Positions 1-64,000 of a DNA stretch of 64,000 nt are shown here, piece after piece; positions within the stretch are counted from its first letter, which is position 1, and the number at the start of each line of letters is the position of its first letter. The notes under the pieces were generated by a model, which saw nothing but the letters and a program-made list of their open reading frames with translations, made no database searches and was not told the origin of the DNA. Where the stretch lies: the NCBI GenBank assembly GCA_019753375.1, contig JAIELC010000011.1:74096-138095 (forward strand), read 5' to 3'. Origin of the DNA: Sphingomonas sp. (GTDB lineage Bacteria > Pseudomonadota > Alphaproteobacteria > Sphingomonadales > Sphingomonadaceae). The translations under genes were made by a program, and so were the position numbers.

Positions 1-333
1 AGAGAAGCAATAACGCGATGCCATCAGATACTGGACGGCCTCAGCCGGCAATTGGTGCAAGGGTATCTTTGCCAGCGCGCGCCAATCGACCGATCGCCGA
101 TCGATCGTCACGGTTGCCCGGTAATCAACGGTCAGCCGTTCCTCCACCCGCAGCCACAAACGCTCCCCAATGCCGTCCTGCGCCGCGACACGGGCGAAAT
201 TGTCGCAGGCTGACAGGCCGATCCAGGCGTCATCAATGCGTTGTTCGGGGATCACCGCGGCTTCGACCTGCAACAGCAGATCGGATGGCTCGGCGAAGCG
301 GTAATCTAGCTGGGTGCGGATATTGAGTTTCAT
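1..333 (-). CDS. Transglutaminase-like family protein, N-terminal part (runs off window)
   Basis: Reverse-strand reading from CAT at 331-333 gives MKLNIRTQLDYRFAEPSDLLLQVEAAVIPEQRIDDAWIGLSACDNFARVAAQDGIGERLWLRVEERLTVDYRATV..., resembling the N-terminal region of bacterial transglutaminase-like proteins. Open to the window edge, so absent from the ORF track. Confidence 0.7.
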   Translation of the reverse strand, partial: MKLNIRTQLDYRFAEPSDLLLQVEAAVIPEQRIDDAWIGLSACDNFARVAAQDGIGERLWLRVEERLTVDYRATVTIDRRSVDWRALAKIPLHQLPAEAVQYLMASRYCFS

Positions 334-552
334 ATGCCCCTGAACGCGCCAGTGTGCCGAACGATCAATAGCGTCGCCGGGAGCGCGGTCGGTGTTGATT
401 GACTCAGCACCGGCGCTCCAGGCTTTTGGCTTGCCGCGTTTTCCGTGTCCTCGGGTGTTTCCACCGGACTTGAAAACGCTCTAGGCGTGATTGTTCGGCG
501 CGGCCAGCGACCTTTGCCACGCCGTCCGGCGCCGAGCGGATCGCCGCAGCGC

Positions 553-1086
553 TCAGGCGATGGCAAGCGACCGGGCCAGCACGACAAAGTCCAGATCGTC
601 GGTCAACGGATCGCCAATCGATCGGTCTTCAAAGGGAAACGGACGCCGTTCGCCGGTCAGGGTATATCCGCGCCGCTGATAATAGGCGATCAGTTCGGTC
701 CGCCTGCCAATGACCGTCATCTCGATACGGATCGCCCGGAAATCGGTGGCTGCGCGTCGCTCTGCTTCACTAATCAGCATTCGGCCGACACCACGCGCCT
801 GGTGGTGCGGGTCCACCGCCAGCATCCCGAGATAGGCAACACCGTCACCCCTGTCCGCGACCACAACCGACCCGATGATGCTATTATCCCGCTGCGCGAC
901 GATGAGCCGCTGTGCGCGATCGGCCAGAATGGCGTGCAATGTTGCCAGATCAGTCCGCGGTCCGGCGATCAGATCGGCCTCATGCGTCCAGCCCGCGCGT
1001 GCGCGGCCCCCGCGATAGGCTGAATCAACCAGATCAAGGATACGCGGCAAATCCGCAGCAGCGGCAAGACGAAAGGCGGATATCAC
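553..1086 (-). CDS. GNAT family N-acetyltransferase
   Basis: 177 aa; ...[27 protein letters not shown]... acetyl-CoA binding motif. Confidence 0.85.
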
Positions 1087-1182
1087 GTGGTCGCGATACT
1101 CAGGTTGTTGACCGATGCCCCAACAAAAACCCGGCCAACATCGCTGTCGACCGGGTTTCTATCGTTCAAAAGCCGGATCGGC

Positions 1183-1974
1183 TTATTGCATCGGCGCCAG
1201 ATTGACGGCGGCATATTTGCCCCGACGATCAACTTCCAGCTCAAATTCGAGCCGGTCGCCCTCGTTGAGCGTTGGCATACCCGCGCGTTCGACTGCAGAA
1301 ATATGCACAAACGCGTCTGGCTGGCCGTCGTCGCGCTGGATAAAACCAAAGCCCTTCATCGCGTTGAAGAACTTGACCGTTCCGCTGGCCTTTTCGCCCG
1401 TCAACTGACGTTGCGGTCCTGCAGCTCCCCGTGGGGCGCCCGGTCCTGCATCGCGATCACGCGGCGGTCCACGATCCTCAACGGGCATTGGTTCGCCATC
1501 GATTTTCAGGTCGGTCGCCGAAATGCGCCCCCCGCGATCGACCAGCGTAAAGCCCAGCGGCTGACCTTCGGCCAGACCGGTAAGCCCGGCTTGCTCAACC
1601 GCGCTGATGTGCACGAACACGTCCTCACCGCCGTCATCACGCACGACAAAGCCAAAGCCTTTTTGCGCATTGAAGAATTTTACAACGCCGGTGCCTTCGC
1701 CAACCACCTGGGGCGGCATGCCGCGGCCACCGCCGCCTGCGCCACCACCAAAGCCGCCACCACCGCCGCCGCCGCGGAAGCCGCCACCGCCGCCACCGCC
1801 AAAGCGATCGCCACCGCCGCCGCCGCCAAATCGGTCACCGCCGCCGCCAAAACGATTGCCGCCGCCGAAGCCGCTGTCAAAGCCACCACCTTCGAAGCCA
1901 CCATCACCGAAGCCGTCACGCTTGTCCCGGCCACGTCCGCCACGATCACCGCGGCGCCCTTTATCAAAACTCAT
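1183..1974 (-). CDS. Tandem cold-shock-domain protein with Gly/Arg-rich N-terminal low-complexity region
   Basis: Start taken at [13 protein letters not shown] (CAT 1972-1974). Two CSDs: [37 protein letters not shown] and [35 protein letters not shown]. Confidence 0.88.
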
Positions 1975-2181
1975 GCCCTGTTCGTCTTCCCGGTTCGCCC
2001 ATACACCATGCAAGAACCCGAGCCTTGGACGACAAACGCAGGTCTTCCGGCGCCTAATTGCTTGCGCCTTGACGGTCGACATACTCCAAAATCCAACCGG
2101 CTGCGAATAAATTCGTCGTCGTTCGTGGACGATGCGTTGGATACTTGCAGTCGTGCGACACAAGCGCCACACATTGTGCAA

Positions 2182-2985
2182 ATGTCGATCATCTCACTGC
2201 TTGCTGATCCTGCCGCATGGGCGGCGCTGATCACCCTGATTGTGCTCGAAGTCGTCCTCGGCATCGACAACCTCATCTTTATTTCGATCCTGTCGAACAA
2301 ACTACCGTCAGAGCAACGCACCCGCGCGCGCCGAGTCGGAATCGGCCTGGCGCTGGGACTTAGGCTCGGTTTGCTGTCGACAATTGCCTGGATCGTCGGG
2401 CTGACGGCGCCGCTGATAAACCTGGGGATGACCGGCGCACCCGGCCCGCATGGCGAGCCCAGTTTTGAAACCGCGCTGTCGGCCCGCGACATCATCCTGA
2501 TCGCGGGCGGCCTGTTTCTGGTCTGGAAAGCGACCAAGGAAATTCACCACAGCATGGACCCCGAGGCATCGGGCGAGTTGCTCGACAAGCATGGCTCGGC
2601 GGGGAAAGCAACGCTCAGCTTCGCGTCGGCGATCATCCAGATCCTGCTGCTCGACATGGTTTTTTCGATCGATTCGATTCTGACCGCGGTCGGGATGACC
2701 GATCAGCTGCCAATCATGATCGCGGCCGTGATCGCCGCCGTGGCCGTGATGCTCGTTGCCGCAGATCCACTGGCCAACTTTATCGAACGCAACCCCACGG
2801 TGGTCATGCTGGCGCTGGGGTTTTTGTTGATGATTGGCGCCGTCCTGATTGCTGATGGCTTTGGTGTCCATGTGCCCAAGGGCTATATCTACACCGCGAT
2901 GGCCTTTTCGGCCGGTGTGGAAACGTTGAATATTCTGGCCCGCAAGGCCCGACAGCGCAACCGGGCGCGTGACGCCAGCCATTGA
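2182..2985 (+). CDS. TerC family integral membrane protein
   Basis: Start at [37 protein letters not shown]; ...[17 protein letters not shown]... typical of TerC. Confidence 0.88.
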
Positions 2986-3016
2986 GCAAATGTCGATTCG
3001 CCGCTAGGCGATCGGC

Positions 3017-3634
3017 ATGACGGTATATTTCCATGAAGAAGACCTGCCTGCCGGCGTCCTGGCCGACGGCCCCATCGCCATCGATACCGAAACGATGGGT
3101 CTGATTACCCCGCGCGATCGGCTGTGCGTCGTCCAGATTGCCGATGGGCGAGGCGACGAGCATCTGGTGCGCTTTGCGCCCGGCAGCGATTATGCAGCAC
3201 CCAATCTGCGCGCCATTCTTGCCGATCCCGCGCGCCTGAAGCTGTTCCATTTTGCGCGCTTCGATCTTGCCGCGATCAGCCATTATCTGGGCGTGACAGC
3301 GGCGCCGGTCTATTGCACCAAAATCGCCTCGCGGCTGGTGCGCACCTACACCGATCGGCATGGATTGAAGGAATTGGTGCGCGAGCTGCTTGGCCAGGAT
3401 ATTTCCAAGGCCCAGCAATCGTCGGATTGGGGCGGCCCCGACCTGTCAGAAGCGCAGCGCGATTACGCCGCATCAGATGTACGATTTCTCCACGCGCTGA
3501 TGGATGAACTCAACATTCGCCTCGCGCGCGAAGGGCGAACCGCGATCGCACAGGCCTGTTTCGATTTCCTGCCGACGCGCGCCGCGCTCGACCTGGCAGG
3601 ATGGCCAGAGACCGACATTTTCGCGCATGTCTGA
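3017..3634 (+). CDS. rnd: Ribonuclease D / 3'-5' exonuclease domain protein
   Basis: 205 aa; IDTETMGL, FHFARFDLAAI, SDWGGPDLSEAQRDYAASDV motifs of DEDD exonucleases. Confidence 0.85.
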   Translation: MTVYFHEEDLPAGVLADGPIAIDTETMGLITPRDRLCVVQIADGRGDEHLVRFAPGSDYAAPNLRAILADPARLKLFHFARFDLAAISHYLGVTAAPVYCTKIASRLVRTYTDRHGLKELVRELLGQDISKAQQSSDWGGPDLSEAQRDYAASDVRFLHALMDELNIRLAREGRTAIAQACFDFLPTRAALDLAGWPETDIFAHV

Positions 3635-4265
3635 CAGTGCCGCCCAGATCCGTGTCGAGCAACGCCACTGGGCAGCGCCCGGCAGCAGCCACGATTCGGT
3701 TATCTTCTGGGCCCGCCTTGTCCTGCCCGTGCTGATCGGGGTTCTGACGGCTTTCCTGGTGGTTGCGCCGTTGACGATCGGCGGCGACGTCAGTTTTGTC
3801 CTCGACAAGAACAAGGTCGATGTCGCGCGCGAACGCATGCGCCTCCAGTCGGCAGTCTATCGCGGCGAGGATGACAAGGGACGACCATTTTCGCTCAGCG
3901 CGGGTTCGGCGGTGCAAAAAAGCTCGACCGAAGCAATTGTCCAGCTTAATCAGCTGTTTGCGCAGATTGGCCTGACCGATGGTCCGGCAACATTAAGGGC
4001 CGATCACGGCAAATATGATATGGGCAAGCAACAAGTCGCCATCGACAGCCCGGTCCAGTTCCGGGCCGCCAACGGGTATAAACTCGACGCGAGCGCCGCA
4101 ACTGTTGACCTGCAAAGCCGGCAACTCACCAGCGACGGTCCGGTGGCCGGCACGGTGCCGCAAGGCACGTTCAGCGCCGCGCATATGAGCGCCGATCTTG
4201 AGAAGCACACCGTGACGCTGACAGGCAATGCGCGCTTGCGGATCAACGCACGAAGGGCGAAATAG
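3627..4265 (+). CDS. lptC: LPS export ABC transporter periplasmic protein LptC
   Basis: MSDSAAQIRVEQRHWAAPGSS..., single N-terminal TM, position directly upstream of lptA-lptB. Confidence 0.82.
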   Translation: MSDSAAQIRVEQRHWAAPGSSHDSVIFWARLVLPVLIGVLTAFLVVAPLTIGGDVSFVLDKNKVDVARERMRLQSAVYRGEDDKGRPFSLSAGSAVQKSSTEAIVQLNQLFAQIGLTDGPATLRADHGKYDMGKQQVAIDSPVQFRAANGYKLDASAATVDLQSRQLTSDGPVAGTVPQGTFSAAHMSADLEKHTVTLTGNARLRINARRAK

Positions 4266-4270
4266 CAGGC

Positions 4271-4825
4271 ATGATCGATCGTCGAGTCTTTGGTGCTGCC
4301 GCGCTGGCCATATGGGCATTATGTGCCGCTGCGGGATCAAGCGTCGCGGTTGGCGACACGCGGCATGATCGCGATGCGCCAATCGATGTCGGGGCCGATC
4401 ATATCGAGCTGCAGGACAAAGCCAACCGCGCCATTTTGTCGGGAAATGTCCGCGTCACCCAGGCCGAAATGACGCTGAATGCCGCCCGCGTCACCGTCGC
4501 CTATACCGGTCAGGTGACCGACGGATCGCCTGAGGTGTCGCGACTCGACGCGGCGGGCGGGGTCACAGTCAGCAGACCTGATCAGCGGGCCCGCAGCAAT
4601 TACGCCATCTACGACATTAATAGCCGGATGATCACCATGATCGGGGCGGTGAATTTGGTGCAGGGCGACAATGTGGTGAATGGCGGTCGCCTGACGCTCA
4701 ATCTGGACACCGGCAAGGCCGTTATCGACGGGTCATCGGTCAGCGGCAGCCCAGCTGGCGCTGGCACGTCCACGACAAGCGGTCGCGTCACGGGTCGTTT
4801 TTCGGTACCCAAGCGCAGCCAATAG
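4271..4825 (+). CDS. lptA: LptA/OstA family LPS transport protein
   Basis: 184 aa with signal peptide; PIDVGADHIELQDKANRAILSGNVRVTQAEMTLNAARVTVAY. Confidence 0.9.
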   Translation: MIDRRVFGAAALAIWALCAAAGSSVAVGDTRHDRDAPIDVGADHIELQDKANRAILSGNVRVTQAEMTLNAARVTVAYTGQVTDGSPEVSRLDAAGGVTVSRPDQRARSNYAIYDINSRMITMIGAVNLVQGDNVVNGGRLTLNLDTGKAVIDGSSVSGSPAGAGTSTTSGRVTGRFSVPKRSQ

Positions 4826-4957
4826 ACTGTTTTAGCAACTATTGCCGCGACAGGGCTTCCATCCGCGGATCAGCTCGGGCAATAACCATGCACAAAGCTT
4901 GCCAAACTGCCCCGGCCAATGCCACGGCAGCCCATCCGGCGGGGACTATGACGCGTT

Positions 4958-5734
4958 ATGGACGATATCGGTACGCTCGTTTCAGCTAAGCCCTTCGCAG
5001 AGACCGCCGGGATGAGTGGCTTGTCGGTCGTGTCGATCGCCAAATCCTATGACAAGCGACCTGTGCTCGCGGATGTATCGGTGTCGGTGGGACGCGGCGA
5101 GGTTGTCGGGCTGCTCGGTCCCAATGGGGCCGGCAAGACGACATGCTTTTACTCGGTCATGGGCCTGGTGAAACCCGATTCCGGGCGGATCATGCTCGAT
5201 GGCGTCGATATCACCGGATTGCCCATGTATCGGCGGGCCATTCTGGGCCTGGGCTATCTGCCCCAGGAAACGTCGATCTTTCGCGGGCTGTCGGTTGAGG
5301 GCAACATTCTGGCGGTGCTCGAACTGTCAGAGCCGAATGCCGATGCCCGCGCCGGCCGGCTGGAAAAGCTGCTCGACGAATTCGGGCTCGCACGGCTGCG
5401 TGACGCCCCCGCGCTGGCGCTGTCGGGCGGGGAACGGCGTCGCGCCGAAATTGCCCGCGCGCTGGCCGCTGATCCGTCGATCATCCTTCTCGACGAACCC
5501 TTTGCCGGAATCGATCCGATTTCCATCGCCGACATCCGGGATCTGGTGCGGGACCTGAAGCAACGTGGCATCGGTGTGCTCATCACCGACCATAATGTCC
5601 GCGAAACGCTGGAAATCGTTGACCGGGCTTATATCATTTATGACGGTCGCGTGCTTTTTTCCGGATCGCCTGACGATCTGGTTGCCGACACCAATGTTCG
5701 CCGGCTTTATCTGGGCGAGGGCTTCTCGCTTTGA
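4958..5734 (+). CDS. lptB: LPS export ABC transporter ATP-binding protein LptB
   Basis: 258 aa; Walker A GPNGAGKTTCFYSVMGLVKPDSG, LSGGERRRAEIARALA, Walker B IILLDEPFAGIDPI. Confidence 0.95.
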   Translation: MDDIGTLVSAKPFAETAGMSGLSVVSIAKSYDKRPVLADVSVSVGRGEVVGLLGPNGAGKTTCFYSVMGLVKPDSGRIMLDGVDITGLPMYRRAILGLGYLPQETSIFRGLSVEGNILAVLELSEPNADARAGRLEKLLDEFGLARLRDAPALALSGGERRRAEIARALAADPSIILLDEPFAGIDPISIADIRDLVRDLKQRGIGVLITDHNVRETLEIVDRAYIIYDGRVLFSGSPDDLVADTNVRRLYLGEGFSL

Positions 5735-5810
5735 CACGATGCGCATTTTTCCGGGCCTGACCAGGCCAATGCGCGCGGTGGCCAGCATGGCCATGGGCGC
5801 TTGTTCCTAG

Positions 5811-7307
5811 ATGAGCCTGGCCCCGCGCCTCGACCTGCGGCAGTCGCAATCCCTGGTGATGACGCCGCAACTCCAGCAGGCAATTCGCCTGCTGGCGCTG
5901 TCAAATCTGGAAGTCGAAGCGTTCATCGCTGAGGAAATTGAAAAAAACCCCCTGCTCGAGACCGGCGCGCCAGAGGACGATAGCCCCATCGCCGAACCCG
6001 ATTCGCCTCCTGCGCCGCGCGACGAGCCGGCCAGCGCGGATGAGCTGATCATGGGCGCCGGCGAAAGCGGTGAAGCCGCGCTTGATGTCGATTTTTCGGC
6101 AGAGACCTTTCATCATGATAGTGCCGCGGATTCGGGCGGCATGGACGGTACGCTGGGGTTGAATGGCGCTGCGGGCAGCGCCGCGAGCGAGGATGGCCCT
6201 GATTTTGACAGCTTTGCCGATACCGGCCTGACCCTGGCAGACCATCTGCTGGCCCAGGCCGGCACGGCGGTATCGGGCGCCGACATGTTTATCGCCGCGC
6301 ATCTGATCGACCAGATCGATGACTGTGGCTATTTGACCGCTCCACTGATTGAAATCGCTGGTCGTCTGGGCGTGCCGCTGGCGCGAGTCGAGTCAATCCT
6401 TGCGATTATCCAGACCTTTGATCCAACCGGGGTCGGCGCGCGCGATCTGGCCGAATGCCTGGCCCTGCAAGCCAAGGAGGCGGATCGTTACGACCCCTGC
6501 ATGGCGCGGCTGATCGATAATCTTGATCTGCTGGCTCGGGGCGACATTGCCCGATTGAAGCGGCTCTGCGGCGTCGATGACGAAGACATGGCCGACATGA
6601 TCCGCGAACTGCGCCACTATGATCCCAAGCCCGGCTGCCGTTATGGCGGCGAGCCCGCGCAGCCCGTGGTGCCCGACATCTATGTTGCCCGGCGCAAGGA
6701 TGGCTGGGCGATCGAGATCAATTCGGCAACGCTGCCACGTCTGCTGGTGAACCGCAGCTATTACGCCGAGCTATCCACGGGGCCGCAAAACAAGGCATCA
6801 AAGGCATGGCTGACCGAGTGCCTGGCGAGCGCCAACTGGCTGGTCAAAGCGCTTGATCAGCGCCAGCGGACGATCATCCGGGTGGCCACTGAAATCGTCA
6901 AACAACAAGAAGCCTTTTTCCTGTACGGTGTCGCGCATCTCAAGCCCATGACGCTACGTCAGGTTGCGGACGTGATCGAGATGCACGAATCCACCGTTAG
7001 TCGCGTGACCAGCAACAAATATCTGATGTGCGAACGCGGGCTTTATGAACTGAAATACTTCTTCACATCCGCCATTCAGGCATCGGACGGTGGCGATGCC
7101 GTGTCGGCAGAAGCGGTCAAGAATGCGATCAGGACATTGATCGCGGCGGAAGACGCCGGGGCCATTCTGTCCGATGACACGCTGGTCGATTTGCTGAAAG
7201 AAAAGGGATTCGACATTGCGCGGCGCACAGTGGCCAAATATCGCGAAGCGCTGGGCATTGGCAGCAGCGTCCAGCGGCGCCGGCAAAAGACGCTCGAAGG
7301 AGCCTGA
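5811..7307 (+). CDS. rpoN: RNA polymerase sigma-54 factor
   Basis: 498 aa; N-terminal QSQSLVMTPQLQQAIRLLALSNLEVEAFIAEEIEKNPLLE and RpoN box-like ARRTVAKYREALGI. Confidence 0.96.
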   Translation: MSLAPRLDLRQSQSLVMTPQLQQAIRLLALSNLEVEAFIAEEIEKNPLLETGAPEDDSPIAEPDSPPAPRDEPASADELIMGAGESGEAALDVDFSAETFHHDSAADSGGMDGTLGLNGAAGSAASEDGPDFDSFADTGLTLADHLLAQAGTAVSGADMFIAAHLIDQIDDCGYLTAPLIEIAGRLGVPLARVESILAIIQTFDPTGVGARDLAECLALQAKEADRYDPCMARLIDNLDLLARGDIARLKRLCGVDDEDMADMIRELRHYDPKPGCRYGGEPAQPVVPDIYVARRKDGWAIEINSATLPRLLVNRSYYAELSTGPQNKASKAWLTECLASANWLVKALDQRQRTIIRVATEIVKQQEAFFLYGVAHLKPMTLRQVADVIEMHESTVSRVTSNKYLMCERGLYELKYFFTSAIQASDGGDAVSAEAVKNAIRTLIAAEDAGAILSDDTLVDLLKEKGFDIARRTVAKYREALGIGSSVQRRRQKTLEGA

Positions 7308-7412
7308 GGGCATTGACGGGCAGCAGAGCCGGCGCCGGCGCAGGTGCCGAAAAATCCCGCGCCGGTGCCATTTTAGCAAATTGACAAGAATCACTGGCGT
7401 AGTTCATGCGCC

Positions 7413-7823
7413 ATGGCACCGTATTTCGACATCGACGTAGACATCGCCCGTGACCTGGTCATGATCCGGATGGGCGGCTTCTTTGGGCCCGAGGCAATTG
7501 CGGCCTTTACCAAAGCGCGCAACGAAGCCCATGCCCGGCTGAAATGCGGCCCGCATCAGCATCTCACGCTCAACGATGTCAGCGGTATGAGCATCCAGTC
7601 GCAGGAAATGGTTGTCGCATTTCAACGGCTGCTTGATGATCCGACACACCGGTCGCGAAAGCTCGCCTTTGTTCATGCCTCTACCCTTGCGCGCTTACAG
7701 CTCCAGCGCGCGGCCGCGTCACGCGACGTTGCCTATTTCCGGACCGCCAAGGAAGCAGAAGCGTGGCTGTTCGGCGATGAAATCGTCACCGCACCAACCC
7801 CACGGAGCGCTGTCGCCGGTTAA
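7413..7823 (+). CDS. Hypothetical protein, STAS/SpoIIAA-like
   Basis: 136 aa ORF downstream of rpoN; coding-like composition, weak resemblance to STAS-type folds. Confidence 0.6.
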   Translation: MAPYFDIDVDIARDLVMIRMGGFFGPEAIAAFTKARNEAHARLKCGPHQHLTLNDVSGMSIQSQEMVVAFQRLLDDPTHRSRKLAFVHASTLARLQLQRAAASRDVAYFRTAKEAEAWLFGDEIVTAPTPRSAVAG

Positions 7824-7883
7824 GGCGTAAACCCATCAACGACCGCTATTGGCGCAGGGGCTGAGCGACCGACTTTGGTGGGA

Positions 7884-8071
7884 AGGGGACATTGTCCCTT
7901 CTCCCTGAAGGGAGAAGGATACCGCAGCTTGGCAGCCTGCTGCCTAGCGAAGGTTGGATGAGGGTGTTCCGCGCCATCGAGAGGGCGATCCCCTCACCCA
8001 GCTCCGACTAGGCCCGCGCTGAAGAAGCGCGAGTCAAGTCTGCGCAACCCTCTCCCAACGGGAGAGGGATG
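7884..8071. repeat. Intergenic palindromic repeat element (REP-like)
   Basis: cttctccctgaagggagaagg ... ccctcaccc ... ccctctcccaacgggagaggg; two short palindromes flanking about 150 nt of non-coding sequence. Confidence 0.55.
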
Positions 8072-8122
8072 ATGACAGACTCTGGAGCGATAACGGACAA
8101 GCCAGTTTTGTGAGTCTATGAC

Positions 8123-9121
8123 CTAATCATCTTCGTCCTCATAGCCCGCCAGGGCCAGCGCCCGCGCCTTGATCTGGTGCGTTTGGCACCAATGGACCAG
8201 CGCGTCCTCCCGGCCATGGGTGACCCAAACCTCGCGCGGCGCGATTTCGGTGAGCGTCCGGGTCAGTTCGTCCCAATCGGCATGGTCAGACAAAATCAGC
8301 GGCAGCTCTACGCCGCGCTGCACGGCGCGTTGACGTACCCGCATCCACCCCGATGCCATGGCAGTGATCGGGTCCGGGAGCCGCCGCGACCAGCGGTCCT
8401 GCAGCGCGGAAGGCGGGGCTACCACGAGCCGACCCATCAGCGCTGCCTTTGGCGCCTCGCTGGCTGGGCGGAGCTCTCCCAGATCGACGCCGTGCGCCTG
8501 ATACAGATCGCACAGTCGTTGCAGCGCGCCGTGAAGATAGATGGGATCGGCAAAGCCCCGGTCGCGCAATTCGCGGATCACTCGTTGCGCCTTGCCCAGT
8601 GCATACGCCCCCACCAGCACGCAGCGATCGGGGTTTGACCGCAATGCCGCGATCAGCTTGTCGATTTCGGCCCCGGTATCGGGATGGCGAAACACGGGCA
8701 GGCCAAAGGTCGCTTCGGTGATGAAGACATCGCACCGAACGGGCTCAAAGGGCGCACAGGTCGGATCGGCGCGCCGCTTATAATCGCCGGACACGACAAT
8801 GGTTTCGCCGCGATAGTCGAGCACAATCTGCGCTGAACCCAGCACATGGCCCGCCGGGACAAAGCGCACGGCCACATCCCCAAAAGCGACACCGCCACCA
8901 TAGCGAACCGGATGCGCCGGTTGCGGCCCATAGCGCGCTGCCATGATCGCCAGCGTCTCGGCGGTTGCCCATACCGCGCCATGCCCGCCGCGGGCATGAT
9001 CGGCATGCCCATGCGTCACCAGCACCCGGGATTTGGGCACCGACGGGTCGATCCACACATCCGCCGCCGGAATGTAGATGCCTTCGGGGCGGGGATCGAT
9101 CCAGTCACCGAGCTGAGCCAT
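8123..9121 (-). CDS. Ligase-associated DNA damage response exonuclease (metallo-beta-lactamase/beta-CASP type)
   Basis: 332 aa; VTHGHADHARGGH, VPAGHVLGSAQIVLDYRGETIVVSGDYKR, LSDHADWDEL. Confidence 0.88.
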   Translation of the reverse strand: MAQLGDWIDPRPEGIYIPAADVWIDPSVPKSRVLVTHGHADHARGGHGAVWATAETLAIMAARYGPQPAHPVRYGGGVAFGDVAVRFVPAGHVLGSAQIVLDYRGETIVVSGDYKRRADPTCAPFEPVRCDVFITEATFGLPVFRHPDTGAEIDKLIAALRSNPDRCVLVGAYALGKAQRVIRELRDRGFADPIYLHGALQRLCDLYQAHGVDLGELRPASEAPKAALMGRLVVAPPSALQDRWSRRLPDPITAMASGWMRVRQRAVQRGVELPLILSDHADWDELTRTLTEIAPREVWVTHGREDALVHWCQTHQIKARALALAGYEDEDD

Positions 9122-9326
9122 GACCAGCGATATGGGGGGCTGACGGCCTGAACTGCAACTCTATTGCGGCCTGCCGACCGGTTGCCGCTTCGACGCGCGA
9201 CGCATGGCCATGCAATCGTCAGCGCGGATCACGGAATGCAGCGGTGCACGCGCGCTGCCCCACCCCGGTCTTAACCAGTTATTGACCATAATCCGCCAAG
9301 CCGAGCCCACCGCATTCGGGGGCAAC

Positions 9327-11540
9327 ATGGCGTCAACGGCATTTTCGATCGAGCATCGCTCCTGGGCAAGACCGGTATTTGTCGCAACCGTCTTTGTCGG
9401 ATCATTCCTGCTGTTTTTGATGCAGCCCATGGTCGCGCGCATGGCGCTGCCCCGTCTTGGCGGCGCACCCGCCGTCTGGAACAGCGCCATGCTGGTCTAT
9501 CAGGCGTTGCTGCTCGGCGGTTACGCCTATGCCCATGCCGCCGGGCGCTTGCGACCGGTTTGGCAAGGGTTGCTGCATCTTGGCCTGTTTGCCGCGGCGG
9601 CCCTGTGGCTGCCGCTTTCGCTTGGTCAGACGGCACCCCCTGCCGATGCATCGCCGATCCTGTGGGTCCCCTGGCTGCTGACCGTATCGATCGGGCCGTT
9701 GTTTTTCGTGGTGTCCGCGCAAGCCCCGCTCATGCAACGATGGTTTGCGCTGCGCGAACCGCTCGCCAATCCCTATGCGCTGTACGCAGCATCAAATCTG
9801 GGCAGTTTTAGCGGGCTGATCGCTTACCCGCTCGTGCTTGAACCCCTGTTGTCGCTGGGCATGCAGAGTGCGGTCTGGAGCATCGGCTTTGCCTTGCTGT
9901 GCGGGCTGGTGGCCAGTTGTGTGCTCTTATTGCCGAGCGGCATCGCCGCCAGTCACATGGCAGCCCGCCCCACCGTGCCATCGCCCACCATGGCGACGCG
10001 GTTGTTGTGGATCGCGACGGCAGCGGTGCCATCGGGGCTGATCCTCGCGGCGACGACGCATATCACCACCGACATCCTGGCGATCCCGCTCATCTGGGTG
10101 GCGCCGCTCGGACTATACCTGCTCAGCTTCACCGTTGCCTTTGTCGATGATGGTCGTGTCGCGGCGATGGCAACACGCGCCTTCCCCATTGTGCTGATCA
10201 TCGCCGGCGCCGCCGCCGGCAGCGGCGTTCTGGCCAATTTATGGGTGATGATGGCCGGGGACTTGCTGATTGTTTTCATCGGGTCGGTCGCGCTGCACCA
10301 CCAACTTTACCGGATGCGCCCGGGGGCGACCCGGCTGACCGAATTCTATCTATGCCTGTCGGTGGGTGGCGTCGCGGGCGGGGTATTCTGCGCCCTGCTG
10401 GCGCCCGCGCTGTTCGACTGGTTGTACGAATATCCGCTGCTGATTATCGCGGCCGCGCTGCTTTTGGCGCCGCGCAAGGACGCGCCTGCGCTGTCGGGCA
10501 TCCAGCGCCGTTGGGTGCCGCTTGGTGCGGTTCTGCTATCGCTTTATGCCGGCGGATTATTGATTGGCATGCCGCCGGTCGCGCTGATGATCCCGACACT
10601 GGTCGCGATTGCCTTCCTTACCTGCTTTGCCATTGGTGACCGGCTGACATTCTCGCTGTGCCTCGCCGCGCTGATCCTGGGACTGGGCGGCTGGGGCAAC
10701 ATCATTCGTACTATCGAACATCATGCGCGCACGCGCAGCTATTTTGGCATCTACACCGTTGGCCAGAACGGCAATGGCGTGGGCCAAGCCCGGATTCTGG
10801 TTCATGGCACCACCACACACGGCATCCAGCTGCTAACGCCTGGCTTTGCGACCTATCCGACCAGCTATTATGCGCGCCCTTCCGGCATCGGCATCGCGAT
10901 GCGCGCCGCGCCTGCCCTGTTCGGGCCGCGCGCGCGGATCGGCGTGGTGGGATTGGGGGCCGGAACATTGGCCTGTTACGCACAGCCCGGCCAGGACTGG
11001 CGCTTCTATGAAATCGACCCGGCAATCGCGCGGATTGCCCGCAATCCCCGTGACTTCACCTTTTTGTCGCGCTGCCTGCCGCACGCGCCCATCGAAATCG
11101 GCGATGCGCGGCTGACGCTGGCGGCGGCAACGGCGGGATCGCGCGATCTGCTGGCAATCGATGCCTTTTCGTCGGATGCAATTCCAATGCATCTGCTGAC
11201 CCGCGAAGCGATCGCCGGTTATGCGCGCGTCATTGGTCCCGATGGCCTGCTGATGTTCCACATTTCCAACAAATATGTCGATCTGGAACCCGTTCTGGCC
11301 GCGGCCAGCGCCGCCGGTGGCTGGCATGTCGCGGTGCGCGACTATCAGCCCGATGCCAATGCGGCGGCACACCGCGCCGCGCCCTCGCTTTGGGTGGCCA
11401 TGACCCGGTCGGCGCCGGTAATGGAGCGATTGCAGGCAAGTGACCGATCCGCATCATGGCGCGCGATCGCCACAAGGCCCGGGCAGGCCGTCTGGACCGA
11501 CGACTATGGCAGTATCCTGCCGCTGCTGAAGGGCCCCTAA
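9327..11540 (+). CDS. Fused polytopic membrane / spermidine synthase-like protein
   Basis: N-terminal multi-TM region, then C-terminal VVGLGAGTLACYAQPGQDWRFYEIDPAIARIA...LLAIDAFSSDAIPMHLLTREA typical of spermidine-synthase-like methyltransferase folds. Confidence 0.85.
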   Translation: MASTAFSIEHRSWARPVFVATVFVGSFLLFLMQPMVARMALPRLGGAPAVWNSAMLVYQALLLGGYAYAHAAGRLRPVWQGLLHLGLFAAAALWLPLSLGQTAPPADASPILWVPWLLTVSIGPLFFVVSAQAPLMQRWFALREPLANPYALYAASNLGSFSGLIAYPLVLEPLLSLGMQSAVWSIGFALLCGLVASCVLLLPSGIAASHMAARPTVPSPTMATRLLWIATAAVPSGLILAATTHITTDILAIPLIWVAPLGLYLLSFTVAFVDDGRVAAMATRAFPIVLIIAGAAAGSGVLANLWVMMAGDLLIVFIGSVALHHQLYRMRPGATRLTEFYLCLSVGGVAGGVFCALLAPALFDWLYEYPLLIIAAALLLAPRKDAPALSGIQRRWVPLGAVLLSLYAGGLLIGMPPVALMIPTLVAIAFLTCFAIGDRLTFSLCLAALILGLGGWGNIIRTIEHHARTRSYFGIYTVGQNGNGVGQARILVHGTTTHGIQLLTPGFATYPTSYYARPSGIGIAMRAAPALFGPRARIGVVGLGAGTLACYAQPGQDWRFYEIDPAIARIARNPRDFTFLSRCLPHAPIEIGDARLTLAAATAGSRDLLAIDAFSSDAIPMHLLTREAIAGYARVIGPDGLLMFHISNKYVDLEPVLAAASAAGGWHVAVRDYQPDANAAAHRAAPSLWVAMTRSAPVMERLQASDRSASWRAIATRPGQAVWTDDYGSILPLLKGP

Positions 11541-11611
11541 AAGGGCCGCAGACGATTCTGCGTTGGTAAGTCCCTCTGGTCGAAGGCGGCTGCCCGCGCC
11601 ACATAGATAGT

Positions 11612-14026
11612 GTGACGCACCGGCTCCCGCCTCCCTTGACCAACTGGTTCGCTGCCCGCGGCTGGGCGCCGCGACGGCATCAGCTAGAAATGCTCGATGC
11701 CGCCCGCGCCGGGCAGCACGCGCTGCTGGTTGCCCCAACGGGCGCCGGCAAGACACTGGCCGGATTTCTGCCAACGCTTGCCGACTTGATCGAGGCGCCG
11801 GCGGAAGGCCTGCACACACTCTATGTGTCGCCGCTAAAGGCGTTGGCAGTCGACGTTCAGCGCAACCTGATTACCCCGGTTGAGGAAATGGGTCTCGGCA
11901 TCCGCGTGGAGACCCGCAGCGGCGACACGCCGCACGATCGCAAGGTGCGTCAGCGCGTGAAGCCACCACATATTCTGCTGACCACGCCCGAATCGCTGTC
12001 GCTGCTGCTCAGCTATCCTGACAGCCTGTTGATGTTCGCCGGGCTCAGCACCATCATCATCGACGAGGTTCACGGCTTTGCCACCGGCAAGCGCGGAGAC
12101 CTGCTGTCACTGGCCATGGCCCGGTTACACGCCATTGCCCCCATGGTACGACGGGTCGCGTTGTCCGCCACGGTGGCCGATGCGGATGGCTATCGGGGTT
12201 GGCTGGCCCCCCATGGCGATATCGACACGGTGCGGACCGTGCGGGGCGAACCCGGCGCCGATCCCGACATCGCCATTCTTTTGCCGCAGGAACGCGTGCC
12301 TTGGTCGGGCCATTCGGGGCGCTATGCGGCCGAACAGGTGATCGCCGAAATTGAAACGCACAAGACCACCTTGGTCTTTTGCAACACACGCGGGCTGGCC
12401 GAGCTGATCTTCCAGGACCTTTGGAAGGCCAACTCGATGCAACTGCCGATTGGCATCCATCACGGATCGCTGGGGCTGGAGGCGCGCCGCAAGGTCGAAG
12501 CGGCGATGGCGATGGGTAAATTGCGGGGATTGGTATGCACCGCCAGTCTCGACATGGGAATCGATTGGGGTGATGTCGATTGCGTGATCCAGATGGGCGC
12601 GCCCAAGGGAGCGTCGCGCTTGCTGCAGCGGATCGGTCGCGCCAACCATCGCCTTGACGAACCCAGCGAAGCCATCGTCGTGCCCGGCAATCGCTTTGAA
12701 TATCTGGAAGCGCGCGCCGCGCTGGATGCAATCGCCGATGGCGAGCTGGATGCCGATATTTTCCGCGAAGGATCGCTTGATGTATTGGCCCAGCACATCA
12801 TGGCCTGTGCCTGTGCGGCCCCTTTCCATGCCGAAGACCTGTTGACCGAAGTGCGCGCGGCACTGCCCTATTCGGCATTGACCGCAGAGATGTTTGACCG
12901 CGTGCTGCACTTCATCAGCGATGGCGGTTATGCGCTGAAGGCCTATGACAAGTTCAAGCGCCTGGTGCGTGACGCCGACGGCAGTTGGCGCGTCAGCCAT
13001 CCGAAATTCATCGCCCAGCACCGCCTGAATGCTGGCATCATCGTTGAAGCCACGATGCTGAATGTCCGCTTTAAAAATGGGCGGACGCTGGGGCGGGTGG
13101 AAGAAGGATTTGGTGCGACACTGTCGCCGCGCGACACGTTCTTCTTTGCGGGCATGAGCCTGGAGGTCGAGCGCGTCGATACCGAGGATATCCTGGTCCG
13201 CGCGACGGCGCGGCCCGCGCGCATCCCTAGCTACAATGGCGCCCGCATGCCGTTGACCACCAATCTTGCGCGACGCGTCCGCGGATTTCTGGCCGAGCCG
13301 AGTGCGTGGCACCGCTTCCCCGATGACGTCCGCGAATGGCTTGAAGTGCAGGCCCTTCGCTCGCAATTGCCCCGACCCGGGCAAATGCTGGTCGAAACAT
13401 TTCCGCACGAAGGGCGCCACCATCTGGTGGCGTACAGCTTTGAAGGATGGAATGCGCATCAGTCGCTTGGCATGTTACTGACGCGGCGCATGGAGACATT
13501 CGGGCTAAAGCCGATCGGCTTTGTCGCCAATGATTATGCGCTGGCCTGCTATGGGCTGGAAGAGATCACGGATCCTGCCGCGCTGTTTTCGGCCGACATT
13601 CTTGAAGATGAGTTTGTCGACTGGGTACAGGGCTCGCACTTGCTGCGCCGGGCGTTCCGCGAAGTCGCGGTGATCGGCGGATTGGTCGAGCGTCAGCATC
13701 CCGGCAAGCGCAAGACCGGCAAACAAGTGACGTTTTCAACCGACCTGATCTACGATGTCCTGCGCCGGTACGAGCCCGATCATCTCTTGCTAAACGCTGC
13801 CTGGGCCGATGCGCGGGCGAAGATGACCGATGTCGGCCGGCTCGCCGACCTGCTCGATCGGGCCGCGGACACCATGTTGCATATCCGGCTGTCCCGGGTC
13901 AGCCCTTTGGCCGTTCCGGTGCTGGTAATGATCGGTCGCGAAAATGTGCGGGCGGGCGCGAGCGCCGACGAGGCCATTCTCATCGAAGCCGAGGCACTGG
14001 CCCAGGAAGCCATGCGCCTCGATTGA
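11612..14026 (+). CDS. Ligase-associated DNA damage response DEXH-box helicase (Lhr-like)
   Basis: 804 aa, GTG start; LLVAPTGAGKTLAGFLP, DEVH box, LVCTASLDMGIDWGDVDCVIQMGAPKGASRLLQRIGRANHRLDEPSEA. Confidence 0.92.
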   Translation: MTHRLPPPLTNWFAARGWAPRRHQLEMLDAARAGQHALLVAPTGAGKTLAGFLPTLADLIEAPAEGLHTLYVSPLKALAVDVQRNLITPVEEMGLGIRVETRSGDTPHDRKVRQRVKPPHILLTTPESLSLLLSYPDSLLMFAGLSTIIIDEVHGFATGKRGDLLSLAMARLHAIAPMVRRVALSATVADADGYRGWLAPHGDIDTVRTVRGEPGADPDIAILLPQERVPWSGHSGRYAAEQVIAEIETHKTTLVFCNTRGLAELIFQDLWKANSMQLPIGIHHGSLGLEARRKVEAAMAMGKLRGLVCTASLDMGIDWGDVDCVIQMGAPKGASRLLQRIGRANHRLDEPSEAIVVPGNRFEYLEARAALDAIADGELDADIFREGSLDVLAQHIMACACAAPFHAEDLLTEVRAALPYSALTAEMFDRVLHFISDGGYALKAYDKFKRLVRDADGSWRVSHPKFIAQHRLNAGIIVEATMLNVRFKNGRTLGRVEEGFGATLSPRDTFFFAGMSLEVERVDTEDILVRATARPARIPSYNGARMPLTTNLARRVRGFLAEPSAWHRFPDDVREWLEVQALRSQLPRPGQMLVETFPHEGRHHLVAYSFEGWNAHQSLGMLLTRRMETFGLKPIGFVANDYALACYGLEEITDPAALFSADILEDEFVDWVQGSHLLRRAFREVAVIGGLVERQHPGKRKTGKQVTFSTDLIYDVLRRYEPDHLLLNAAWADARAKMTDVGRLADLLDRAADTMLHIRLSRVSPLAVPVLVMIGRENVRAGASADEAILIEAEALAQEAMRLD

Positions 14027-14068
14027 GACGGGCTTGTTGCTCCCCGCTATAGGGCGTATCATTGGCGC

Positions 14069-15025
14069 ATGATGCGACGCGCGCTTGCTCTCGCCATGCT
14101 GACATCGGCCACGCTGTTCGTCCCGGCGTCGGCGCATGCCGATGATCAAGTGCCGATCGCAACGCCTCCCGTTCCCACCGCCGCGCCCGATACATTGGGG
14201 CTGGACACCCTGGGGCTGGGCACCGATCAACCCGGCCGATTGACGGTGCCGGTAACGATCGGCAGCACCGGTCCCTACCATTTCACCATTGATACCGGCG
14301 CAGAGCGCACCGTTATTTCGCGTGAACTTGCGATGACGCTGGGGCTGGAACGCGGGCGTGACGTGCATGTGACCGGGATGACCGGGCAGGGCGATGTCAC
14401 CACCGTCATCATCCCGGCACTCAACGTCAGCCGAACCAGCGCGGCCCGGATCGAAGCGCCCATGATTTCGGCCGAAAATCTGGGTGCCCTGGGCCTGCTG
14501 GGGATCGACACGTTGAAGAATCAGGCCGTGCTGATCGATTTCGATGCCAACACAATGGCGGTCAGCCCATCCACCAAACGCCACCGTCGCTATGTACCCC
14601 AACCGGGAGAAATCGTCGTGCAGGCGAAAAGCCTGCTGGGCCAGCTGGTGGTTACCGATGCCTATTATCGCGGACGGCGGGTGCGCGTGGTGCTCGATAC
14701 CGGTTCGGTCGTCAGCATGGGTAATTTGGCGCTGCGCCAGAGCGCTGGCCGCGCCAAGGCGCCGATTCAGACGATCGCGCTATCGGGCGTGACCGGCGGC
14801 CTGATGGCCGCTGATTACACCCAAATTGGTGAAGTGAGGATCGGCGACGTAACTTTTCGGAACCTGCCGGTTGCCTTTTCAGATGCGCTGCCGTTCCGGC
14901 GCCTGGGCCTGAATGATAGCCCCGCGCTGTTGCTGGGCATGGATGCCCTAAAACAATTCCGCCATGTCGAGATTGATTTTGCCAATCGCGAAGTGCGCCT
15001 GACCTTACCCCGCGACGCAGGATAG
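14069..15025 (+). CDS. Retropepsin-like aspartic protease family protein, exported
   Basis: Signal peptide; two aspartyl protease half-sites FTIDTGAERTVIS and VVLDTGSVVSMG. Confidence 0.85.
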   Translation: MMRRALALAMLTSATLFVPASAHADDQVPIATPPVPTAAPDTLGLDTLGLGTDQPGRLTVPVTIGSTGPYHFTIDTGAERTVISRELAMTLGLERGRDVHVTGMTGQGDVTTVIIPALNVSRTSAARIEAPMISAENLGALGLLGIDTLKNQAVLIDFDANTMAVSPSTKRHRRYVPQPGEIVVQAKSLLGQLVVTDAYYRGRRVRVVLDTGSVVSMGNLALRQSAGRAKAPIQTIALSGVTGGLMAADYTQIGEVRIGDVTFRNLPVAFSDALPFRRLGLNDSPALLLGMDALKQFRHVEIDFANREVRLTLPRDAG

Positions 15026-15108
15026 CGGCATCAAACGGCGTTGCATTCGCCCCTAAATGCCCCTTTAAAGACAATTCAAAATCGTTGGTGGCTTTGGGGG
15101 ATATCGGG

Positions 15109-16527
15109 ATGCGCAAGACACGCTGGCTGGCAACAGCTTTGATCGGTTCCGCAATCGCTGGCGGCGCGCCGATCGCCGCGCCCGCGCTTGCGCAGGATCG
15201 GCCCGATCAGAAAGCCTATTTCGAGCTCTACAAGGAACTGGTTGAAACCAATACCACCCTGTCGTCGGGCAGCTGCACCAAGGCCGCCGAACAAATTGGC
15301 GCGCGGCTGAAAGCGGCTGGCTATGCCGATACCGATATTACGTACTTCAGCGTGGCCGATCATCCGCGCGAAGGCGGGATTGTCGCCATTCTTGCGGGGA
15401 CCGATAAAAAGGCAAAGCCGATGCTGTTGCTCGGCCATCTCGACGTGGTCGAGGCCAAGCGTGAAGATTGGGTGCGCGACCCCTTCACGCTGATTACCGA
15501 AGGCGATTATTATTACGCGCGCGGGACCGTCGACGACAAGGCTCAGGCTTCAATCTGGGCGGATACGATGATCCGCTACAAGACCGAAGGCTATAAGCCC
15601 AAGCGGACGATCAAACTCGCGCTGACCTGCGGTGAAGAAACCACTTTTGCGTTCAATGGCGCGCAGTGGCTGGCGCAGAACAAGGCCGACCTGATCAGTG
15701 CCGAATTCGCGCTCAACGAAGGTGGCGGCGGGCGGATCGACGCGCAGGGCAAGCGGCAATTGCTGGCAATTCAGGTTGGTGAAAAGGCCGCCCAAAACTT
15801 TACCTTTGCGGTCACCAACCCGGGGGGGCACAGTTCGCAACCGGTGCCTGATAATGCCATCTACCAGCTCGCCGACGCGCTGAAGGCAGTGCAGGGCTAT
15901 GAATTTCCGGTAAAGTTCACCGACACAACCCGCGCCTTTTTTACCGCCAGCGCCGCCGCCGCGCCGGCGCCGCTCGGTGATGCAATCAAGCGGCTGCTTA
16001 CCGACCCGACCGACAAGGTCGCCGATGCGATTGTCAGCCGCGACAAGGCCATGCATTCGACGTTGCGAACCACATGCGTCGCCACATTATTGGCCGGGGG
16101 TCATGCCGAAAACGCCTTGCCCCAACGGGCAACGGCAAATGTCAATTGCCGCATCTTTCCCGGTGAGACGGTCGACGCGACGCTTGCAAAATTGCAGGCG
16201 CTTGCCGGTCCAAAGGTAACGGTGACGGCGAATGCACCGATCCGGCCAACCGCCATTCCGCCGTCGCTCGACCCAAAAATCGTCGCGCCCATGAAAGCGG
16301 TCGCCGCCAAGCATTTTCCCGGCATTCCGGTGCTGCCGATCATGTCCACCGGAGCAACCGACGGTATCTTCCTGGAGGCGATCGGCATTCCTGTTTATGG
16401 CGCGCCGGGTACTTTTATCGACGCCGATGGCAATGGGACGCACGGCCTGAACGAACGCATCCGGATCAAATCGCTCTATGACAGCCGCGATTATCTGTAC
16501 GATCTGGTCAAGGTTTATGCGGGGTAG
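15109..16527 (+). CDS. M20 family metallopeptidase, exported
   Basis: Signal peptide MRKTRWLATALIG...; LLLGHLDVVEAKREDWVRDPF, GRGTVDDKAQ-like YARGTVDDKA, CGEETTFAFNG. Confidence 0.9.
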   Translation: MRKTRWLATALIGSAIAGGAPIAAPALAQDRPDQKAYFELYKELVETNTTLSSGSCTKAAEQIGARLKAAGYADTDITYFSVADHPREGGIVAILAGTDKKAKPMLLLGHLDVVEAKREDWVRDPFTLITEGDYYYARGTVDDKAQASIWADTMIRYKTEGYKPKRTIKLALTCGEETTFAFNGAQWLAQNKADLISAEFALNEGGGGRIDAQGKRQLLAIQVGEKAAQNFTFAVTNPGGHSSQPVPDNAIYQLADALKAVQGYEFPVKFTDTTRAFFTASAAAAPAPLGDAIKRLLTDPTDKVADAIVSRDKAMHSTLRTTCVATLLAGGHAENALPQRATANVNCRIFPGETVDATLAKLQALAGPKVTVTANAPIRPTAIPPSLDPKIVAPMKAVAAKHFPGIPVLPIMSTGATDGIFLEAIGIPVYGAPGTFIDADGNGTHGLNERIRIKSLYDSRDYLYDLVKVYAG

Positions 16528-16618
16528 GTGTTGGGGCGCGCGCGTTTGAGCGTTCCGCAAGCCCACCCGGGCGAGGTGGGCAAGGGTGGCGCGCCGGCCG
16601 CCCGATGCGCCGCTGCAG

Positions 16619-18568
16619 CTACACCGTTACCTGTTCGCCCAACTCGAGTACTTTGCCCGGGGGAATCCGCAGGAAATCGGTCGGGTCGCTGGCGTTGCGC
16701 TGCAGGAACATAAAGATCCGGTCTTGCCACAATGGCATGCCTTCTTCGGCGGATGCCTTCAGCGTGTTGCGGCCGATGAAGTACGACGTCTTGTTGCCTT
16801 CGGTGGCGATCCGGCCTGCGCCGCCCGCAAGCCCCAGATCATGCGGCACATCGGGCGTTTCCATAAAGCCGTACGTCAAGGTAACGGCGGTAAAATTGTC
16901 GTCGATCGCAACGATCGTGGCGCGATCATCGGTGTTGACCATGGGCCGATCGGCGGTCCGCACCGTGACGATCAGATTGCGCTCGTGCAGCACTTTGTTG
17001 TGCTTCAGATTGTGGAGCAGCGCGCCTGGCGTGTTGGCGGGATTGGCGGTCAGGAACACGGCCGTTCCCTCGACGCGTTCGGGCGGGCGCTTGGCAAGTG
17101 CCGCGGCAAGATCGGCCAGCGGGATGCTTTGCCGCGCCTCGAACGCCCCTACGATCCGCTTACCCCGAATCCAGGTCGACATGAGCAAGCCGATCGCTGC
17201 GGCAACCACCAACGGCACCCACCCGCCTTCGATGACACGCAGGATGTTGGCGCCGAAAAATATCAGATCAAGTGCAAGAAATGGCAGAATCACCGCCAGC
17301 GCGCGCAACCGGCCCCAATGCCAGACATGTCGGGTGACAATATAGGCAAGGCAGGTGGTAATCACCATCGTGCCGGTTACCGCAATGCCATAGGCCGCAG
17401 CCATCGACGTTGAGGTGCGGAATTGCACCACCAGTATCAGGACGCCCGCGAGCAGCAGCCAGTTGATCGAGGGCAGATAGATTTGTCCCGCATGGTTTGC
17501 CGATGTCTGGCGGATCCGCAATCGTGGCAGAAAACCCAGTTGGATTGCTTGCTGCGTGAGCGAGTACGCGCCGGTGATGACGGCCTGGCTGGCGATGATT
17601 GTCGCAAGCGTTGCGATGATCACCAGCGGCACGCGAAGGGCGCCCGGCGCCATCAGAAAGAACCAATCCTGATTGCCAAAGGGTTGGTGGGCCGCCGCAG
17701 CAACCTCCAGCGCGTTCAGCGCATAGGCGCCCTGCCCCAGATAGTTGAGCGTCAGGGCAGGAAAAACGAGCGCAAACCAACCCAGCTGGATCGGCAATCG
17801 CCCGAAATGCCCCATGTCCGCCGTCAGTGCTTCGGCGCCCGTCACGGTCAGGAACACCGCCCCCAGCACGAACAGGCCAAGCACCCCGTGCGTCGCCAGG
17901 AACACCACGCCGTAGCTGGGCGACAAGGCCCGCAAAATCGATACTTCGTCGAGAATATGGAAAAGACCCAGACCGCCGATCGCCAGAAACCAGACGACGC
18001 AGATCGGCCCGAAAAGCGCCGACACACTGCCGGTCCCGCGCGACTGGATCATGAACAACGCGACCAGAATGACGATGGTGATGGTCACGATTTCGGGTTC
18101 GCCGAAAATCTGTCCGGCACCCGGTATCGTCTTGAGCCCCTCAATTGCCGAGAGCACCGAAAGCGCCGGGGTAATGATCGCATCGCCGTAAAAAAGCGAT
18201 GCACCCGCCGCGCCAAGGACAACCGCAATCACGGTTTGTCGGCCGATCGAGCGCCGCGCCAGCGCGGTCAGCGCCAGCACGCCACCCTCGCCCTGATTAT
18301 CGGCGCGCATCAGGAAGAGCACATATTTCACGGTCACGACCAGCATCAGCGACCAGATCGCCAAGCTCAGCACACCAAGTATTTCATCGGGCACGATACC
18401 GTCGCCAGCGGCGAGGTTCAGCGCTTCGCGAAAGGCATAAAGCGGGCTGGTGCCAATATCGCCAAAAACGACCCCGATGGCGCCAAGCGCCAGCAGGGAG
18501 ATGGTTTTGGCTGACCGAGGTACGGGGTCTGCCACAGATGTAACCGAAAACATTGTCCGGCTGTCCAA
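16619..18568 (-). CDS. kup: Kup low-affinity potassium transporter
   Basis: 649 aa; LGAIGVVFGDIGTSPLYAFREA, GDAIITPALSVLSAIEGL. Confidence 0.95.
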   Translation of the reverse strand: MDSRTMFSVTSVADPVPRSAKTISLLALGAIGVVFGDIGTSPLYAFREALNLAAGDGIVPDEILGVLSLAIWSLMLVVTVKYVLFLMRADNQGEGGVLALTALARRSIGRQTVIAVVLGAAGASLFYGDAIITPALSVLSAIEGLKTIPGAGQIFGEPEIVTITIVILVALFMIQSRGTGSVSALFGPICVVWFLAIGGLGLFHILDEVSILRALSPSYGVVFLATHGVLGLFVLGAVFLTVTGAEALTADMGHFGRLPIQLGWFALVFPALTLNYLGQGAYALNALEVAAAAHQPFGNQDWFFLMAPGALRVPLVIIATLATIIASQAVITGAYSLTQQAIQLGFLPRLRIRQTSANHAGQIYLPSINWLLLAGVLILVVQFRTSTSMAAAYGIAVTGTMVITTCLAYIVTRHVWHWGRLRALAVILPFLALDLIFFGANILRVIEGGWVPLVVAAAIGLLMSTWIRGKRIVGAFEARQSIPLADLAAALAKRPPERVEGTAVFLTANPANTPGALLHNLKHNKVLHERNLIVTVRTADRPMVNTDDRATIVAIDDNFTAVTLTYGFMETPDVPHDLGLAGGAGRIATEGNKTSYFIGRNTLKASAEEGMPLWQDRIFMFLQRNASDPTDFLRIPPGKVLELGEQVTV

Positions 18569-18673
18569 TCAAAAACGACGGCGCGCTTTACGCCTCTTCA
18601 TCGGGATCGCAAGTGCAAATGCTGCATTGCACCAGACGTTGCACGCACGCAAACAACGCGGCATAGCGGCTAA

Positions 18674-19399
18674 ATGGTTCCCTTTTCGTTCGCTGGTCAG
18701 GAATTTGCCGCGCTGCCGGTAGGGGCAGTGTACTGGCCAAGGCGTCGCGCGTTGATCGTCGCCGACCTGCATTTCGAAAAGGCCAGCTGGTTTGCCAAAC
18801 ATGGCCAGATGTTGCCCCCTTATGACAGCGCCGCAACCTTGGCCGATCTGGCAGCCGTGATTGCCGGGACCGACGCCCAGGAAGTCTGGTGTCTGGGCGA
18901 CAGCTTCCATGATGCAGACGGGTGCGATCGCTTGCCCGACGATGCGCGCGCAAGGCTGCAATGGTTGACGGGGCAGCTGCGCTGGACCTGGATCATCGGC
19001 AACCATGATGCAGATCACGAGCGGAAGGCTGGTGCGCCGGCGCCTGGTCCAGCGGGTTCGCGGATCGCGCACCAGTGCGGCGGCCAACTGGTCCAAGAGG
19101 CGATCGTCGATGGGCTCGTGCTCCGGCACGAAGCGGACCGCGCCGAACGACGGCCCGAGATGTCGGGGCATTTTCATCCCAAGCTGCGGTTGCGACTGCG
19201 GGGGCGCCACGTTGCCCGCCGATGCTTTGTGGCGACTGAGCACAAGCTTATTCTGCCCGCCTTCGGTGCGCTGACCGGGGGATTGGACGCCGATCATCCC
19301 GAAATCATGCGCGCGGTGGGTCCGAGCGCAGAGGCTCTGGTTGCCCTTGACCAAAAGCTGTTGCGCTACCCGATTTCGATGCGCGCCAGCGCGGCCTGA
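18674..19399 (+). CDS. pdeM: Ligase-associated DNA damage response endonuclease PdeM (calcineurin-like phosphoesterase)
   Basis: 241 aa; LIVADLHFEKASWFAKHGQMLPPYDSAATL, WCLGDSFHD, WIIGNHDAD, SGHFHPKLRL. Confidence 0.9.
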   Translation: MVPFSFAGQEFAALPVGAVYWPRRRALIVADLHFEKASWFAKHGQMLPPYDSAATLADLAAVIAGTDAQEVWCLGDSFHDADGCDRLPDDARARLQWLTGQLRWTWIIGNHDADHERKAGAPAPGPAGSRIAHQCGGQLVQEAIVDGLVLRHEADRAERRPEMSGHFHPKLRLRLRGRHVARRCFVATEHKLILPAFGALTGGLDADHPEIMRAVGPSAEALVALDQKLLRYPISMRASAA

Positions 19400-19459
19400 T
19401 CGGCTCGCCCCGCCCCGGGGGGAAGGGCCAGGCGAGCCGCAGGGTTATGCCCGGCAGAT

Positions 19460-20122
19460 TTAGGACCGGGCGATCGACTTGAAGGCAGCCTGGAATGCCG
19501 CAACCTTCGGCTTATCCCACTGAACGATATAGGGGTGGTACGGGTTCCGATCGAAGAAATTTTGATGATAATCCTCGGCCGCGAAGAACTTGCCCGTCTC
19601 GATCCGCGTAACAATTGGCGCAGGAAAGACATGCGCCTTGCTCAATTGCGCAATATACGCCGCCGCCACAGCCCTTTGCTGGGGATTTTGCGCAAAGATC
19701 GCCGAGCGATAGCTCGTCCCCTGGTCAGGACCCTGCCGGTTCAGCTGGGTTGGATTGTGGGCAACCGAAAAATATACCCGCAACAGCGTCGCATAGCTGA
19801 TCTGTGCGGGATCATAGACGATCCTGATCGCTTCGGCATGGTTGGTGGTTTCGCTCGATACGTCGTCGTAATTGGCGGTGGCGGCAGTACCGCCGGCATA
19901 GCCTGATGTTACTGACTTGACGCCCTTTACGTGCTCGAAAACAGCTTCCATGCCCCAGAAACAACCGCCGGCGAGCACTGCGAGCTGTGGCCCTTTGGTC
20001 GCTGGTACGTCCTTGAGCGCGGCTGGTATCGGCACCGCACGCTCAGCGCTTGCCGGGGCACTGAACAGGGCAACCGCTGCAAGTCCGGTAAACCCGGCAA
20101 AAGCAATAAGAGTTCGCGTCAT
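19460..20122 (-). CDS. msrA: Peptide-methionine (S)-S-oxide reductase MsrA with signal peptide
   Basis: 220 aa; LAGGCFWGMEAVFEHVKGVKSVTSGYAGG; N-terminal signal peptide. Confidence 0.95.
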   Translation of the reverse strand: MTRTLIAFAGFTGLAAVALFSAPASAERAVPIPAALKDVPATKGPQLAVLAGGCFWGMEAVFEHVKGVKSVTSGYAGGTAATANYDDVSSETTNHAEAIRIVYDPAQISYATLLRVYFSVAHNPTQLNRQGPDQGTSYRSAIFAQNPQQRAVAAAYIAQLSKAHVFPAPIVTRIETGKFFAAEDYHQNFFDRNPYHPYIVQWDKPKVAAFQAAFKSIARS

Positions 20123-20250
20123 CGCTATCCTTTCGAAAGACCAGATAGCCGTGGATACGTCAGCGTGAGGCTATTGGTTACAGCGGCACGGCGTGCGCCA
20201 ATCCGGCACTGCTGGCAAACCCGCATCGGTTGAATGCCGACGCGGCGGGA

Positions 20251-20397
20251 TCAGCCGCCGGTACCCGCAACACCACCAAGCAGACTGGCGATCGTGTGCG
20301 CGCCGTTGGGAGAGCCGAACATCACCATGCCGATTGTGCCAAGCGCAAAGCCGCCAACCAATTGCCAAAACAGCGCCGATTTCAATAGCTGAACCAT
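20251..20397 (-). CDS. Small hydrophobic protein (48 aa)
   Basis: Read from sequence: MVQLLKSALFWQLVGGFALGTIGMVMFGSPNGAHTIASLLGGVAGTGG; below the ORF-track length cut-off. Confidence 0.55.
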   Translation of the reverse strand: MVQLLKSALFWQLVGGFALGTIGMVMFGSPNGAHTIASLLGGVAGTGG

Positions 20398-20554
20398 TAC
20401 CTACGTCCCTGATCGATTTCCCCATTACATTTGCCTGAGGCAATGACGGGGTGGATGCGCATCAGATCGGTGGCGCAGCGATAGTTTCAATCCCAATAAC
20501 GGCTTGGGACCGGCAAAGCTATGCTACGCTGCCGGCGCTGACGCCGATCCGCCA

Positions 20555-23586
<3,032 letters not shown>

Positions 23587-23686
23587 GGTAGCGTTGCCAA
23601 TGCAGCGCCCAGCCGCTTCGGGCAACCCCGGAACACTGTGGGCATCGATGGTTGCGGGGAGTCTGGGGCAGCGCTACATCACAAAC

Positions 23687-24346
23687 ATGGTCGATCACCC
23701 CCTGCGCGCGACAATCGTGCCGGTTACCCCGCTTCAGCAAAATTGCACCTTGTTCTGGTGTACCGAGACGATGCGGGGAGCCTTTGTCGATCCCGGCGGA
23801 GATCTTGAGCGCTTAAAATCCGCAGCAGCGCAACACGGCGTAACCATCGAAAAGATTCTGATCACGCATGGCCATATCGATCATTGCGGTGAAGCCGGTG
23901 TGCTGGCGACCGAACTGGACGTGCCGATCGAAGGCCCCCACGAAGCCGACCGGTTCTGGATTTCACGGCTGGCCGAGGATGGCCGCAATTACGGCGTGCG
24001 CGGCGCGCCGTTCGAGCCGGATCGCTGGCTGGAGCAAGGCGACACCGTGACCGTCGGCAATCTCTCGCTCAACGTCTATCATTGTCCGGGCCACACGCCC
24101 GGACATGTCGTTTTCCATCATCCCGCCTCATCGCTGGCGATGGTCGGCGACGTGCTGTTTCAAGGGTCGATCGGCCGAACCGATTTCCCGATGGGCAACC
24201 ACCAGGATCTGATCAACGCCATTACCCAAAGATTGTGGCCGTTGGGGGACGAAACTGCTTTCGTCCCCGGGCATGGACCGATGAGCAATTTTGGGCATGA
24301 ACGTCGCCATAACCCGTTTGTCGCCGATTCGGTGCTGGCGGTTTAG
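23687..24346 (+). CDS. MBL-fold metallo-hydrolase (glyoxalase II-like)
   Basis: MVDHPLRATIVPVTPLQQNCTLFWC; ITHGHIDHCGEAGVL, CPGHTPGHVVFHH, LFQGSIGRTDFPMGN. Confidence 0.92.
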   Translation: MVDHPLRATIVPVTPLQQNCTLFWCTETMRGAFVDPGGDLERLKSAAAQHGVTIEKILITHGHIDHCGEAGVLATELDVPIEGPHEADRFWISRLAEDGRNYGVRGAPFEPDRWLEQGDTVTVGNLSLNVYHCPGHTPGHVVFHHPASSLAMVGDVLFQGSIGRTDFPMGNHQDLINAITQRLWPLGDETAFVPGHGPMSNFGHERRHNPFVADSVLAV

Positions 24347-24371
24347 GCTCCCGGCCGGACCCCATCGGCGC

Positions 24372-24812
24372 TTACCCTTTTGCGGGGGCCAGTTCGATGG
24401 CTGTGGGCGTCGCCTTTGACGAGCCGATATAGGGCAGCGCCGCCGCATAGATACCCAGCCCGGCCAGAATGAGCAGCGTCGTAATCGTCCCGATCATCCG
24501 GGCAAGGCGCATGCCATCCATGCCCAATGGATGCGCAACCCGGCCGAGCAGATAGACGGCACTGACGATCTGCAGCCACACCGGGCTGCCGATATTATAT
24601 TCGATCAGGCCAATCAGGATCAGCACAAAGGGGGTATATTCGACGAAATTCGAGTGCGCTCGCATCCGGGCAGTGAGGGCCGCGTTTCCGCCATCGCCAA
24701 TACTGACCTTGGCAGTGGTCCGCGCGCCACCGACCCTGGTGGCGATCCAGACATTCATAAGGGCCGCAGCCCCCGCAGACGCAAGCGTGATCGGCAACAG
24801 GACCGTCGACAT
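24372..24812 (-). CDS. MAPEG family membrane protein
   Basis: MSTVLLPITLASAGAAALMNVWIATRVGG...RAHSNFVEYTPFVLILIGLIE. Confidence 0.87.
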   Translation of the reverse strand: MSTVLLPITLASAGAAALMNVWIATRVGGARTTAKVSIGDGGNAALTARMRAHSNFVEYTPFVLILIGLIEYNIGSPVWLQIVSAVYLLGRVAHPLGMDGMRLARMIGTITTLLILAGLGIYAAALPYIGSSKATPTAIELAPAKG

Positions 24813-25039
24813 TGGCTTTTCCTCCCCTTGATTGGCATGATTTCGACGGGTCGCCATCGCATGGCAGGCTGGCAGCTTGCAACGCCCCGCGAAATCGGTA
24901 TATCGCCGCGCTTCGCGTTCGGTCCGGCCGCGAGAGGCCATTCGCAGCCTGGAGGCTCTGCCAACAGGCGTCGGTTGCGCTTCACAGCTGTCCGGATTAT
25001 CGCAGTTTTGACAGAATCATTGAAAGTTAAGGTGCCGCA

Positions 25040-25219
25040 ATGGCCGTTCCCAAGAGAAAAACTTCGCCGTCCAAGCGCGGCATGCGTCGTTCCCATGATT
25101 CGCTGTCGGTCGACGCATTCCAGGAATGCCCGAACTGCGGCGAATTAAAGCGTCCGCACAATCTGTGTCCGTCATGCGGCCACTATAACGGTCGCGAGAT
25201 CGTTTCGGTCGAAGGCTGA
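25040..25219 (+). CDS. rpmF: 50S ribosomal protein L32
   Basis: Read from sequence (59 aa, below ORF-track cut-off): [59 protein letters not shown]. Confidence 0.97.
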
Positions 25220-25248
25220 TCCGCCAACCGACCGGAAAAGGGGGGCAC

Positions 25249-26280
25249 GTGACCATCAACGCCCGCATTGCGGTCGACGCAATGGGCGGCGACGAAGGGC
25301 TAGCGGTCATGCTGGCAGGCGTCGCTCATGCCCGCCGTCGGTTTGAAGGGACGCAGTTCATTCTGGTCGGCGACGAAGCAGCGATCAGCGCAGGGCTGAA
25401 AAACCACCCCAATCTTAGCCAGAATGCCGATATCGTTCACGCGCCCGACATCGTCAGCGCGACCGAGAAACCGAGCCAGGCGATCCGGCGCGCCAAAACC
25501 ACCTCGATGGGCATCGCGGTCGATCTGGTGAAGCGGGGCGAAGCAGCGGCGGCCGTGTCGTCGGGCAATACCGGGGCGCTGATGGCCATGGCTAAATTGT
25601 CGCTGCGCACCTTGCCGGGCATCGACCGCCCCGCGCTTGCGGCGATGATGCCGTCGCTCGGCGCAACCGATGTCATCATGCTCGATCTGGGTGCCAATAC
25701 CGACTGCGATGCGCGCAACCTGGTGCAGTTCGCGGTCATGGGGGCTGCCTATGCGCGGACGATGCTCGATCTGAAATCGCCACGCGTTGCGCTTCTGAAC
25801 ATCGGCACCGAAGAATTAAAAGGCACAGACATTATCCGCGATGCTGCTGCCCAGCTTAAGTTGGCGACGCATTTGCCGATGTCCTTTACCGGGTTCGTCG
25901 AGGGCAACCAATTGTCGCGGGGCGACGCCGATGTGATAGTCTGTGACGGCTTTTCAGGAAATATCGCGCTGAAGACAGCGGAAGGGACGGCGCGCTTCGT
26001 TGGCGATCTGCTCAAGCGCGCCTTTCGCAGTTCGCTGCGGTCAAAAATCGGTTTCCTGATCTCGCGGCCGGCGACTGAGCTGCTGCGCGATCATCTGGAC
26101 CCGAACAACCACAATGGCGCGGTTTTTCTTGGGCTGAACGGTGTGGTCGTGAAAAGCCATGGCAGTGCCAATGAAATTGGTGTGGCGCATGCCATTGAAG
26201 TGGCAGCCAAACTGGTTCGCGAAGAGTTGACGCGCCGGATCAGCGACGATTTGAGCAATTTCGAGGCAGCGGCGGCATGA
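25249..26280 (+). CDS. plsX: Phosphate acyltransferase PlsX
   Basis: 343 aa, GTG start; [11 protein letters not shown]; position between rpmF and fabH. Confidence 0.96.
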
Positions 26281-27245
26281 TCCGCGCAGAGATTATGGGA
26301 ACCGGATCGGCGCTGCCGGAACGGCGGGTTTCCAACGCTGATCTGGCAGCGCAAATAGATACATCAGACGAATGGATTGTTGAACGGACGGGCATTCGCT
26401 TTCGCCATATCGCTGGCGAAGGTGAGACCACGGCAACCCTTGCAACCAAGGCGGCCCGGGCAGCATTGGCCGCCGCCGGTATAACCGCCGACGCGATTGA
26501 CCTGATCGTGCTGGCCACCGCCACGCCCGATCAGACATTTCCGGCGACCGCCACCAAGGTGCAATCCGCGCTGGGCATCAACGATTGTGTTGCGTTCGAC
26601 GTTGCCGCCGTGTGTTCGGGTTTCCTTTACGCCGTGCAAGTGGCGGACAGCATGATCCGGTGTGGCAACGCCCGGCGCGCGCTGGTGATCGGCGCCGAGA
26701 CGTTCAGCCGGATCCTTGACTGGGACGATCGCGCAACATGCGTGCTGTTCGGGGACGGCGCGGGGGCGATTATCCTCGAAGGTCGGATCAGTCCCGACGA
26801 TGCCGCCAGGGGAATCCTGGCCACCCGTCTGCACGCCGATGGCCGCTATAATGACTTGCTGTATGTGGATGGTGGGCCCTCGACAACCGGGACCGTCGGC
26901 AAGGTCAGAATGAAGGGGCGCGAAGTATTTCGGCACGCCGTCGTCAACCTCGCGGCAGTCCTGCAGGAAACCCTGGCCGCAACAGGCTATTGCGCAGACG
27001 ATATCGATTGGGTCGTCCCCCACCAGGCAAATGCCCGGATACTCGACGCGACCGCCAAAAAACTGGGCCTGGCACCTGAAAAGGTTATTGTTACGGTCGA
27101 CCAGCATGCCAATACATCGGCTGCTTCGGTCCCGCTCGCGCTTGATGCCGCGGTGCGCGACGGGCGGATCAAGCGCGGTGACCTGATCGTGCTGGAAGCC
27201 ATGGGCGGCGGCTTTACCTGGGGCGCTGCGCTCATCCGATACTGA
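26277..27245 (+). CDS. fabH: 3-oxoacyl-ACP synthase III
   Basis: 322 aa; [56 protein letters not shown]. Confidence 0.97.
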
Positions 27246-27367
27246 GTACGTGGATCATTCCGGGATTTTTGGCGCATATTTCGCTTTCGGAGCGGCCGAC
27301 CAGTATGTTAACGGATTATTTCATATAGCTGACAAGACACTTTCACCAAGCCGACTGGGAGGGACGC

Positions 27368-27667
27368 ATGGCTGACGCGGGAACATTGACACGGGCTGAT
27401 CTGGCCGACGCATTACATCGGGAAGTAGGCCTATCACGGATGGATTCATCGAAGCTGGTAGAGCAGATTCTCGACAACATGTGCGACGCGCTTGCTAAAG
27501 GCGAAAACGTCAAGATTTCGGGATTTGGGACCTTTGTTCTGCGCGACAAGGGTCAGCGCATCGGCCGCAACCCCAAGACGGGCATCGAAGTACCCATCGC
27601 GCCGCGCCGGGTGCTGACCTTTCGGGCGAGCCAGATGATGCGCGAGCGCATCGTCAAGGCCGGCTGA
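27368..27667 (+). CDS. ihfA: Integration host factor subunit alpha
   Basis: 99 aa; [30 protein letters not shown]...[23 protein letters not shown]. Confidence 0.96.
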
Positions 27668-27684
27668 CAGGGATTGCCCGAACG

Positions 27685-28086
27685 ATGAGCGACAAAGCAG
27701 CCGGTGCGTATCGCACGATCGGCGAGTTGTCGCAGGAAATAGGGGTACGTCAGCATATCTTGCGGTACTGGGAAACGCGTTTCCCTCAGCTCCGCCCGCT
27801 CCAGCGAGCGGGCGGACGCCGTTATTATCGGCCGGAAGATGTCGAACTGGTTCGTCGTATTCACCGCCTGCTGAGCCAGGACGGTTACACCATTCGGGGC
27901 GTGTTGGCGCTTCTGAACAACGACCGGCGTGCGCGCGCCAGCGCGCCGGGCGATCATCCGTCCGCAGCGTTGCCCGTAGCGGTAACGCCAGCATTGGATC
28001 GGCCGCCGATCGATAGGGCGATACTGCAGTCGATCCGCGATTTGCTCGCCGCCGCGCTGGAGGCTGATCGGGCGGCCGCGGCGTGA
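27685..28086 (+). CDS. MerR family transcriptional regulator
   Basis: YRTIGELSQEIGVRQHILRYWETRFPQLRPLQRAGGRRYYRPEDVELVRRIHRLL; downstream of ihfA. Confidence 0.94.
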   Translation: MSDKAAGAYRTIGELSQEIGVRQHILRYWETRFPQLRPLQRAGGRRYYRPEDVELVRRIHRLLSQDGYTIRGVLALLNNDRRARASAPGDHPSAALPVAVTPALDRPPIDRAILQSIRDLLAAALEADRAAAA

Positions 28087-28250
28087 TCGGAATCAGCGGC
28101 GCTGCCGATAAGTTGATGGTGGTGCTGAGAGTCGGTTGAACGCAACACCAAGCTGGTGCGTGGTTGGCAGAGACGGTGCAACGTGGCCATCATCGGTTCC
28201 GGCAGCGATCAACGTGAAATCTGCGATTGGGCGGCGCCAGCGTGGTCCGT

Positions 28251-28895
28251 TCAGCGAGACGCAATCCCGCGAGCAAGCATGTCACCGATTACCTTTGAGA
28301 CGTGTTCGGGAGTCACGTCCTCGCCCCAGACGCCGTAGCGCAGTCCAAGAAACACATTCATTCCCATCACCGCCCAGGCGTGAATTTCGTTGACGTCATC
28401 GCGAATTTCGCCGCGCGCAGCGGCGGCCTGCAGCCGCTGTGCAATGCGGTCAGCGGTCGTCGCATAGTGCAGACGAAAGCTGTCGGGATCGACAAATTCG
28501 GCTTCATCGATGATCCGGTAGATCTCCTTGTGGACCCGCACGAACTCGATGAAGCTCTTCAATCCCGCCTGCTCGGCATCAAGCTGGCTCGGCGCGGCCC
28601 GGATCGCTGGTGCCACGTGATCGCGGACCTGGTCTGACATATCGCGGACCAGCGCCCGAAACACCGCATCCTTCGAATCAAAATAGGTATAGAAACTCCC
28701 CAGCGCGACGCCAGCACGACGCGTGATCTCGCTGATCGACGTTTCATGAAAACCCCGATCACCGAACTCGATCGCGGCCGCGTCCAATATGGCGCGCAAG
28801 GTGCGGCGGCCGCGCTCGGTGCGCGGCGCTTTGCCATCGCTGGCCGCGGCACCTGGTGCGGAAGGTGTGGCTTCGCGAGCACGCTCGACCGACAT
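28251..28895 (-). CDS. TetR/AcrR family transcriptional regulator
   Basis: Start at MSVERAREATPS; RRTLRAILDAAAIEFGDRGFHETSISEITRRAGVALGSFYTYFDSKDAVFRAL. Confidence 0.93.
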   Translation of the reverse strand: MSVERAREATPSAPGAAASDGKAPRTERGRRTLRAILDAAAIEFGDRGFHETSISEITRRAGVALGSFYTYFDSKDAVFRALVRDMSDQVRDHVAPAIRAAPSQLDAEQAGLKSFIEFVRVHKEIYRIIDEAEFVDPDSFRLHYATTADRIAQRLQAAAARGEIRDDVNEIHAWAVMGMNVFLGLRYGVWGEDVTPEHVSKVIGDMLARGIASR

Positions 28896-28920
28896 TTTTT
28901 GCCCCCTTTCTCCGCAAAGT

Positions 28921-28941
28921 TGAAACACGGTTCATGTTTCA
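28921..28941. promoter_or_regulatory. Palindromic operator candidate between tetR and TonB receptor
   Basis: TGAAACA-CGGTTCA-TGTTTCA, perfect 7-bp inverted repeat in the divergent intergenic region. Confidence 0.65.
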
Positions 28942-29012
28942 GTATACGCCCCAATAACAGGTGTACACCCCGCCAGAGGGAAGCGCCGTCGTCAACAGGG
29001 GAGAATATTATC

Positions 29013-31361
29013 ATGTCACGCCAGTTCATGTCTGTCCGCGCGCTTCTGATGCTGGGAGGCACCTTGTCGGCGCTGATGAGTGCCCCCGCGCTCGCCCAGG
29101 AGGCCCCCGTCGCCGCGGCAACCGAACCGGCAGCAAATACCGACAATGGCGATATTGTGGTGACGGCCCGCCGCCGTGACGAACGACTGATCGATACGCC
29201 CATTGCGATCACCAGTTTCTCCGGCAAACAGCTCGACCAGGCTGGCGCGGCGGACATTACCGATATTGCCAATTCGACGCCCAACGTCACGCTGGAGGTA
29301 TCGCGCGGGACAAGTTCCACGCTGACCGCGTTCATTCGTGGTGTCGGACAACAGGACCCGGTTGCCGGCTTTGAGCCGGGCGTTGGCATCTATCTGGACG
29401 ACGTCTACCTCAACCGACCGCAGGCAGCCGTGCTCGATATTTATGACGTTGAGCGGATCGAAATACTGCGCGGGCCGCAGGGAACGCTATATGGCCGCAA
29501 CACGATTGGCGGCGCGATCAAATATGTCACCAAGCGGCTCGCCGACGTGCCGACGGCCACGCTGCGCGGCGCCTATGGCAGCTATAACCAGGCCGATGGC
29601 GTGATCACGGGCAGCGTCCCGTTGGTTGGTGACAAGGTAAAGATCGGCGGCGCGGTGGCGCGTCTCAGCCGCGATGGCTTCGGCCGCAACCTGACGACGG
29701 GCGAACAGAATTACAACAAGGACATCTGGGCGGCGCGCGGCACGCTTGAGATTGAGCCGAGCAGCGAGGCATTTTTCCGGATTACCGGTGACTATACGCA
29801 CGACGCAACCAATGCTCGCGGCGGTCACCGTCTTATTCCCGGTATTGTTTCAGGGACGCCGGTGCTGGCGAACGTCTTTGATACGCGGGGCGGGCTCAAC
29901 AGCCCCAGACAGGATGTTGTAGCGTGGGGGATTTCGGGTTTTGGAGAATTTCACCCGACCGACTGGCTGACCTTTCGCAGCATCACCGCCTATCGCAAGG
30001 ACGACAGCGCGACCCCGATCGACTTTGACGCACTGCCTGCTGTCGATGTCGATGTACCTGCTTTCTACAACAATACGCAGTTGAGCCAGGAAGTGCAGTT
30101 TCTGATCAGTTCCGGCGGCTTTAATGGTCTGGTTGGCGCCTATTTCCTCGACGCCGAATCGCGGACGGTATTCGACGTCCGCTTGCCGGGCACCGTGACC
30201 GCGCTGACATTTGGCAATGTGCGCACCGATACCGTCGCCATTTTTGGTGATTTTACCTATGATTTCAACGAGAAGCTAAGCCTGTCTGCCGGCGGCCGAT
30301 ATACCTGGGACAATCGCCGGTCGGAGATTCAGCGCAACGTCTATCTGGGCGCTTCGCCCTTTTTCGGGGGCACATCGGCGCCAATTGTTCGCCAGACCGA
30401 TTTCCGCGGGCGGGCAAGCTTTCAGCAATTCACCCCGCGCGTATCGATCAGCTTCAAACCCAATCCGGATAACACCTTTTACGCAAGCTATGCCGAGGGC
30501 TTTAAGGGCGGTGGCTTCGATCCACGCGGCGTCGGGACCGCAGCGCCCGATCTGAACGGCAATGGCCGGGGCGGCGCGCAGGGCGATCAGGACGATATTT
30601 TCAACTTCCTGTCCTTTGATCCTGAAGATGTCCGGACCTATGAGATCGGCTACAAGGCTTCGCTGTTCGATCGACGCATCAACATTGCCCTGTCGGCATT
30701 CCATTCTGATTATCGCAATGTCCAGATTCCAGGATCGGTCGGCGTCGTTGTCGGCGGCATCCAGACATTTGCCGGAATCACGACCAATGCGGGCAAGGCG
30801 CAAATTCGAGGGATCGAATTCGAAGGCAATGCAACCGTTGCCAAGAGCCTGGCGACGAGCGGCGACAGGCTGAGCTTTGCATGGACGGTCGGGTATCTCG
30901 ACGCCAAATATAAATCCTATATCGATTCGCGCGGACTTCAGGTCGCCGACCGGCGCCGCGTGCAAAATACGCCCGACTGGACGGCCAGCGCGACGCTTGG
31001 CTATGATATTCCGATCGGCGATGGCGACCTGAACCTGAGCTCAACCGTCTCGTACCGCGGCGATTCACAACAGTTTGAACTGCCGACGCCGCTGCTCGAT
31101 CAGCCCGGCTTTGCGCTGTTTGATGCCAATGCGGTGTGGACCATCAACAAAAGCTTTTCGGTCGGGCTGCACGGCCGCAATTTGTTCGACAAACGCTATA
31201 TCGTTTCGGGATATAATTTCCTGCGGCAGAACCCCGATACGGGCGCATTCGTCCGCACCGCCACGGGCAATTATATCTCGACGCTGGGCGCGGATGGCGT
31301 TTTGACCGCTTATTACGGCAACCCACGCCAAATCACGGTTACGGCGCAGGTCAAATTCTGA
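29013..31361 (+). CDS. TonB-dependent outer-membrane receptor
   Basis: Start at MSRQFMSVRALLMLGG; signal peptide; DIVVTARRRDERLIDTPIAITSF, plug ERIEILRGPQGTLYGRNTIGGAIKYVTK, C-terminal beta-barrel ending VTAQVKF. Confidence 0.95.
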   Translation: MSRQFMSVRALLMLGGTLSALMSAPALAQEAPVAAATEPAANTDNGDIVVTARRRDERLIDTPIAITSFSGKQLDQAGAADITDIANSTPNVTLEVSRGTSSTLTAFIRGVGQQDPVAGFEPGVGIYLDDVYLNRPQAAVLDIYDVERIEILRGPQGTLYGRNTIGGAIKYVTKRLADVPTATLRGAYGSYNQADGVITGSVPLVGDKVKIGGAVARLSRDGFGRNLTTGEQNYNKDIWAARGTLEIEPSSEAFFRITGDYTHDATNARGGHRLIPGIVSGTPVLANVFDTRGGLNSPRQDVVAWGISGFGEFHPTDWLTFRSITAYRKDDSATPIDFDALPAVDVDVPAFYNNTQLSQEVQFLISSGGFNGLVGAYFLDAESRTVFDVRLPGTVTALTFGNVRTDTVAIFGDFTYDFNEKLSLSAGGRYTWDNRRSEIQRNVYLGASPFFGGTSAPIVRQTDFRGRASFQQFTPRVSISFKPNPDNTFYASYAEGFKGGGFDPRGVGTAAPDLNGNGRGGAQGDQDDIFNFLSFDPEDVRTYEIGYKASLFDRRINIALSAFHSDYRNVQIPGSVGVVVGGIQTFAGITTNAGKAQIRGIEFEGNATVAKSLATSGDRLSFAWTVGYLDAKYKSYIDSRGLQVADRRRVQNTPDWTASATLGYDIPIGDGDLNLSSTVSYRGDSQQFELPTPLLDQPGFALFDANAVWTINKSFSVGLHGRNLFDKRYIVSGYNFLRQNPDTGAFVRTATGNYISTLGADGVLTAYYGNPRQITVTAQVKF

Positions 31362-31366
31362 ACGGA

Positions 31367-31399
31367 ACGGCGCGGCGCCGGGTAACCGCGCCGCGCCGT
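31367..31399. terminator. Candidate bidirectional transcription terminator
   Basis: ACGGCGCGGCG ... CGCCGCGCCGT, perfect 11-bp stem between convergent TonB receptor and prfC; no clear U-run. Confidence 0.5.
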
Positions 31400-31489
31400 C
31401 GCCAACGATCGGTCCACCGCCAGCAGGACATTTTCCCGCCCGCCCTGTCCGGGCACGGGACTTATTGACGTCGACGAGCAGCCGTTAAT

Positions 31490-33022
31490 TCAGCGCTCGC
31501 GCGTTGCCGCGAATTTTACCATGGGATAGCGATCGGCGACATAGCCCACTTCCCATGCCGATTTGGCGAGGAAGACCGGGTTGTCGTCGCGATCCTTAGC
31601 CATGGCACCGCGGTTGAGGTCGAGAAAGCCCTTCAGATCAGCGGGGTTGTCAGCCGACACCCAGCGTGCGGTATCATAGGGGGACGGCTCCAGCCCCGCA
31701 TCGACCTTATATTCGGCTTCCAGTCGGCTCAGCAAAACGTCCAGCTGCAGCTGTCCCACCACACCGATAATCCAGTTCGATCCGATCTCCGGGTAAAACA
31801 CCTGGGTCACGCCCTCTTCGGCCATATCGTCCAGCGCCTTGCGAAGCTGCTTGGTCTTGGTCGGGTCTTTCAACGCCACACGCCGCAAAATTTCGGGCGC
31901 GAAATTGGGCAGGCCGGTAAACCGGATCGACGCCTTTTCGCTCAGCGTATCGCCGACGCGGAGCGTGCCATGATTGGGTATTCCGATGATGTCGCCGGGA
32001 AAGGCTTCATCCGCCAATTCGCGATTTTGCGCAAAGAACAGGATCGGCGAATGGATGGCGATTGGCTTGCCGTGCCCCGTCGGCGTCAGTTTCATGCCGC
32101 GTTTGAACGTGCCCGAACATAGCCGCATGAAGGCGATCCGGTCGCGGTGCTGCGGATCCATATTGGCCTGGACCTTGAAGACAAAGCCGGTCACTTCGGC
32201 ATTGTCAGGCGTGACGGGTTGCGGCTCGGCGGGTTGGGTTCGGGGGCCGGGCGCATGCCTGGCAAGCGCGTCGATCAGCTCCATAACGCCAAAATCCTTG
32301 AGCGCTGACCCAAAGTAAACGGGCGTCAGATCGCCGTTACGGTACGCCTCGGCATCAAAGGGCGCATAGCCGATCTGCATCAGCTCAATTTCCTCCGCAA
32401 CCGCGGCAGGCAACACCGGATCCGCATCGCTTCGACCCTGAAAGGTGCGACTGTCGCCATCCGGGCGGCTGACCCGATTGGTAGCAAGATCGAGCACACC
32501 TTCAAAGGTACCGCCCATCCCGACCGGCCAGCTCATCGGCGAAACATCGAGCGCCAGAACGTCGGCGATCTCATCGAGCAGCTCGAAGGGCGATTTGCCT
32601 TCGCGGTCGACCTTGTTGATGAAGGTGATGATCGGTACCGACCGCAGCCGGCAGACCTCGAACAATTTTCGCGTCTGCGCTTCAATCCCGCGCGCCGCAT
32701 CGATGACCATGACGGCCGAATCCACCGCCGTTAAGGTGCGATACGTGTCTTCGCTGAAATCTTCATGCCCAGGCGTGTCGAGCAGGTTGAAGGTCAACCC
32801 ATCTTTTTCAAATGTCATCACCGACGACGTGACCGAGATGCCGCGCTGCTGCTCGATCTTCATCCAATCCGATCGTGCGCGACGATTTTGCCCGCGGGCC
32901 TTGACCTCGCCAGCCAGATGAATGGCGCCGCCGACGTACAGCAGCTTTTCGGTAAGCGTCGTCTTGCCGGCATCGGGGTGGGAGATAATTGCAAAGGTAC
33001 GGCGGTCAGAGATCATGGTCAT
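31490..33022 (-). CDS. prfC: Peptide chain release factor 3
   Basis: 510 aa GTPase; FAIISHPDAGKTTLTEKLL, GISVTSSVMTF, LDTPGHEDFSEDTYRTL. Confidence 0.96.
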   Translation of the reverse strand: MTMISDRRTFAIISHPDAGKTTLTEKLLYVGGAIHLAGEVKARGQNRRARSDWMKIEQQRGISVTSSVMTFEKDGLTFNLLDTPGHEDFSEDTYRTLTAVDSAVMVIDAARGIEAQTRKLFEVCRLRSVPIITFINKVDREGKSPFELLDEIADVLALDVSPMSWPVGMGGTFEGVLDLATNRVSRPDGDSRTFQGRSDADPVLPAAVAEEIELMQIGYAPFDAEAYRNGDLTPVYFGSALKDFGVMELIDALARHAPGPRTQPAEPQPVTPDNAEVTGFVFKVQANMDPQHRDRIAFMRLCSGTFKRGMKLTPTGHGKPIAIHSPILFFAQNRELADEAFPGDIIGIPNHGTLRVGDTLSEKASIRFTGLPNFAPEILRRVALKDPTKTKQLRKALDDMAEEGVTQVFYPEIGSNWIIGVVGQLQLDVLLSRLEAEYKVDAGLEPSPYDTARWVSADNPADLKGFLDLNRGAMAKDRDDNPVFLAKSAWEVGYVADRYPMVKFAATRER

Positions 33023-33040
33023 CTGCGCGCCCTTAGCGGC

Positions 33041-33913
33041 TCAAGCCGTCAGCGTCACGCGCATCTCGCATTGCCACGTGGCGCCGGGTGCAACCTGGAA
33101 CACGCCCGGCTTGTCAAAAAAGTCGCCGCCGTAGCCGACGCTGTCGGCAACGCCGTGCCACGGCTCCACACAAACAAAATGGGCACCCGGCTTGGTCCAG
33201 ATGCCCAGCCTTGGCGTCTCCGGAAAGGCGATGTCCAGCTGCGGGCCGGTTTCTGCCCCATAGCGCAGGGCGCGTGATGCCACCGGGTCCCAGATAAGCG
33301 CGTCGTTCTCGAAGAGCCCGTCAGCCAGTCCAAGCGTCCTGCCCGATACGGGCGTTGGCCGATCTTCGGCAATCAAGCCGGCCGGGTTAAGGCCACGGAG
33401 CATGCCGGGCTCATCGGCTGCGAAGATGATCCGGTGGTCTTCGCGCGGCAATCCATAAGGCAAGGGCCAGGCAAAGGCGGGATGCCAGCCAAAGCTGGCC
33501 GGCATGATGGCATCGCCGGTATTGCCGATTTTTGCCGCCATCGTGAGCGTCGCGCGCTCGACCGAAAAGCCGATTTCAAGCAGGAACGGGAAGGGAAAGG
33601 CTGCGCGCGTGGCGACATTATCGGTCATCCGAAACCGCGCGCTGCTGGGCGTCACATCCACGGCATCAAAGACCGATCGCCGCGCAAAGCCGTGCTTCTC
33701 AAGAATGTAGGACGCCCCGTCCAGCCACAGCACATCGTCGTTCAGTCGTCCGACAATCGGAAACAAGATCGGTGCCCGGCCGCGCCAAAATGCCGGATCG
33801 GCATCGGTCATCAATTCGCGGCCGTCGGCATCTCTGAGCGATGAGAGCTCGGCCCCCATCGGGTTGATAGCCGCGGACAGATCGCCCGAGCGGATTTCAA
33901 CCCAGTCAGCCAC
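33041..33913 (-). CDS. Aldose 1-epimerase family protein
   Basis: 290 aa; GAELSSLRDADGRELMTDADPAFWRGRAPILFPIVGRL, FGWHPAFAWPL. Confidence 0.9.
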   Translation of the reverse strand: MADWVEIRSGDLSAAINPMGAELSSLRDADGRELMTDADPAFWRGRAPILFPIVGRLNDDVLWLDGASYILEKHGFARRSVFDAVDVTPSSARFRMTDNVATRAAFPFPFLLEIGFSVERATLTMAAKIGNTGDAIMPASFGWHPAFAWPLPYGLPREDHRIIFAADEPGMLRGLNPAGLIAEDRPTPVSGRTLGLADGLFENDALIWDPVASRALRYGAETGPQLDIAFPETPRLGIWTKPGAHFVCVEPWHGVADSVGYGGDFFDKPGVFQVAPGATWQCEMRVTLTA

Positions 33914-36287
33914 GCAGGCTTGCCCCCAATTTGGCCGCGGCAGCCACGATCTTGTCAGCGATTGCTTTCAGCTCTTCGTCGGTGAAGCTTTTCTCCCCCG
34001 GTTGCAGCGTCACCTCGACGGCCATTGACGTGCGGCCGTCGCGTTCGAACACGTCGAACAAGCGGGCGCCAAGGATCGCCGCTTTGTCCGCGCCGCGGAC
34101 CGCACGGACAAGGGTATCGCCCGCGAGGTCAGCGGGGACCAGAAAAGCGAAATCACGCTTCACGGCCTGCAGGGCTGGCGGGGCATAGGCGGTCCGCATG
34201 AACCCCGACGACCGCTTGATGGGGATGGCGTCAAGATACAGCTCAACCGCGGCAACCGCGCCGTCGAGATCAAATGCCTTGACGGTGAGCGGATGCAGCA
34301 TGCCAAAGGTGGCGAGAACCGTCTTGGGCCCCAGCCGCAGCGTCCCCGACTGACCAGGATGCCAGGCATCTGCCGCGCTGATCCCGTCAACCCCAAAGAC
34401 CTGCAGGTTATCGACCGGCGCCCCTGCCTCTGCGAGCAGCGCGATCGCTTCGGCCTTGGCATCGAAGGCGTCAAAGCCCTGTGCCTTGCCCGCCTGCCAG
34501 CTGCGCGCGCGCTTATCGCCCGTCAGCACGACCGCCACGGTCGGACGCTCGGCATCGATCAGATAGCGGCGGCCAATTTCGAACAACCGCACGCCGTCTG
34601 CACCGCGCTTCATATTGCGCGCCGCTGCCGACAATAGCCCGGGCAGCAACGACGGCCGCATGACCTTCAGATCTTCGCTGATCGGGTTGGCGAGCGTCCA
34701 CGCGCCGCCTCCGAAAACCACCGCCTCAGCGTCGGACAGAAAGCTCCATGTGATTGCTTCGTTCAGCCCATGCGCGGCGGCCGCCCGGCGAATTCGGCGT
34801 TCGAGCTTCTGGTCGGGCGTTGCGGTCGGGACGGCGACGCCGGGCTGGCGGGGCAGCGGGGTTGCCGGGACATGATCGATCCCGACGATGCGAACGACTT
34901 CCTCAACCAGGTCGGCGGGGCCATCAACATCACGCCGCCAGCTGGGTATCGCCACCTGCCAGTCGTCGCTGACACCAAAGCCCAGCCGCGTCAGAATCGC
35001 GCGCTGCTCGTCGGCTGCCACGTCCAGCCCGCCCAGCGTGGCCGTGCGCGCGGGATCAAAGCTGATGACCTTGTCGCTCACCGGCAGCGTACCGGCACGC
35101 GTGACGCTGCTGGCCGTGCCGCCGCAATGTTCCAGAACAAGCCAGGTCGCGATCGCCAGACCGTCGTCCAGAAAGGCCGGATCGACACCGCGCTCAAACC
35201 GTTGCCGGGCATCGCTGGTCAGCATCAGCTTCTGGCCGGCCCGGGCGATGTGATCGGGATCGAAAAAGGCGCATTCAATCAAGACATCGGTCGTCTCGTC
35301 CGAAACACCGGTTTCCTCACCGCCCATGATGCCGCCGATATCATGTACTTTTTCATCATCGGCGATGACCGTCATCGTTTCGTCGAGCGCATAGGTCTTG
35401 CCATTCAGCGCGACCACGCTTTCTCCCCGATGCGCCTTGCGCGCAACCAGCCCCCCGACCAGCTTCGCGCGGTCATAGACGTGCAGCGGGCGCCCGAGAT
35501 CGAACATCACGAAATTGGTAATGTCGACCAGCACTGAAATCGGCTTTTGCCCGATCGCCTTCAGCTTCGACTGCATCCAATCAGGGGAGGCGCCGTTGGT
35601 AACCCCCGACACCGCCTGGGCATAGAATGCCGGACAACCGGCAGGATCATCCGTGCGCACATCGGGTCCCGGTCCTTCGCCCGCCAACGAGCCTGATGCC
35701 ATGCGATACACGTCGTTCAGCGGATTCAACGTGCCCAGTCCCGCTGCCGCCAGATCGCGCGCGATGCCGCGCACACCCATACAATCCTGTCTGTTGGGGG
35801 TAATCGACACGTCGATCACCGGATCGTTCAGCCTGGCATAGTCGGGATAGGGCATACCGATCGGCGCATCCGCGGGCAGTTCGATAATGCCGTCATGATC
35901 ATCGCCCAGTTCCAGCTCGCGCGTCGAACACATCATCCCGTTCGAGACAACGCCGCGGATTTCGGCGACCTTCAACACCATGCCATTGGCCGGCACCGTC
36001 GCGCCCGGGCTGCCAAACACGCCCACCAGCCCGGCGCGCGCATTGGGTGCACCGCACACGACCTGCATCGGGCCATCGCCTGCATCGACTGACAACACTT
36101 GCAGCTTGTCGGCCTGTGGGTGGCGATCGGCCGACAGCACCCGCGCGACGCGGAATGCCGAAAGCTTGGCGCCCGGATGGTCGACGCCTTCGACTTCCAG
36201 TCCGATTCGCGTCAGCGCGCGCACGATCGTGTCGAGATCGGCGCCAGTATCGAGATGCTCCTTGAGCCAGCTGAGCGTGAACTTCAT
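33906..36287 (-). CDS. pheT: Phenylalanine--tRNA ligase subunit beta
   Basis: 793 aa; [21 protein letters not shown]...; [13 protein letters not shown]-terminal FDX-ACB region. Confidence 0.97.
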
Positions 36288-37363
36288 GCCCCCACTCCCC
36301 CGCTGAGTGTCGGCACATCAAACGCAGAAAAGCCGTAATGCTTCAGCCAGCGGACATCGCCGTCAAAAAAGGCGCGAAGATCATCCATGCCGTATTTGAG
36401 CATCGCCAGCCGGTCGATCCCACAACCAAAGGCAAAGCCCTGCCATTGGTCAGGATCATAGCCGCCCGCCGCAATAACCTTGCGGTGCACCATGCCGCTG
36501 CCCAGCACCTCCATCCAATGGTCGCTGCCACCAATCACCCGCTTGCCGTTCTGGATGGTGTAGCCAACATCAACTTCGGCCGATGGCTCGGTAAACGGAA
36601 AATAGCTCGGGCGCAGGCGAAGCACGATATCATCGCGTTCGAAAAATGCCTTTAGGAACGTCTCAAGCGTCCATTTCAGATGGCCAAGCGTGATGCCCTT
36701 GTCGATGACCAGGCCTTCGACCTGGTGGAACATCGGCGTATGCGTTGCGTCGCTATCCGATCGATACGTCCGGCCCGGGGCGATGATATAGACCGGCTTG
36801 TCCCCGCCTGCGGCCTGCATCGCCCTGATCTGTACGGGGCTGGTGTGCGTCCGCAGCACCATCGGCGTGTCATGGTCGCCCGCCAGGTAGAAAGTATCGT
36901 GCATTGCCCGGGCCGGGTGGGTTTCGGGAATGTTGAGCGCGGTGAAGTTGTACCAGTCGGTTTCGATTTCCGGGCCCGTTGCGACGGCAAAGCCCAGATC
37001 GGCGAAGATTTCGGCGAGTTCGTCCATCACCTGGCTGACGGGATGAACCGAGCCAACCGGGTTGACGGGAGGCGGCAATGTCATGTCGAGCGTTTCGGCT
37101 GCCAGCTTTGCGTCGAGCACCGCGCGGTCGAGCGCCGCCTTACACGTTGCCAGCGCTTCAGTAACAGCCTCTCGCAGGGCGTGAATGCGAGGGCCTTGTG
37201 TCTGGCGCTGGTCGGGAGTCATGGCGCCAAGGGTTTTGAGCAACGCCGTTACGCTGCCGGATTTGCCGAGCGCAGCAACGCGGATCGCCTCAATCGCGTC
37301 GGGCGTTCCCGCAGCTGTGATCTGACCGAGCAAGTCGGCGCTCAAATGGTCAATGTCAGTCAT
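36284..37363 (-). CDS. pheS: Phenylalanine--tRNA ligase subunit alpha
   Basis: 359 aa; [46 protein letters not shown]. Confidence 0.97.
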
Positions 37364-37405
37364 TCAACCCGTTCCTTTACCCGCGCCTGCTAGCGGGATG
37401 CGCGC

Positions 37406-37441
37406 CAAAAACAAAGGGCGCCGGTGTTGCCACCGACGCCC
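37406..37441 (-). terminator. Rho-independent terminator/attenuator between rplT and pheS
   Basis: Minus strand GGGCGTCGGTG-GCAA-CACCGGCGCCC followed by TTTGTTTTT. Confidence 0.75.
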
Positions 37442-37466
37442 CATGGATAATTATGCTCGGGTCCGC

Positions 37467-37856
37467 TCAGGCGGCCTGGGGCAGAGCCGCCCCCTCGGCA
37501 GAGCCGAGCGCGTTCTTGGCCTGCGCAATGATGCTGCTAAACGCCTCGCCTTCGTGCATTGCGATATCGGCGAGCACCTTGCGATCAAGTTCGATGCCGG
37601 CAAGCTTCAGCCCGTGCATGAACTGCGAATAGGTCAACCCTTCGGCGCGGACACCGGCATTGATGCGCTGGATCCACAGGCCGCGGAACGACCGCTTTTT
37701 GACCTTGCGATCGCGGTACGCATATTGGCCAGCCTTTTCGACGGCCTGGCGAGCGATACGAATCGTATTCTTGCGACGGCCGTAATAGCCCTTCGCTTGT
37801 TCGAGAATCTTCTTGTGCTTGGCGCGGGTGGTTACACCCCGTTTGACGCGTGCCAT
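37467..37856 (-). CDS. rplT: 50S ribosomal protein L20
   Basis: [51 protein letters not shown]. Confidence 0.97.
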
Positions 37857-37876
37857 GATCTATATCCTTTTCTGGC

Positions 37877-38080
37877 TCAACGCAGACCGTAAGGCGCCCA
37901 GGCCTTAATGGTTGCCGTGTCAGCATCCGACAGCACCTTGGTGCCGCGATTCTGGCGGATATATTTGGCGTTGTGGCTGATCAGACGGTGGCGCTTACCA
38001 GCGACGCCATGCTTGATCTTGCCCGTTGCGGTGATTTTGAAGCGCTTCTTCACACCGCTCTTGGTCTTGAGCTTGGGCAT
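37877..38080 (-). CDS. rpmI: 50S ribosomal protein L35
   Basis: [46 protein letters not shown]. Confidence 0.97.
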
Positions 38081-38218
38081 TTTCGTCTCCTTAAATTGCG
38101 CGACGATCTATGAACGGCCATGGCAGCCCATACCGGCCAGGCAGTTCCTCTTACTCGCGGAAGGCGCGGCGCATAACGGGGAGTCGCGCAAAAGGCAACC
38201 CTGCGCGCAGCAGGAGCA

Positions 38219-39001
38219 TCAATGCCCGTGGCAGCGCAGCGCTTCAACTATATCGTCAATCCGCGCCGGATCGCCCGCAGCGATCACCTCGCCAACGCTG
38301 TCTGCGGTCAACGGATCGCCCGCCCAGTCGCACATGCGACCGCCCGCGCCTTCGACAACCGGCACCAATGCGGCAAAATCGTGCACCTTCAAATTTGCTT
38401 CCACAACGATATCGAGATGGCCGCTGGCAACAAGGCCGTAATTATAGCAATCACCGCCCAGCACCGTCGACCGGACAACGGCATCGAGATGTTCGAACGC
38501 GTGCAGCTGGCCATCGTCGAACGCCGCCGGCGAGGTGGTCGCCAGCAAGGCGCCGGCCAGATCGGCGCAGCGCTTGGTCGTGACGGGCCGCCCGTTGAAC
38601 CGGGTCGGCTCGCCGATGCTGCCAATCCAGCGTTCCTTCAGGATGGGCTGATCGATGACACCAAGCATCGGCCAGCCGTCGATGACCAACGCGATCAGCG
38701 TGCCGAAAATCGGCCGCCCGGTAATGAACGCGCGCGTGCCGTCGATCGGATCAAGCACCCAGGCGCGGCCCGACCTGCCTTCTTTGACGCCATATTCTTC
38801 GCCAACGATTGCATCGTCGGGAAAGGCGCGTTCGATCAACGAACGCATGGCGGCCTCGGCTGCGCGATCAGCGAGCGTGACAGGCGAATTGTCGCTCTTG
38901 GTTTCCAGCCCGTGGGCATTGCGGAAGTACGGGGTGATGGCAGCGCCGGCCGCATCGGCAAGCTGCTGGGCAAGGATGATATCGTTGGCTGACACACGCA
39001 T
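38219..39001 (-). CDS. hisN: Inositol monophosphatase family / histidinol-phosphatase
   Basis: 260 aa; DAIVGEEYGVKEGRSGRAWVLDPIDGTRAFITGRPIFGTLIAL. Confidence 0.88.
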   Translation of the reverse strand: MRVSANDIILAQQLADAAGAAITPYFRNAHGLETKSDNSPVTLADRAAEAAMRSLIERAFPDDAIVGEEYGVKEGRSGRAWVLDPIDGTRAFITGRPIFGTLIALVIDGWPMLGVIDQPILKERWIGSIGEPTRFNGRPVTTKRCADLAGALLATTSPAAFDDGQLHAFEHLDAVVRSTVLGGDCYNYGLVASGHLDIVVEANLKVHDFAALVPVVEGAGGRMCDWAGDPLTADSVGEVIAAGDPARIDDIVEALRCHGH

Positions 39002-39078
39002 GGCGCCGTCCTAGCGGTTCGGTACGAGCCTCGCCAGAGCGACTCTTTTTCGTAACATAATGCTGTCACTCAATCGTC

Positions 39079-40179
39079 ATGCGACTCTTCTCTCTGGCCG
39101 CAGCGCCGTGTCTTGCCTGGCTGGCCTCCGCTGGCGCGCCGCTTGCTGCCCAGATCGCCCCGATTGTCGATTTGCCGGCAACCCGGGCGAGCGCGGCGGA
39201 TGGCGTGTCCATCTTCATTTTGAACGATAGCGACGCGGCGCGGGCGCTGATCGCGCCGGCGACCATCGACACAGTGGCGCGCGACGGATCACCCCTTAGG
39301 CTGGCGCTGGATCCGGCGAATCCAGTCGCCGAAACGATTGCAGCGCACGGATTTGTGAAACTTCGCTACCGGTTGGTTGACAGCGCGTCCGCATCGCCCG
39401 CGCCCCCGCATCCTGCCGATATCGCGTCGGGGGACAGCAAGGCTGCCGGCGATCCATCGGGAGAACAGACGCTGACCAGCGCCCGGGGACGTTCGAGCAG
39501 CCTGGCTGGCAGCTTGTATGCGTATGAGCCAAACTATGCGGTCTGGGGCTCTGGCGCGTCGGGCGCGAAGCTCCAGCTGAGTGTCGGTGTAAGGCCATTT
39601 GGCGGCAAGGATATCCTGTCGCATCTGCGCTTTGCCTATACCCAACAGATTTTCTGGCGCGTCAACTATCGCTCGGGGCCGATCCGGTCAACCATTTATA
39701 GTCCCGAAATCTTTCTGGAGGCGCCCATCACGCCCACGCTTCAGATTGCCGGGGGATATCGTCATGATTCAAACGGTGGTGGTGTCACCGATTCGATTGA
39801 CCTGAACCGGCTCTATCTGAAGCTGAACAAGCGCATCGACCTTGGTCATCGCTGGCAGGTCAATCTGACCCCGCAAATCTGGTATGATGTCGGTGATCAC
39901 GGCGTGGCGCCGGATATCGACGATTTTTGGGGCTATGCCGCGGTTACGGCGTCGATCGAGCAGCGCGATGGGATAAAATTTTCCCTATTTGCCCGAGGTA
40001 ATCCTGCGACCGGCAAGGGTGGCAGCGAGTTTTTTCTCTCCTATCCGCTCAAAAGCTTCGGCGCCCGCAATGCGGGGGTCTATCTATTCGGCCAGGCTTT
40101 TACCGGCTTTGGCGAGCAGCTGATCGATTATAATCGCGAAGAAACCCGTGCGCGGATCGGTATTTCCTTGACGCGCTGA
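39079..40179 (+). CDS. pldA: Outer-membrane phospholipase A
   Basis: 366 aa with signal peptide; LYAYEPNYAVWG and YRHDSNGGGVTDSIDLNRLYLKLN (HxSNG catalytic motif). Confidence 0.88.
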   Translation: MRLFSLAAAPCLAWLASAGAPLAAQIAPIVDLPATRASAADGVSIFILNDSDAARALIAPATIDTVARDGSPLRLALDPANPVAETIAAHGFVKLRYRLVDSASASPAPPHPADIASGDSKAAGDPSGEQTLTSARGRSSSLAGSLYAYEPNYAVWGSGASGAKLQLSVGVRPFGGKDILSHLRFAYTQQIFWRVNYRSGPIRSTIYSPEIFLEAPITPTLQIAGGYRHDSNGGGVTDSIDLNRLYLKLNKRIDLGHRWQVNLTPQIWYDVGDHGVAPDIDDFWGYAAVTASIEQRDGIKFSLFARGNPATGKGGSEFFLSYPLKSFGARNAGVYLFGQAFTGFGEQLIDYNREETRARIGISLTR

Positions 40180-40260
40180 TCGAAGACGGGCCCCAAAGGG
40201 TGGTATTGGCCGCAAGAGGGTAGCGGCCTTAAGAACCAAGGACTTATTTGGAGAAGATTG

Positions 40261-40809
40261 ATGCGCGCACTTGCAATAGTGGCTTTGGCCCTCCTGACCT
40301 CCATGCCTGCCGAGGCAGCGTTGAAAGAGGGTGCAAAGGCGCAGGATTTTACGACGCGCGGCGCGATTGCCGGCAAAATCTTCACGGTCCACCTGAACGA
40401 TGCCCTGAAGAAAGGGCCAGTGGTGCTGTATTTCTTTCCCGCTGCATTTACGCCGGGATGCAGCGCCGAAGCGCGGGCCTTTGCGCAATCGATTGAGGAG
40501 TTTCGCAAGGCCGGTGCCAGCGTCATCGGCATGTCGGCCGATCCCGTCGACAAGCTGGCCGATTTTTCCAGCAAGGACTGCGCAGGACAATTTGCGGTGG
40601 CCAGCGCCGGCCCGGCCGTGATCAAGGCCTATGATGTCGCTTTGCCGATCAAAAATGCACAGGGCGAGACGAGAATGATCACCAACCGCACCAGTTACGT
40701 CATCGCACCCGATGGCAGGGTTTTCTACGTCCACAGCGACCTAAACGCTGCAGATCACGTCAAGAATACGCTGGACGCTGTTCGCCGGCTTCGCGCCAGC
40801 AAGGGTTGA
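40261..40809 (+). CDS. Peroxiredoxin, predicted exported
   Basis: Signal peptide MRALAIVALALLTSMPAEA; VVLYFFPAAFTPGCSAEARAFAQ AhpC/TSA motif. Confidence 0.9.
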   Translation: MRALAIVALALLTSMPAEAALKEGAKAQDFTTRGAIAGKIFTVHLNDALKKGPVVLYFFPAAFTPGCSAEARAFAQSIEEFRKAGASVIGMSADPVDKLADFSSKDCAGQFAVASAGPAVIKAYDVALPIKNAQGETRMITNRTSYVIAPDGRVFYVHSDLNAADHVKNTLDAVRRLRASKG

Positions 40810-40941
40810 TCCGCCCAGCCGGGGCGCGCAACCGGGTAATGATGCCTCTGGACATGCGCCCAATTGGCGGGTTTGTTCGCCTAGCCGGGCGTCAGTGTCG
40901 CCCGTTGATGGGGAGGCAACGTGAGGCGGGCTGGGGCAGCG

Positions 40942-41937
40942 ATGACATTGCTGGACGATAAGGTGATGGAGATATTCGATAAGGTTGGAGCCTTTCTTAC
41001 CGAACACCGGTTGGGAGCGGATCCGGTCAATTACGAATTTGCCTATCGGGTTGTGACCACGCCGGATGGTCCGGTCGCCGCCGCGGTACGCGCCATGACC
41101 GAGGGCGGCATTCGTCTGACCCGGAAAGACATTGTCGCCCTGGGCGGAGAGGCCGCCCGCCCCGAGCCCGAAGTGCAAAACCGCGTCCTGCATGACACGC
41201 TGGTGGCGCGCACGCAGCTTCAGGTTGAGAGCTTTGCCGATCTGGTAAAATCGGTGCGCGCGGAAACAACCGACTTTGGCCGCGACCTATTGGCCAGCAG
41301 CGAGGCGATCCGACAGATCGACGGTAGCGTTGCGACCGAAGTCGTCAAGATAACGGGCGCGATGGTGGACCGGGTGCGCGCGACCGAAGATCGGCTGGAA
41401 GCCGCTACGCGGGAAGCGGCGGAACTGCGCCACCAACTGGAAGAAGCGCGCGATGATGCCCGCCGCGACCCACTCACCGGGTTGGCCAACCGCCGCGTGT
41501 TCGAAGAGGGGTTTGCGACCAACCTTGCATCGGGAATCCGGCAATGCGTTGCCATCTGTGACATTGATCGGTTCAAGCTGGTCAACGACAATTTCGGCCA
41601 TGCGGTTGGCGACCGGGTGTTGAAGGCAATCGGCGAAGTCCTTTCCGCGCAGTGCAGGGACCATATCGTCGCACGCTATGGCGGCGAAGAATTTGCCTTG
41701 CTGTTCACCGGCATTAGCGCTGACGAGGCTCGCGCGCTCATCGAAGAAGCGCGCGAGACGGTCGCTAACAAGCGGTACCGGTTACGCGAAACCGATGCGC
41801 CGCTGGGCGCGGTGACTTTCTCCGCTGGATTGACATGTGCCGCGGCGGGCGAGCAGCTCGATACAGCATTTGAACGCGCAGATCAGCTTTTGTACCAAGC
41901 GAAAACCAATGGCCGCAATCAGATCATGCATGATTGA
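40942..41937 (+). CDS. GGDEF domain diguanylate cyclase
   Basis: DPLTGLANRRVFEEGF...DIDRFKLVNDNFGHAVGDRVLKAIGEVL...VARYGGEEFALLF; GGEEF active site. An upstream GTG at 40921 is possible. Confidence 0.93.
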   Translation: MTLLDDKVMEIFDKVGAFLTEHRLGADPVNYEFAYRVVTTPDGPVAAAVRAMTEGGIRLTRKDIVALGGEAARPEPEVQNRVLHDTLVARTQLQVESFADLVKSVRAETTDFGRDLLASSEAIRQIDGSVATEVVKITGAMVDRVRATEDRLEAATREAAELRHQLEEARDDARRDPLTGLANRRVFEEGFATNLASGIRQCVAICDIDRFKLVNDNFGHAVGDRVLKAIGEVLSAQCRDHIVARYGGEEFALLFTGISADEARALIEEARETVANKRYRLRETDAPLGAVTFSAGLTCAAAGEQLDTAFERADQLLYQAKTNGRNQIMHD

Positions 41938-42054
41938 GCAAGGGCCTGGTGTTTTTTACCACATTTCGGCAAAATTTCCGCGATAATGTGGTGTTATGAG
42001 CCATCCCGGCCGTAACGAAACCAAATTAACGTGTATATTCAGATACTTATAGAC

Positions 42055-42072
42055 TTGGCACGCTCCCTGCAA
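42055..42072 (+). promoter_or_regulatory. Predicted sigma-54 (-24/-12) promoter
   Basis: TTGGCACGCTCCCTGCAA: TGGCAC-N5-cTGCA, with 10 nt between the invariant GG and GC. Confidence 0.75.
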
Positions 42073-42129
42073 TCCTGTGGGCATCGCTGACCGGATCGTC
42101 CGCCAGCGCCACGAATAGGGAGATTGATC

Positions 42130-42240
42130 ATGTTTGTACGTTTTGAATCGCTGCCACGCATTGCCACGTCGCTCGTCATTTCGGCGATGTTTGCCAGCCT
42201 GATGCTGGGTGCCGCCACCTCAATCCTGCCGGTTGCATAA
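42130..42240 (+). CDS. Small hydrophobic protein 1 (36 aa)
   Basis: Shine-Dalgarno AGGGAGA upstream; MFVRFESLPRIATSLVISAMFASLMLGAATSILPVA. Confidence 0.6.
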   Translation: MFVRFESLPRIATSLVISAMFASLMLGAATSILPVA

Positions 42241-42250
42241 CCGGCAGGAT
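42223..42250. repeat. Perfect 12-bp inverted repeat spanning the stop of small ORF 1
   Basis: ATCCTGCCGGTT-GCAT-AACCGGCAGGAT. Confidence 0.9.
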
Positions 42251-42282
42251 CACCTGCTGCCGACATTCCCAGGAGCTTTCAA

Positions 42283-42387
42283 ATGACGCCGTTGAAATCC
42301 GTTGCCATCGGGCTGGTCGCCTTTGCCTTGACGACCGTCGCGCTGGTTAGCCAGGTAATGCTGTTCAACCCCGCCTTGGCTGGTTGA
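42283..42387 (+). CDS. Small hydrophobic protein 2 (34 aa)
   Basis: Shine-Dalgarno AGGAG upstream; MTPLKSVAIGLVAFALTTVALVSQVMLFNPALAG. Confidence 0.6.
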   Translation: MTPLKSVAIGLVAFALTTVALVSQVMLFNPALAG

Positions 42388-42394
42388 ACAGCAT
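42358..42394. repeat. Perfect 13-bp inverted repeat spanning the stop of small ORF 2
   Basis: ATGCTGTTCAACC-ccgccttggct-GGTTGAACAGCAT. Confidence 0.9.
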
Positions 42395-42584
42395 CGCATA
42401 ACGGCCTGATCGGCCGTGGCCGGCAATAGCGGCCGCCCCTGCAGCTGCCCCTCCCCCCGACCTGTGCCCCCGGCCTGTACCCCCGACCGCGAACCCAACT
42501 TATCCCCATGACGAATTGATGCAGTCGATTTGGCCGATCGGGCCTAAGAGAGCGTGAGCGTTCCGCTCTGCAGGGGATCCAGCC

Positions 42585-42707
42585 ATGGCCAAGGGCCAGA
42601 AGAAGTCGAACCGCGAAGTCCGCAAGCCCAAGGCCGAAAAGGTCAAGACCAACGCCGCCAACCCGTCGACCAAGGGCAATCCCGTCGGTATTGTTACCAT
42701 CAAATAG
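42585..42707 (+). CDS. Small basic protein (40 aa)
   Basis: Read from sequence: MAKGQKKSNREVRKPKAEKVKTNAANPSTKGNPVGIVTIK. Confidence 0.65.
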   Translation: MAKGQKKSNREVRKPKAEKVKTNAANPSTKGNPVGIVTIK

Positions 42708-42716
42708 GGGCGCGGC

Positions 42717-43037
42717 ATGGGTGAGGATGACAGCTTTGTCTATGACGAGGCGAGCGGAGAGTGGATCAGCGCCGCCGACGCGGCCATGATCCTGCACCAG
42801 GCCGACCGCCCGGAAATCCGCGACGCGGTCGGCAATCTGTTGTCCGATGGCGATCAGGTTACCCTGATCAAGGACCTGACCGTCAAGGGCGCCGGACAGA
42901 CGCTGAAACGGGGCACGTTGATCAGATCGATCCGGTTGCCCGACCCCGCCGAAGGCCGCGACGCACAGGAAATCGACTGCAAATTTGACGGCATCAAGGG
43001 CCTCGTCCTGCGCGCCGAGTTCGTCAAAAAGCGCTGA
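42717..43037 (+). CDS. PhnA/YjdM-like domain protein
   Basis: 106 aa; [64 protein letters not shown]. Confidence 0.85.
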
Positions 43038-43055
43038 CCGCCGCCGGCCCCGACG

Positions 43056-43760
43056 ATGGCGCTGCTGTTTGCCCTTCCCCCCGTTGCACCCTTGCCCGGC
43101 CTTTCCAGCCTGCCCAACCTTTCCAGCCTGCTCGCCTTTCTGGCCATGGTCTTGCTGATCGAGGCGACGCCGGGGCCCAACATGGCCTATCTGGCGACGC
43201 TGACGCTGACCGAGGGGCGGCGAGCCGGCCTGCAGGCCGTGATCGGTGTGGCGCTGGGCCTGAGCCTGGTCGGGGTCGCCGCCGCGCTGGGCCTTGCCGA
43301 GGTGCTGACCCGCAGCCCGCTGGCGTGGAGCCTGCTGCGCTGGGCGGGGATCGCCTATCTGCTTTGGCTGGCCTGGGACGGCTGGCGCGGCGCGGCAGAC
43401 CCATCCCCCGGCCAGCTGCGGAGCCATGGGCGGTCGCCCCGCTTTTTGCTGCGCGGACTGACGACAAATTTGCTCAACCCCAAGGCCGCGCTTTTCTATG
43501 TCGCGATGCTCCCCGAATTCGTGACCCCATTGGTACCCGCCCTGCCGCAGATCCTGACGCTCACGGCGATCAGCGTGGCGGTTGCCAGCCTGATCCATGT
43601 CACGATCGTCGCCCTCGCCGCGCAGGCGCACCGTTTCCTAGCCAGCCCGCAGCGCGCGCAGACGACCCGGCGGGTCCTCGCGATCGCCCTGCTGGTCGTC
43701 GCCATCTGGTTTGCCGCGACCACCCGCCAGCCCCCGCCGATCATCGCAAGCGGCCATTGA
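43056..43760 (+). CDS. LysE family translocator
   Basis: 234 aa; [56 protein letters not shown]. Confidence 0.9.
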
Positions 43761-43807
43761 CGACGCCCCTGCCCTACCGCCATCCTGATCGCCGACAGGA
43801 GCGCGCA

Positions 43808-44518
43808 ATGGTAGCGGCGGCACAGACGATCAAGCTCCACGATAGCTGGCGGGCCCCGCTGCAGCACGAGTTTGAGCAGCCCTATATGGCCGCGCTCAAG
43901 GCCTTTCTGCTCGCCGAAAAGGCGGCCGGAAAGCAGATTTTCCCCCGCGCCGCCCATTGGTTCCGCGCGCTTGACCTGACCCCGCTGGATCAGGTCCGCG
44001 TCGTCATCCTGGGGCAGGACCCCTATCACGGCCCCGGTCAGGCGCACGGCCTGTGCTTTTCGGTCCCGCCGGGCGTCCGCCCGCCGCCAAGCCTGGGCAA
44101 TATCTATAAGGAGCTGAGCAGCGATCTGGGCATCGATCCGCCGCGCCACGGCTGTCTCGAGCCGTGGGCGCGCCAGGGTGTACTGCTCCTCAACAGCGTG
44201 CTGACGGTGGAGCTGGCACAGCCAGCATCGCACAAGGGCCGCGGCTGGGAACGCTTTACCGATGCGGTGATTGCCCAGGTCGCCGCACAACCCGACCCGG
44301 TCGTGTTCATGCTGTGGGGCAGCTATGCCCAGAAAAAAGCCGCCTTCGTCGCCGATGTCGCGGCGGGCGGCCACCATCTGGTGCTGAAAGCCGCGCATCC
44401 CAGCCCGCTATCGGCGCATAACGGCTTTCTGGGATGCGCGCATTTTTCCAAGGCCAATGCCTTTCTGGCGAACCGGGGACGCGCGCCGATCGACTGGACC
44501 CTGCCGGCAACCGCCTGA
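43808..44518 (+). CDS. ung: Uracil-DNA glycosylase
   Basis: [49 protein letters not shown]. Confidence 0.96.
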
Positions 44519-44742
44519 TCACGCCAACCCGGCCTCGCCCGGCCACCGGGGCACCCGCCGGAGCATTGCGGGAAAACCGCCGGAAAGTTAGGGAAAAGTT
44601 AGGGCAAAATCGGCTGAATACTCGGGTTGGTGGGCATATTGGTAGGCTGGTTGATAGGCTGGCTGGGAAGGCCGGTCGATGCCCTTCCGCCCAAACCCGC
44701 CCAAGATCCGCGCGCGCCTTCTGGGATGCCGGGCGCGCGCCG

Positions 44743-45579
44743 TCATTCCTCCTCCTCGCCATGATAGAGCTCGGGCGGGCGCTCTTTGGCGCGGCGCGTG
44801 AGCGCCCGGATCGTGGCGGCGGGGTGATCGGGCGCGACCACCGGCGCGACATAGGGTTCGCGGTCGATATCCGCCGGGCAGCGGGCATAATATGCCGCCA
44901 GCGCGCGCGCGTCGTGCACCATATCGCCCAGCCGGTCGGGCGCGATCAGGCGGTGCGGATCGGCGGGCGGCGCCGGGCTGAGCGCGGCAATCGCCTCGGC
45001 AACCGGCACGACGGGGGGTGGCGGCGCTTCCCCCGCCGCCCGCACGTCGCGGTTCGCATGGCGAAACCGGTCGGGCATATAGGCGCGCAGGATGAACATG
45101 GTCAGCCGGTCATTGGTCCGCCAGCGCGCCCCAACCCGGCACCCGTCGCGATCGAAAACGGGCGTTTCCTCGCCTTCGATCGCGCGCTTGAACGCCAGAT
45201 CGAGCACGCGACCCGCCGCTGCTGCCAGCGCCGCATCCCAGGCGCGCGAAAAACTGTCACCGCCCGGCGCGCGGCGCAGCCGATAGGCGCTTTGCACCGA
45301 CATGCCGACCGCACGCGCGGCATGATCGACAAGCCCTGTATCGGCGAGCGCCTGAATAAAGCTGCGTTGGATATCGGGCGTCCAGCCATCGGCGCGCGGC
45401 CGGCGCGGGACCGGGCGCCATTCAAATTCGCCGGGATCAAAGCCGTTGATATCGAGCGGCGGCAGGACGGGATCATCCTCCAGCGCGGCATCGTCGGCGG
45501 TCAGGCCAATATCGGGGGTTGCGGCGGCGCGGTCACCCGGTGGGGCAAGGGCGCGGTTGCGATGGTGACGGTCTGCCAT
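44743..45579 (-). CDS. Hypothetical protein with N-terminal HTH-like region
   Basis: Start taken at MADRHHRN; DGWTPDIQRSFIQALADTGLVDHAARAVGMSVQSAYRLRRAPGGDSF reads as a helix-turn-helix. Confidence 0.65.
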   Translation of the reverse strand: MADRHHRNRALAPPGDRAAATPDIGLTADDAALEDDPVLPPLDINGFDPGEFEWRPVPRRPRADGWTPDIQRSFIQALADTGLVDHAARAVGMSVQSAYRLRRAPGGDSFSRAWDAALAAAAGRVLDLAFKRAIEGEETPVFDRDGCRVGARWRTNDRLTMFILRAYMPDRFRHANRDVRAAGEAPPPPVVPVAEAIAALSPAPPADPHRLIAPDRLGDMVHDARALAAYYARCPADIDREPYVAPVVAPDHPAATIRALTRRAKERPPELYHGEEEE

Positions 45580-45705
45580 CCACCAGGGTGGATCATAAAG
45601 CGGGCGTGTAGGACAGCAAAAGCTGCCGCACACGCGCTGCCCCCTATGGCGATATGCCCATTTGATCAGTCGGTTGGCAGGACAGGCGGCGGCCCGGTCG
45701 GCCGA

Positions 45706-46206
45706 TCAGTGCGCGCGGCGACGCAACACCCGCCAGCCGAGCAGCAGCACGAGCAGCAGCACCGCCGCCTGTGTCGCCAGCACGGGCGGTTCGGCGCCGG
45801 TCGGGGCGAACGCGTGCAGCGCGGGGATTTTCTGATAGCTCTGCACCACCAGCACCACCATGTTGAGCCACTGAGCAAGCAGCGCGCTGATCAGATAGGC
45901 GGGCCGCCATGCCCCCGCCAGCCGCCCGCGATACAGCGCAAACAGCGCGATCGCGAGCAACAGCAGCGATACCACCCCAAAGATGAAGGGCGGGCCAATC
46001 GGTTTGGGCGGAAACAGGAATCCGGTGATGCTGGTCAGCGCGGTAAACAGCAGAAACAGGTTGTTGAAGGCGTCGAGCCAGTGCCGCCGCAGCCCGAGCC
46101 AAACGAAATAGATCAGCCCCGCGGCAATCGCGATGATGCTGATCGCGCTGTGGAGCAGCGTGAACATAGGCAGTGACAGACCAAGCACCATCAGCCGTCT
46201 CCCCAT
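45706..46206 (-). CDS. Hypothetical multi-pass membrane protein
   Basis: 166 aa, several hydrophobic segments. Confidence 0.6.
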   Translation of the reverse strand: MGRRLMVLGLSLPMFTLLHSAISIIAIAAGLIYFVWLGLRRHWLDAFNNLFLLFTALTSITGFLFPPKPIGPPFIFGVVSLLLLAIALFALYRGRLAGAWRPAYLISALLAQWLNMVVLVVQSYQKIPALHAFAPTGAEPPVLATQAAVLLLVLLLGWRVLRRRAH

Positions 46207-46328
46207 CAGGCGAGAAGAGACTATCGGTGATCCCGCTGGCAGGAAAGCGGCTTTTGTTACCGGGCCGTGACGGGGAGCGGGCGTGATGATGCCTTCCGGC
46301 GGGGATGGCGCCTTCCGGGGGGATCGCG

Positions 46329-46742
46329 CTATCCGTCAGGCTGGCCGTGACCAAATTGCACCAGATCCCACCGATTGCCGTAAAGATCGGCGAACACCGC
46401 AACGGTGCCATAATCATGACGGGCGGCCGGGCGCACCCAATGGACCCCGGCGGCCGTGTAGGCGGCGTGATCCCGCGCGAAATCATCGGTTGCCAGAAAC
46501 AGGAAGACGCGGCCGCCCGCCTGATGGCCGATGAACGTCGCCTGTTCGGGCGTGGCAGCGCGGGCGAGGAGGATGGTGGTGGCGTTGTCCGGCGCGCCGG
46601 GCGGGCGGATGGTGACCCAGCGCTTGTCCTGATCGGGCTGGTACGTGTCCTCAACCAGCGTGAAGCCGAGCTTGCCGACATAATAGGCAAGCGCTTCGTC
46701 ATAGTCGCGGACGATGAGGGATATGTGGGCGAGGTGGGGCAT
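46329..46742 (-). CDS. VOC family (glyoxalase/bleomycin-resistance fold) protein
   Basis: 137 aa; HISLIVRDYDEALAYYVGKLGFTLVEDT...ATTILLARA...VFADLYGNRWDLVQ. Confidence 0.92.
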   Translation of the reverse strand: MPHLAHISLIVRDYDEALAYYVGKLGFTLVEDTYQPDQDKRWVTIRPPGAPDNATTILLARAATPEQATFIGHQAGGRVFLFLATDDFARDHAAYTAAGVHWVRPAARHDYGTVAVFADLYGNRWDLVQFGHGQPDG

Positions 46743-46758
46743 GGCGTTATATTGACAT

Positions 46759-46776
46759 TGGACAGGGTTTTGTCCA
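46759..46776. promoter_or_regulatory. Operator-like palindrome in yefM-yoeB promoter
   Basis: TGGACA-GGGTTT-TGTCCA between a -35-like TTGACA (46752-46757) and a -10-like CATATA. Confidence 0.6.
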
Positions 46777-46786
46777 TATACCTCTT

Positions 46787-47035
46787 ATGCAAGCCGTATC
46801 CTATTCCGAAGCCCGCGAAAATCTGAAGTCGATGATCGATAAGGTCGTCGCTGACCGTGCGCCATTGGCGATCACGCGGCAGCGCGGCGAAGGGGCGGTG
46901 CTGGTCTCAGCAAGCGAATGGGCGTCGATCGAGGAGACGCTGTATCTGCTGCGCTCGCCCAGGAACGCCGAGCGTTTGCTGGAAGCGGTGCGCGGGTTCG
47001 AGGCTGGCGATGCAGAGACCGTGCCCTTCCCGTGA
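46787..47035 (+). CDS. yefM: Type II antitoxin, Phd/YefM family
   Basis: 82 aa; MQAVSYSEARENLKSMIDKVVADRAPLAITRQRGEGAVLVSASEWASIEETLYLLRSPRNAERLLEAV. Confidence 0.94.
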   Translation: MQAVSYSEARENLKSMIDKVVADRAPLAITRQRGEGAVLVSASEWASIEETLYLLRSPRNAERLLEAVRGFEAGDAETVPFP

Positions 47036-47298
47036 ACGTCGCATTCTGGCCGACGGCGTGGGAGGATTACCGCCATTGGCAAGAGCATGACGCCAAGATG
47101 CTCGATACGCTCCACACCCTGATCGAGGAATGCCGCCGCCATCCCTTCAACGGCACCGGCAAGCCGGAACCGCTTGGTGGAAACCTGTCAGGCTGGTGGT
47201 CGCGGCGCATCAATCAGGAGCATCGGCTGGTGTACCGGGTGGCAGGGACCGGCAAGGAACAGACGCTGCAGGTGGCGCAGTGCCGGTATCATTATTGA
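47032..47298 (+). CDS. yoeB: Type II toxin, Txe/YoeB family
   Basis: GTG start overlapping yefM stop; MNVAFWPTAWEDYRHWQEHDAKMLDTLHTLIEECRRHPFNGTGKPEPLGGNLSGWWSRRINQEHRLVYRV. Confidence 0.95.
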   Translation: MNVAFWPTAWEDYRHWQEHDAKMLDTLHTLIEECRRHPFNGTGKPEPLGGNLSGWWSRRINQEHRLVYRVAGTGKEQTLQVAQCRYHY

Positions 47299-47347
47299 GG
47301 GCCATCAAATCTTGTCAGTTTTAGCGCAAAATCGTATAAGTGCTGTC

Positions 47348-47611
47348 ATGGCACAGATGAACATCTCGATCACCGAAGCGCTGAAGAGCTGGGCCGAGGC
47401 GCGTGTCGCCGAGGGAAGCTACAGCAGCACCAGCGACTATGTCCGCGATCTTGTCCGCCGCGACCGTGAATATACCGAAAAGCTGAAGGCATTGCAGGCG
47501 GCAATTGACGCGGGGCGTGCTTCGGGGGTGAGCGAGCGCGATCCCTTTACCTATCTGGAAGAGTTGCGGGTTGGATTGAGGGAGCGCGGCGGACACGCCG
47601 ATGCGGCTTGA
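47348..47611 (+). CDS. parD: Type II antitoxin, ParD family
   Basis: MNISITEALKSWAEARVAEGSYSSTSDYVRDLVRRDREYTEKLKALQAAIDAG. Confidence 0.9.
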   Translation: MAQMNISITEALKSWAEARVAEGSYSSTSDYVRDLVRRDREYTEKLKALQAAIDAGRASGVSERDPFTYLEELRVGLRERGGHADAA

Positions 47612-47888
47612 GCTAAGCCGCCGCGCCGAAGCCGATCTGGCGGATATCAGGGACTATAGCATCGAACAGTTCGGCATCGATCGCGCGATCGCGTATCTGG
47701 ACGCGATCGAGGAGGCGTTTCGGCTGCTCATCGCCTATCCCGAAACCGGGAGCCTGCACCCGAGCCTTATGCCGCCGGTGCGCTCGCTGGCCTGCCAGCG
47801 GCACAGGATTTATTATGCAATCGAGGGAGACGCCGTGGCGATCCGGCGCATCCTGCACGGCGCGATGGACACGGGACAGCATCTGTAG
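47601..47888 (+). CDS. parE: Type II toxin, RelE/ParE family
   Basis: 95 aa; MRLELSRRAEADLADIRDYSIEQFGIDRAIAYLDAIEEAFRLL; overlaps parD. Confidence 0.9.
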   Translation: MRLELSRRAEADLADIRDYSIEQFGIDRAIAYLDAIEEAFRLLIAYPETGSLHPSLMPPVRSLACQRHRIYYAIEGDAVAIRRILHGAMDTGQHL

Positions 47889-47937
47889 CGTTACGGGAGA
47901 GCGCGCGACGTGGGTGAGGGCGTTGTCCGGAGCCAGG

Positions 47938-48035
47938 CAGGATGCTGGCACTGGCGGATCGGGCAGACCCAATTTACCCCGACGGCCGTGAAGGCGGCGC
48001 AGACCGAGCGAGACGCGGGCAATGCCCGTTCCGCA
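47938..48035 (-). pseudogene. Remnant of a VOC/glyoxalase gene
   Basis: Minus-strand reading CAAFTAVGVNWVCP matches HAAYTAAGVHWVRP of the intact VOC gene at 46329-46742; 30/36 nt identical over an ungapped stretch. Confidence 0.55.
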
Positions 48036-48100
48036 CCAGCGGCGTTATAATTGATCGAGCCAGGCCTTTGCGCTATAACTGTATAGCAAGGAGAGACGAA

Positions 48101-48463
48101 ATGCTGGCTGTTCGGCTGGATGACGAGACCGAAAAGCGGCTGGACGCGCTGGCCGCCCGAACCGGGCGCACCAAGACTTTCTATGCGCGTGAAGCGATAT
48201 TGGCGCATCTGGACGATCTTGAGGATTTCTACCTCGCTGATGAACGCCTGCGTCGTTTCCGTGATCGCGAGGATTTGCCATCAGAAGCAGGACAAGCCGC
48301 ACTGTCGCGTGCCCAGCTTGAGCGCGCGGATATGCTAAACTCGTTGCGTAAATTATGGGCGCAAGGCGAAGCAAGCGGCGAAGCGACCAATGGCAATTTC
48401 GATGCCGATGATATCGCACTGCGTGGGCGCGCACGCCTGAACGCGTCGCGCGGCAGCGATTGA
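48101..48463 (+). CDS. Ribbon-helix-helix antitoxin with ParD-like C-terminal tail
   Basis: MLAVRLDDETEKRLDALAARTGRTKTFYAREAILAHLDDLEDFYLADERLRR... then NSLRKLWAQGEASGEATNGNFDADDIALRGRARL. Confidence 0.75.
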   Translation: MLAVRLDDETEKRLDALAARTGRTKTFYAREAILAHLDDLEDFYLADERLRRFRDREDLPSEAGQAALSRAQLERADMLNSLRKLWAQGEASGEATNGNFDADDIALRGRARLNASRGSD

Positions 48464-48750
48464 ACATACGCCGCCTGCCGCAGGCGATTCGCGACGTCGA
48501 CGACATCTGGTTCCACATCGCTGCCGACAATCCCGCCGCTGCGACGCGCGTGATCGAGCGGATTGCAGCGGGTGTTGCACGGCTCGCTGACTATCCCGAA
48601 AGCGGCCCGGCCCGGCCCGAAATCGGCGCGGGTGCGCGCAGCGTGACCATTGGCAATTATCTGGTGCTGTACCGGATCGGGCCCGAGAGCGTGGATATCG
48701 TCCGCGTCATCCACGGCGCGCGGGCGATTGCAGGGTTGCTGGACGGATAA
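48460..48750 (+). CDS. Type II toxin, RelE/ParE family
   Basis: 96 aa, TTG start; NIRRLPQAIRDVDDIWFHIAADNPAAATRVIERIAAGVARLADYPESG...IVRVIHGAR. Confidence 0.88.
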   Translation: MNIRRLPQAIRDVDDIWFHIAADNPAAATRVIERIAAGVARLADYPESGPARPEIGAGARSVTIGNYLVLYRIGPESVDIVRVIHGARAIAGLLDG

Positions 48751-48802
48751 CAAGAAGATGGGTTGTCGCGCTGGGCCGAACGCTGGGGGGTCGATATGTC
48801 GC

Positions 48803-49129
48803 TCACCCCACAACCCCACGCCGTATCCTGATCAGCAAATACAGTGCGAACCCCACCGCGACGCCCGGCACCATGCCCAGCACGATGCACACCCAGCCAT
48901 GCCGGATGCCGTGGGTGTGGCGTTCGTACAGGATCCACGCCGACAGGATCACCCAGCAGGCGAGCGTGTCGGCCGAATAGCCGCTGGCATAGGGATTGAC
49001 GAACCCGGCCGCGAAGGCGCCGGCAATGTCGGGATGGGCGATCAGCGGTGGCATCACCACCGCCACAAACACCGCCAAAAAGGCCAGCGCGGCGGCGGCG
49101 ATGGTCGCTTTAAAGGCCCCCGCCGCCAC
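48803..49129 (-). CDS. DUF2834-like small membrane protein
   Basis: Likely GTG start at 49129; ATIAAAALAFLAVFVAV...FVNPYASGYSADTLACWVILSAWILYERHTHGIRHGWVCIVLGMVPGVAVGFALYLLIR. Confidence 0.65.
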   Translation of the reverse strand: MAAGAFKATIAAAALAFLAVFVAVVMPPLIAHPDIAGAFAAGFVNPYASGYSADTLACWVILSAWILYERHTHGIRHGWVCIVLGMVPGVAVGFALYLLIRIRRGVVG

Positions 49130-49131
49130 GA

Positions 49132-51033
<1,902 letters not shown>

Positions 51034-51067
51034 CTACGGAGCGAGGACGGTTTCGGGATGCGAAGCC

Positions 51068-51165
51068 ATCTCCCTCCCTCCGCCGGTTTCAACCGGATCA
51101 GGTTCGGCGGGTCGCGATCTCGTGATCGCCTCTCAGACGCCGTGCCAGCGTCCCCCCGGGGAATG
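51068..51165 (-). promoter_or_regulatory. TPP riboswitch (THI element) upstream of thiC
   Basis: Minus strand: GGGGGGACGCTGGCACGGCGTCTGAGAGGCG...CGACCCGCCGAACCTGATCCGGTTGAAACCGGCGGAGGGA, with the CTGAGA and ACCTGATCCGGTT core. Confidence 0.93.
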
Positions 51166-51187
51166 CGCGCAGTTTAGAACGGGTCGA

Positions 51188-52108
51188 TCAGAAAGTATAG
51201 CCAAGCCCGATCGCGCCCAGCCACTGATTGGCGCTGCCGGCCACGCTGACGATCGGCGAGCGTGCGAAATCGCCCTGCAGCCGGCTATATGATCCGCCGA
51301 CATAGATCCCAAGGCCGTGGCGCAGATCGCCGGTCAGCGAGCGCGTGAACAGCGCGGTCGCGGTCAGGTTTTTCAACCCGCCTTTGGGATTGGCGAACAC
51401 CGGCAGGCCACTGGCAAGGCTGCCGGGCGCATCAACCGCGAAATAGGTGCGGGCATAGCCATCCCCGACAATCGTCGCCGACAGCGACAGCCCGGCATAG
51501 CTGCGCCGGCTGAGCGGCGTGCCATAATCGATCGACGGGATGATGATGTAACTGCCGTGCACGCCGGTCACGTCCTGCGCCACGCTGATCCGCGCGCCCA
51601 GCGTATCATAGCGGCTGGTGATCACCCCCGTCTTTGACAGGCCGACATAGCCGCCAATATCCACCGCCAGCCGCCTTTTGCCGAGCGCCCGGACCTGCGG
51701 ATCGACGATCCGCCCGGTGCGATTGAGATCGATGCTGACCACCGGCCCGACCTGAAAATTATATCCCGGCCCGGTGGCGTTCCGCCACACATCCACCGAT
51801 GCCTGCGTCCCGCGGGTCGAGAAATCATAGCCCGAGACGCGGCCACGAACGGCGGCAATCGGCACCACGACATAATCGTTCGATCCGTCATAGCTGGGCA
51901 GATAGGCAAAGCCGCCCCCCACCGAGACGGTATCACGGTCGGCCGTATCTGCGGCAATGTCGGCATCGCTGCCCGGGGCGGCATCAGCCGGCCTGTCCTG
52001 CGCCTGGGCCGAACCGGCGACGGCAAGGCCGGCGAGAAACATAACGGTCAGCGCGACCATCCAGCGGTGCGGCGCCATCCGGCGCTTATCGATCATCATC
52101 GTTGTCAT
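51188..52108 (-). CDS. MipA/OmpV family outer-membrane protein
   Basis: Signal peptide; DTVSVGGGFAYLPSYDGSNDYVVVPIAAVRGRVSGYDFSTRGTQ... ending GLGYTF. Confidence 0.87.
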   Translation of the reverse strand: MTTMMIDKRRMAPHRWMVALTVMFLAGLAVAGSAQAQDRPADAAPGSDADIAADTADRDTVSVGGGFAYLPSYDGSNDYVVVPIAAVRGRVSGYDFSTRGTQASVDVWRNATGPGYNFQVGPVVSIDLNRTGRIVDPQVRALGKRRLAVDIGGYVGLSKTGVITSRYDTLGARISVAQDVTGVHGSYIIIPSIDYGTPLSRRSYAGLSLSATIVGDGYARTYFAVDAPGSLASGLPVFANPKGGLKNLTATALFTRSLTGDLRHGLGIYVGGSYSRLQGDFARSPIVSVAGSANQWLGAIGLGYTF

Positions 52109-52168
52109 AACGCCCACACGCCCATTTCGCTCCAACCGACCCGCTAAATCCTTAGCGCCGGCAGGAAT

Positions 52169-52615
52169 TTAGAGCAAATAGCGCATTGTCACATTTTGCT
52201 GTTCATGATCGCCCGCGATGGTGAAGCGTGCCGCCGTGAAGCGCGGCGGCGCGAAATGGATCGCCGGGTTACGCGAAAAGCCAAATCCTTCCTTGGGAAT
52301 CCCCATAAAGGTATCAAGCTTTGCATTGTTGTTCTCGTCATGGATGACGGCGGCGGCATAATCGCCGTGCGGCAAGCCGTCGACGCTGATATCGCCGCTC
52401 CCCGCCGGAACGGTGCGCGTCAGCGCATGCGCATCGTCCAGACAGCCCGGAAAATTCTTTGGATCAGCGGTCAGGCACAGGCGAACAACGCCCTTTTTGG
52501 ACCGCAGCTTGTCAATCGACAGGTGCAGCGTCGCAATCGGCGCCTGCGCCGACGCCAGCGACATGACGACCAACCCTGCCGCCAGGCGTTTGGCCACGTG
52601 CGCGTGGCGCGCCAT
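52169..52615 (-). CDS. DUF2141 domain protein, exported
   Basis: ATLHLSIDKLRSKKGVVRLCLTADPKNFPGCLDD...GDYAAAVIHDENNNAKLDTFMGIPKEGFGFSRNP. Confidence 0.87.
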   Translation of the reverse strand: MARHAHVAKRLAAGLVVMSLASAQAPIATLHLSIDKLRSKKGVVRLCLTADPKNFPGCLDDAHALTRTVPAGSGDISVDGLPHGDYAAAVIHDENNNAKLDTFMGIPKEGFGFSRNPAIHFAPPRFTAARFTIAGDHEQQNVTMRYLL

Positions 52616-53384
52616 GGGTGAAGCTGCCGATCCCCCGATCGGTGCCGCACAGGCGGTCCCAGAAACGAAAATATAACCCATAATTGCACCTGTACTCCGA
52701 ATGATGCCGTTGGTGATGGCTCGCCGTGATCAGCGCTTCTCCCAATGGCCCCCCCCACATGAACCTTGGCCAGATTTCCCAGCCCATATGATTGGTCACG
52801 CCCATGACCGTCATGACCGTCAAGACAACGGCCAATGCCGCGACGTGTACAGGTATAATAAAAACAAGTAACGGAATAACTATCGCCCCGGTCAGCGCTT
52901 CGATCGGATGAAACGCCATGGCTGCCCATGCGGTTGGCGGGCGACTGGCATGATGCACGGCGTGAGCAAGGCGAAACCAGCGCGGACGATGCATCAGGCG
53001 GTGCGTCCAGTAGAACCAGCTGTCATGCGCAAACAGATAAAGCAGCACCGATAATGGCCAGTACCAGACCGGAAAATCGCCGATATTCGCGTAAATTCGC
53101 GTCCAGCCATGGTTGGCCCAACCCCAGGCGATGATGCCCGATGGCAGGCCGTAAATCGCGGCACTGGCCAGCGACCACAGGATTTCCTGGCGGATTTGCG
53201 GGGTCATGCCGCTGTACAGGCCGGGATGCCGCACCCGTGTCGCGATATCGAACGCACCGCTGACCACCAGATAGCGGACACCGACAATCACGGTCATGGC
53301 GAGCGCAGACACCAATACGGGCAATAATATGGACGCAGGCGCGGTCATCAGGGCGGAAGGGGCCGGGGCAATAAATGCACTCAT
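52512..53384 (-). CDS. Sterol desaturase/fatty acid hydroxylase superfamily protein (possible carotenoid hydroxylase)
   Basis: Start at MSAFIAPAP; FAHDSWFYWTHRLMHRP, HAVHHAS, HHQRHHSEYRCNYGLYFRFWDRLCGTDRG; divergent from crtY. Confidence 0.82.
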   Translation of the reverse strand: MSAFIAPAPSALMTAPASILLPVLVSALAMTVIVGVRYLVVSGAFDIATRVRHPGLYSGMTPQIRQEILWSLASAAIYGLPSGIIAWGWANHGWTRIYANIGDFPVWYWPLSVLLYLFAHDSWFYWTHRLMHRPRWFRLAHAVHHASRPPTAWAAMAFHPIEALTGAIVIPLLVFIIPVHVAALAVVLTVMTVMGVTNHMGWEIWPRFMWGGPLGEALITASHHQRHHSEYRCNYGLYFRFWDRLCGTDRGIGSFTHGAPRARGQTPGGRVGRHVAGVGAGADCDAAPVD

Positions 53385-53564
53385 CCTGCCTCGCCTAGCC
53401 GATTGTGTTGAGGAACGAAACGGTCTTGCGCCTTGGTCATGATGAATAATGGCGGCGATCAATTGCCGGCCAACAATTGCCCGCGAATAATTATCGACGG
53501 GGGTTTCGCCTTCCCGCGCAAATGGGCTAGGCCAAGCCATGCGCTGTCTGGCGGCCCGCCCGCA

Positions 53565-54728
53565 ATGAGAAATGACCTTTCCTGTGACCTGGCGATTGTC
53601 GGGGGTGGGCTGGCGGGCGGCCTGATCGCGCTGGCGCTTGCCAAATCGCGCCCCGATCTTGACATTCGGCTGATCGAAGGAGGTCCGTCGCTGGGCGGCA
53701 ACCATTTATGGTCGTTCTTTGCCAGCGATATCGCCCCCGCCGATCGCTGGATCGTGGCCCCGCTGATCAGCTATGGCTGGTCCGATTATGATATTGCCTT
53801 TCCCGCGCACGCGCGGACGCTGACCGCCAGCTATTATTCGATTGAATCGGAACGGCTGGACCAGGTGGTGCGCGCCGCGCTGCCCGATCATGCCGTCATG
53901 CTGCGCGCCAAGGTGCTGGGCGCATCGCCGACCGCCGTGGTGATGGCCGATGGCGACCGGATTGAAGCCAAAGGCGTTATCGACGCCCGCGGCGCGGGTG
54001 ATTTGTCGTTGCTTGATCTGGGCTGGCAGAAATTTGTCGGCCGCGAATATGAATTGTCCGAACCGCACGACGCCGCCCGGCCGGTGGTGATGGATGCCAC
54101 CGTGCCCCAGATTGACGGCTATCGCTTTGTCTACACCTTGCCCTTTTCGGCGCAGCGCCTGTTCGTCGAAGACACCTATTATTCCGACACGCCCGAGATT
54201 GACCGCCCGGCGCTGATCGACCGTGTTGATGCCTATACCGCCGCCAAGGGGTGGAAAGTCGCCCGCGTTCTGCGCGAGGAACAGGGATCGCTGCCCGTCG
54301 CGCTGGGCGGCGATTTTGAGGAATATTGGCGCAGCGGCGGCAACAAGGTTGCCAAGGCCGGGATGCGGGCCGGCCTGTTCCACCCGACCACCGGTTATTC
54401 GCTGCCCGATGCGGTGCGCACCGCATCGCTGATCGCACGATCGAGCGACTTGTCGGGGGCAGCGCTGCACGATCTGATTTACCGCTTTGCCAAGGCAAGC
54501 TGGAAGAAGCGCGGCTTTTATCGCATGCTCGACAAAATGCTGTACCGGGCGGGCGAGCCCGGCGATCGATATCGCATTCTTGAGCGCTTCTACGCGCTCA
54601 ACCCGGCCCTGATCGGGCGATTCTATGCAGGGCAGACCACGATGTTTGATCAGGCGCGCATCCTGACGGGCAAGCCGCCCGTTACGATTTCCCGCGCCAT
54701 CAAGGCCATTCGGAGCAAACCTGCATGA
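53565..54728 (+). CDS. crtY: Lycopene beta-cyclase CrtY
   Basis: MRNDLSCDLAIVGGGLAGGLIALALAKSRPDLDIRLIEGGPSLGGNHLWSFFASDI; adjacent to crtI. Confidence 0.94.
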   Translation: MRNDLSCDLAIVGGGLAGGLIALALAKSRPDLDIRLIEGGPSLGGNHLWSFFASDIAPADRWIVAPLISYGWSDYDIAFPAHARTLTASYYSIESERLDQVVRAALPDHAVMLRAKVLGASPTAVVMADGDRIEAKGVIDARGAGDLSLLDLGWQKFVGREYELSEPHDAARPVVMDATVPQIDGYRFVYTLPFSAQRLFVEDTYYSDTPEIDRPALIDRVDAYTAAKGWKVARVLREEQGSLPVALGGDFEEYWRSGGNKVAKAGMRAGLFHPTTGYSLPDAVRTASLIARSSDLSGAALHDLIYRFAKASWKKRGFYRMLDKMLYRAGEPGDRYRILERFYALNPALIGRFYAGQTTMFDQARILTGKPPVTISRAIKAIRSKPA

Positions 54729-56203
54729 AGACGGCAGTAGTGATCGGCGCGGGCTTTGGCGGGCTCGCGCTTGCCATTCGCCTGCAATCGGCGGGCGTGC
54801 AGACAACCATCATCGAAGGCCGGGACAAGCCGGGCGGCCGCGCCTATGTCTGGGAGAAGGAAGGCTTTGTGTTCGATGCCGGCCCGACCGTCATCACCGA
54901 TCCCGATTGCCTGAAGGAATTGTGGAGCCTGTCGGGCCGCGACATGGCCGATGACGTGACGCTGATGCCGGTCATGCCGTTTTACCGGCTCAACTGGCCC
55001 GATGGCACCAATTTCGATTATTCGAACGACGAACCCAAGCTGGCCGCCGAGATCGCCAAGCTCGACCCCGCCGATGTCGATGGCTATCGCCGCTTTCTGG
55101 AATATGCGGCGGGCGTGTATGAAGAAGGCTATGTAAAGCTGGGCGATGCCGCCTTCCTGGACTTTGCATCGATGCTGAAGGCCGCGCCGGCGCTGGCCAA
55201 ATACCAGGCATGGCGCAGCGTCTATTCGATCGTATCGAGCTTTGTAAAAAGCCCCAAGCTGCGCGAAGCTTTATCGTTCCACACCTTGCTGGTCGGCGGC
55301 AACCCGATGACCACCAGCGCCATTTATGCCCTGATCCACAAGCTGGAAAAGGACGGCGGCGTCTGGTTTGCCAAGGGGGGAACCAACAAGCTGGTCGCCG
55401 GCATGGTCACCCAGTTTGAACGGCTGGGCGGGCAGGTGCGGCTGGCCGATCCCGTCGCGACCATCGATACGCTGGGCGACCATGCCACCGGCGTGACCAC
55501 TGAAAGCGGCTGGCATATTGATTGCGACGCGGTCGCGTCCAACGCCGATATCGTCCACAGCTACCGCGATCTGCTGAAGGGATCGCGCTGCGCGCAGCGG
55601 ACCCGGAACAGGCTGGAGCGCAAGAAATATTCGCCGTCGCTGTTCGTTGTCCATTTCGGCGTGAAGGGCAATTGGCCCGGCATCCCGCACCACATGATCC
55701 TGTTCGGGCCGCGCTATAAGGGGCTGCTCGACGATATTTATAACCACGGCGTGCTGAGCGAGGATTTCTCGCTGTATCTGCACCACCCGACCATCACCGA
55801 TCCGTCGATGGCGCCCGAAGGCCATTCGACCTTTTACGCGCTGGCGCCGGTGCCGCATCAGGGCAAGTTCCCGGTCGACTGGGCCGAAGCCGGGCCAATT
55901 CTGGAAAAGCGCATGCTCGACGAAGTCGGCAAGCGGCTGATCCCCGATATCCACGACCGGATCGTCACCAAATTCCATTATGCGCCGGCCGATTTCGCGC
56001 ATGATCTGAACGCGCATCTGGGCAGCGCGTTCAGCCTGGAACCGACCCTGCTGCAAAGCGCCTATTTCCGCGTCCACAACCGCGACGATCAGATCCCCAA
56101 CCTGTTCTTTGTCGGCGCGGGCACCCATCCGGGCGCGGGGATTCCGGGCGTGGTCGGCAGCGCCAAGGCAACCGCCAAGCTGATGCTGGAGGAGGATCGG
56201 TGA
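54725..56203 (+). CDS. crtI: Phytoene desaturase CrtI
   Basis: 492 aa; VVIGAGFGGLALAIRLQSAGVQTTIIEGRDKPGGRAYVWEKEGFVFDAGPTVITDP; GAGTHPGAGIPGVVGSAK. Confidence 0.96.
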   Translation: MKTAVVIGAGFGGLALAIRLQSAGVQTTIIEGRDKPGGRAYVWEKEGFVFDAGPTVITDPDCLKELWSLSGRDMADDVTLMPVMPFYRLNWPDGTNFDYSNDEPKLAAEIAKLDPADVDGYRRFLEYAAGVYEEGYVKLGDAAFLDFASMLKAAPALAKYQAWRSVYSIVSSFVKSPKLREALSFHTLLVGGNPMTTSAIYALIHKLEKDGGVWFAKGGTNKLVAGMVTQFERLGGQVRLADPVATIDTLGDHATGVTTESGWHIDCDAVASNADIVHSYRDLLKGSRCAQRTRNRLERKKYSPSLFVVHFGVKGNWPGIPHHMILFGPRYKGLLDDIYNHGVLSEDFSLYLHHPTITDPSMAPEGHSTFYALAPVPHQGKFPVDWAEAGPILEKRMLDEVGKRLIPDIHDRIVTKFHYAPADFAHDLNAHLGSAFSLEPTLLQSAYFRVHNRDDQIPNLFFVGAGTHPGAGIPGVVGSAKATAKLMLEEDR

Positions 56204-56225
56204 TCAATGTCGTGTCAGGCGCGGT

Positions 56226-56831
56226 GTGCCGAAGCGGAGAAATAAATTGATAAAGCGCCTCGCCATTTATTGCGGATCGGCAACCCCTGCTGACCCGATC
56301 TATATGGAGACCGCGCGGCTTGTCGGGCGGACATTGGCCGAACGCGGCATCGGCGTCGTCTATGGCGGCGGGCGGCTGGGGCTGATGGGGGCGATTGCCG
56401 ATTCGGCGCTGGCGGCGGGCGGCGAAGTGATCGGCATCATCCCGCAGGCGCTGGTCGATGCCGAAGTCGCGCATCGCGGGCTGACCGATCTGCAGGTGTG
56501 CGACACCATGCACCAGCGCAAGCAGGCCTTTACCGACCTGTCCGACGGCTTTGTCACCTTGCCCGGGGGCACTGGCACGATGGATGAGTTGTGGGAAGCG
56601 CTGAGCTGGGCGCAGCTGGGCTATCATGCCAAGCCGGTCGGGCTGCTCAATGCCGGCGGCTTTTATGATCTGCTGATCGCCTTTGCCGCCAAAATGGGCG
56701 CGGTCGGCTTTATCCGCCCGCAGCATCAAGGGCTGATGATCGTCGATACGACGCTGGACGGGTTGCTCGCCAAAATGGCGGCGCACGTTCCCGCCACCAC
56801 CATCGGACAGATTGGCAGCAAGGACTTGTGA
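56226..56831 (+). CDS. TIGR00730/LOG family Rossmann-fold protein
   Basis: About 200 aa; CGSATPADPIYMETARLVGRTLAERGIGVVYGGGRLGLMGAIADSAL, LPGGTGTMDELWEALSWAQLG. Start uncertain (GTG 56226 or TTG 56247). Confidence 0.92.
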   Translation: MPKRRNKLIKRLAIYCGSATPADPIYMETARLVGRTLAERGIGVVYGGGRLGLMGAIADSALAAGGEVIGIIPQALVDAEVAHRGLTDLQVCDTMHQRKQAFTDLSDGFVTLPGGTGTMDELWEALSWAQLGYHAKPVGLLNAGGFYDLLIAFAAKMGAVGFIRPQHQGLMIVDTTLDGLLAKMAAHVPATTIGQIGSKDL

Positions 56832-57784
56832 CCCGATCGCCGGCGCTGCCGGGCCGTGATGCCATTGTTGCCACGGCGCACGAATCGATCGTGCGCGGAT
56901 CGCGCAGTTTTGCGACCGCCAGCCGGCTCTTCGCGCGGCCGACCCGCGAACGATCCTGGTTGCTTTATGCCTGGTGCCGGGCGTGCGACGACCTGGCCGA
57001 TGGGCAGGACCATGGCCACGGCATGCGCGTGCTGGACGATGCGCAGGAACGGCTGACCCGGCTGCGCGCGATGACCGAGGCGGCACTGGCGGGGCATTGG
57101 GTGGGTGATCCCGCTTTCGATGCGCTGCGCCTTGTCGCCGCCGAAACGCGGTTGCCGCACCATATGGCGCATGATCTGATCACCGGCTTTCAGATGGATG
57201 CCGATGACTGGCGTCCAACCACGCAGGACGACCTGATCCGATATTGTTATCACGTGGCGGGCGTGGTCGGCTGCATGATGGTGGTGGTGATGGGGGTTGC
57301 CCCCGATGATCACGCGACACTCGACCGCGCCTGCGACCTCGGGCTGGCGTTTCAGCTCGCCAATATCGCCCGCGACGTGGGCGAGGATGCCGGGGTTGGC
57401 CGCTGTTACCTGCCGACCGACTGGCTGGCGGAGCAGGCGCTGAGCCCCGCGACGATGATGGCGCCCGAATATCGCGACCGGCTGGCCGTGCTGGGCGGAC
57501 GGCTGGGCGATCTGGCTGCCCGCTATGAAGCGAGCGCCCGGTTCGGGGCGCCCGCGCTCGATTTCCGGTCGGCCTGGGCGGTGCTGGCGGCGGCCGGGAT
57601 TTACGGCGGAATTGGCCGCGAAGTCGCGCGGCGCGGCGGCGCGGCGTGGGACCGGCGCGTCACAACATCGGGGCGGGAAAAACTGGGCTGGATCATCCGC
57701 AGCTGGGGCGAGGCCCGCGCCAGGGCGACGCTGTATCCGCCCACCCCGCGCGATCCGACCTTGTGGCGGCGGCCGGGGCGCTGA
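56828..57784 (+). CDS. crtB: Phytoene synthase CrtB
   Basis: 318 aa; SRSFATASRLFARPTRERSWLLYAWCRACDDLADGQ; LGLAFQLANIARDVGEDAGVGRCYLPTDWL. Confidence 0.95.
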   Translation: MTRSPALPGRDAIVATAHESIVRGSRSFATASRLFARPTRERSWLLYAWCRACDDLADGQDHGHGMRVLDDAQERLTRLRAMTEAALAGHWVGDPAFDALRLVAAETRLPHHMAHDLITGFQMDADDWRPTTQDDLIRYCYHVAGVVGCMMVVVMGVAPDDHATLDRACDLGLAFQLANIARDVGEDAGVGRCYLPTDWLAEQALSPATMMAPEYRDRLAVLGGRLGDLAARYEASARFGAPALDFRSAWAVLAAAGIYGGIGREVARRGGAAWDRRVTTSGREKLGWIIRSWGEARARATLYPPTPRDPTLWRRPGR

Positions 57785-57827
57785 GTTCCGGCGATACGCA
57801 AAAAACCCGGGCCGGTCGCGCCGCGCG

Positions 57828-58271
57828 CTACCCCAGCAGCGGTTCGCCCGGATAGGGTTTGGCATGGACGCGCGCCGCCAGCCCGCCGCCGATCAGCGGC
57901 AGCAGCACGGCGCACCCCTGCATCCACAGCGGATGCGGCAATTCGATGAAATTGATGACCGCGCCGCCGATCACGAACAAGGTGACGAGCACGGCGGACC
58001 AGCGCCAGTCGGTGACGCGCAGCGCGATCCACGCGCCGCCAAAGGTCGCAAGCAACCACGCCGACACCAGGATCAGCTTGGCGGCGATCGGCATGTTCGG
58101 GATGATCTGCGCAACCGCGACCATATCCTGTGGATCGATATTGGTCGGCAGCGGATACAGCGCCCCGTCGATATATTCGATCGCGGCGAGAATGAGGATC
58201 GCGACCAGGATGCCGACGATCGTTCCGAAAAGCTTGCGCACCCTGTCATATCCCCTGCATAGCCGCCGCAT
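57828..58271 (-). CDS. Hypothetical membrane protein
   Basis: 147 aa with four hydrophobic segments. Confidence 0.65.
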   Translation of the reverse strand: MRRLCRGYDRVRKLFGTIVGILVAILILAAIEYIDGALYPLPTNIDPQDMVAVAQIIPNMPIAAKLILVSAWLLATFGGAWIALRVTDWRWSAVLVTLFVIGGAVINFIELPHPLWMQGCAVLLPLIGGGLAARVHAKPYPGEPLLG

Positions 58272-58339
58272 CCCTATCAGCCGCGTCGCGCCGGGCCAAT
58301 CAGTAGCATGTTGCGACCGACCGCCTTACATGAACGCCA

Positions 58340-60163
58340 ATGCCGCCTGATTCAGCCCAGATTCCCCCGCGCGCCGATCGGCCAATGTGGCCAACGCTGC
58401 GCCGTTTCCTGCCCTATTTATGGCCGCAGGACGCGCCGATGCTGCGGGTGCGCATCGTCGGCGCGATGCTGCTGGTGGTGGCGTCGAAGATCGTTCAGGT
58501 GTTTGGCGCGGCCTATACGCTGAAATATGCGGTCGACCGGATGGCGGCGGGGGACCGCAGCCTGGCGTGGCTGATCATCGCCCTGGTGCTGGGCTATGCG
58601 GCGGCGCGCTTTTCGACAACGCTGTTCGACAATCTGCGCAACACCGTGTTCGAGCGCGTCGGGCAGGAAGCGACCCGGCGGCTGGCGGCCAGCGTGTTTC
58701 GCCATCTCCACCGGCTGTCGCTGCGCTTTCACCTTGAACGCCGCACCGGCGCGGTCACCAAAGTCGTCGAGCGCGGGACCAAAAGCATCGATACGATGCT
58801 GTATTTCATGCTGTTCAACATTGCACCGACGGTGCTGGAACTGTCGCTGGTGCTGGGCATTTTCTGGACCAGTTTCGGCATCGGCATGGTCGCGGCGACG
58901 ATCGCGATGGTCGCGCTGTACATCTGGTTCACGCGGCTGGTGACCGACTGGCGCAACGCGCTGCGCAACCGGATGAACGATCTGGATACCGGCGCGGTCG
59001 CGCATGCGGTCGATTCGCTGCTCAATTTCGAAACGGTCAAATATTTCGGCGCCGAAGAGCGCGAGGCGCGGCGCTATGACGCGGCGATGGCCGCCTATGC
59101 CAATGCCGCGACCAAGAGCGAAAATTCGCTCGCCTGGCTCAATATCGGGCAGGCGTTGGTCACCAATATCATGCTGGGCGGCGGCATGGCCTATATCGCC
59201 TGGGGCTGGAGCCAGGGCCGGTTTTCGGCGGGGGACGTGGTGTTCGTGTCCACGCTGCTCAGCCAGCTATTCCGCCCGCTCGATCTGCTCGGCATGGTCT
59301 ATCGCACGATCCGGCAGGGCGTGATCGACATGGGTGCGATGTTCGACCTGATTGATACACCGTCGGAAATTGTCGATGCACCCGATGCGACCACGCTGAC
59401 CGTGTCGGACGGCCATGTCCGCTTTGAAAATGTGCGCTTTGGCTATGACCCCGGGCGACTGATCCTGAAGGGCATTGATCTGGATATTCCGGCAGGCCGG
59501 ACGCTGGCGGTGGTCGGACCGTCGGGCGCGGGCAAATCCACGCTCGCGCGGCTGATGTACCGTTTTTATGATCTGACGAGCGGCCGGATCACCATCGATG
59601 GTCAGGATATCGCGCGGGTCACCCAGGCGTCGCTGCGGTCCGCGATCGGCATTGTCCCGCAGGACACGGTGCTGTTCAACGACACGATCGGCTATAATAT
59701 CGGCTATGGCCGCGAAGGCGCGGGGCAAGCCGAAATTGAGACCGCCGCCCGCGGCGCCGCGATTGCCGGCTTTATCGAAAGCCAGGCCGAGGGCTACCAG
59801 ACGCGCGTGGGCGAACGCGGGCTGAAATTGTCGGGCGGCGAAAAGCAGCGCGTCGCCATTGCCCGCACCTTGCTGAAAAATCCGCCGGTGCTGATCCTTG
59901 ATGAAGCGACCAGCGCGCTCGACAGCCGTACCGAAGGCGAAATTCAGGATACGCTGGAAGCGATTTCACAGCGCCGCACCACCATCGTCATCGCGCATCG
60001 GCTGTCGACCGTCGTCAATGCCGACGAAATCGTCGTGCTGGAGGCGGGCGAAATCGTCGAACGCGGCACCCATGCGGCGCTGCTCCGCAAAAACGGGCTT
60101 TATGCCGAAATGTGGAACCGCCAGGCACAGGAACGCGCCGACGAGGAACTGGCGGCGGAATAA
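58340..60163 (+). CDS. ABC transporter ATP-binding/permease (ATM1/HMT1-like)
   Basis: 607 aa; VVGPSGAGKSTLARLMYRFYDLTSGRITIDGQDI, LKLSGGEKQRVAIARTLLKNPPVLILDEATSALD. Confidence 0.95.
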   Translation: MPPDSAQIPPRADRPMWPTLRRFLPYLWPQDAPMLRVRIVGAMLLVVASKIVQVFGAAYTLKYAVDRMAAGDRSLAWLIIALVLGYAAARFSTTLFDNLRNTVFERVGQEATRRLAASVFRHLHRLSLRFHLERRTGAVTKVVERGTKSIDTMLYFMLFNIAPTVLELSLVLGIFWTSFGIGMVAATIAMVALYIWFTRLVTDWRNALRNRMNDLDTGAVAHAVDSLLNFETVKYFGAEEREARRYDAAMAAYANAATKSENSLAWLNIGQALVTNIMLGGGMAYIAWGWSQGRFSAGDVVFVSTLLSQLFRPLDLLGMVYRTIRQGVIDMGAMFDLIDTPSEIVDAPDATTLTVSDGHVRFENVRFGYDPGRLILKGIDLDIPAGRTLAVVGPSGAGKSTLARLMYRFYDLTSGRITIDGQDIARVTQASLRSAIGIVPQDTVLFNDTIGYNIGYGREGAGQAEIETAARGAAIAGFIESQAEGYQTRVGERGLKLSGGEKQRVAIARTLLKNPPVLILDEATSALDSRTEGEIQDTLEAISQRRTTIVIAHRLSTVVNADEIVVLEAGEIVERGTHAALLRKNGLYAEMWNRQAQERADEELAAE

Positions 60164-60232
60164 TGGCAGCCGCAGCGCCGCGGTGCGTCCGCCGCCGCGT
60201 CGCCGCTACCCGGTCTACCTAACGGAATCCGG

Positions 60233-61135
60233 CTAACGACAGGTCAGGCGGATCTGTTTGGCGGGTTTGTCAAAGACGATCGACGAGCAACGCTGCAGCT
60301 GATCATTGCCGACGATGATGACATCGCGCCGGTCCCCCGATTTCTTGGCGGTCACGACAATTTCGTCGGGGTCGGCATCGGCGTCGGGGATACCGCCGGT
60401 CGATCCATTGTCGCTGATCCGCAGCGCGATCGCGCTCAGGTTGAGCGGGCCGATGGCCAGCGGGGCATTGAGCCGCATCAGCCGGATCGGGCGATTGATG
60501 CCAAACGCGATTTCGGCCTGGCCGGTCTCGCCGGTCAATTGGCCGCCAAGCGCATCGGCAAGCGCCTGCCCCGCCCCGGCGGTGGCCAATGTCCGCTCAT
60601 GCGCGGGATCGAACAGGATGGTGATGTCGCGCTTGCCCAGCTGAATCCGCGCATAGGTGGGCTGGAACAGTTTCTGGATCAACGGCAGCGCGACGGTGCG
60701 TTCGCCGGGCTGCGGCGCGCGTAGCTGAAAGCGGACGATATCGACGGGCAGGCCGCCGGGACCGACCGCCAGATCGGCACCGCGGACATAGGGCCGTTCG
60801 AACCAGACGACGCGGCGCCTGAACGCTGTGGTGCCGAATTGCAATTTGGTAACGCTGGACTGACCCTTGACCTTGACGGTACCGACCTTGACCACAAAGC
60901 CGAACAGCCCGCCGTGCAACCCGATCCGGTCGGCAAAGTCAGGATTGAGCGTCGGCGCGGCGGGCGCCCAGGGGCTGATCCTGACCCGCGTCGGCGTGCC
61001 GCCGACCGTCGCCGGAACAACGCCGTCGCCGCGCACGATATAATCGACGGGCGGTTTGGTGGCGCCGCCGGCGATCATTGCCAGACCGATCATTGTCGCG
61101 GCGCGCACGGCATTGCCCAAAAGTGCTGAATGCAT
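60233..61135 (-). CDS. Hypothetical exported protein, weakly aspartyl-protease-like
   Basis: Start taken at MHSALLGNAVRAATMIGLAMIAGG; no clear D-T/S-G motif. Confidence 0.55.
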   Translation of the reverse strand: MHSALLGNAVRAATMIGLAMIAGGATKPPVDYIVRGDGVVPATVGGTPTRVRISPWAPAAPTLNPDFADRIGLHGGLFGFVVKVGTVKVKGQSSVTKLQFGTTAFRRRVVWFERPYVRGADLAVGPGGLPVDIVRFQLRAPQPGERTVALPLIQKLFQPTYARIQLGKRDITILFDPAHERTLATAGAGQALADALGGQLTGETGQAEIAFGINRPIRLMRLNAPLAIGPLNLSAIALRISDNGSTGGIPDADADPDEIVVTAKKSGDRRDVIIVGNDQLQRCSSIVFDKPAKQIRLTCR

Positions 61136-61158
61136 TGGTTTCCTTTCGTCGCGCGCCG

Positions 61159-61536
61159 TCAGGCGAGCAGATCCTGCAGGTCGGGATGACGCTGAACATA
61201 GGCCGCGACGAACGAGCATTGCGGCACAATTTTTTTGCCCTGACGGCGCATCGCCGCAAGCGCCGCGCCGATCAACCGGCCGGCAATCCCCCGCCCCCCG
61301 ATTTCAGGCGGGACGATGGTATGGGTAAAGGTGACGATATCACCATCAACGCGGTAGTCGGCAAAGGCCAGATGGCCGTCCTCGATCAATTCGAAGCGCC
61401 GCGCGGCGCCGTTGTCGATCACGCCAGAATCAGCCGGGCCAGAATCAGCCGGGCCGGATTCAATCGGGCCAGCGCTGGTCGGGCCTGCGTCGGTCGGGCC
61501 AGCGTCGGTCGGGCGGGTATCACTTTTGTCAGGCAC
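61159..61536 (-). CDS. GNAT family N-acetyltransferase (YjdJ-like) with repetitive N-terminus
   Basis: RRFELIEDGHLAFADYRVDGDIVTFTHTIVPPEIGGRGIAGRLIGAALAAMRRQGKKIVPQCSFVAAYVQRHPDLQDLL. Confidence 0.88.
   Translation of the reverse strand: MPDKSDTRPTDAGPTDAGPTSAGPIESGPADSGPADSGVIDNGAARRFELIEDGHLAFADYRVDGDIVTFTHTIVPPEIGGRGIAGRLIGAALAAMRRQGKKIVPQCSFVAAYVQRHPDLQDLLA
61430..61515. repeat. Degenerate 15-bp tandem repeat in GNAT N-terminus
   Basis: agaatcagccgggcc / agaatcagccgggcc / ggattcaatcgggcc / agcgctggtcgggcc / tgcgtcggtcgggcc / agcgtcggtcgggcg. Confidence 0.85.
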
Positions 61537-61601
61537 GAAATTTCCTCCGGCGAGGCGGCCGACCCCATGGCGATGGCCGGCCCTGTCGCTATAGGTGGGA
61601 T

Positions 61602-63383
61602 GTGACCGATCCCTTGTCCATCCTCCAATCGACCTTTGGCTTTCCTGATTTTCGCGGGGTGCAGCGCGATGTTGTCGATCGCGTGCTCGCGCACCGCAAC
61701 ACCTTGGCGGTCATGCCGACCGGGGCGGGCAAATCGCTCTGCTATCAATTGCCGTCGCTGCTGCTGGACGGGACCTGCATTGTCATTTCGCCGCTGATTG
61801 CGTTGATGCACGATCAGCTGCGCGCGGCGGAAAGCATCGGCATTCGCGCCGCGACGCTGACATCGGTCGACACCAACCGGGCGGAAACGCGCGGGCGGTT
61901 TCTGGATGGCGAACTCGACCTGTTATACGTGGCCCCGGAACGCGCGTCGAACGCGGAATTCCGCGACTTGCTGGAACGCGGGCGCGTGGCGCTATTCGCG
62001 ATCGACGAAGCGCACTGCGTCAGCGAATGGGGGCATGATTTCCGCCCCGATTACCGGCTGTTGCGCCCGCTGATGGACGCGTTTCCAAGCGTGTCGCGCC
62101 TGGCGCTGACCGCGACCGCCGATGCGCATACCCGCAAGGACATTCTGGAACAGCTGGGCATCCCGGCCGACGGGCTGATCGTCGCCGGGTTCGACCGGCC
62201 CAATATCCGCTACGCCATATCGCCGCGCGACAATAGCGCCCGCCAGATCGCCGCCTTGGTCCGCGAAACGCCCGGGCCGGGCATTGTCTATGCGCAGACG
62301 CGTGCAGCGACCGAGCGGCTCGCCGAACAACTGGCCAGCACCGGGCGCCCGACCCGCGCCTATCATGCCGGGCTGGAGCCCCATATCCGCGCCCGCAACC
62401 AGGCCGATTTCGTCGCTTCCGAAGACATGGTAATTTGTGCGACGATTGCGTTCGGCATGGGCATCGACAAACCCGATGTCCGCTTTGTCGCGCATGCCGG
62501 ACTGCCCAAATCGATCGAGGCCTATTATCAGGAAACCGGCCGCGCGGGCCGCGACGGCGATCCGTCGGTCGCGCATCTGTTTTGGGGCGCGGACGATTTT
62601 GCCCGCGCCTGGAGCCGCGTCGACGAGGTCGAGCCTGAGCGCCAGGCGGCCGCGCGCGCGCAGATCACCGCGCTGACCGGGCTGGTCGAAACCGGCGGCT
62701 GCCGCCGCGCCATCCTGTTGCGCCATTTTGGCGAAGACCCGCCCGCCGCCTGCGGCAATTGCGACAATTGCCTGTCCAAACCCGCGCTGATCGATGCGAC
62801 CGAGCTGGCGCGCAAATTCCTGTCGGCGATTTACCGGACCGGACAGCGATTTGGCGTGGGGCATATCGAAAAAGTGCTGACCGGCACGACCGATGACCGG
62901 GTGGCGCAGCTGGGGCACGACCGGCTGAGCGTATTCGGCATCGTCGAACGTGCCGAGGCGCGGCTGATCAAGCCGCTGGCGCGCGCGATGCAGGCGCGCG
63001 GGCTGGTGACCACCACCGAACATGGCGGGCTGGGGCTTTCTGGCGACGCGCGCGCTGTGCTGAAGGGCGATGTGCCGGTTGAGATTGTCGAGCCGGCGGA
63101 CAAGATGGCGACCCGATCGGGCGGCGGCGGGCGCCGCCGGGCAAGCGCGGCCGCCAATCCGGATGACGATCCGCTGTTCGAGGCGCTGCGCGCCAAGCGC
63201 CGCGAGCTGGCCGCCGAGGCAAAAGTGCCGCCCTATGTGATCTTCCACGATTCGGTGTTGCGCGACATGGCGGCGCTGAAACCCGTCAGCCGCGCCGCGC
63301 TGACCGCGATCACGGGCATTGGCGCGCGCAAGCTGGACGCTTATGGAGATGCCTTTATCGCGGTGATCAAGGAGGCAGCATGA
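61602..63383 (+). CDS. recQ: ATP-dependent DNA helicase RecQ
   Basis: 593 aa; LAVMPTGAGKSLCYQLPSLLLDGTCIVISPLIALMHDQ, DEAHCVSEWGHDFRPDYRLL, CGNCDNCL, HRDC-like C-terminus. Confidence 0.96.
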   Translation: MTDPLSILQSTFGFPDFRGVQRDVVDRVLAHRNTLAVMPTGAGKSLCYQLPSLLLDGTCIVISPLIALMHDQLRAAESIGIRAATLTSVDTNRAETRGRFLDGELDLLYVAPERASNAEFRDLLERGRVALFAIDEAHCVSEWGHDFRPDYRLLRPLMDAFPSVSRLALTATADAHTRKDILEQLGIPADGLIVAGFDRPNIRYAISPRDNSARQIAALVRETPGPGIVYAQTRAATERLAEQLASTGRPTRAYHAGLEPHIRARNQADFVASEDMVICATIAFGMGIDKPDVRFVAHAGLPKSIEAYYQETGRAGRDGDPSVAHLFWGADDFARAWSRVDEVEPERQAAARAQITALTGLVETGGCRRAILLRHFGEDPPAACGNCDNCLSKPALIDATELARKFLSAIYRTGQRFGVGHIEKVLTGTTDDRVAQLGHDRLSVFGIVERAEARLIKPLARAMQARGLVTTTEHGGLGLSGDARAVLKGDVPVEIVEPADKMATRSGGGGRRRASAAANPDDDPLFEALRAKRRELAAEAKVPPYVIFHDSVLRDMAALKPVSRAALTAITGIGARKLDAYGDAFIAVIKEAA

Positions 63384-63820
63384 TCCGTCAGCTAAACCAG
63401 GCGATGTCGGTGGCCCCGCAGATCAGCCCTGCCGATGTCACCGATCTGGCGGCGCAGGGATTTGTGGCGATCATCAATAATCGCCCCGATGGCGAGGAGA
63501 TGGGCCAGCCCGACGGGGATGCCATCCGCCTGGTCGCCGAAACCCTGGGGCTGCGCTACACCGCTATCCCGGTCACCCATGCCGGTTTCGCGCATCCCCA
63601 GCTCGATGCCTTTGCCGCCGCGATGGCCGAGGCGGATGGCCCTGTCCTTGCCTATTGCCGGTCGGGGACGCGGTCGTGCCATTTATGGGCGCTGGCGATG
63701 GCCAAGCAGGGCGCCGACCCCGATGAACTCGCCGACGCGGCGGCCAAGGCCGGCTATGATCTGTCGGGCATCCGCATGATGCTCGAGCAATTATCCGCCG
63801 CGGCGCATCAACTGCCATGA
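63380..63820 (+). CDS. TIGR01244/DUF442 family phosphatase-like protein
   Basis: FVAIINNRPDGEEMGQPDGDAIRLVAETLGLRYTAIPVTHAGFAHPQ...PVLAYCRSGTRSCHLWALA (CxxGxR). Confidence 0.9.
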   Translation: MIRQLNQAMSVAPQISPADVTDLAAQGFVAIINNRPDGEEMGQPDGDAIRLVAETLGLRYTAIPVTHAGFAHPQLDAFAAAMAEADGPVLAYCRSGTRSCHLWALAMAKQGADPDELADAAAKAGYDLSGIRMMLEQLSAAAHQLP

Positions 63821-64000
63821 GCTATGCGCAGCTGGCCATTTCGATCATCGGCGTCCTTGGGCTCGCCTGGACCGCGCGCCTGTTGCGGCTGGGCGAAAGC
63901 CGGATCGCCGGTCCCGACGATGCGCGGCGCATGGCCGAAGCGCTGCTCGCAGGGTTTGAGGCGCGCCGGGCAATTGTCAGCAAGGATGGCAATGCGGCGT
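63817..64000 (+). CDS. Hypothetical protein with N-terminal TM (partial, runs off window)
   Basis: ATG at 63817: MSYAQLAISIIGVLGLAWTARLLRLGESRIAGPDDARRMAEALLAGFEARRAIVSKDGNAA..., open to the window end. Confidence 0.55.
   Translation, partial: MSYAQLAISIIGVLGLAWTARLLRLGESRIAGPDDARRMAEALLAGFEARRAIVSKDGNAA

Follow-up and report, generated by a model that had tools for sequence, protein, structure and literature searches.

A conserved sigma-54 promoter, probably activated by PspF, precedes a pair of predicted tiny membrane proteins in Sphingomonas

Within the window (the whole 64-kb stretch of Sphingomonas DNA analysed here), a GGDEF (diguanylate cyclase) gene is followed on the same strand by candidate enhancer dyads, a sigma-54 promoter, a leader with a predicted RNA hairpin and two small open reading frames, ORF1 and ORF2, each with one hydrophobic stretch and a net charge of +1 (Table 1). 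The window also contains rpoN, as an earlier note on this DNA had reported and as its domain matches confirm. A 40-amino-acid basic protein (MAKGQKKSNREVRKPKAEKVK...) is encoded downstream at 42585-42707 and is also found near ORF1 in two relatives (L097 and L104).

Table 1. Features of the locus and of the sigma-54 machinery in the window, with the basis for each.
Feature	Position	Strand	Basis or remark
rpoN	5811..7307	+	Sigma54_DBD 6e-66, CBD 6e-54, AID 2e-17
GGDEF (diguanylate cyclase) gene	40921..41937	+	directly upstream of the promoter region; Pfam GGDEF 4e-37
Best PspF-type enhancer dyad CTGGTGTTTTTTACCAC	41946..41962	+	-110; psp-matrix score 12.5
Weak dyad TCGGCAAAATTTCCGCG	41966..41982	+	-90 register of relatives; score -0.6; position only
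Dyad GTGGTGTTATGAGCCAT	41988..42004	+	-68 register; score 2.3; TGG-N9-CCA kept
Sigma-54 promoter TGGCACGCTCCCTGCA (very likely)	42056..42071	+	-24 element 42056-42062, -12 element 42068-42071
Expected transcription start	42082	+	GG at -25/-24, GC at -13/-12; from sigma-54 spacing
Predicted 5'-UTR hairpin	42085..42108	+	CGCTG/CAGCG outer, CGGA-TCG-TCCG inner; just after expected start; inner stem covaries in relatives
Ribosome-binding site AGGGAG of ORF1	42117..42122	+	sequence
ORF1, 36 aa MFVRFESLPRIATSLVISAMFASLMLGAATSILPVA	42130..42240	+	predicted single-span membrane peptide; profile in 144/151 genus genomes
ORF2, 34 aa MTPLKSVAIGLVAFALTTVALVSQVMLFNPALAG	42283..42387	+	predicted single-span membrane peptide; small ORF with ribosome-binding site after ORF1 in relatives

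The promoter reads TGGCACG-CTCCC-TGCA, a GG-N10-GC core with TGGCAC and TGC elements. The earlier note had placed TTGGCACGCTCCCTGCAA at 42055-42072, with one mismatch to TGGCAC-N5-TTGCA, a 10-nt gap between GG and GC and a distance of about 58 nt to the first small ORF's ATG, all of which we recovered exactly: GG lies at 42057-58 and GC at 42069-70, and the A at 42071 is separated from the ORF1 ATG at 42130 by 58 nt. Sigma-54 transcripts start approximately 12 nt after the GC, and this usual -12 spacing puts the predicted +1 at about 42082, in agreement with the position given in that note. A consensus search allowing up to two mismatches returned 23 matches in the window (three of them with one mismatch) against 24.0 expected; the consensus alone is thus at chance level, and the real evidence for a promoter is its conservation across relatives. 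The element proved to be kept where the ORFs occur, a point on which the earlier note had made its proposal depend: TGGCA-N7-TGC lies upstream of the ORF1 start in 69 of the 70 orthologous loci fetched, with a site-to-ATG distance of 50-62 nt (median 58, for loci with a clear start), and the sole exception (L145) has the site with a spacer 1 nt shorter. Across the 69 loci, T1-G2-G3-C4-A5 and T13-G14-C15 are invariant and three further columns nearly so (C6 in 67, G7 in 63 and A16 in 63), and in a DNA search of 61 genomes similarity to congeners starts at or near the -24 element. We therefore consider the sigma-54 promoter very likely to be real.

Orthologues of ORF1, usually single copy, were found by profile search in 144 of 151 Sphingomonas genomes, and the records with both the promoter and the leader core are named Sphingomonas, apart from one Hephaestia and two Sphingomonadales/Sphingomonadaceae assemblies. 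A few further genera of the family also encode ORF1-like proteins, and several of these loci retain the sigma-54 site, in most cases together with a dyad at -91/-92; no convincing homologue was found beyond the family. The GGDEF gene lies directly upstream of ORF1 in 67 of the 70 genus loci (by motif test) and was not detected beside the homologues of other genera; since the sigma-54 site is kept there, the promoter architecture does not require this neighbour. In many genomes (L012, L018, L019, L021, L023, L024 and others), a promoter of the TGGCACG...TGCA class is also found in front of a PII (glnB/K-like) gene.

In 51 of the 70 loci, ORF1 is followed by a second small ORF that has a ribosome-binding site; two of these match an unrelated downstream MAKGQ gene, and setting them aside leaves 49 as the fairer count. 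Neither protein matches a family of known function: Pfam gave no match for the window ORF1, one weak DUF4244 match among 30 ORF1 relatives and none for ORF2 (nine members searched), and no ORF1 member was matched in NCBIfam. For ORF1, pN/pS was 0.70 in frame, compared with 0.86 and 1.57 out of frame; for ORF2, it was 0.87 in frame, compared with 0.80 and 1.20. Neither comparison is decisive, and synonymous sites look saturated. The psp operons of the genus start with an ORF1-like small-protein leader (profile-profile E 5e-5, probability 68%, a modest level of support). With no family of known function to refer to, the role of ORF1 and ORF2 can be approached by analogy only, from which we infer that they act in a membrane-stress response.

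Between the expected start and the ribosome-binding site, the predicted hairpin has an inner stem that covaries across relatives, being paired in 85% of cells, compared with at most 50% for slid versions, and having 22 double-change cells, compared with at most 11. No relevant Rfam match was found. The psp leader of one relative (L008) has a similar GC-rich hairpin. The Shine-Dalgarno sequence also gave a seemingly significant pairing with bases immediately downstream of the -12 element, which was rejected, since those bases precede the expected start and an equal signal comes from the promoter spacer.

Which enhancer-binding protein might act at this promoter was assessed from the genome's own complement and from motifs shared with psp promoters. 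The genome encodes seven clear enhancer-binding proteins (NtrC-like, NtrX-like, two PrsR, a flagellar type, a receiver type and PspF), the PspF and PrsR names coming from NCBIfam (TIGR02974 for PspF, 478 bits against a cut-off of 444; TIGR02915 for the two PrsR) and the others from reading of the sequence. It carries a psp operon, with pspF divergent from pspA and its own TGGCACGCTTCCTGCG site; in one relative, a -24/-12 element identical to that of ORF1 precedes a small ORF and, after it, pspA, pspB and pspC, again with pspF divergent. As psp is nearly universal in the order, its co-occurrence with ORF1 is uninformative, and the enhancers carry the argument. Of 42 psp loci, 39 have a clear sigma-54 site, and 37 of these 39 have a dyad, mostly at -90 to -93. 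A 17-bp matrix built from psp-operon promoters only (TTGGCGTAATTTCCCAA) scored a median of 13.6 on the 70 ORF1 upstream regions, against -2.9 for dinucleotide shuffles; 63% of the regions exceeded the 99% shuffle level, 13% of the loci were not above the 95% level, and the best matches clustered at -90/-91 and -67/-69, approximately two helical turns apart. On 20 other sigma-54 promoters, mostly of glnB/K, the same matrix gave a median of -4.8, and not one of them scored above the 99% shuffle level. Because a psp-only matrix matches ORF1 loci in a fixed register while other sigma-54 promoters go unmatched, PspF, rather than PrsR, is probably the activator of the ORF1 promoter and is the best supported of the candidates. 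Two psp operons with a sigma-54 site (L174 and L175, in genomes G105 and G113) have no recognisable PspF dyad within 130 nt upstream.

A composite pattern, TGG-N9-CCA ... TGGCAC-N6-TGCA, was found in 137 of the 151 genomes (control matches numbered four in all), and the 30 matches fetched comprised 18 psp loci, 8 ORF1 loci and 4 loci of a third class of small secreted proteins; as this pattern was designed after inspection of these loci, it describes a regulon, and the psp matrix is the independent test. The window genome has one composite match, and the dyad in the -68 register fits the pattern. The window's enhancers are weaker than those of most relatives (12.5 at best, at -110, with degenerate -90 and -68 positions), and approximately six psp-matrix matches above 10 occur in the 64 kb, so that the best dyad is modest evidence on its own; the PspF assignment is accordingly stronger for the ORF1 family than for the window copy. 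The enhancer dyad at the psp operon of this genome is likewise degenerate (10.7-11.1). The genome also has a third-class gene whose -24/-12 site is accompanied by a dyad at -111 (score 17.2), in register with the window's best dyad, so that this lineage may be using the -110 register.

Three other accounts of the locus were weighed. A chance match, with the ORFs expressed from another promoter, would fit the chance-level frequency of consensus matches in the window, but is extremely improbable given a site with invariant core columns in 69 of 70 orthologues and the lack of any sigma-70-like site within 41800-42700. If the promoter is real, another enhancer-binding protein might activate it (PrsR, NtrC, NtrX, a flagellar FlbD/FleQ type or the receiver-type L046), all of these being present in the genome and the window enhancers matching the psp matrix weakly; we regard this as unlikely, since the psp enhancer is matched family-wide in a fixed register and is not matched at glnB/K and other sigma-54 promoters, although PrsR in particular is excluded only indirectly.

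The small ORFs might instead be a stress-induced, toxin-like pair in the manner of type I toxins, the structured leader controlling their translation. The sizes of the single-span peptides (30-36 aa), the covarying inner stem of the leader hairpin and a Shine-Dalgarno sequence partly paired in predicted folds speak for such a pair; however, almost all genomes of the genus have ORF1, as a rule in one copy, and the Shine-Dalgarno pairing signal is confounded by relatedness, a non-hairpin promoter spacer giving a similar one, so that we hold a toxin-like role to be very improbable.

Activation by PspF leads to a mechanism that we consider likely, in which ORF1 and ORF2, as tiny inner-membrane proteins, are encoded by a two-gene operon under a PspF-activated sigma-54 promoter. 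When the membrane is damaged or proton-motive force is lost, PspF would be freed from PspA, and PspF hexamers would bind the dyads some 50-110 bp ahead of the -24 element and remodel the sigma-54 RNA polymerase at the promoter, with transcription beginning near the expected start. PspG supports or tunes the Psp response in enterobacteria, and ORF1 and ORF2, once made and inserted in the inner membrane, would do the same. The earlier note had suggested induction by a specific stimulus, with envelope, exopolysaccharide or PrsK/PrsR-like signals as candidates; our results support sigma-54 control through a specific enhancer-binding protein and a stimulus from the envelope, but not the exopolysaccharide or PrsK/PrsR-like guess, as the dyads match psp.

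Members of the third class are small and secreted, carry a YC...C-x-[TS]...W motif and are encoded behind sigma-54 promoters of the same class (L022, L028, L033, L038, L223, L224, L243, L246 and, in the window's own genome, L279 on G000:C10); several copies, L279 included, also have a PspF-type dyad, and the class is a possible third arm of a PspF regulon. A palindrome of the ACTACAATTGTAGT type adjoins the PspF-type dyad in L155, L188, L189 and several third-class loci and is possibly the site of a second regulator. More broadly, we see an even chance that Sphingomonas has an enlarged phage-shock regulon of tiny unnamed proteins (the psp leader, ORF1-ORF2 and the secreted Cys/Trp proteins) under PspF-type enhancers and sigma-54, the peptides being membrane-repair effectors not known outside this lineage.

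Within the library of papers searched, none was found to describe the small-protein pair or its promoter, and Sphingomonas is absent from two Psp surveys (PMC11237479, PMC9239133). The analysis proposes which activator, signal and regulon go with a small-protein family that occurs in nearly every sequenced Sphingomonas and that the searched Pfam and NCBIfam libraries do not cover; it also suggests that the targets of PspF extend beyond psp and pspG.

Among known systems, sigma-54 regulation of the PrsK/PrsR (PEP-CTERM) kind resembles this one in that two PrsR-type activators are present in the genome, but differs in that the enhancer dyads match psp and the operon has no PEP-CTERM-type product. 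The leader proteins of the Sphingomonas psp operons are closer, sharing promoter class, enhancer, size, N-terminal pattern and a weak profile similarity with ORF1, although they are mostly longer (35-49 aa), have a GAVGPA motif and are encoded ahead of pspA, whereas ORF1 is unlinked. In E. coli, the PspF/sigma-54 regulon comprises pspABCDE plus the unlinked pspG (PMC9239133). The Sphingomonas arrangement is similar in having PspF divergent from pspA, sigma-54 promoters and what would be a second, unlinked target encoding small inner-membrane proteins; it departs from that of E. coli in that its products are single-span peptides of 34-36 aa that Pfam does not assign to a family, its operon is genus-wide and usually beside a GGDEF gene, and a third class of small secreted proteins has the same promoter. 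ORF1 and ORF2 have no Pfam match and are unrelated to PspG, but the pair would, as a second PspF target, take the position of E. coli pspG and may work like it.

Follow-up and report, generated by a model that had tools for sequence, protein, structure and literature searches.

The DNA analysed here is a stretch of 64,000 nt (the window) from a Sphingomonas draft genome of 2.6 Mb that is 88% complete. The locus under study lies on its forward strand and consists of a gene for a GGDEF-domain protein, a promoter region and two tiny ORFs, each with a hairpin across its stop codon. ORF1 (42130–42240) has 36 codons (MFVRFESLPRIATSLVISAMFASLMLGAATSILPVA), a Shine-Dalgarno sequence AGGGAGA at 42117–42123 and the stop codon TAA at 42238–42240. 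ORF2 (42283–42387) has 34 codons (MTPLKSVAIGLVAFALTTVALVSQVMLFNPALAG), with AGGAG at 42271–42275 and TGA at 42385–42387. The initial annotation, made from the letters of the window, had described both small ORFs with their Shine-Dalgarno sequences, and this description proved exact.

The peptide family and its neighbourhood

A search for relatives with the DNA of the whole locus returned short spurious matches only, because this DNA diverges too fast. Matches to ORF1 alone were mostly weak; many of them had one common layout, and therefore an alignment of 19 such sequences (A1) was used as an HMM. The HMM matched 253 of 295 Sphingomonas genomes at E ≤ 0.1, including 230 of the 264 near-complete ones (best E 1e-18; window copy 1.7e-14), and found no ORF1 at this threshold in 42. 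Mostly there is a single locus per genome. Among the 144 loci that we inspected in genomes with a match, ORF1 has exactly 36 codons in nearly all copies and ends in P-x-P-I/V-A in most, and a homologue of ORF2, mostly of 27–35 aa, follows in 116. Changes at the first, second and third codon positions stand at 39233:21647:43445 for ORF1 and 2040:1360:2461 for ORF2, counted over pairs that are not independent, and the second position is the most conserved in both. Across the order, matches to A1 at E ≤ 0.001 were confined to 6 of 80 genera, namely Sphingomonas and a few other members of its family. As judged from these sequences, ORF1 is a true conserved peptide family, and the conservation in relatives that had been proposed as a check is thus found for both ORFs. 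The structure model of ORF1 is one helix, covering residues 3–31 (pLDDT 82.8).

Neither ORF has a Pfam or NCBIfam match, and so neither matches the curated PspA, B, C, D or G families; a PHROG match to ORF2 (E 0.011) was too weak for use. ORF1 occurs in tandem in G016 (L009/L071) and G413 (L261), and G287 has two separate ORF1-ORF2-like loci (L259, L268).

The gene upstream (40921–41937, start codon uncertain) encodes a GGDEF domain of the diguanylate cyclase type (PF00990, E 3.9e-37), and the closest named relatives of its product are mostly from Sphingomonas. A motif test found the C-terminal motif of this protein upstream and on the same strand in 116 of the 144 relatives, so the synteny with this gene that had been suggested for checking is borne out. 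On this motif evidence the GGDEF gene is a conserved upstream neighbour of the ORF pair, which does not imply co-transcription. One Sphingomonas metagenome-assembled genome carries the closest GGDEF gene (53% identity), yet behind that gene (L274, after position 3318) the promoter and both ORFs are missing, an apparent natural loss of the unit. From this case and the 42 genomes with no ORF1 match, we conclude that the unit is dispensable.

Promoter and activator site

Upstream of ORF1, at 42056–42070, lies a sequence with a −24 box TGGCACG and a −12 box TGC(A), which is kept in relatives and was also found by a pattern search of the own genome. The pattern TGGCA[CT]-N6-TGC stands 66–77 nt before the ORF1 start in 143 of the 144 loci, and the sole exception is the second copy of the tandem pair in G016. 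The consensus over the ORF1 loci is aaAaYTGGCACG-N5-TGCAA, and by its sequence and position the element is a sigma-54 −24/−12 promoter. The gene for sigma-54, rpoN, was found in every near-complete Sphingomonas genome searched, and because it is universal in the genus its co-occurrence is uninformative as a test. The own rpoN (PF04552, G000:C1:80899-81378) also lies in the window, at about 6804–7283, some 35 kb from the ORF pair. A sigma-70 promoter was rejected, since a consensus scan of both strands of the region found none.

This result bears on the reading of a type I toxin-antitoxin locus with the two peptides as its small hydrophobic toxins, to which we give hardly any credence. The size of the peptides, their one hydrophobic helix and the strong mRNA structure would suit it, but a locus that is mostly single in each genome, genus-wide, syntenic with the GGDEF gene and headed by a stress promoter, with no sigma-70-type promoter on either strand, speaks against it.

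A palindrome of the form TGGYG-N5-Y-N-CCA is found upstream of the sigma-54 promoter at ORF1 loci. In the window there are two putative PspF activator sites, TGGTGTTTTTTACCA at 41947–41961, with a matrix score of 16.5 against a 95% shuffle level of 6.4, and TGGTGTTATGAGCCA at 41989–42003, a TGG-N9-CCA element 67 nt before the −24 box. Upstream of the ORF1 promoters, TGG-N9-CCA was counted 118 times against 11.8 ± 3 in shuffled sequences, while spacers of 7, 8, 10 and 11 nt were rarer than in shuffles. When the sigma-54 sites of five genomes were scanned, the palindrome was absent at glnB, flagellar-type and PEP-CTERM-like genes (named by eye) and present at pspA, a gene identity supported by further search. 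We then scored other promoters with an activator matrix trained only on ORF1 loci. All 18 pspA promoters of the genus exceeded the 95% shuffle level, with a median of 19.5 and a site usually about 90 nt upstream, against a median of 1.8 and 5 of 23 above that level for other sigma-54 sites. Fair scores occurred at two other sigma-54-like sites, L193 (G033:C1:3082996, 15.7) and L183 (G033:C1:609739, 9.0), which may be further PspF targets or chance. The enterobacterial PspF site TAGTGTAATTCGCTAACT has been published (PMC4987338), and a comparison by eye finds it similar in layout to the palindrome at ORF1. Literature searches on Sphingomonas PspF or PspA returned nothing relevant.

The pspF and pspA genes adjoin in divergent orientation, and the own genome has both (pspF in G000:C48). 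We infer that the protein bound at the ORF1 palindrome is PspF. It is very unlikely that the locus, though sigma-54-dependent, answers to another enhancer-binding protein: each genome does encode several sigma-54 activators, but the palindrome is that found at pspA, beside pspF, in the same genomes, and it is rare at other sigma-54 sites. Regulation of the ORF pair by PspF and sigma-54 is thus strongly supported by the promoter comparison, and the combination of a pspA-type activator site with a sigma-54 promoter places the locus in the phage-shock response. The initial annotation was right about the peptides and missed both of these upstream elements.

Hairpins across the stop codons

Hairpin 1 (42223–42250) has arms of 12 bp at 42223–42234 and 42239–42250, and its loop GCAT is made of the last codon, GCA, and the T of TAA. 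Hairpin 2 (42358–42394) has arms of 13 bp at 42358–42370 and 42382–42394 with an 11-nt loop, and the stop codon of ORF2 lies inside its 3' arm. The perfect hairpins reported earlier across both stops are therefore real features of the window. A listing of inverted repeats in the whole window, with arms no more than 40 nt apart, contains just three that pair without a mismatch over 12 bp or more and do not overlap (I13, I14 and I15); hairpins 1 and 2, at consecutive stop codons, are two of the three. Folding, which had been recommended as a check, found both far more stable than shuffles that keep the dinucleotides: −21.4 kcal/mol (z −6.4) for hairpin 1 and −23.3 kcal/mol (z −4.5) for hairpin 2.

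Among relatives, the stem across the ORF1 stop outperformed controls with shuffled downstream sequence in 40 of 144 loci at p ≤ 0.05 (29 at p ≤ 0.01), and that across the ORF2 stop in 29 of 116 (16 at p ≤ 0.01), when control positions were significant in 10/144, 3/116 and 2/144 (1–7%). One geometry, in which the tetraloop consists of the last sense codon and the T of the stop, is common: among strong stems it accounts for 31 of 45 at ORF1 and 15 of 37 at ORF2. The loops are often GCNT. In the GCNT register, pairing of the ORF1 stem over 94 less-redundant sequences averaged 0.566, compared with 0.517 after permutation of the partners (z 5.5, with species relatedness partly controlled); the first two stem pairs were left out of this mean because the conserved codons and the stop nearly force them. 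Pairing dropped to 0.26–0.41 when the register was slid, at least 7 contiguous pairs were present in 23 sequences against 6.6 expected, and pair 7 is found as C-G, T-A and G-C. With the register fixed as GCNT, ORF2 showed no significant covariation (z 0.2). Covariation is thus seen at the ORF1 stem and not at ORF2 in this register, and the stems recur above chance but are significant in only about a quarter of species, being weak or absent in most.

The hairpins are real and probably selected in some lineages, as their recurrence suggests, and dispensable in most species. We regard them as auxiliary: their recurrence exceeds chance and the ORF1 stem covaries, yet significance is reached in only about a quarter of species. 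The two-cistron membrane-peptide locus of the initial annotation stands, and the part that it gave to regulation by mRNA structure was overstated, as the hairpins are facultative and secondary to the peptides and the promoter.

Neither hairpin is followed by a U-run, and a scan of the + strand found no terminator-like site; on these grounds ordinary intrinsic terminators were rejected, in keeping with the earlier view that simple termination explains them poorly. That the stems are ordinary terminators lacking a U-run, with no further role, is correspondingly unlikely; their place at cistron ends, with hairpin 2 at the end of the unit, would agree with it, but hairpin 1 stands between two cistrons of one unit and the geometry of the stems is linked to the stop codon. 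By analogy, the most likely role of the hairpins is stabilisation of the mRNA. In the puf operon of Rhodobacter, intercistronic hairpins stabilise mRNA segments, and there too a strong stem with no U-run directly follows small membrane-peptide genes. Unlike the puf stems, those of the ORF pair span the stop codon itself, often have a GCNT loop and are facultative among species.

Relation to the phage-shock genes

Among the systems with which bacteria meet membrane stress, the phage-shock response is a central one; in G018 its genes stand in the order pspA-pspB-pspC. Most pspA operons examined in the genus open with a tiny hydrophobic ORF similar to those studied here (for example MTYQAATLRNAFVAVAFTFLASAIFMAGAVGPAIA), mostly 66–87 nt after the promoter, and a strong hairpin precedes pspA in 11 of 16 tested operons (z ≤ −2.2). 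In sister genera, an ORF1 homologue behind the same type of promoter has a PspC-like gene directly after it, and four of the PspC-like proteins encoded there match PF04024 by domain search. These arrangements, with tiny ORFs and hairpins before pspA and, in sister genera, before pspC, favour the reading that the two ORFs act as regulatory leaders: a downstream gene would be tuned by their translation and hairpins, and the peptides would have no function of their own. We consider this quite unlikely, since the sequence and length of the ORF1 peptide are conserved, no PspC motif lies downstream of ORF1 within the Sphingomonas locus stretches examined, and the gene after the unit is on the opposite strand in several loci inspected by eye.

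We consider it likely that ORF1 and ORF2 form a second phage-shock transcription unit, controlled by PspF and encoding two membrane microproteins, and very probably the peptides are undescribed parts of this membrane-stress response. Their size, helix and company suggest a role at the membrane. In E. coli, PspF is freed from PspA on membrane stress. Likewise, damage to the inner membrane would release PspF from PspA, and PspF would bind the palindromes at 41947–42003 and activate the sigma-54 RNA polymerase at 42056–42070. The resulting short mRNA would yield two single-helix membrane microproteins, which would work at the membrane together with PspA/B/C. Hairpins at the stops might keep 3' decay away from each short cistron or insulate it, so that peptide dosage is high; a function in dosage is our guess, drawn from analogy.

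The closest parallel in a known system is PspG of enterobacteria, a target of PspF and sigma-54 outside pspABCDE, which like the ORF pair is a small membrane protein encoded in a separate unit with a sigma-54 promoter and a PspF-type site (the PspG site is listed in PMC4987338). The ORF pair differs from it in that it encodes two peptides, from cistrons of 36 and 34 codons, where PspG is one longer protein; it also has the stop hairpins and no Psp Pfam match. The parts used here of a 2024 comparative survey of phage-shock partners contain no such microproteins (PMC11237479). An unclassified, genus-wide peptide pair that is apparently on the switch of pspA offers a handle on the role of PspF-controlled small membrane proteins, and its locus is a testable case of RNA stems across stop codons.

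The leader ORF of pspA in Sphingomonas resembles ORF1 in promoter, activator site, spacing, hydrophobic helix and the hairpin after it, and differs in a GAVGPA-type C-terminus followed by pspA. The two may be homologous; comparison of their profiles by hhalign gave 20%, and weak bridges occur in G384, G425 and G413. A wider reading, which we put forward tentatively and hold at slightly less than even, is that the Sphingomonadaceae have a PspF-controlled microprotein family at the head of psp units, be it in front of pspA, in front of pspC or as a pair by itself, with dosage-setting hairpins across or just after the stop. If true, it would add to the phage-shock response a class of component and an mRNA architecture that have not been described for it.

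Several details of the region before pspA can be mentioned separately. At L209, L214, L216, L217, L218, L221, L231, L235 and L237, strong hairpins that are perfect or near-perfect, for example GCCGCCGGAAGGG-N7-CCCTTCCGGCGGC, separate the tiny leader ORF from pspA. Elsewhere in the order, in other families, the psp promoter and pspA have between them a different small ORF with a basic C-terminus, such as MNMLTQLSEAF...RRRERARRAR (L208, L210, L211, L212, L219 and L230). In G010 (L182/L223) the leader position has no tiny ORF but codes for a protein of 162 aa whose start resembles a signal peptide. The pspA operon of the own genome (L220, G000:C48) has no hydrophobic leader, and a frame from an upstream ATG runs in-frame into PspA.
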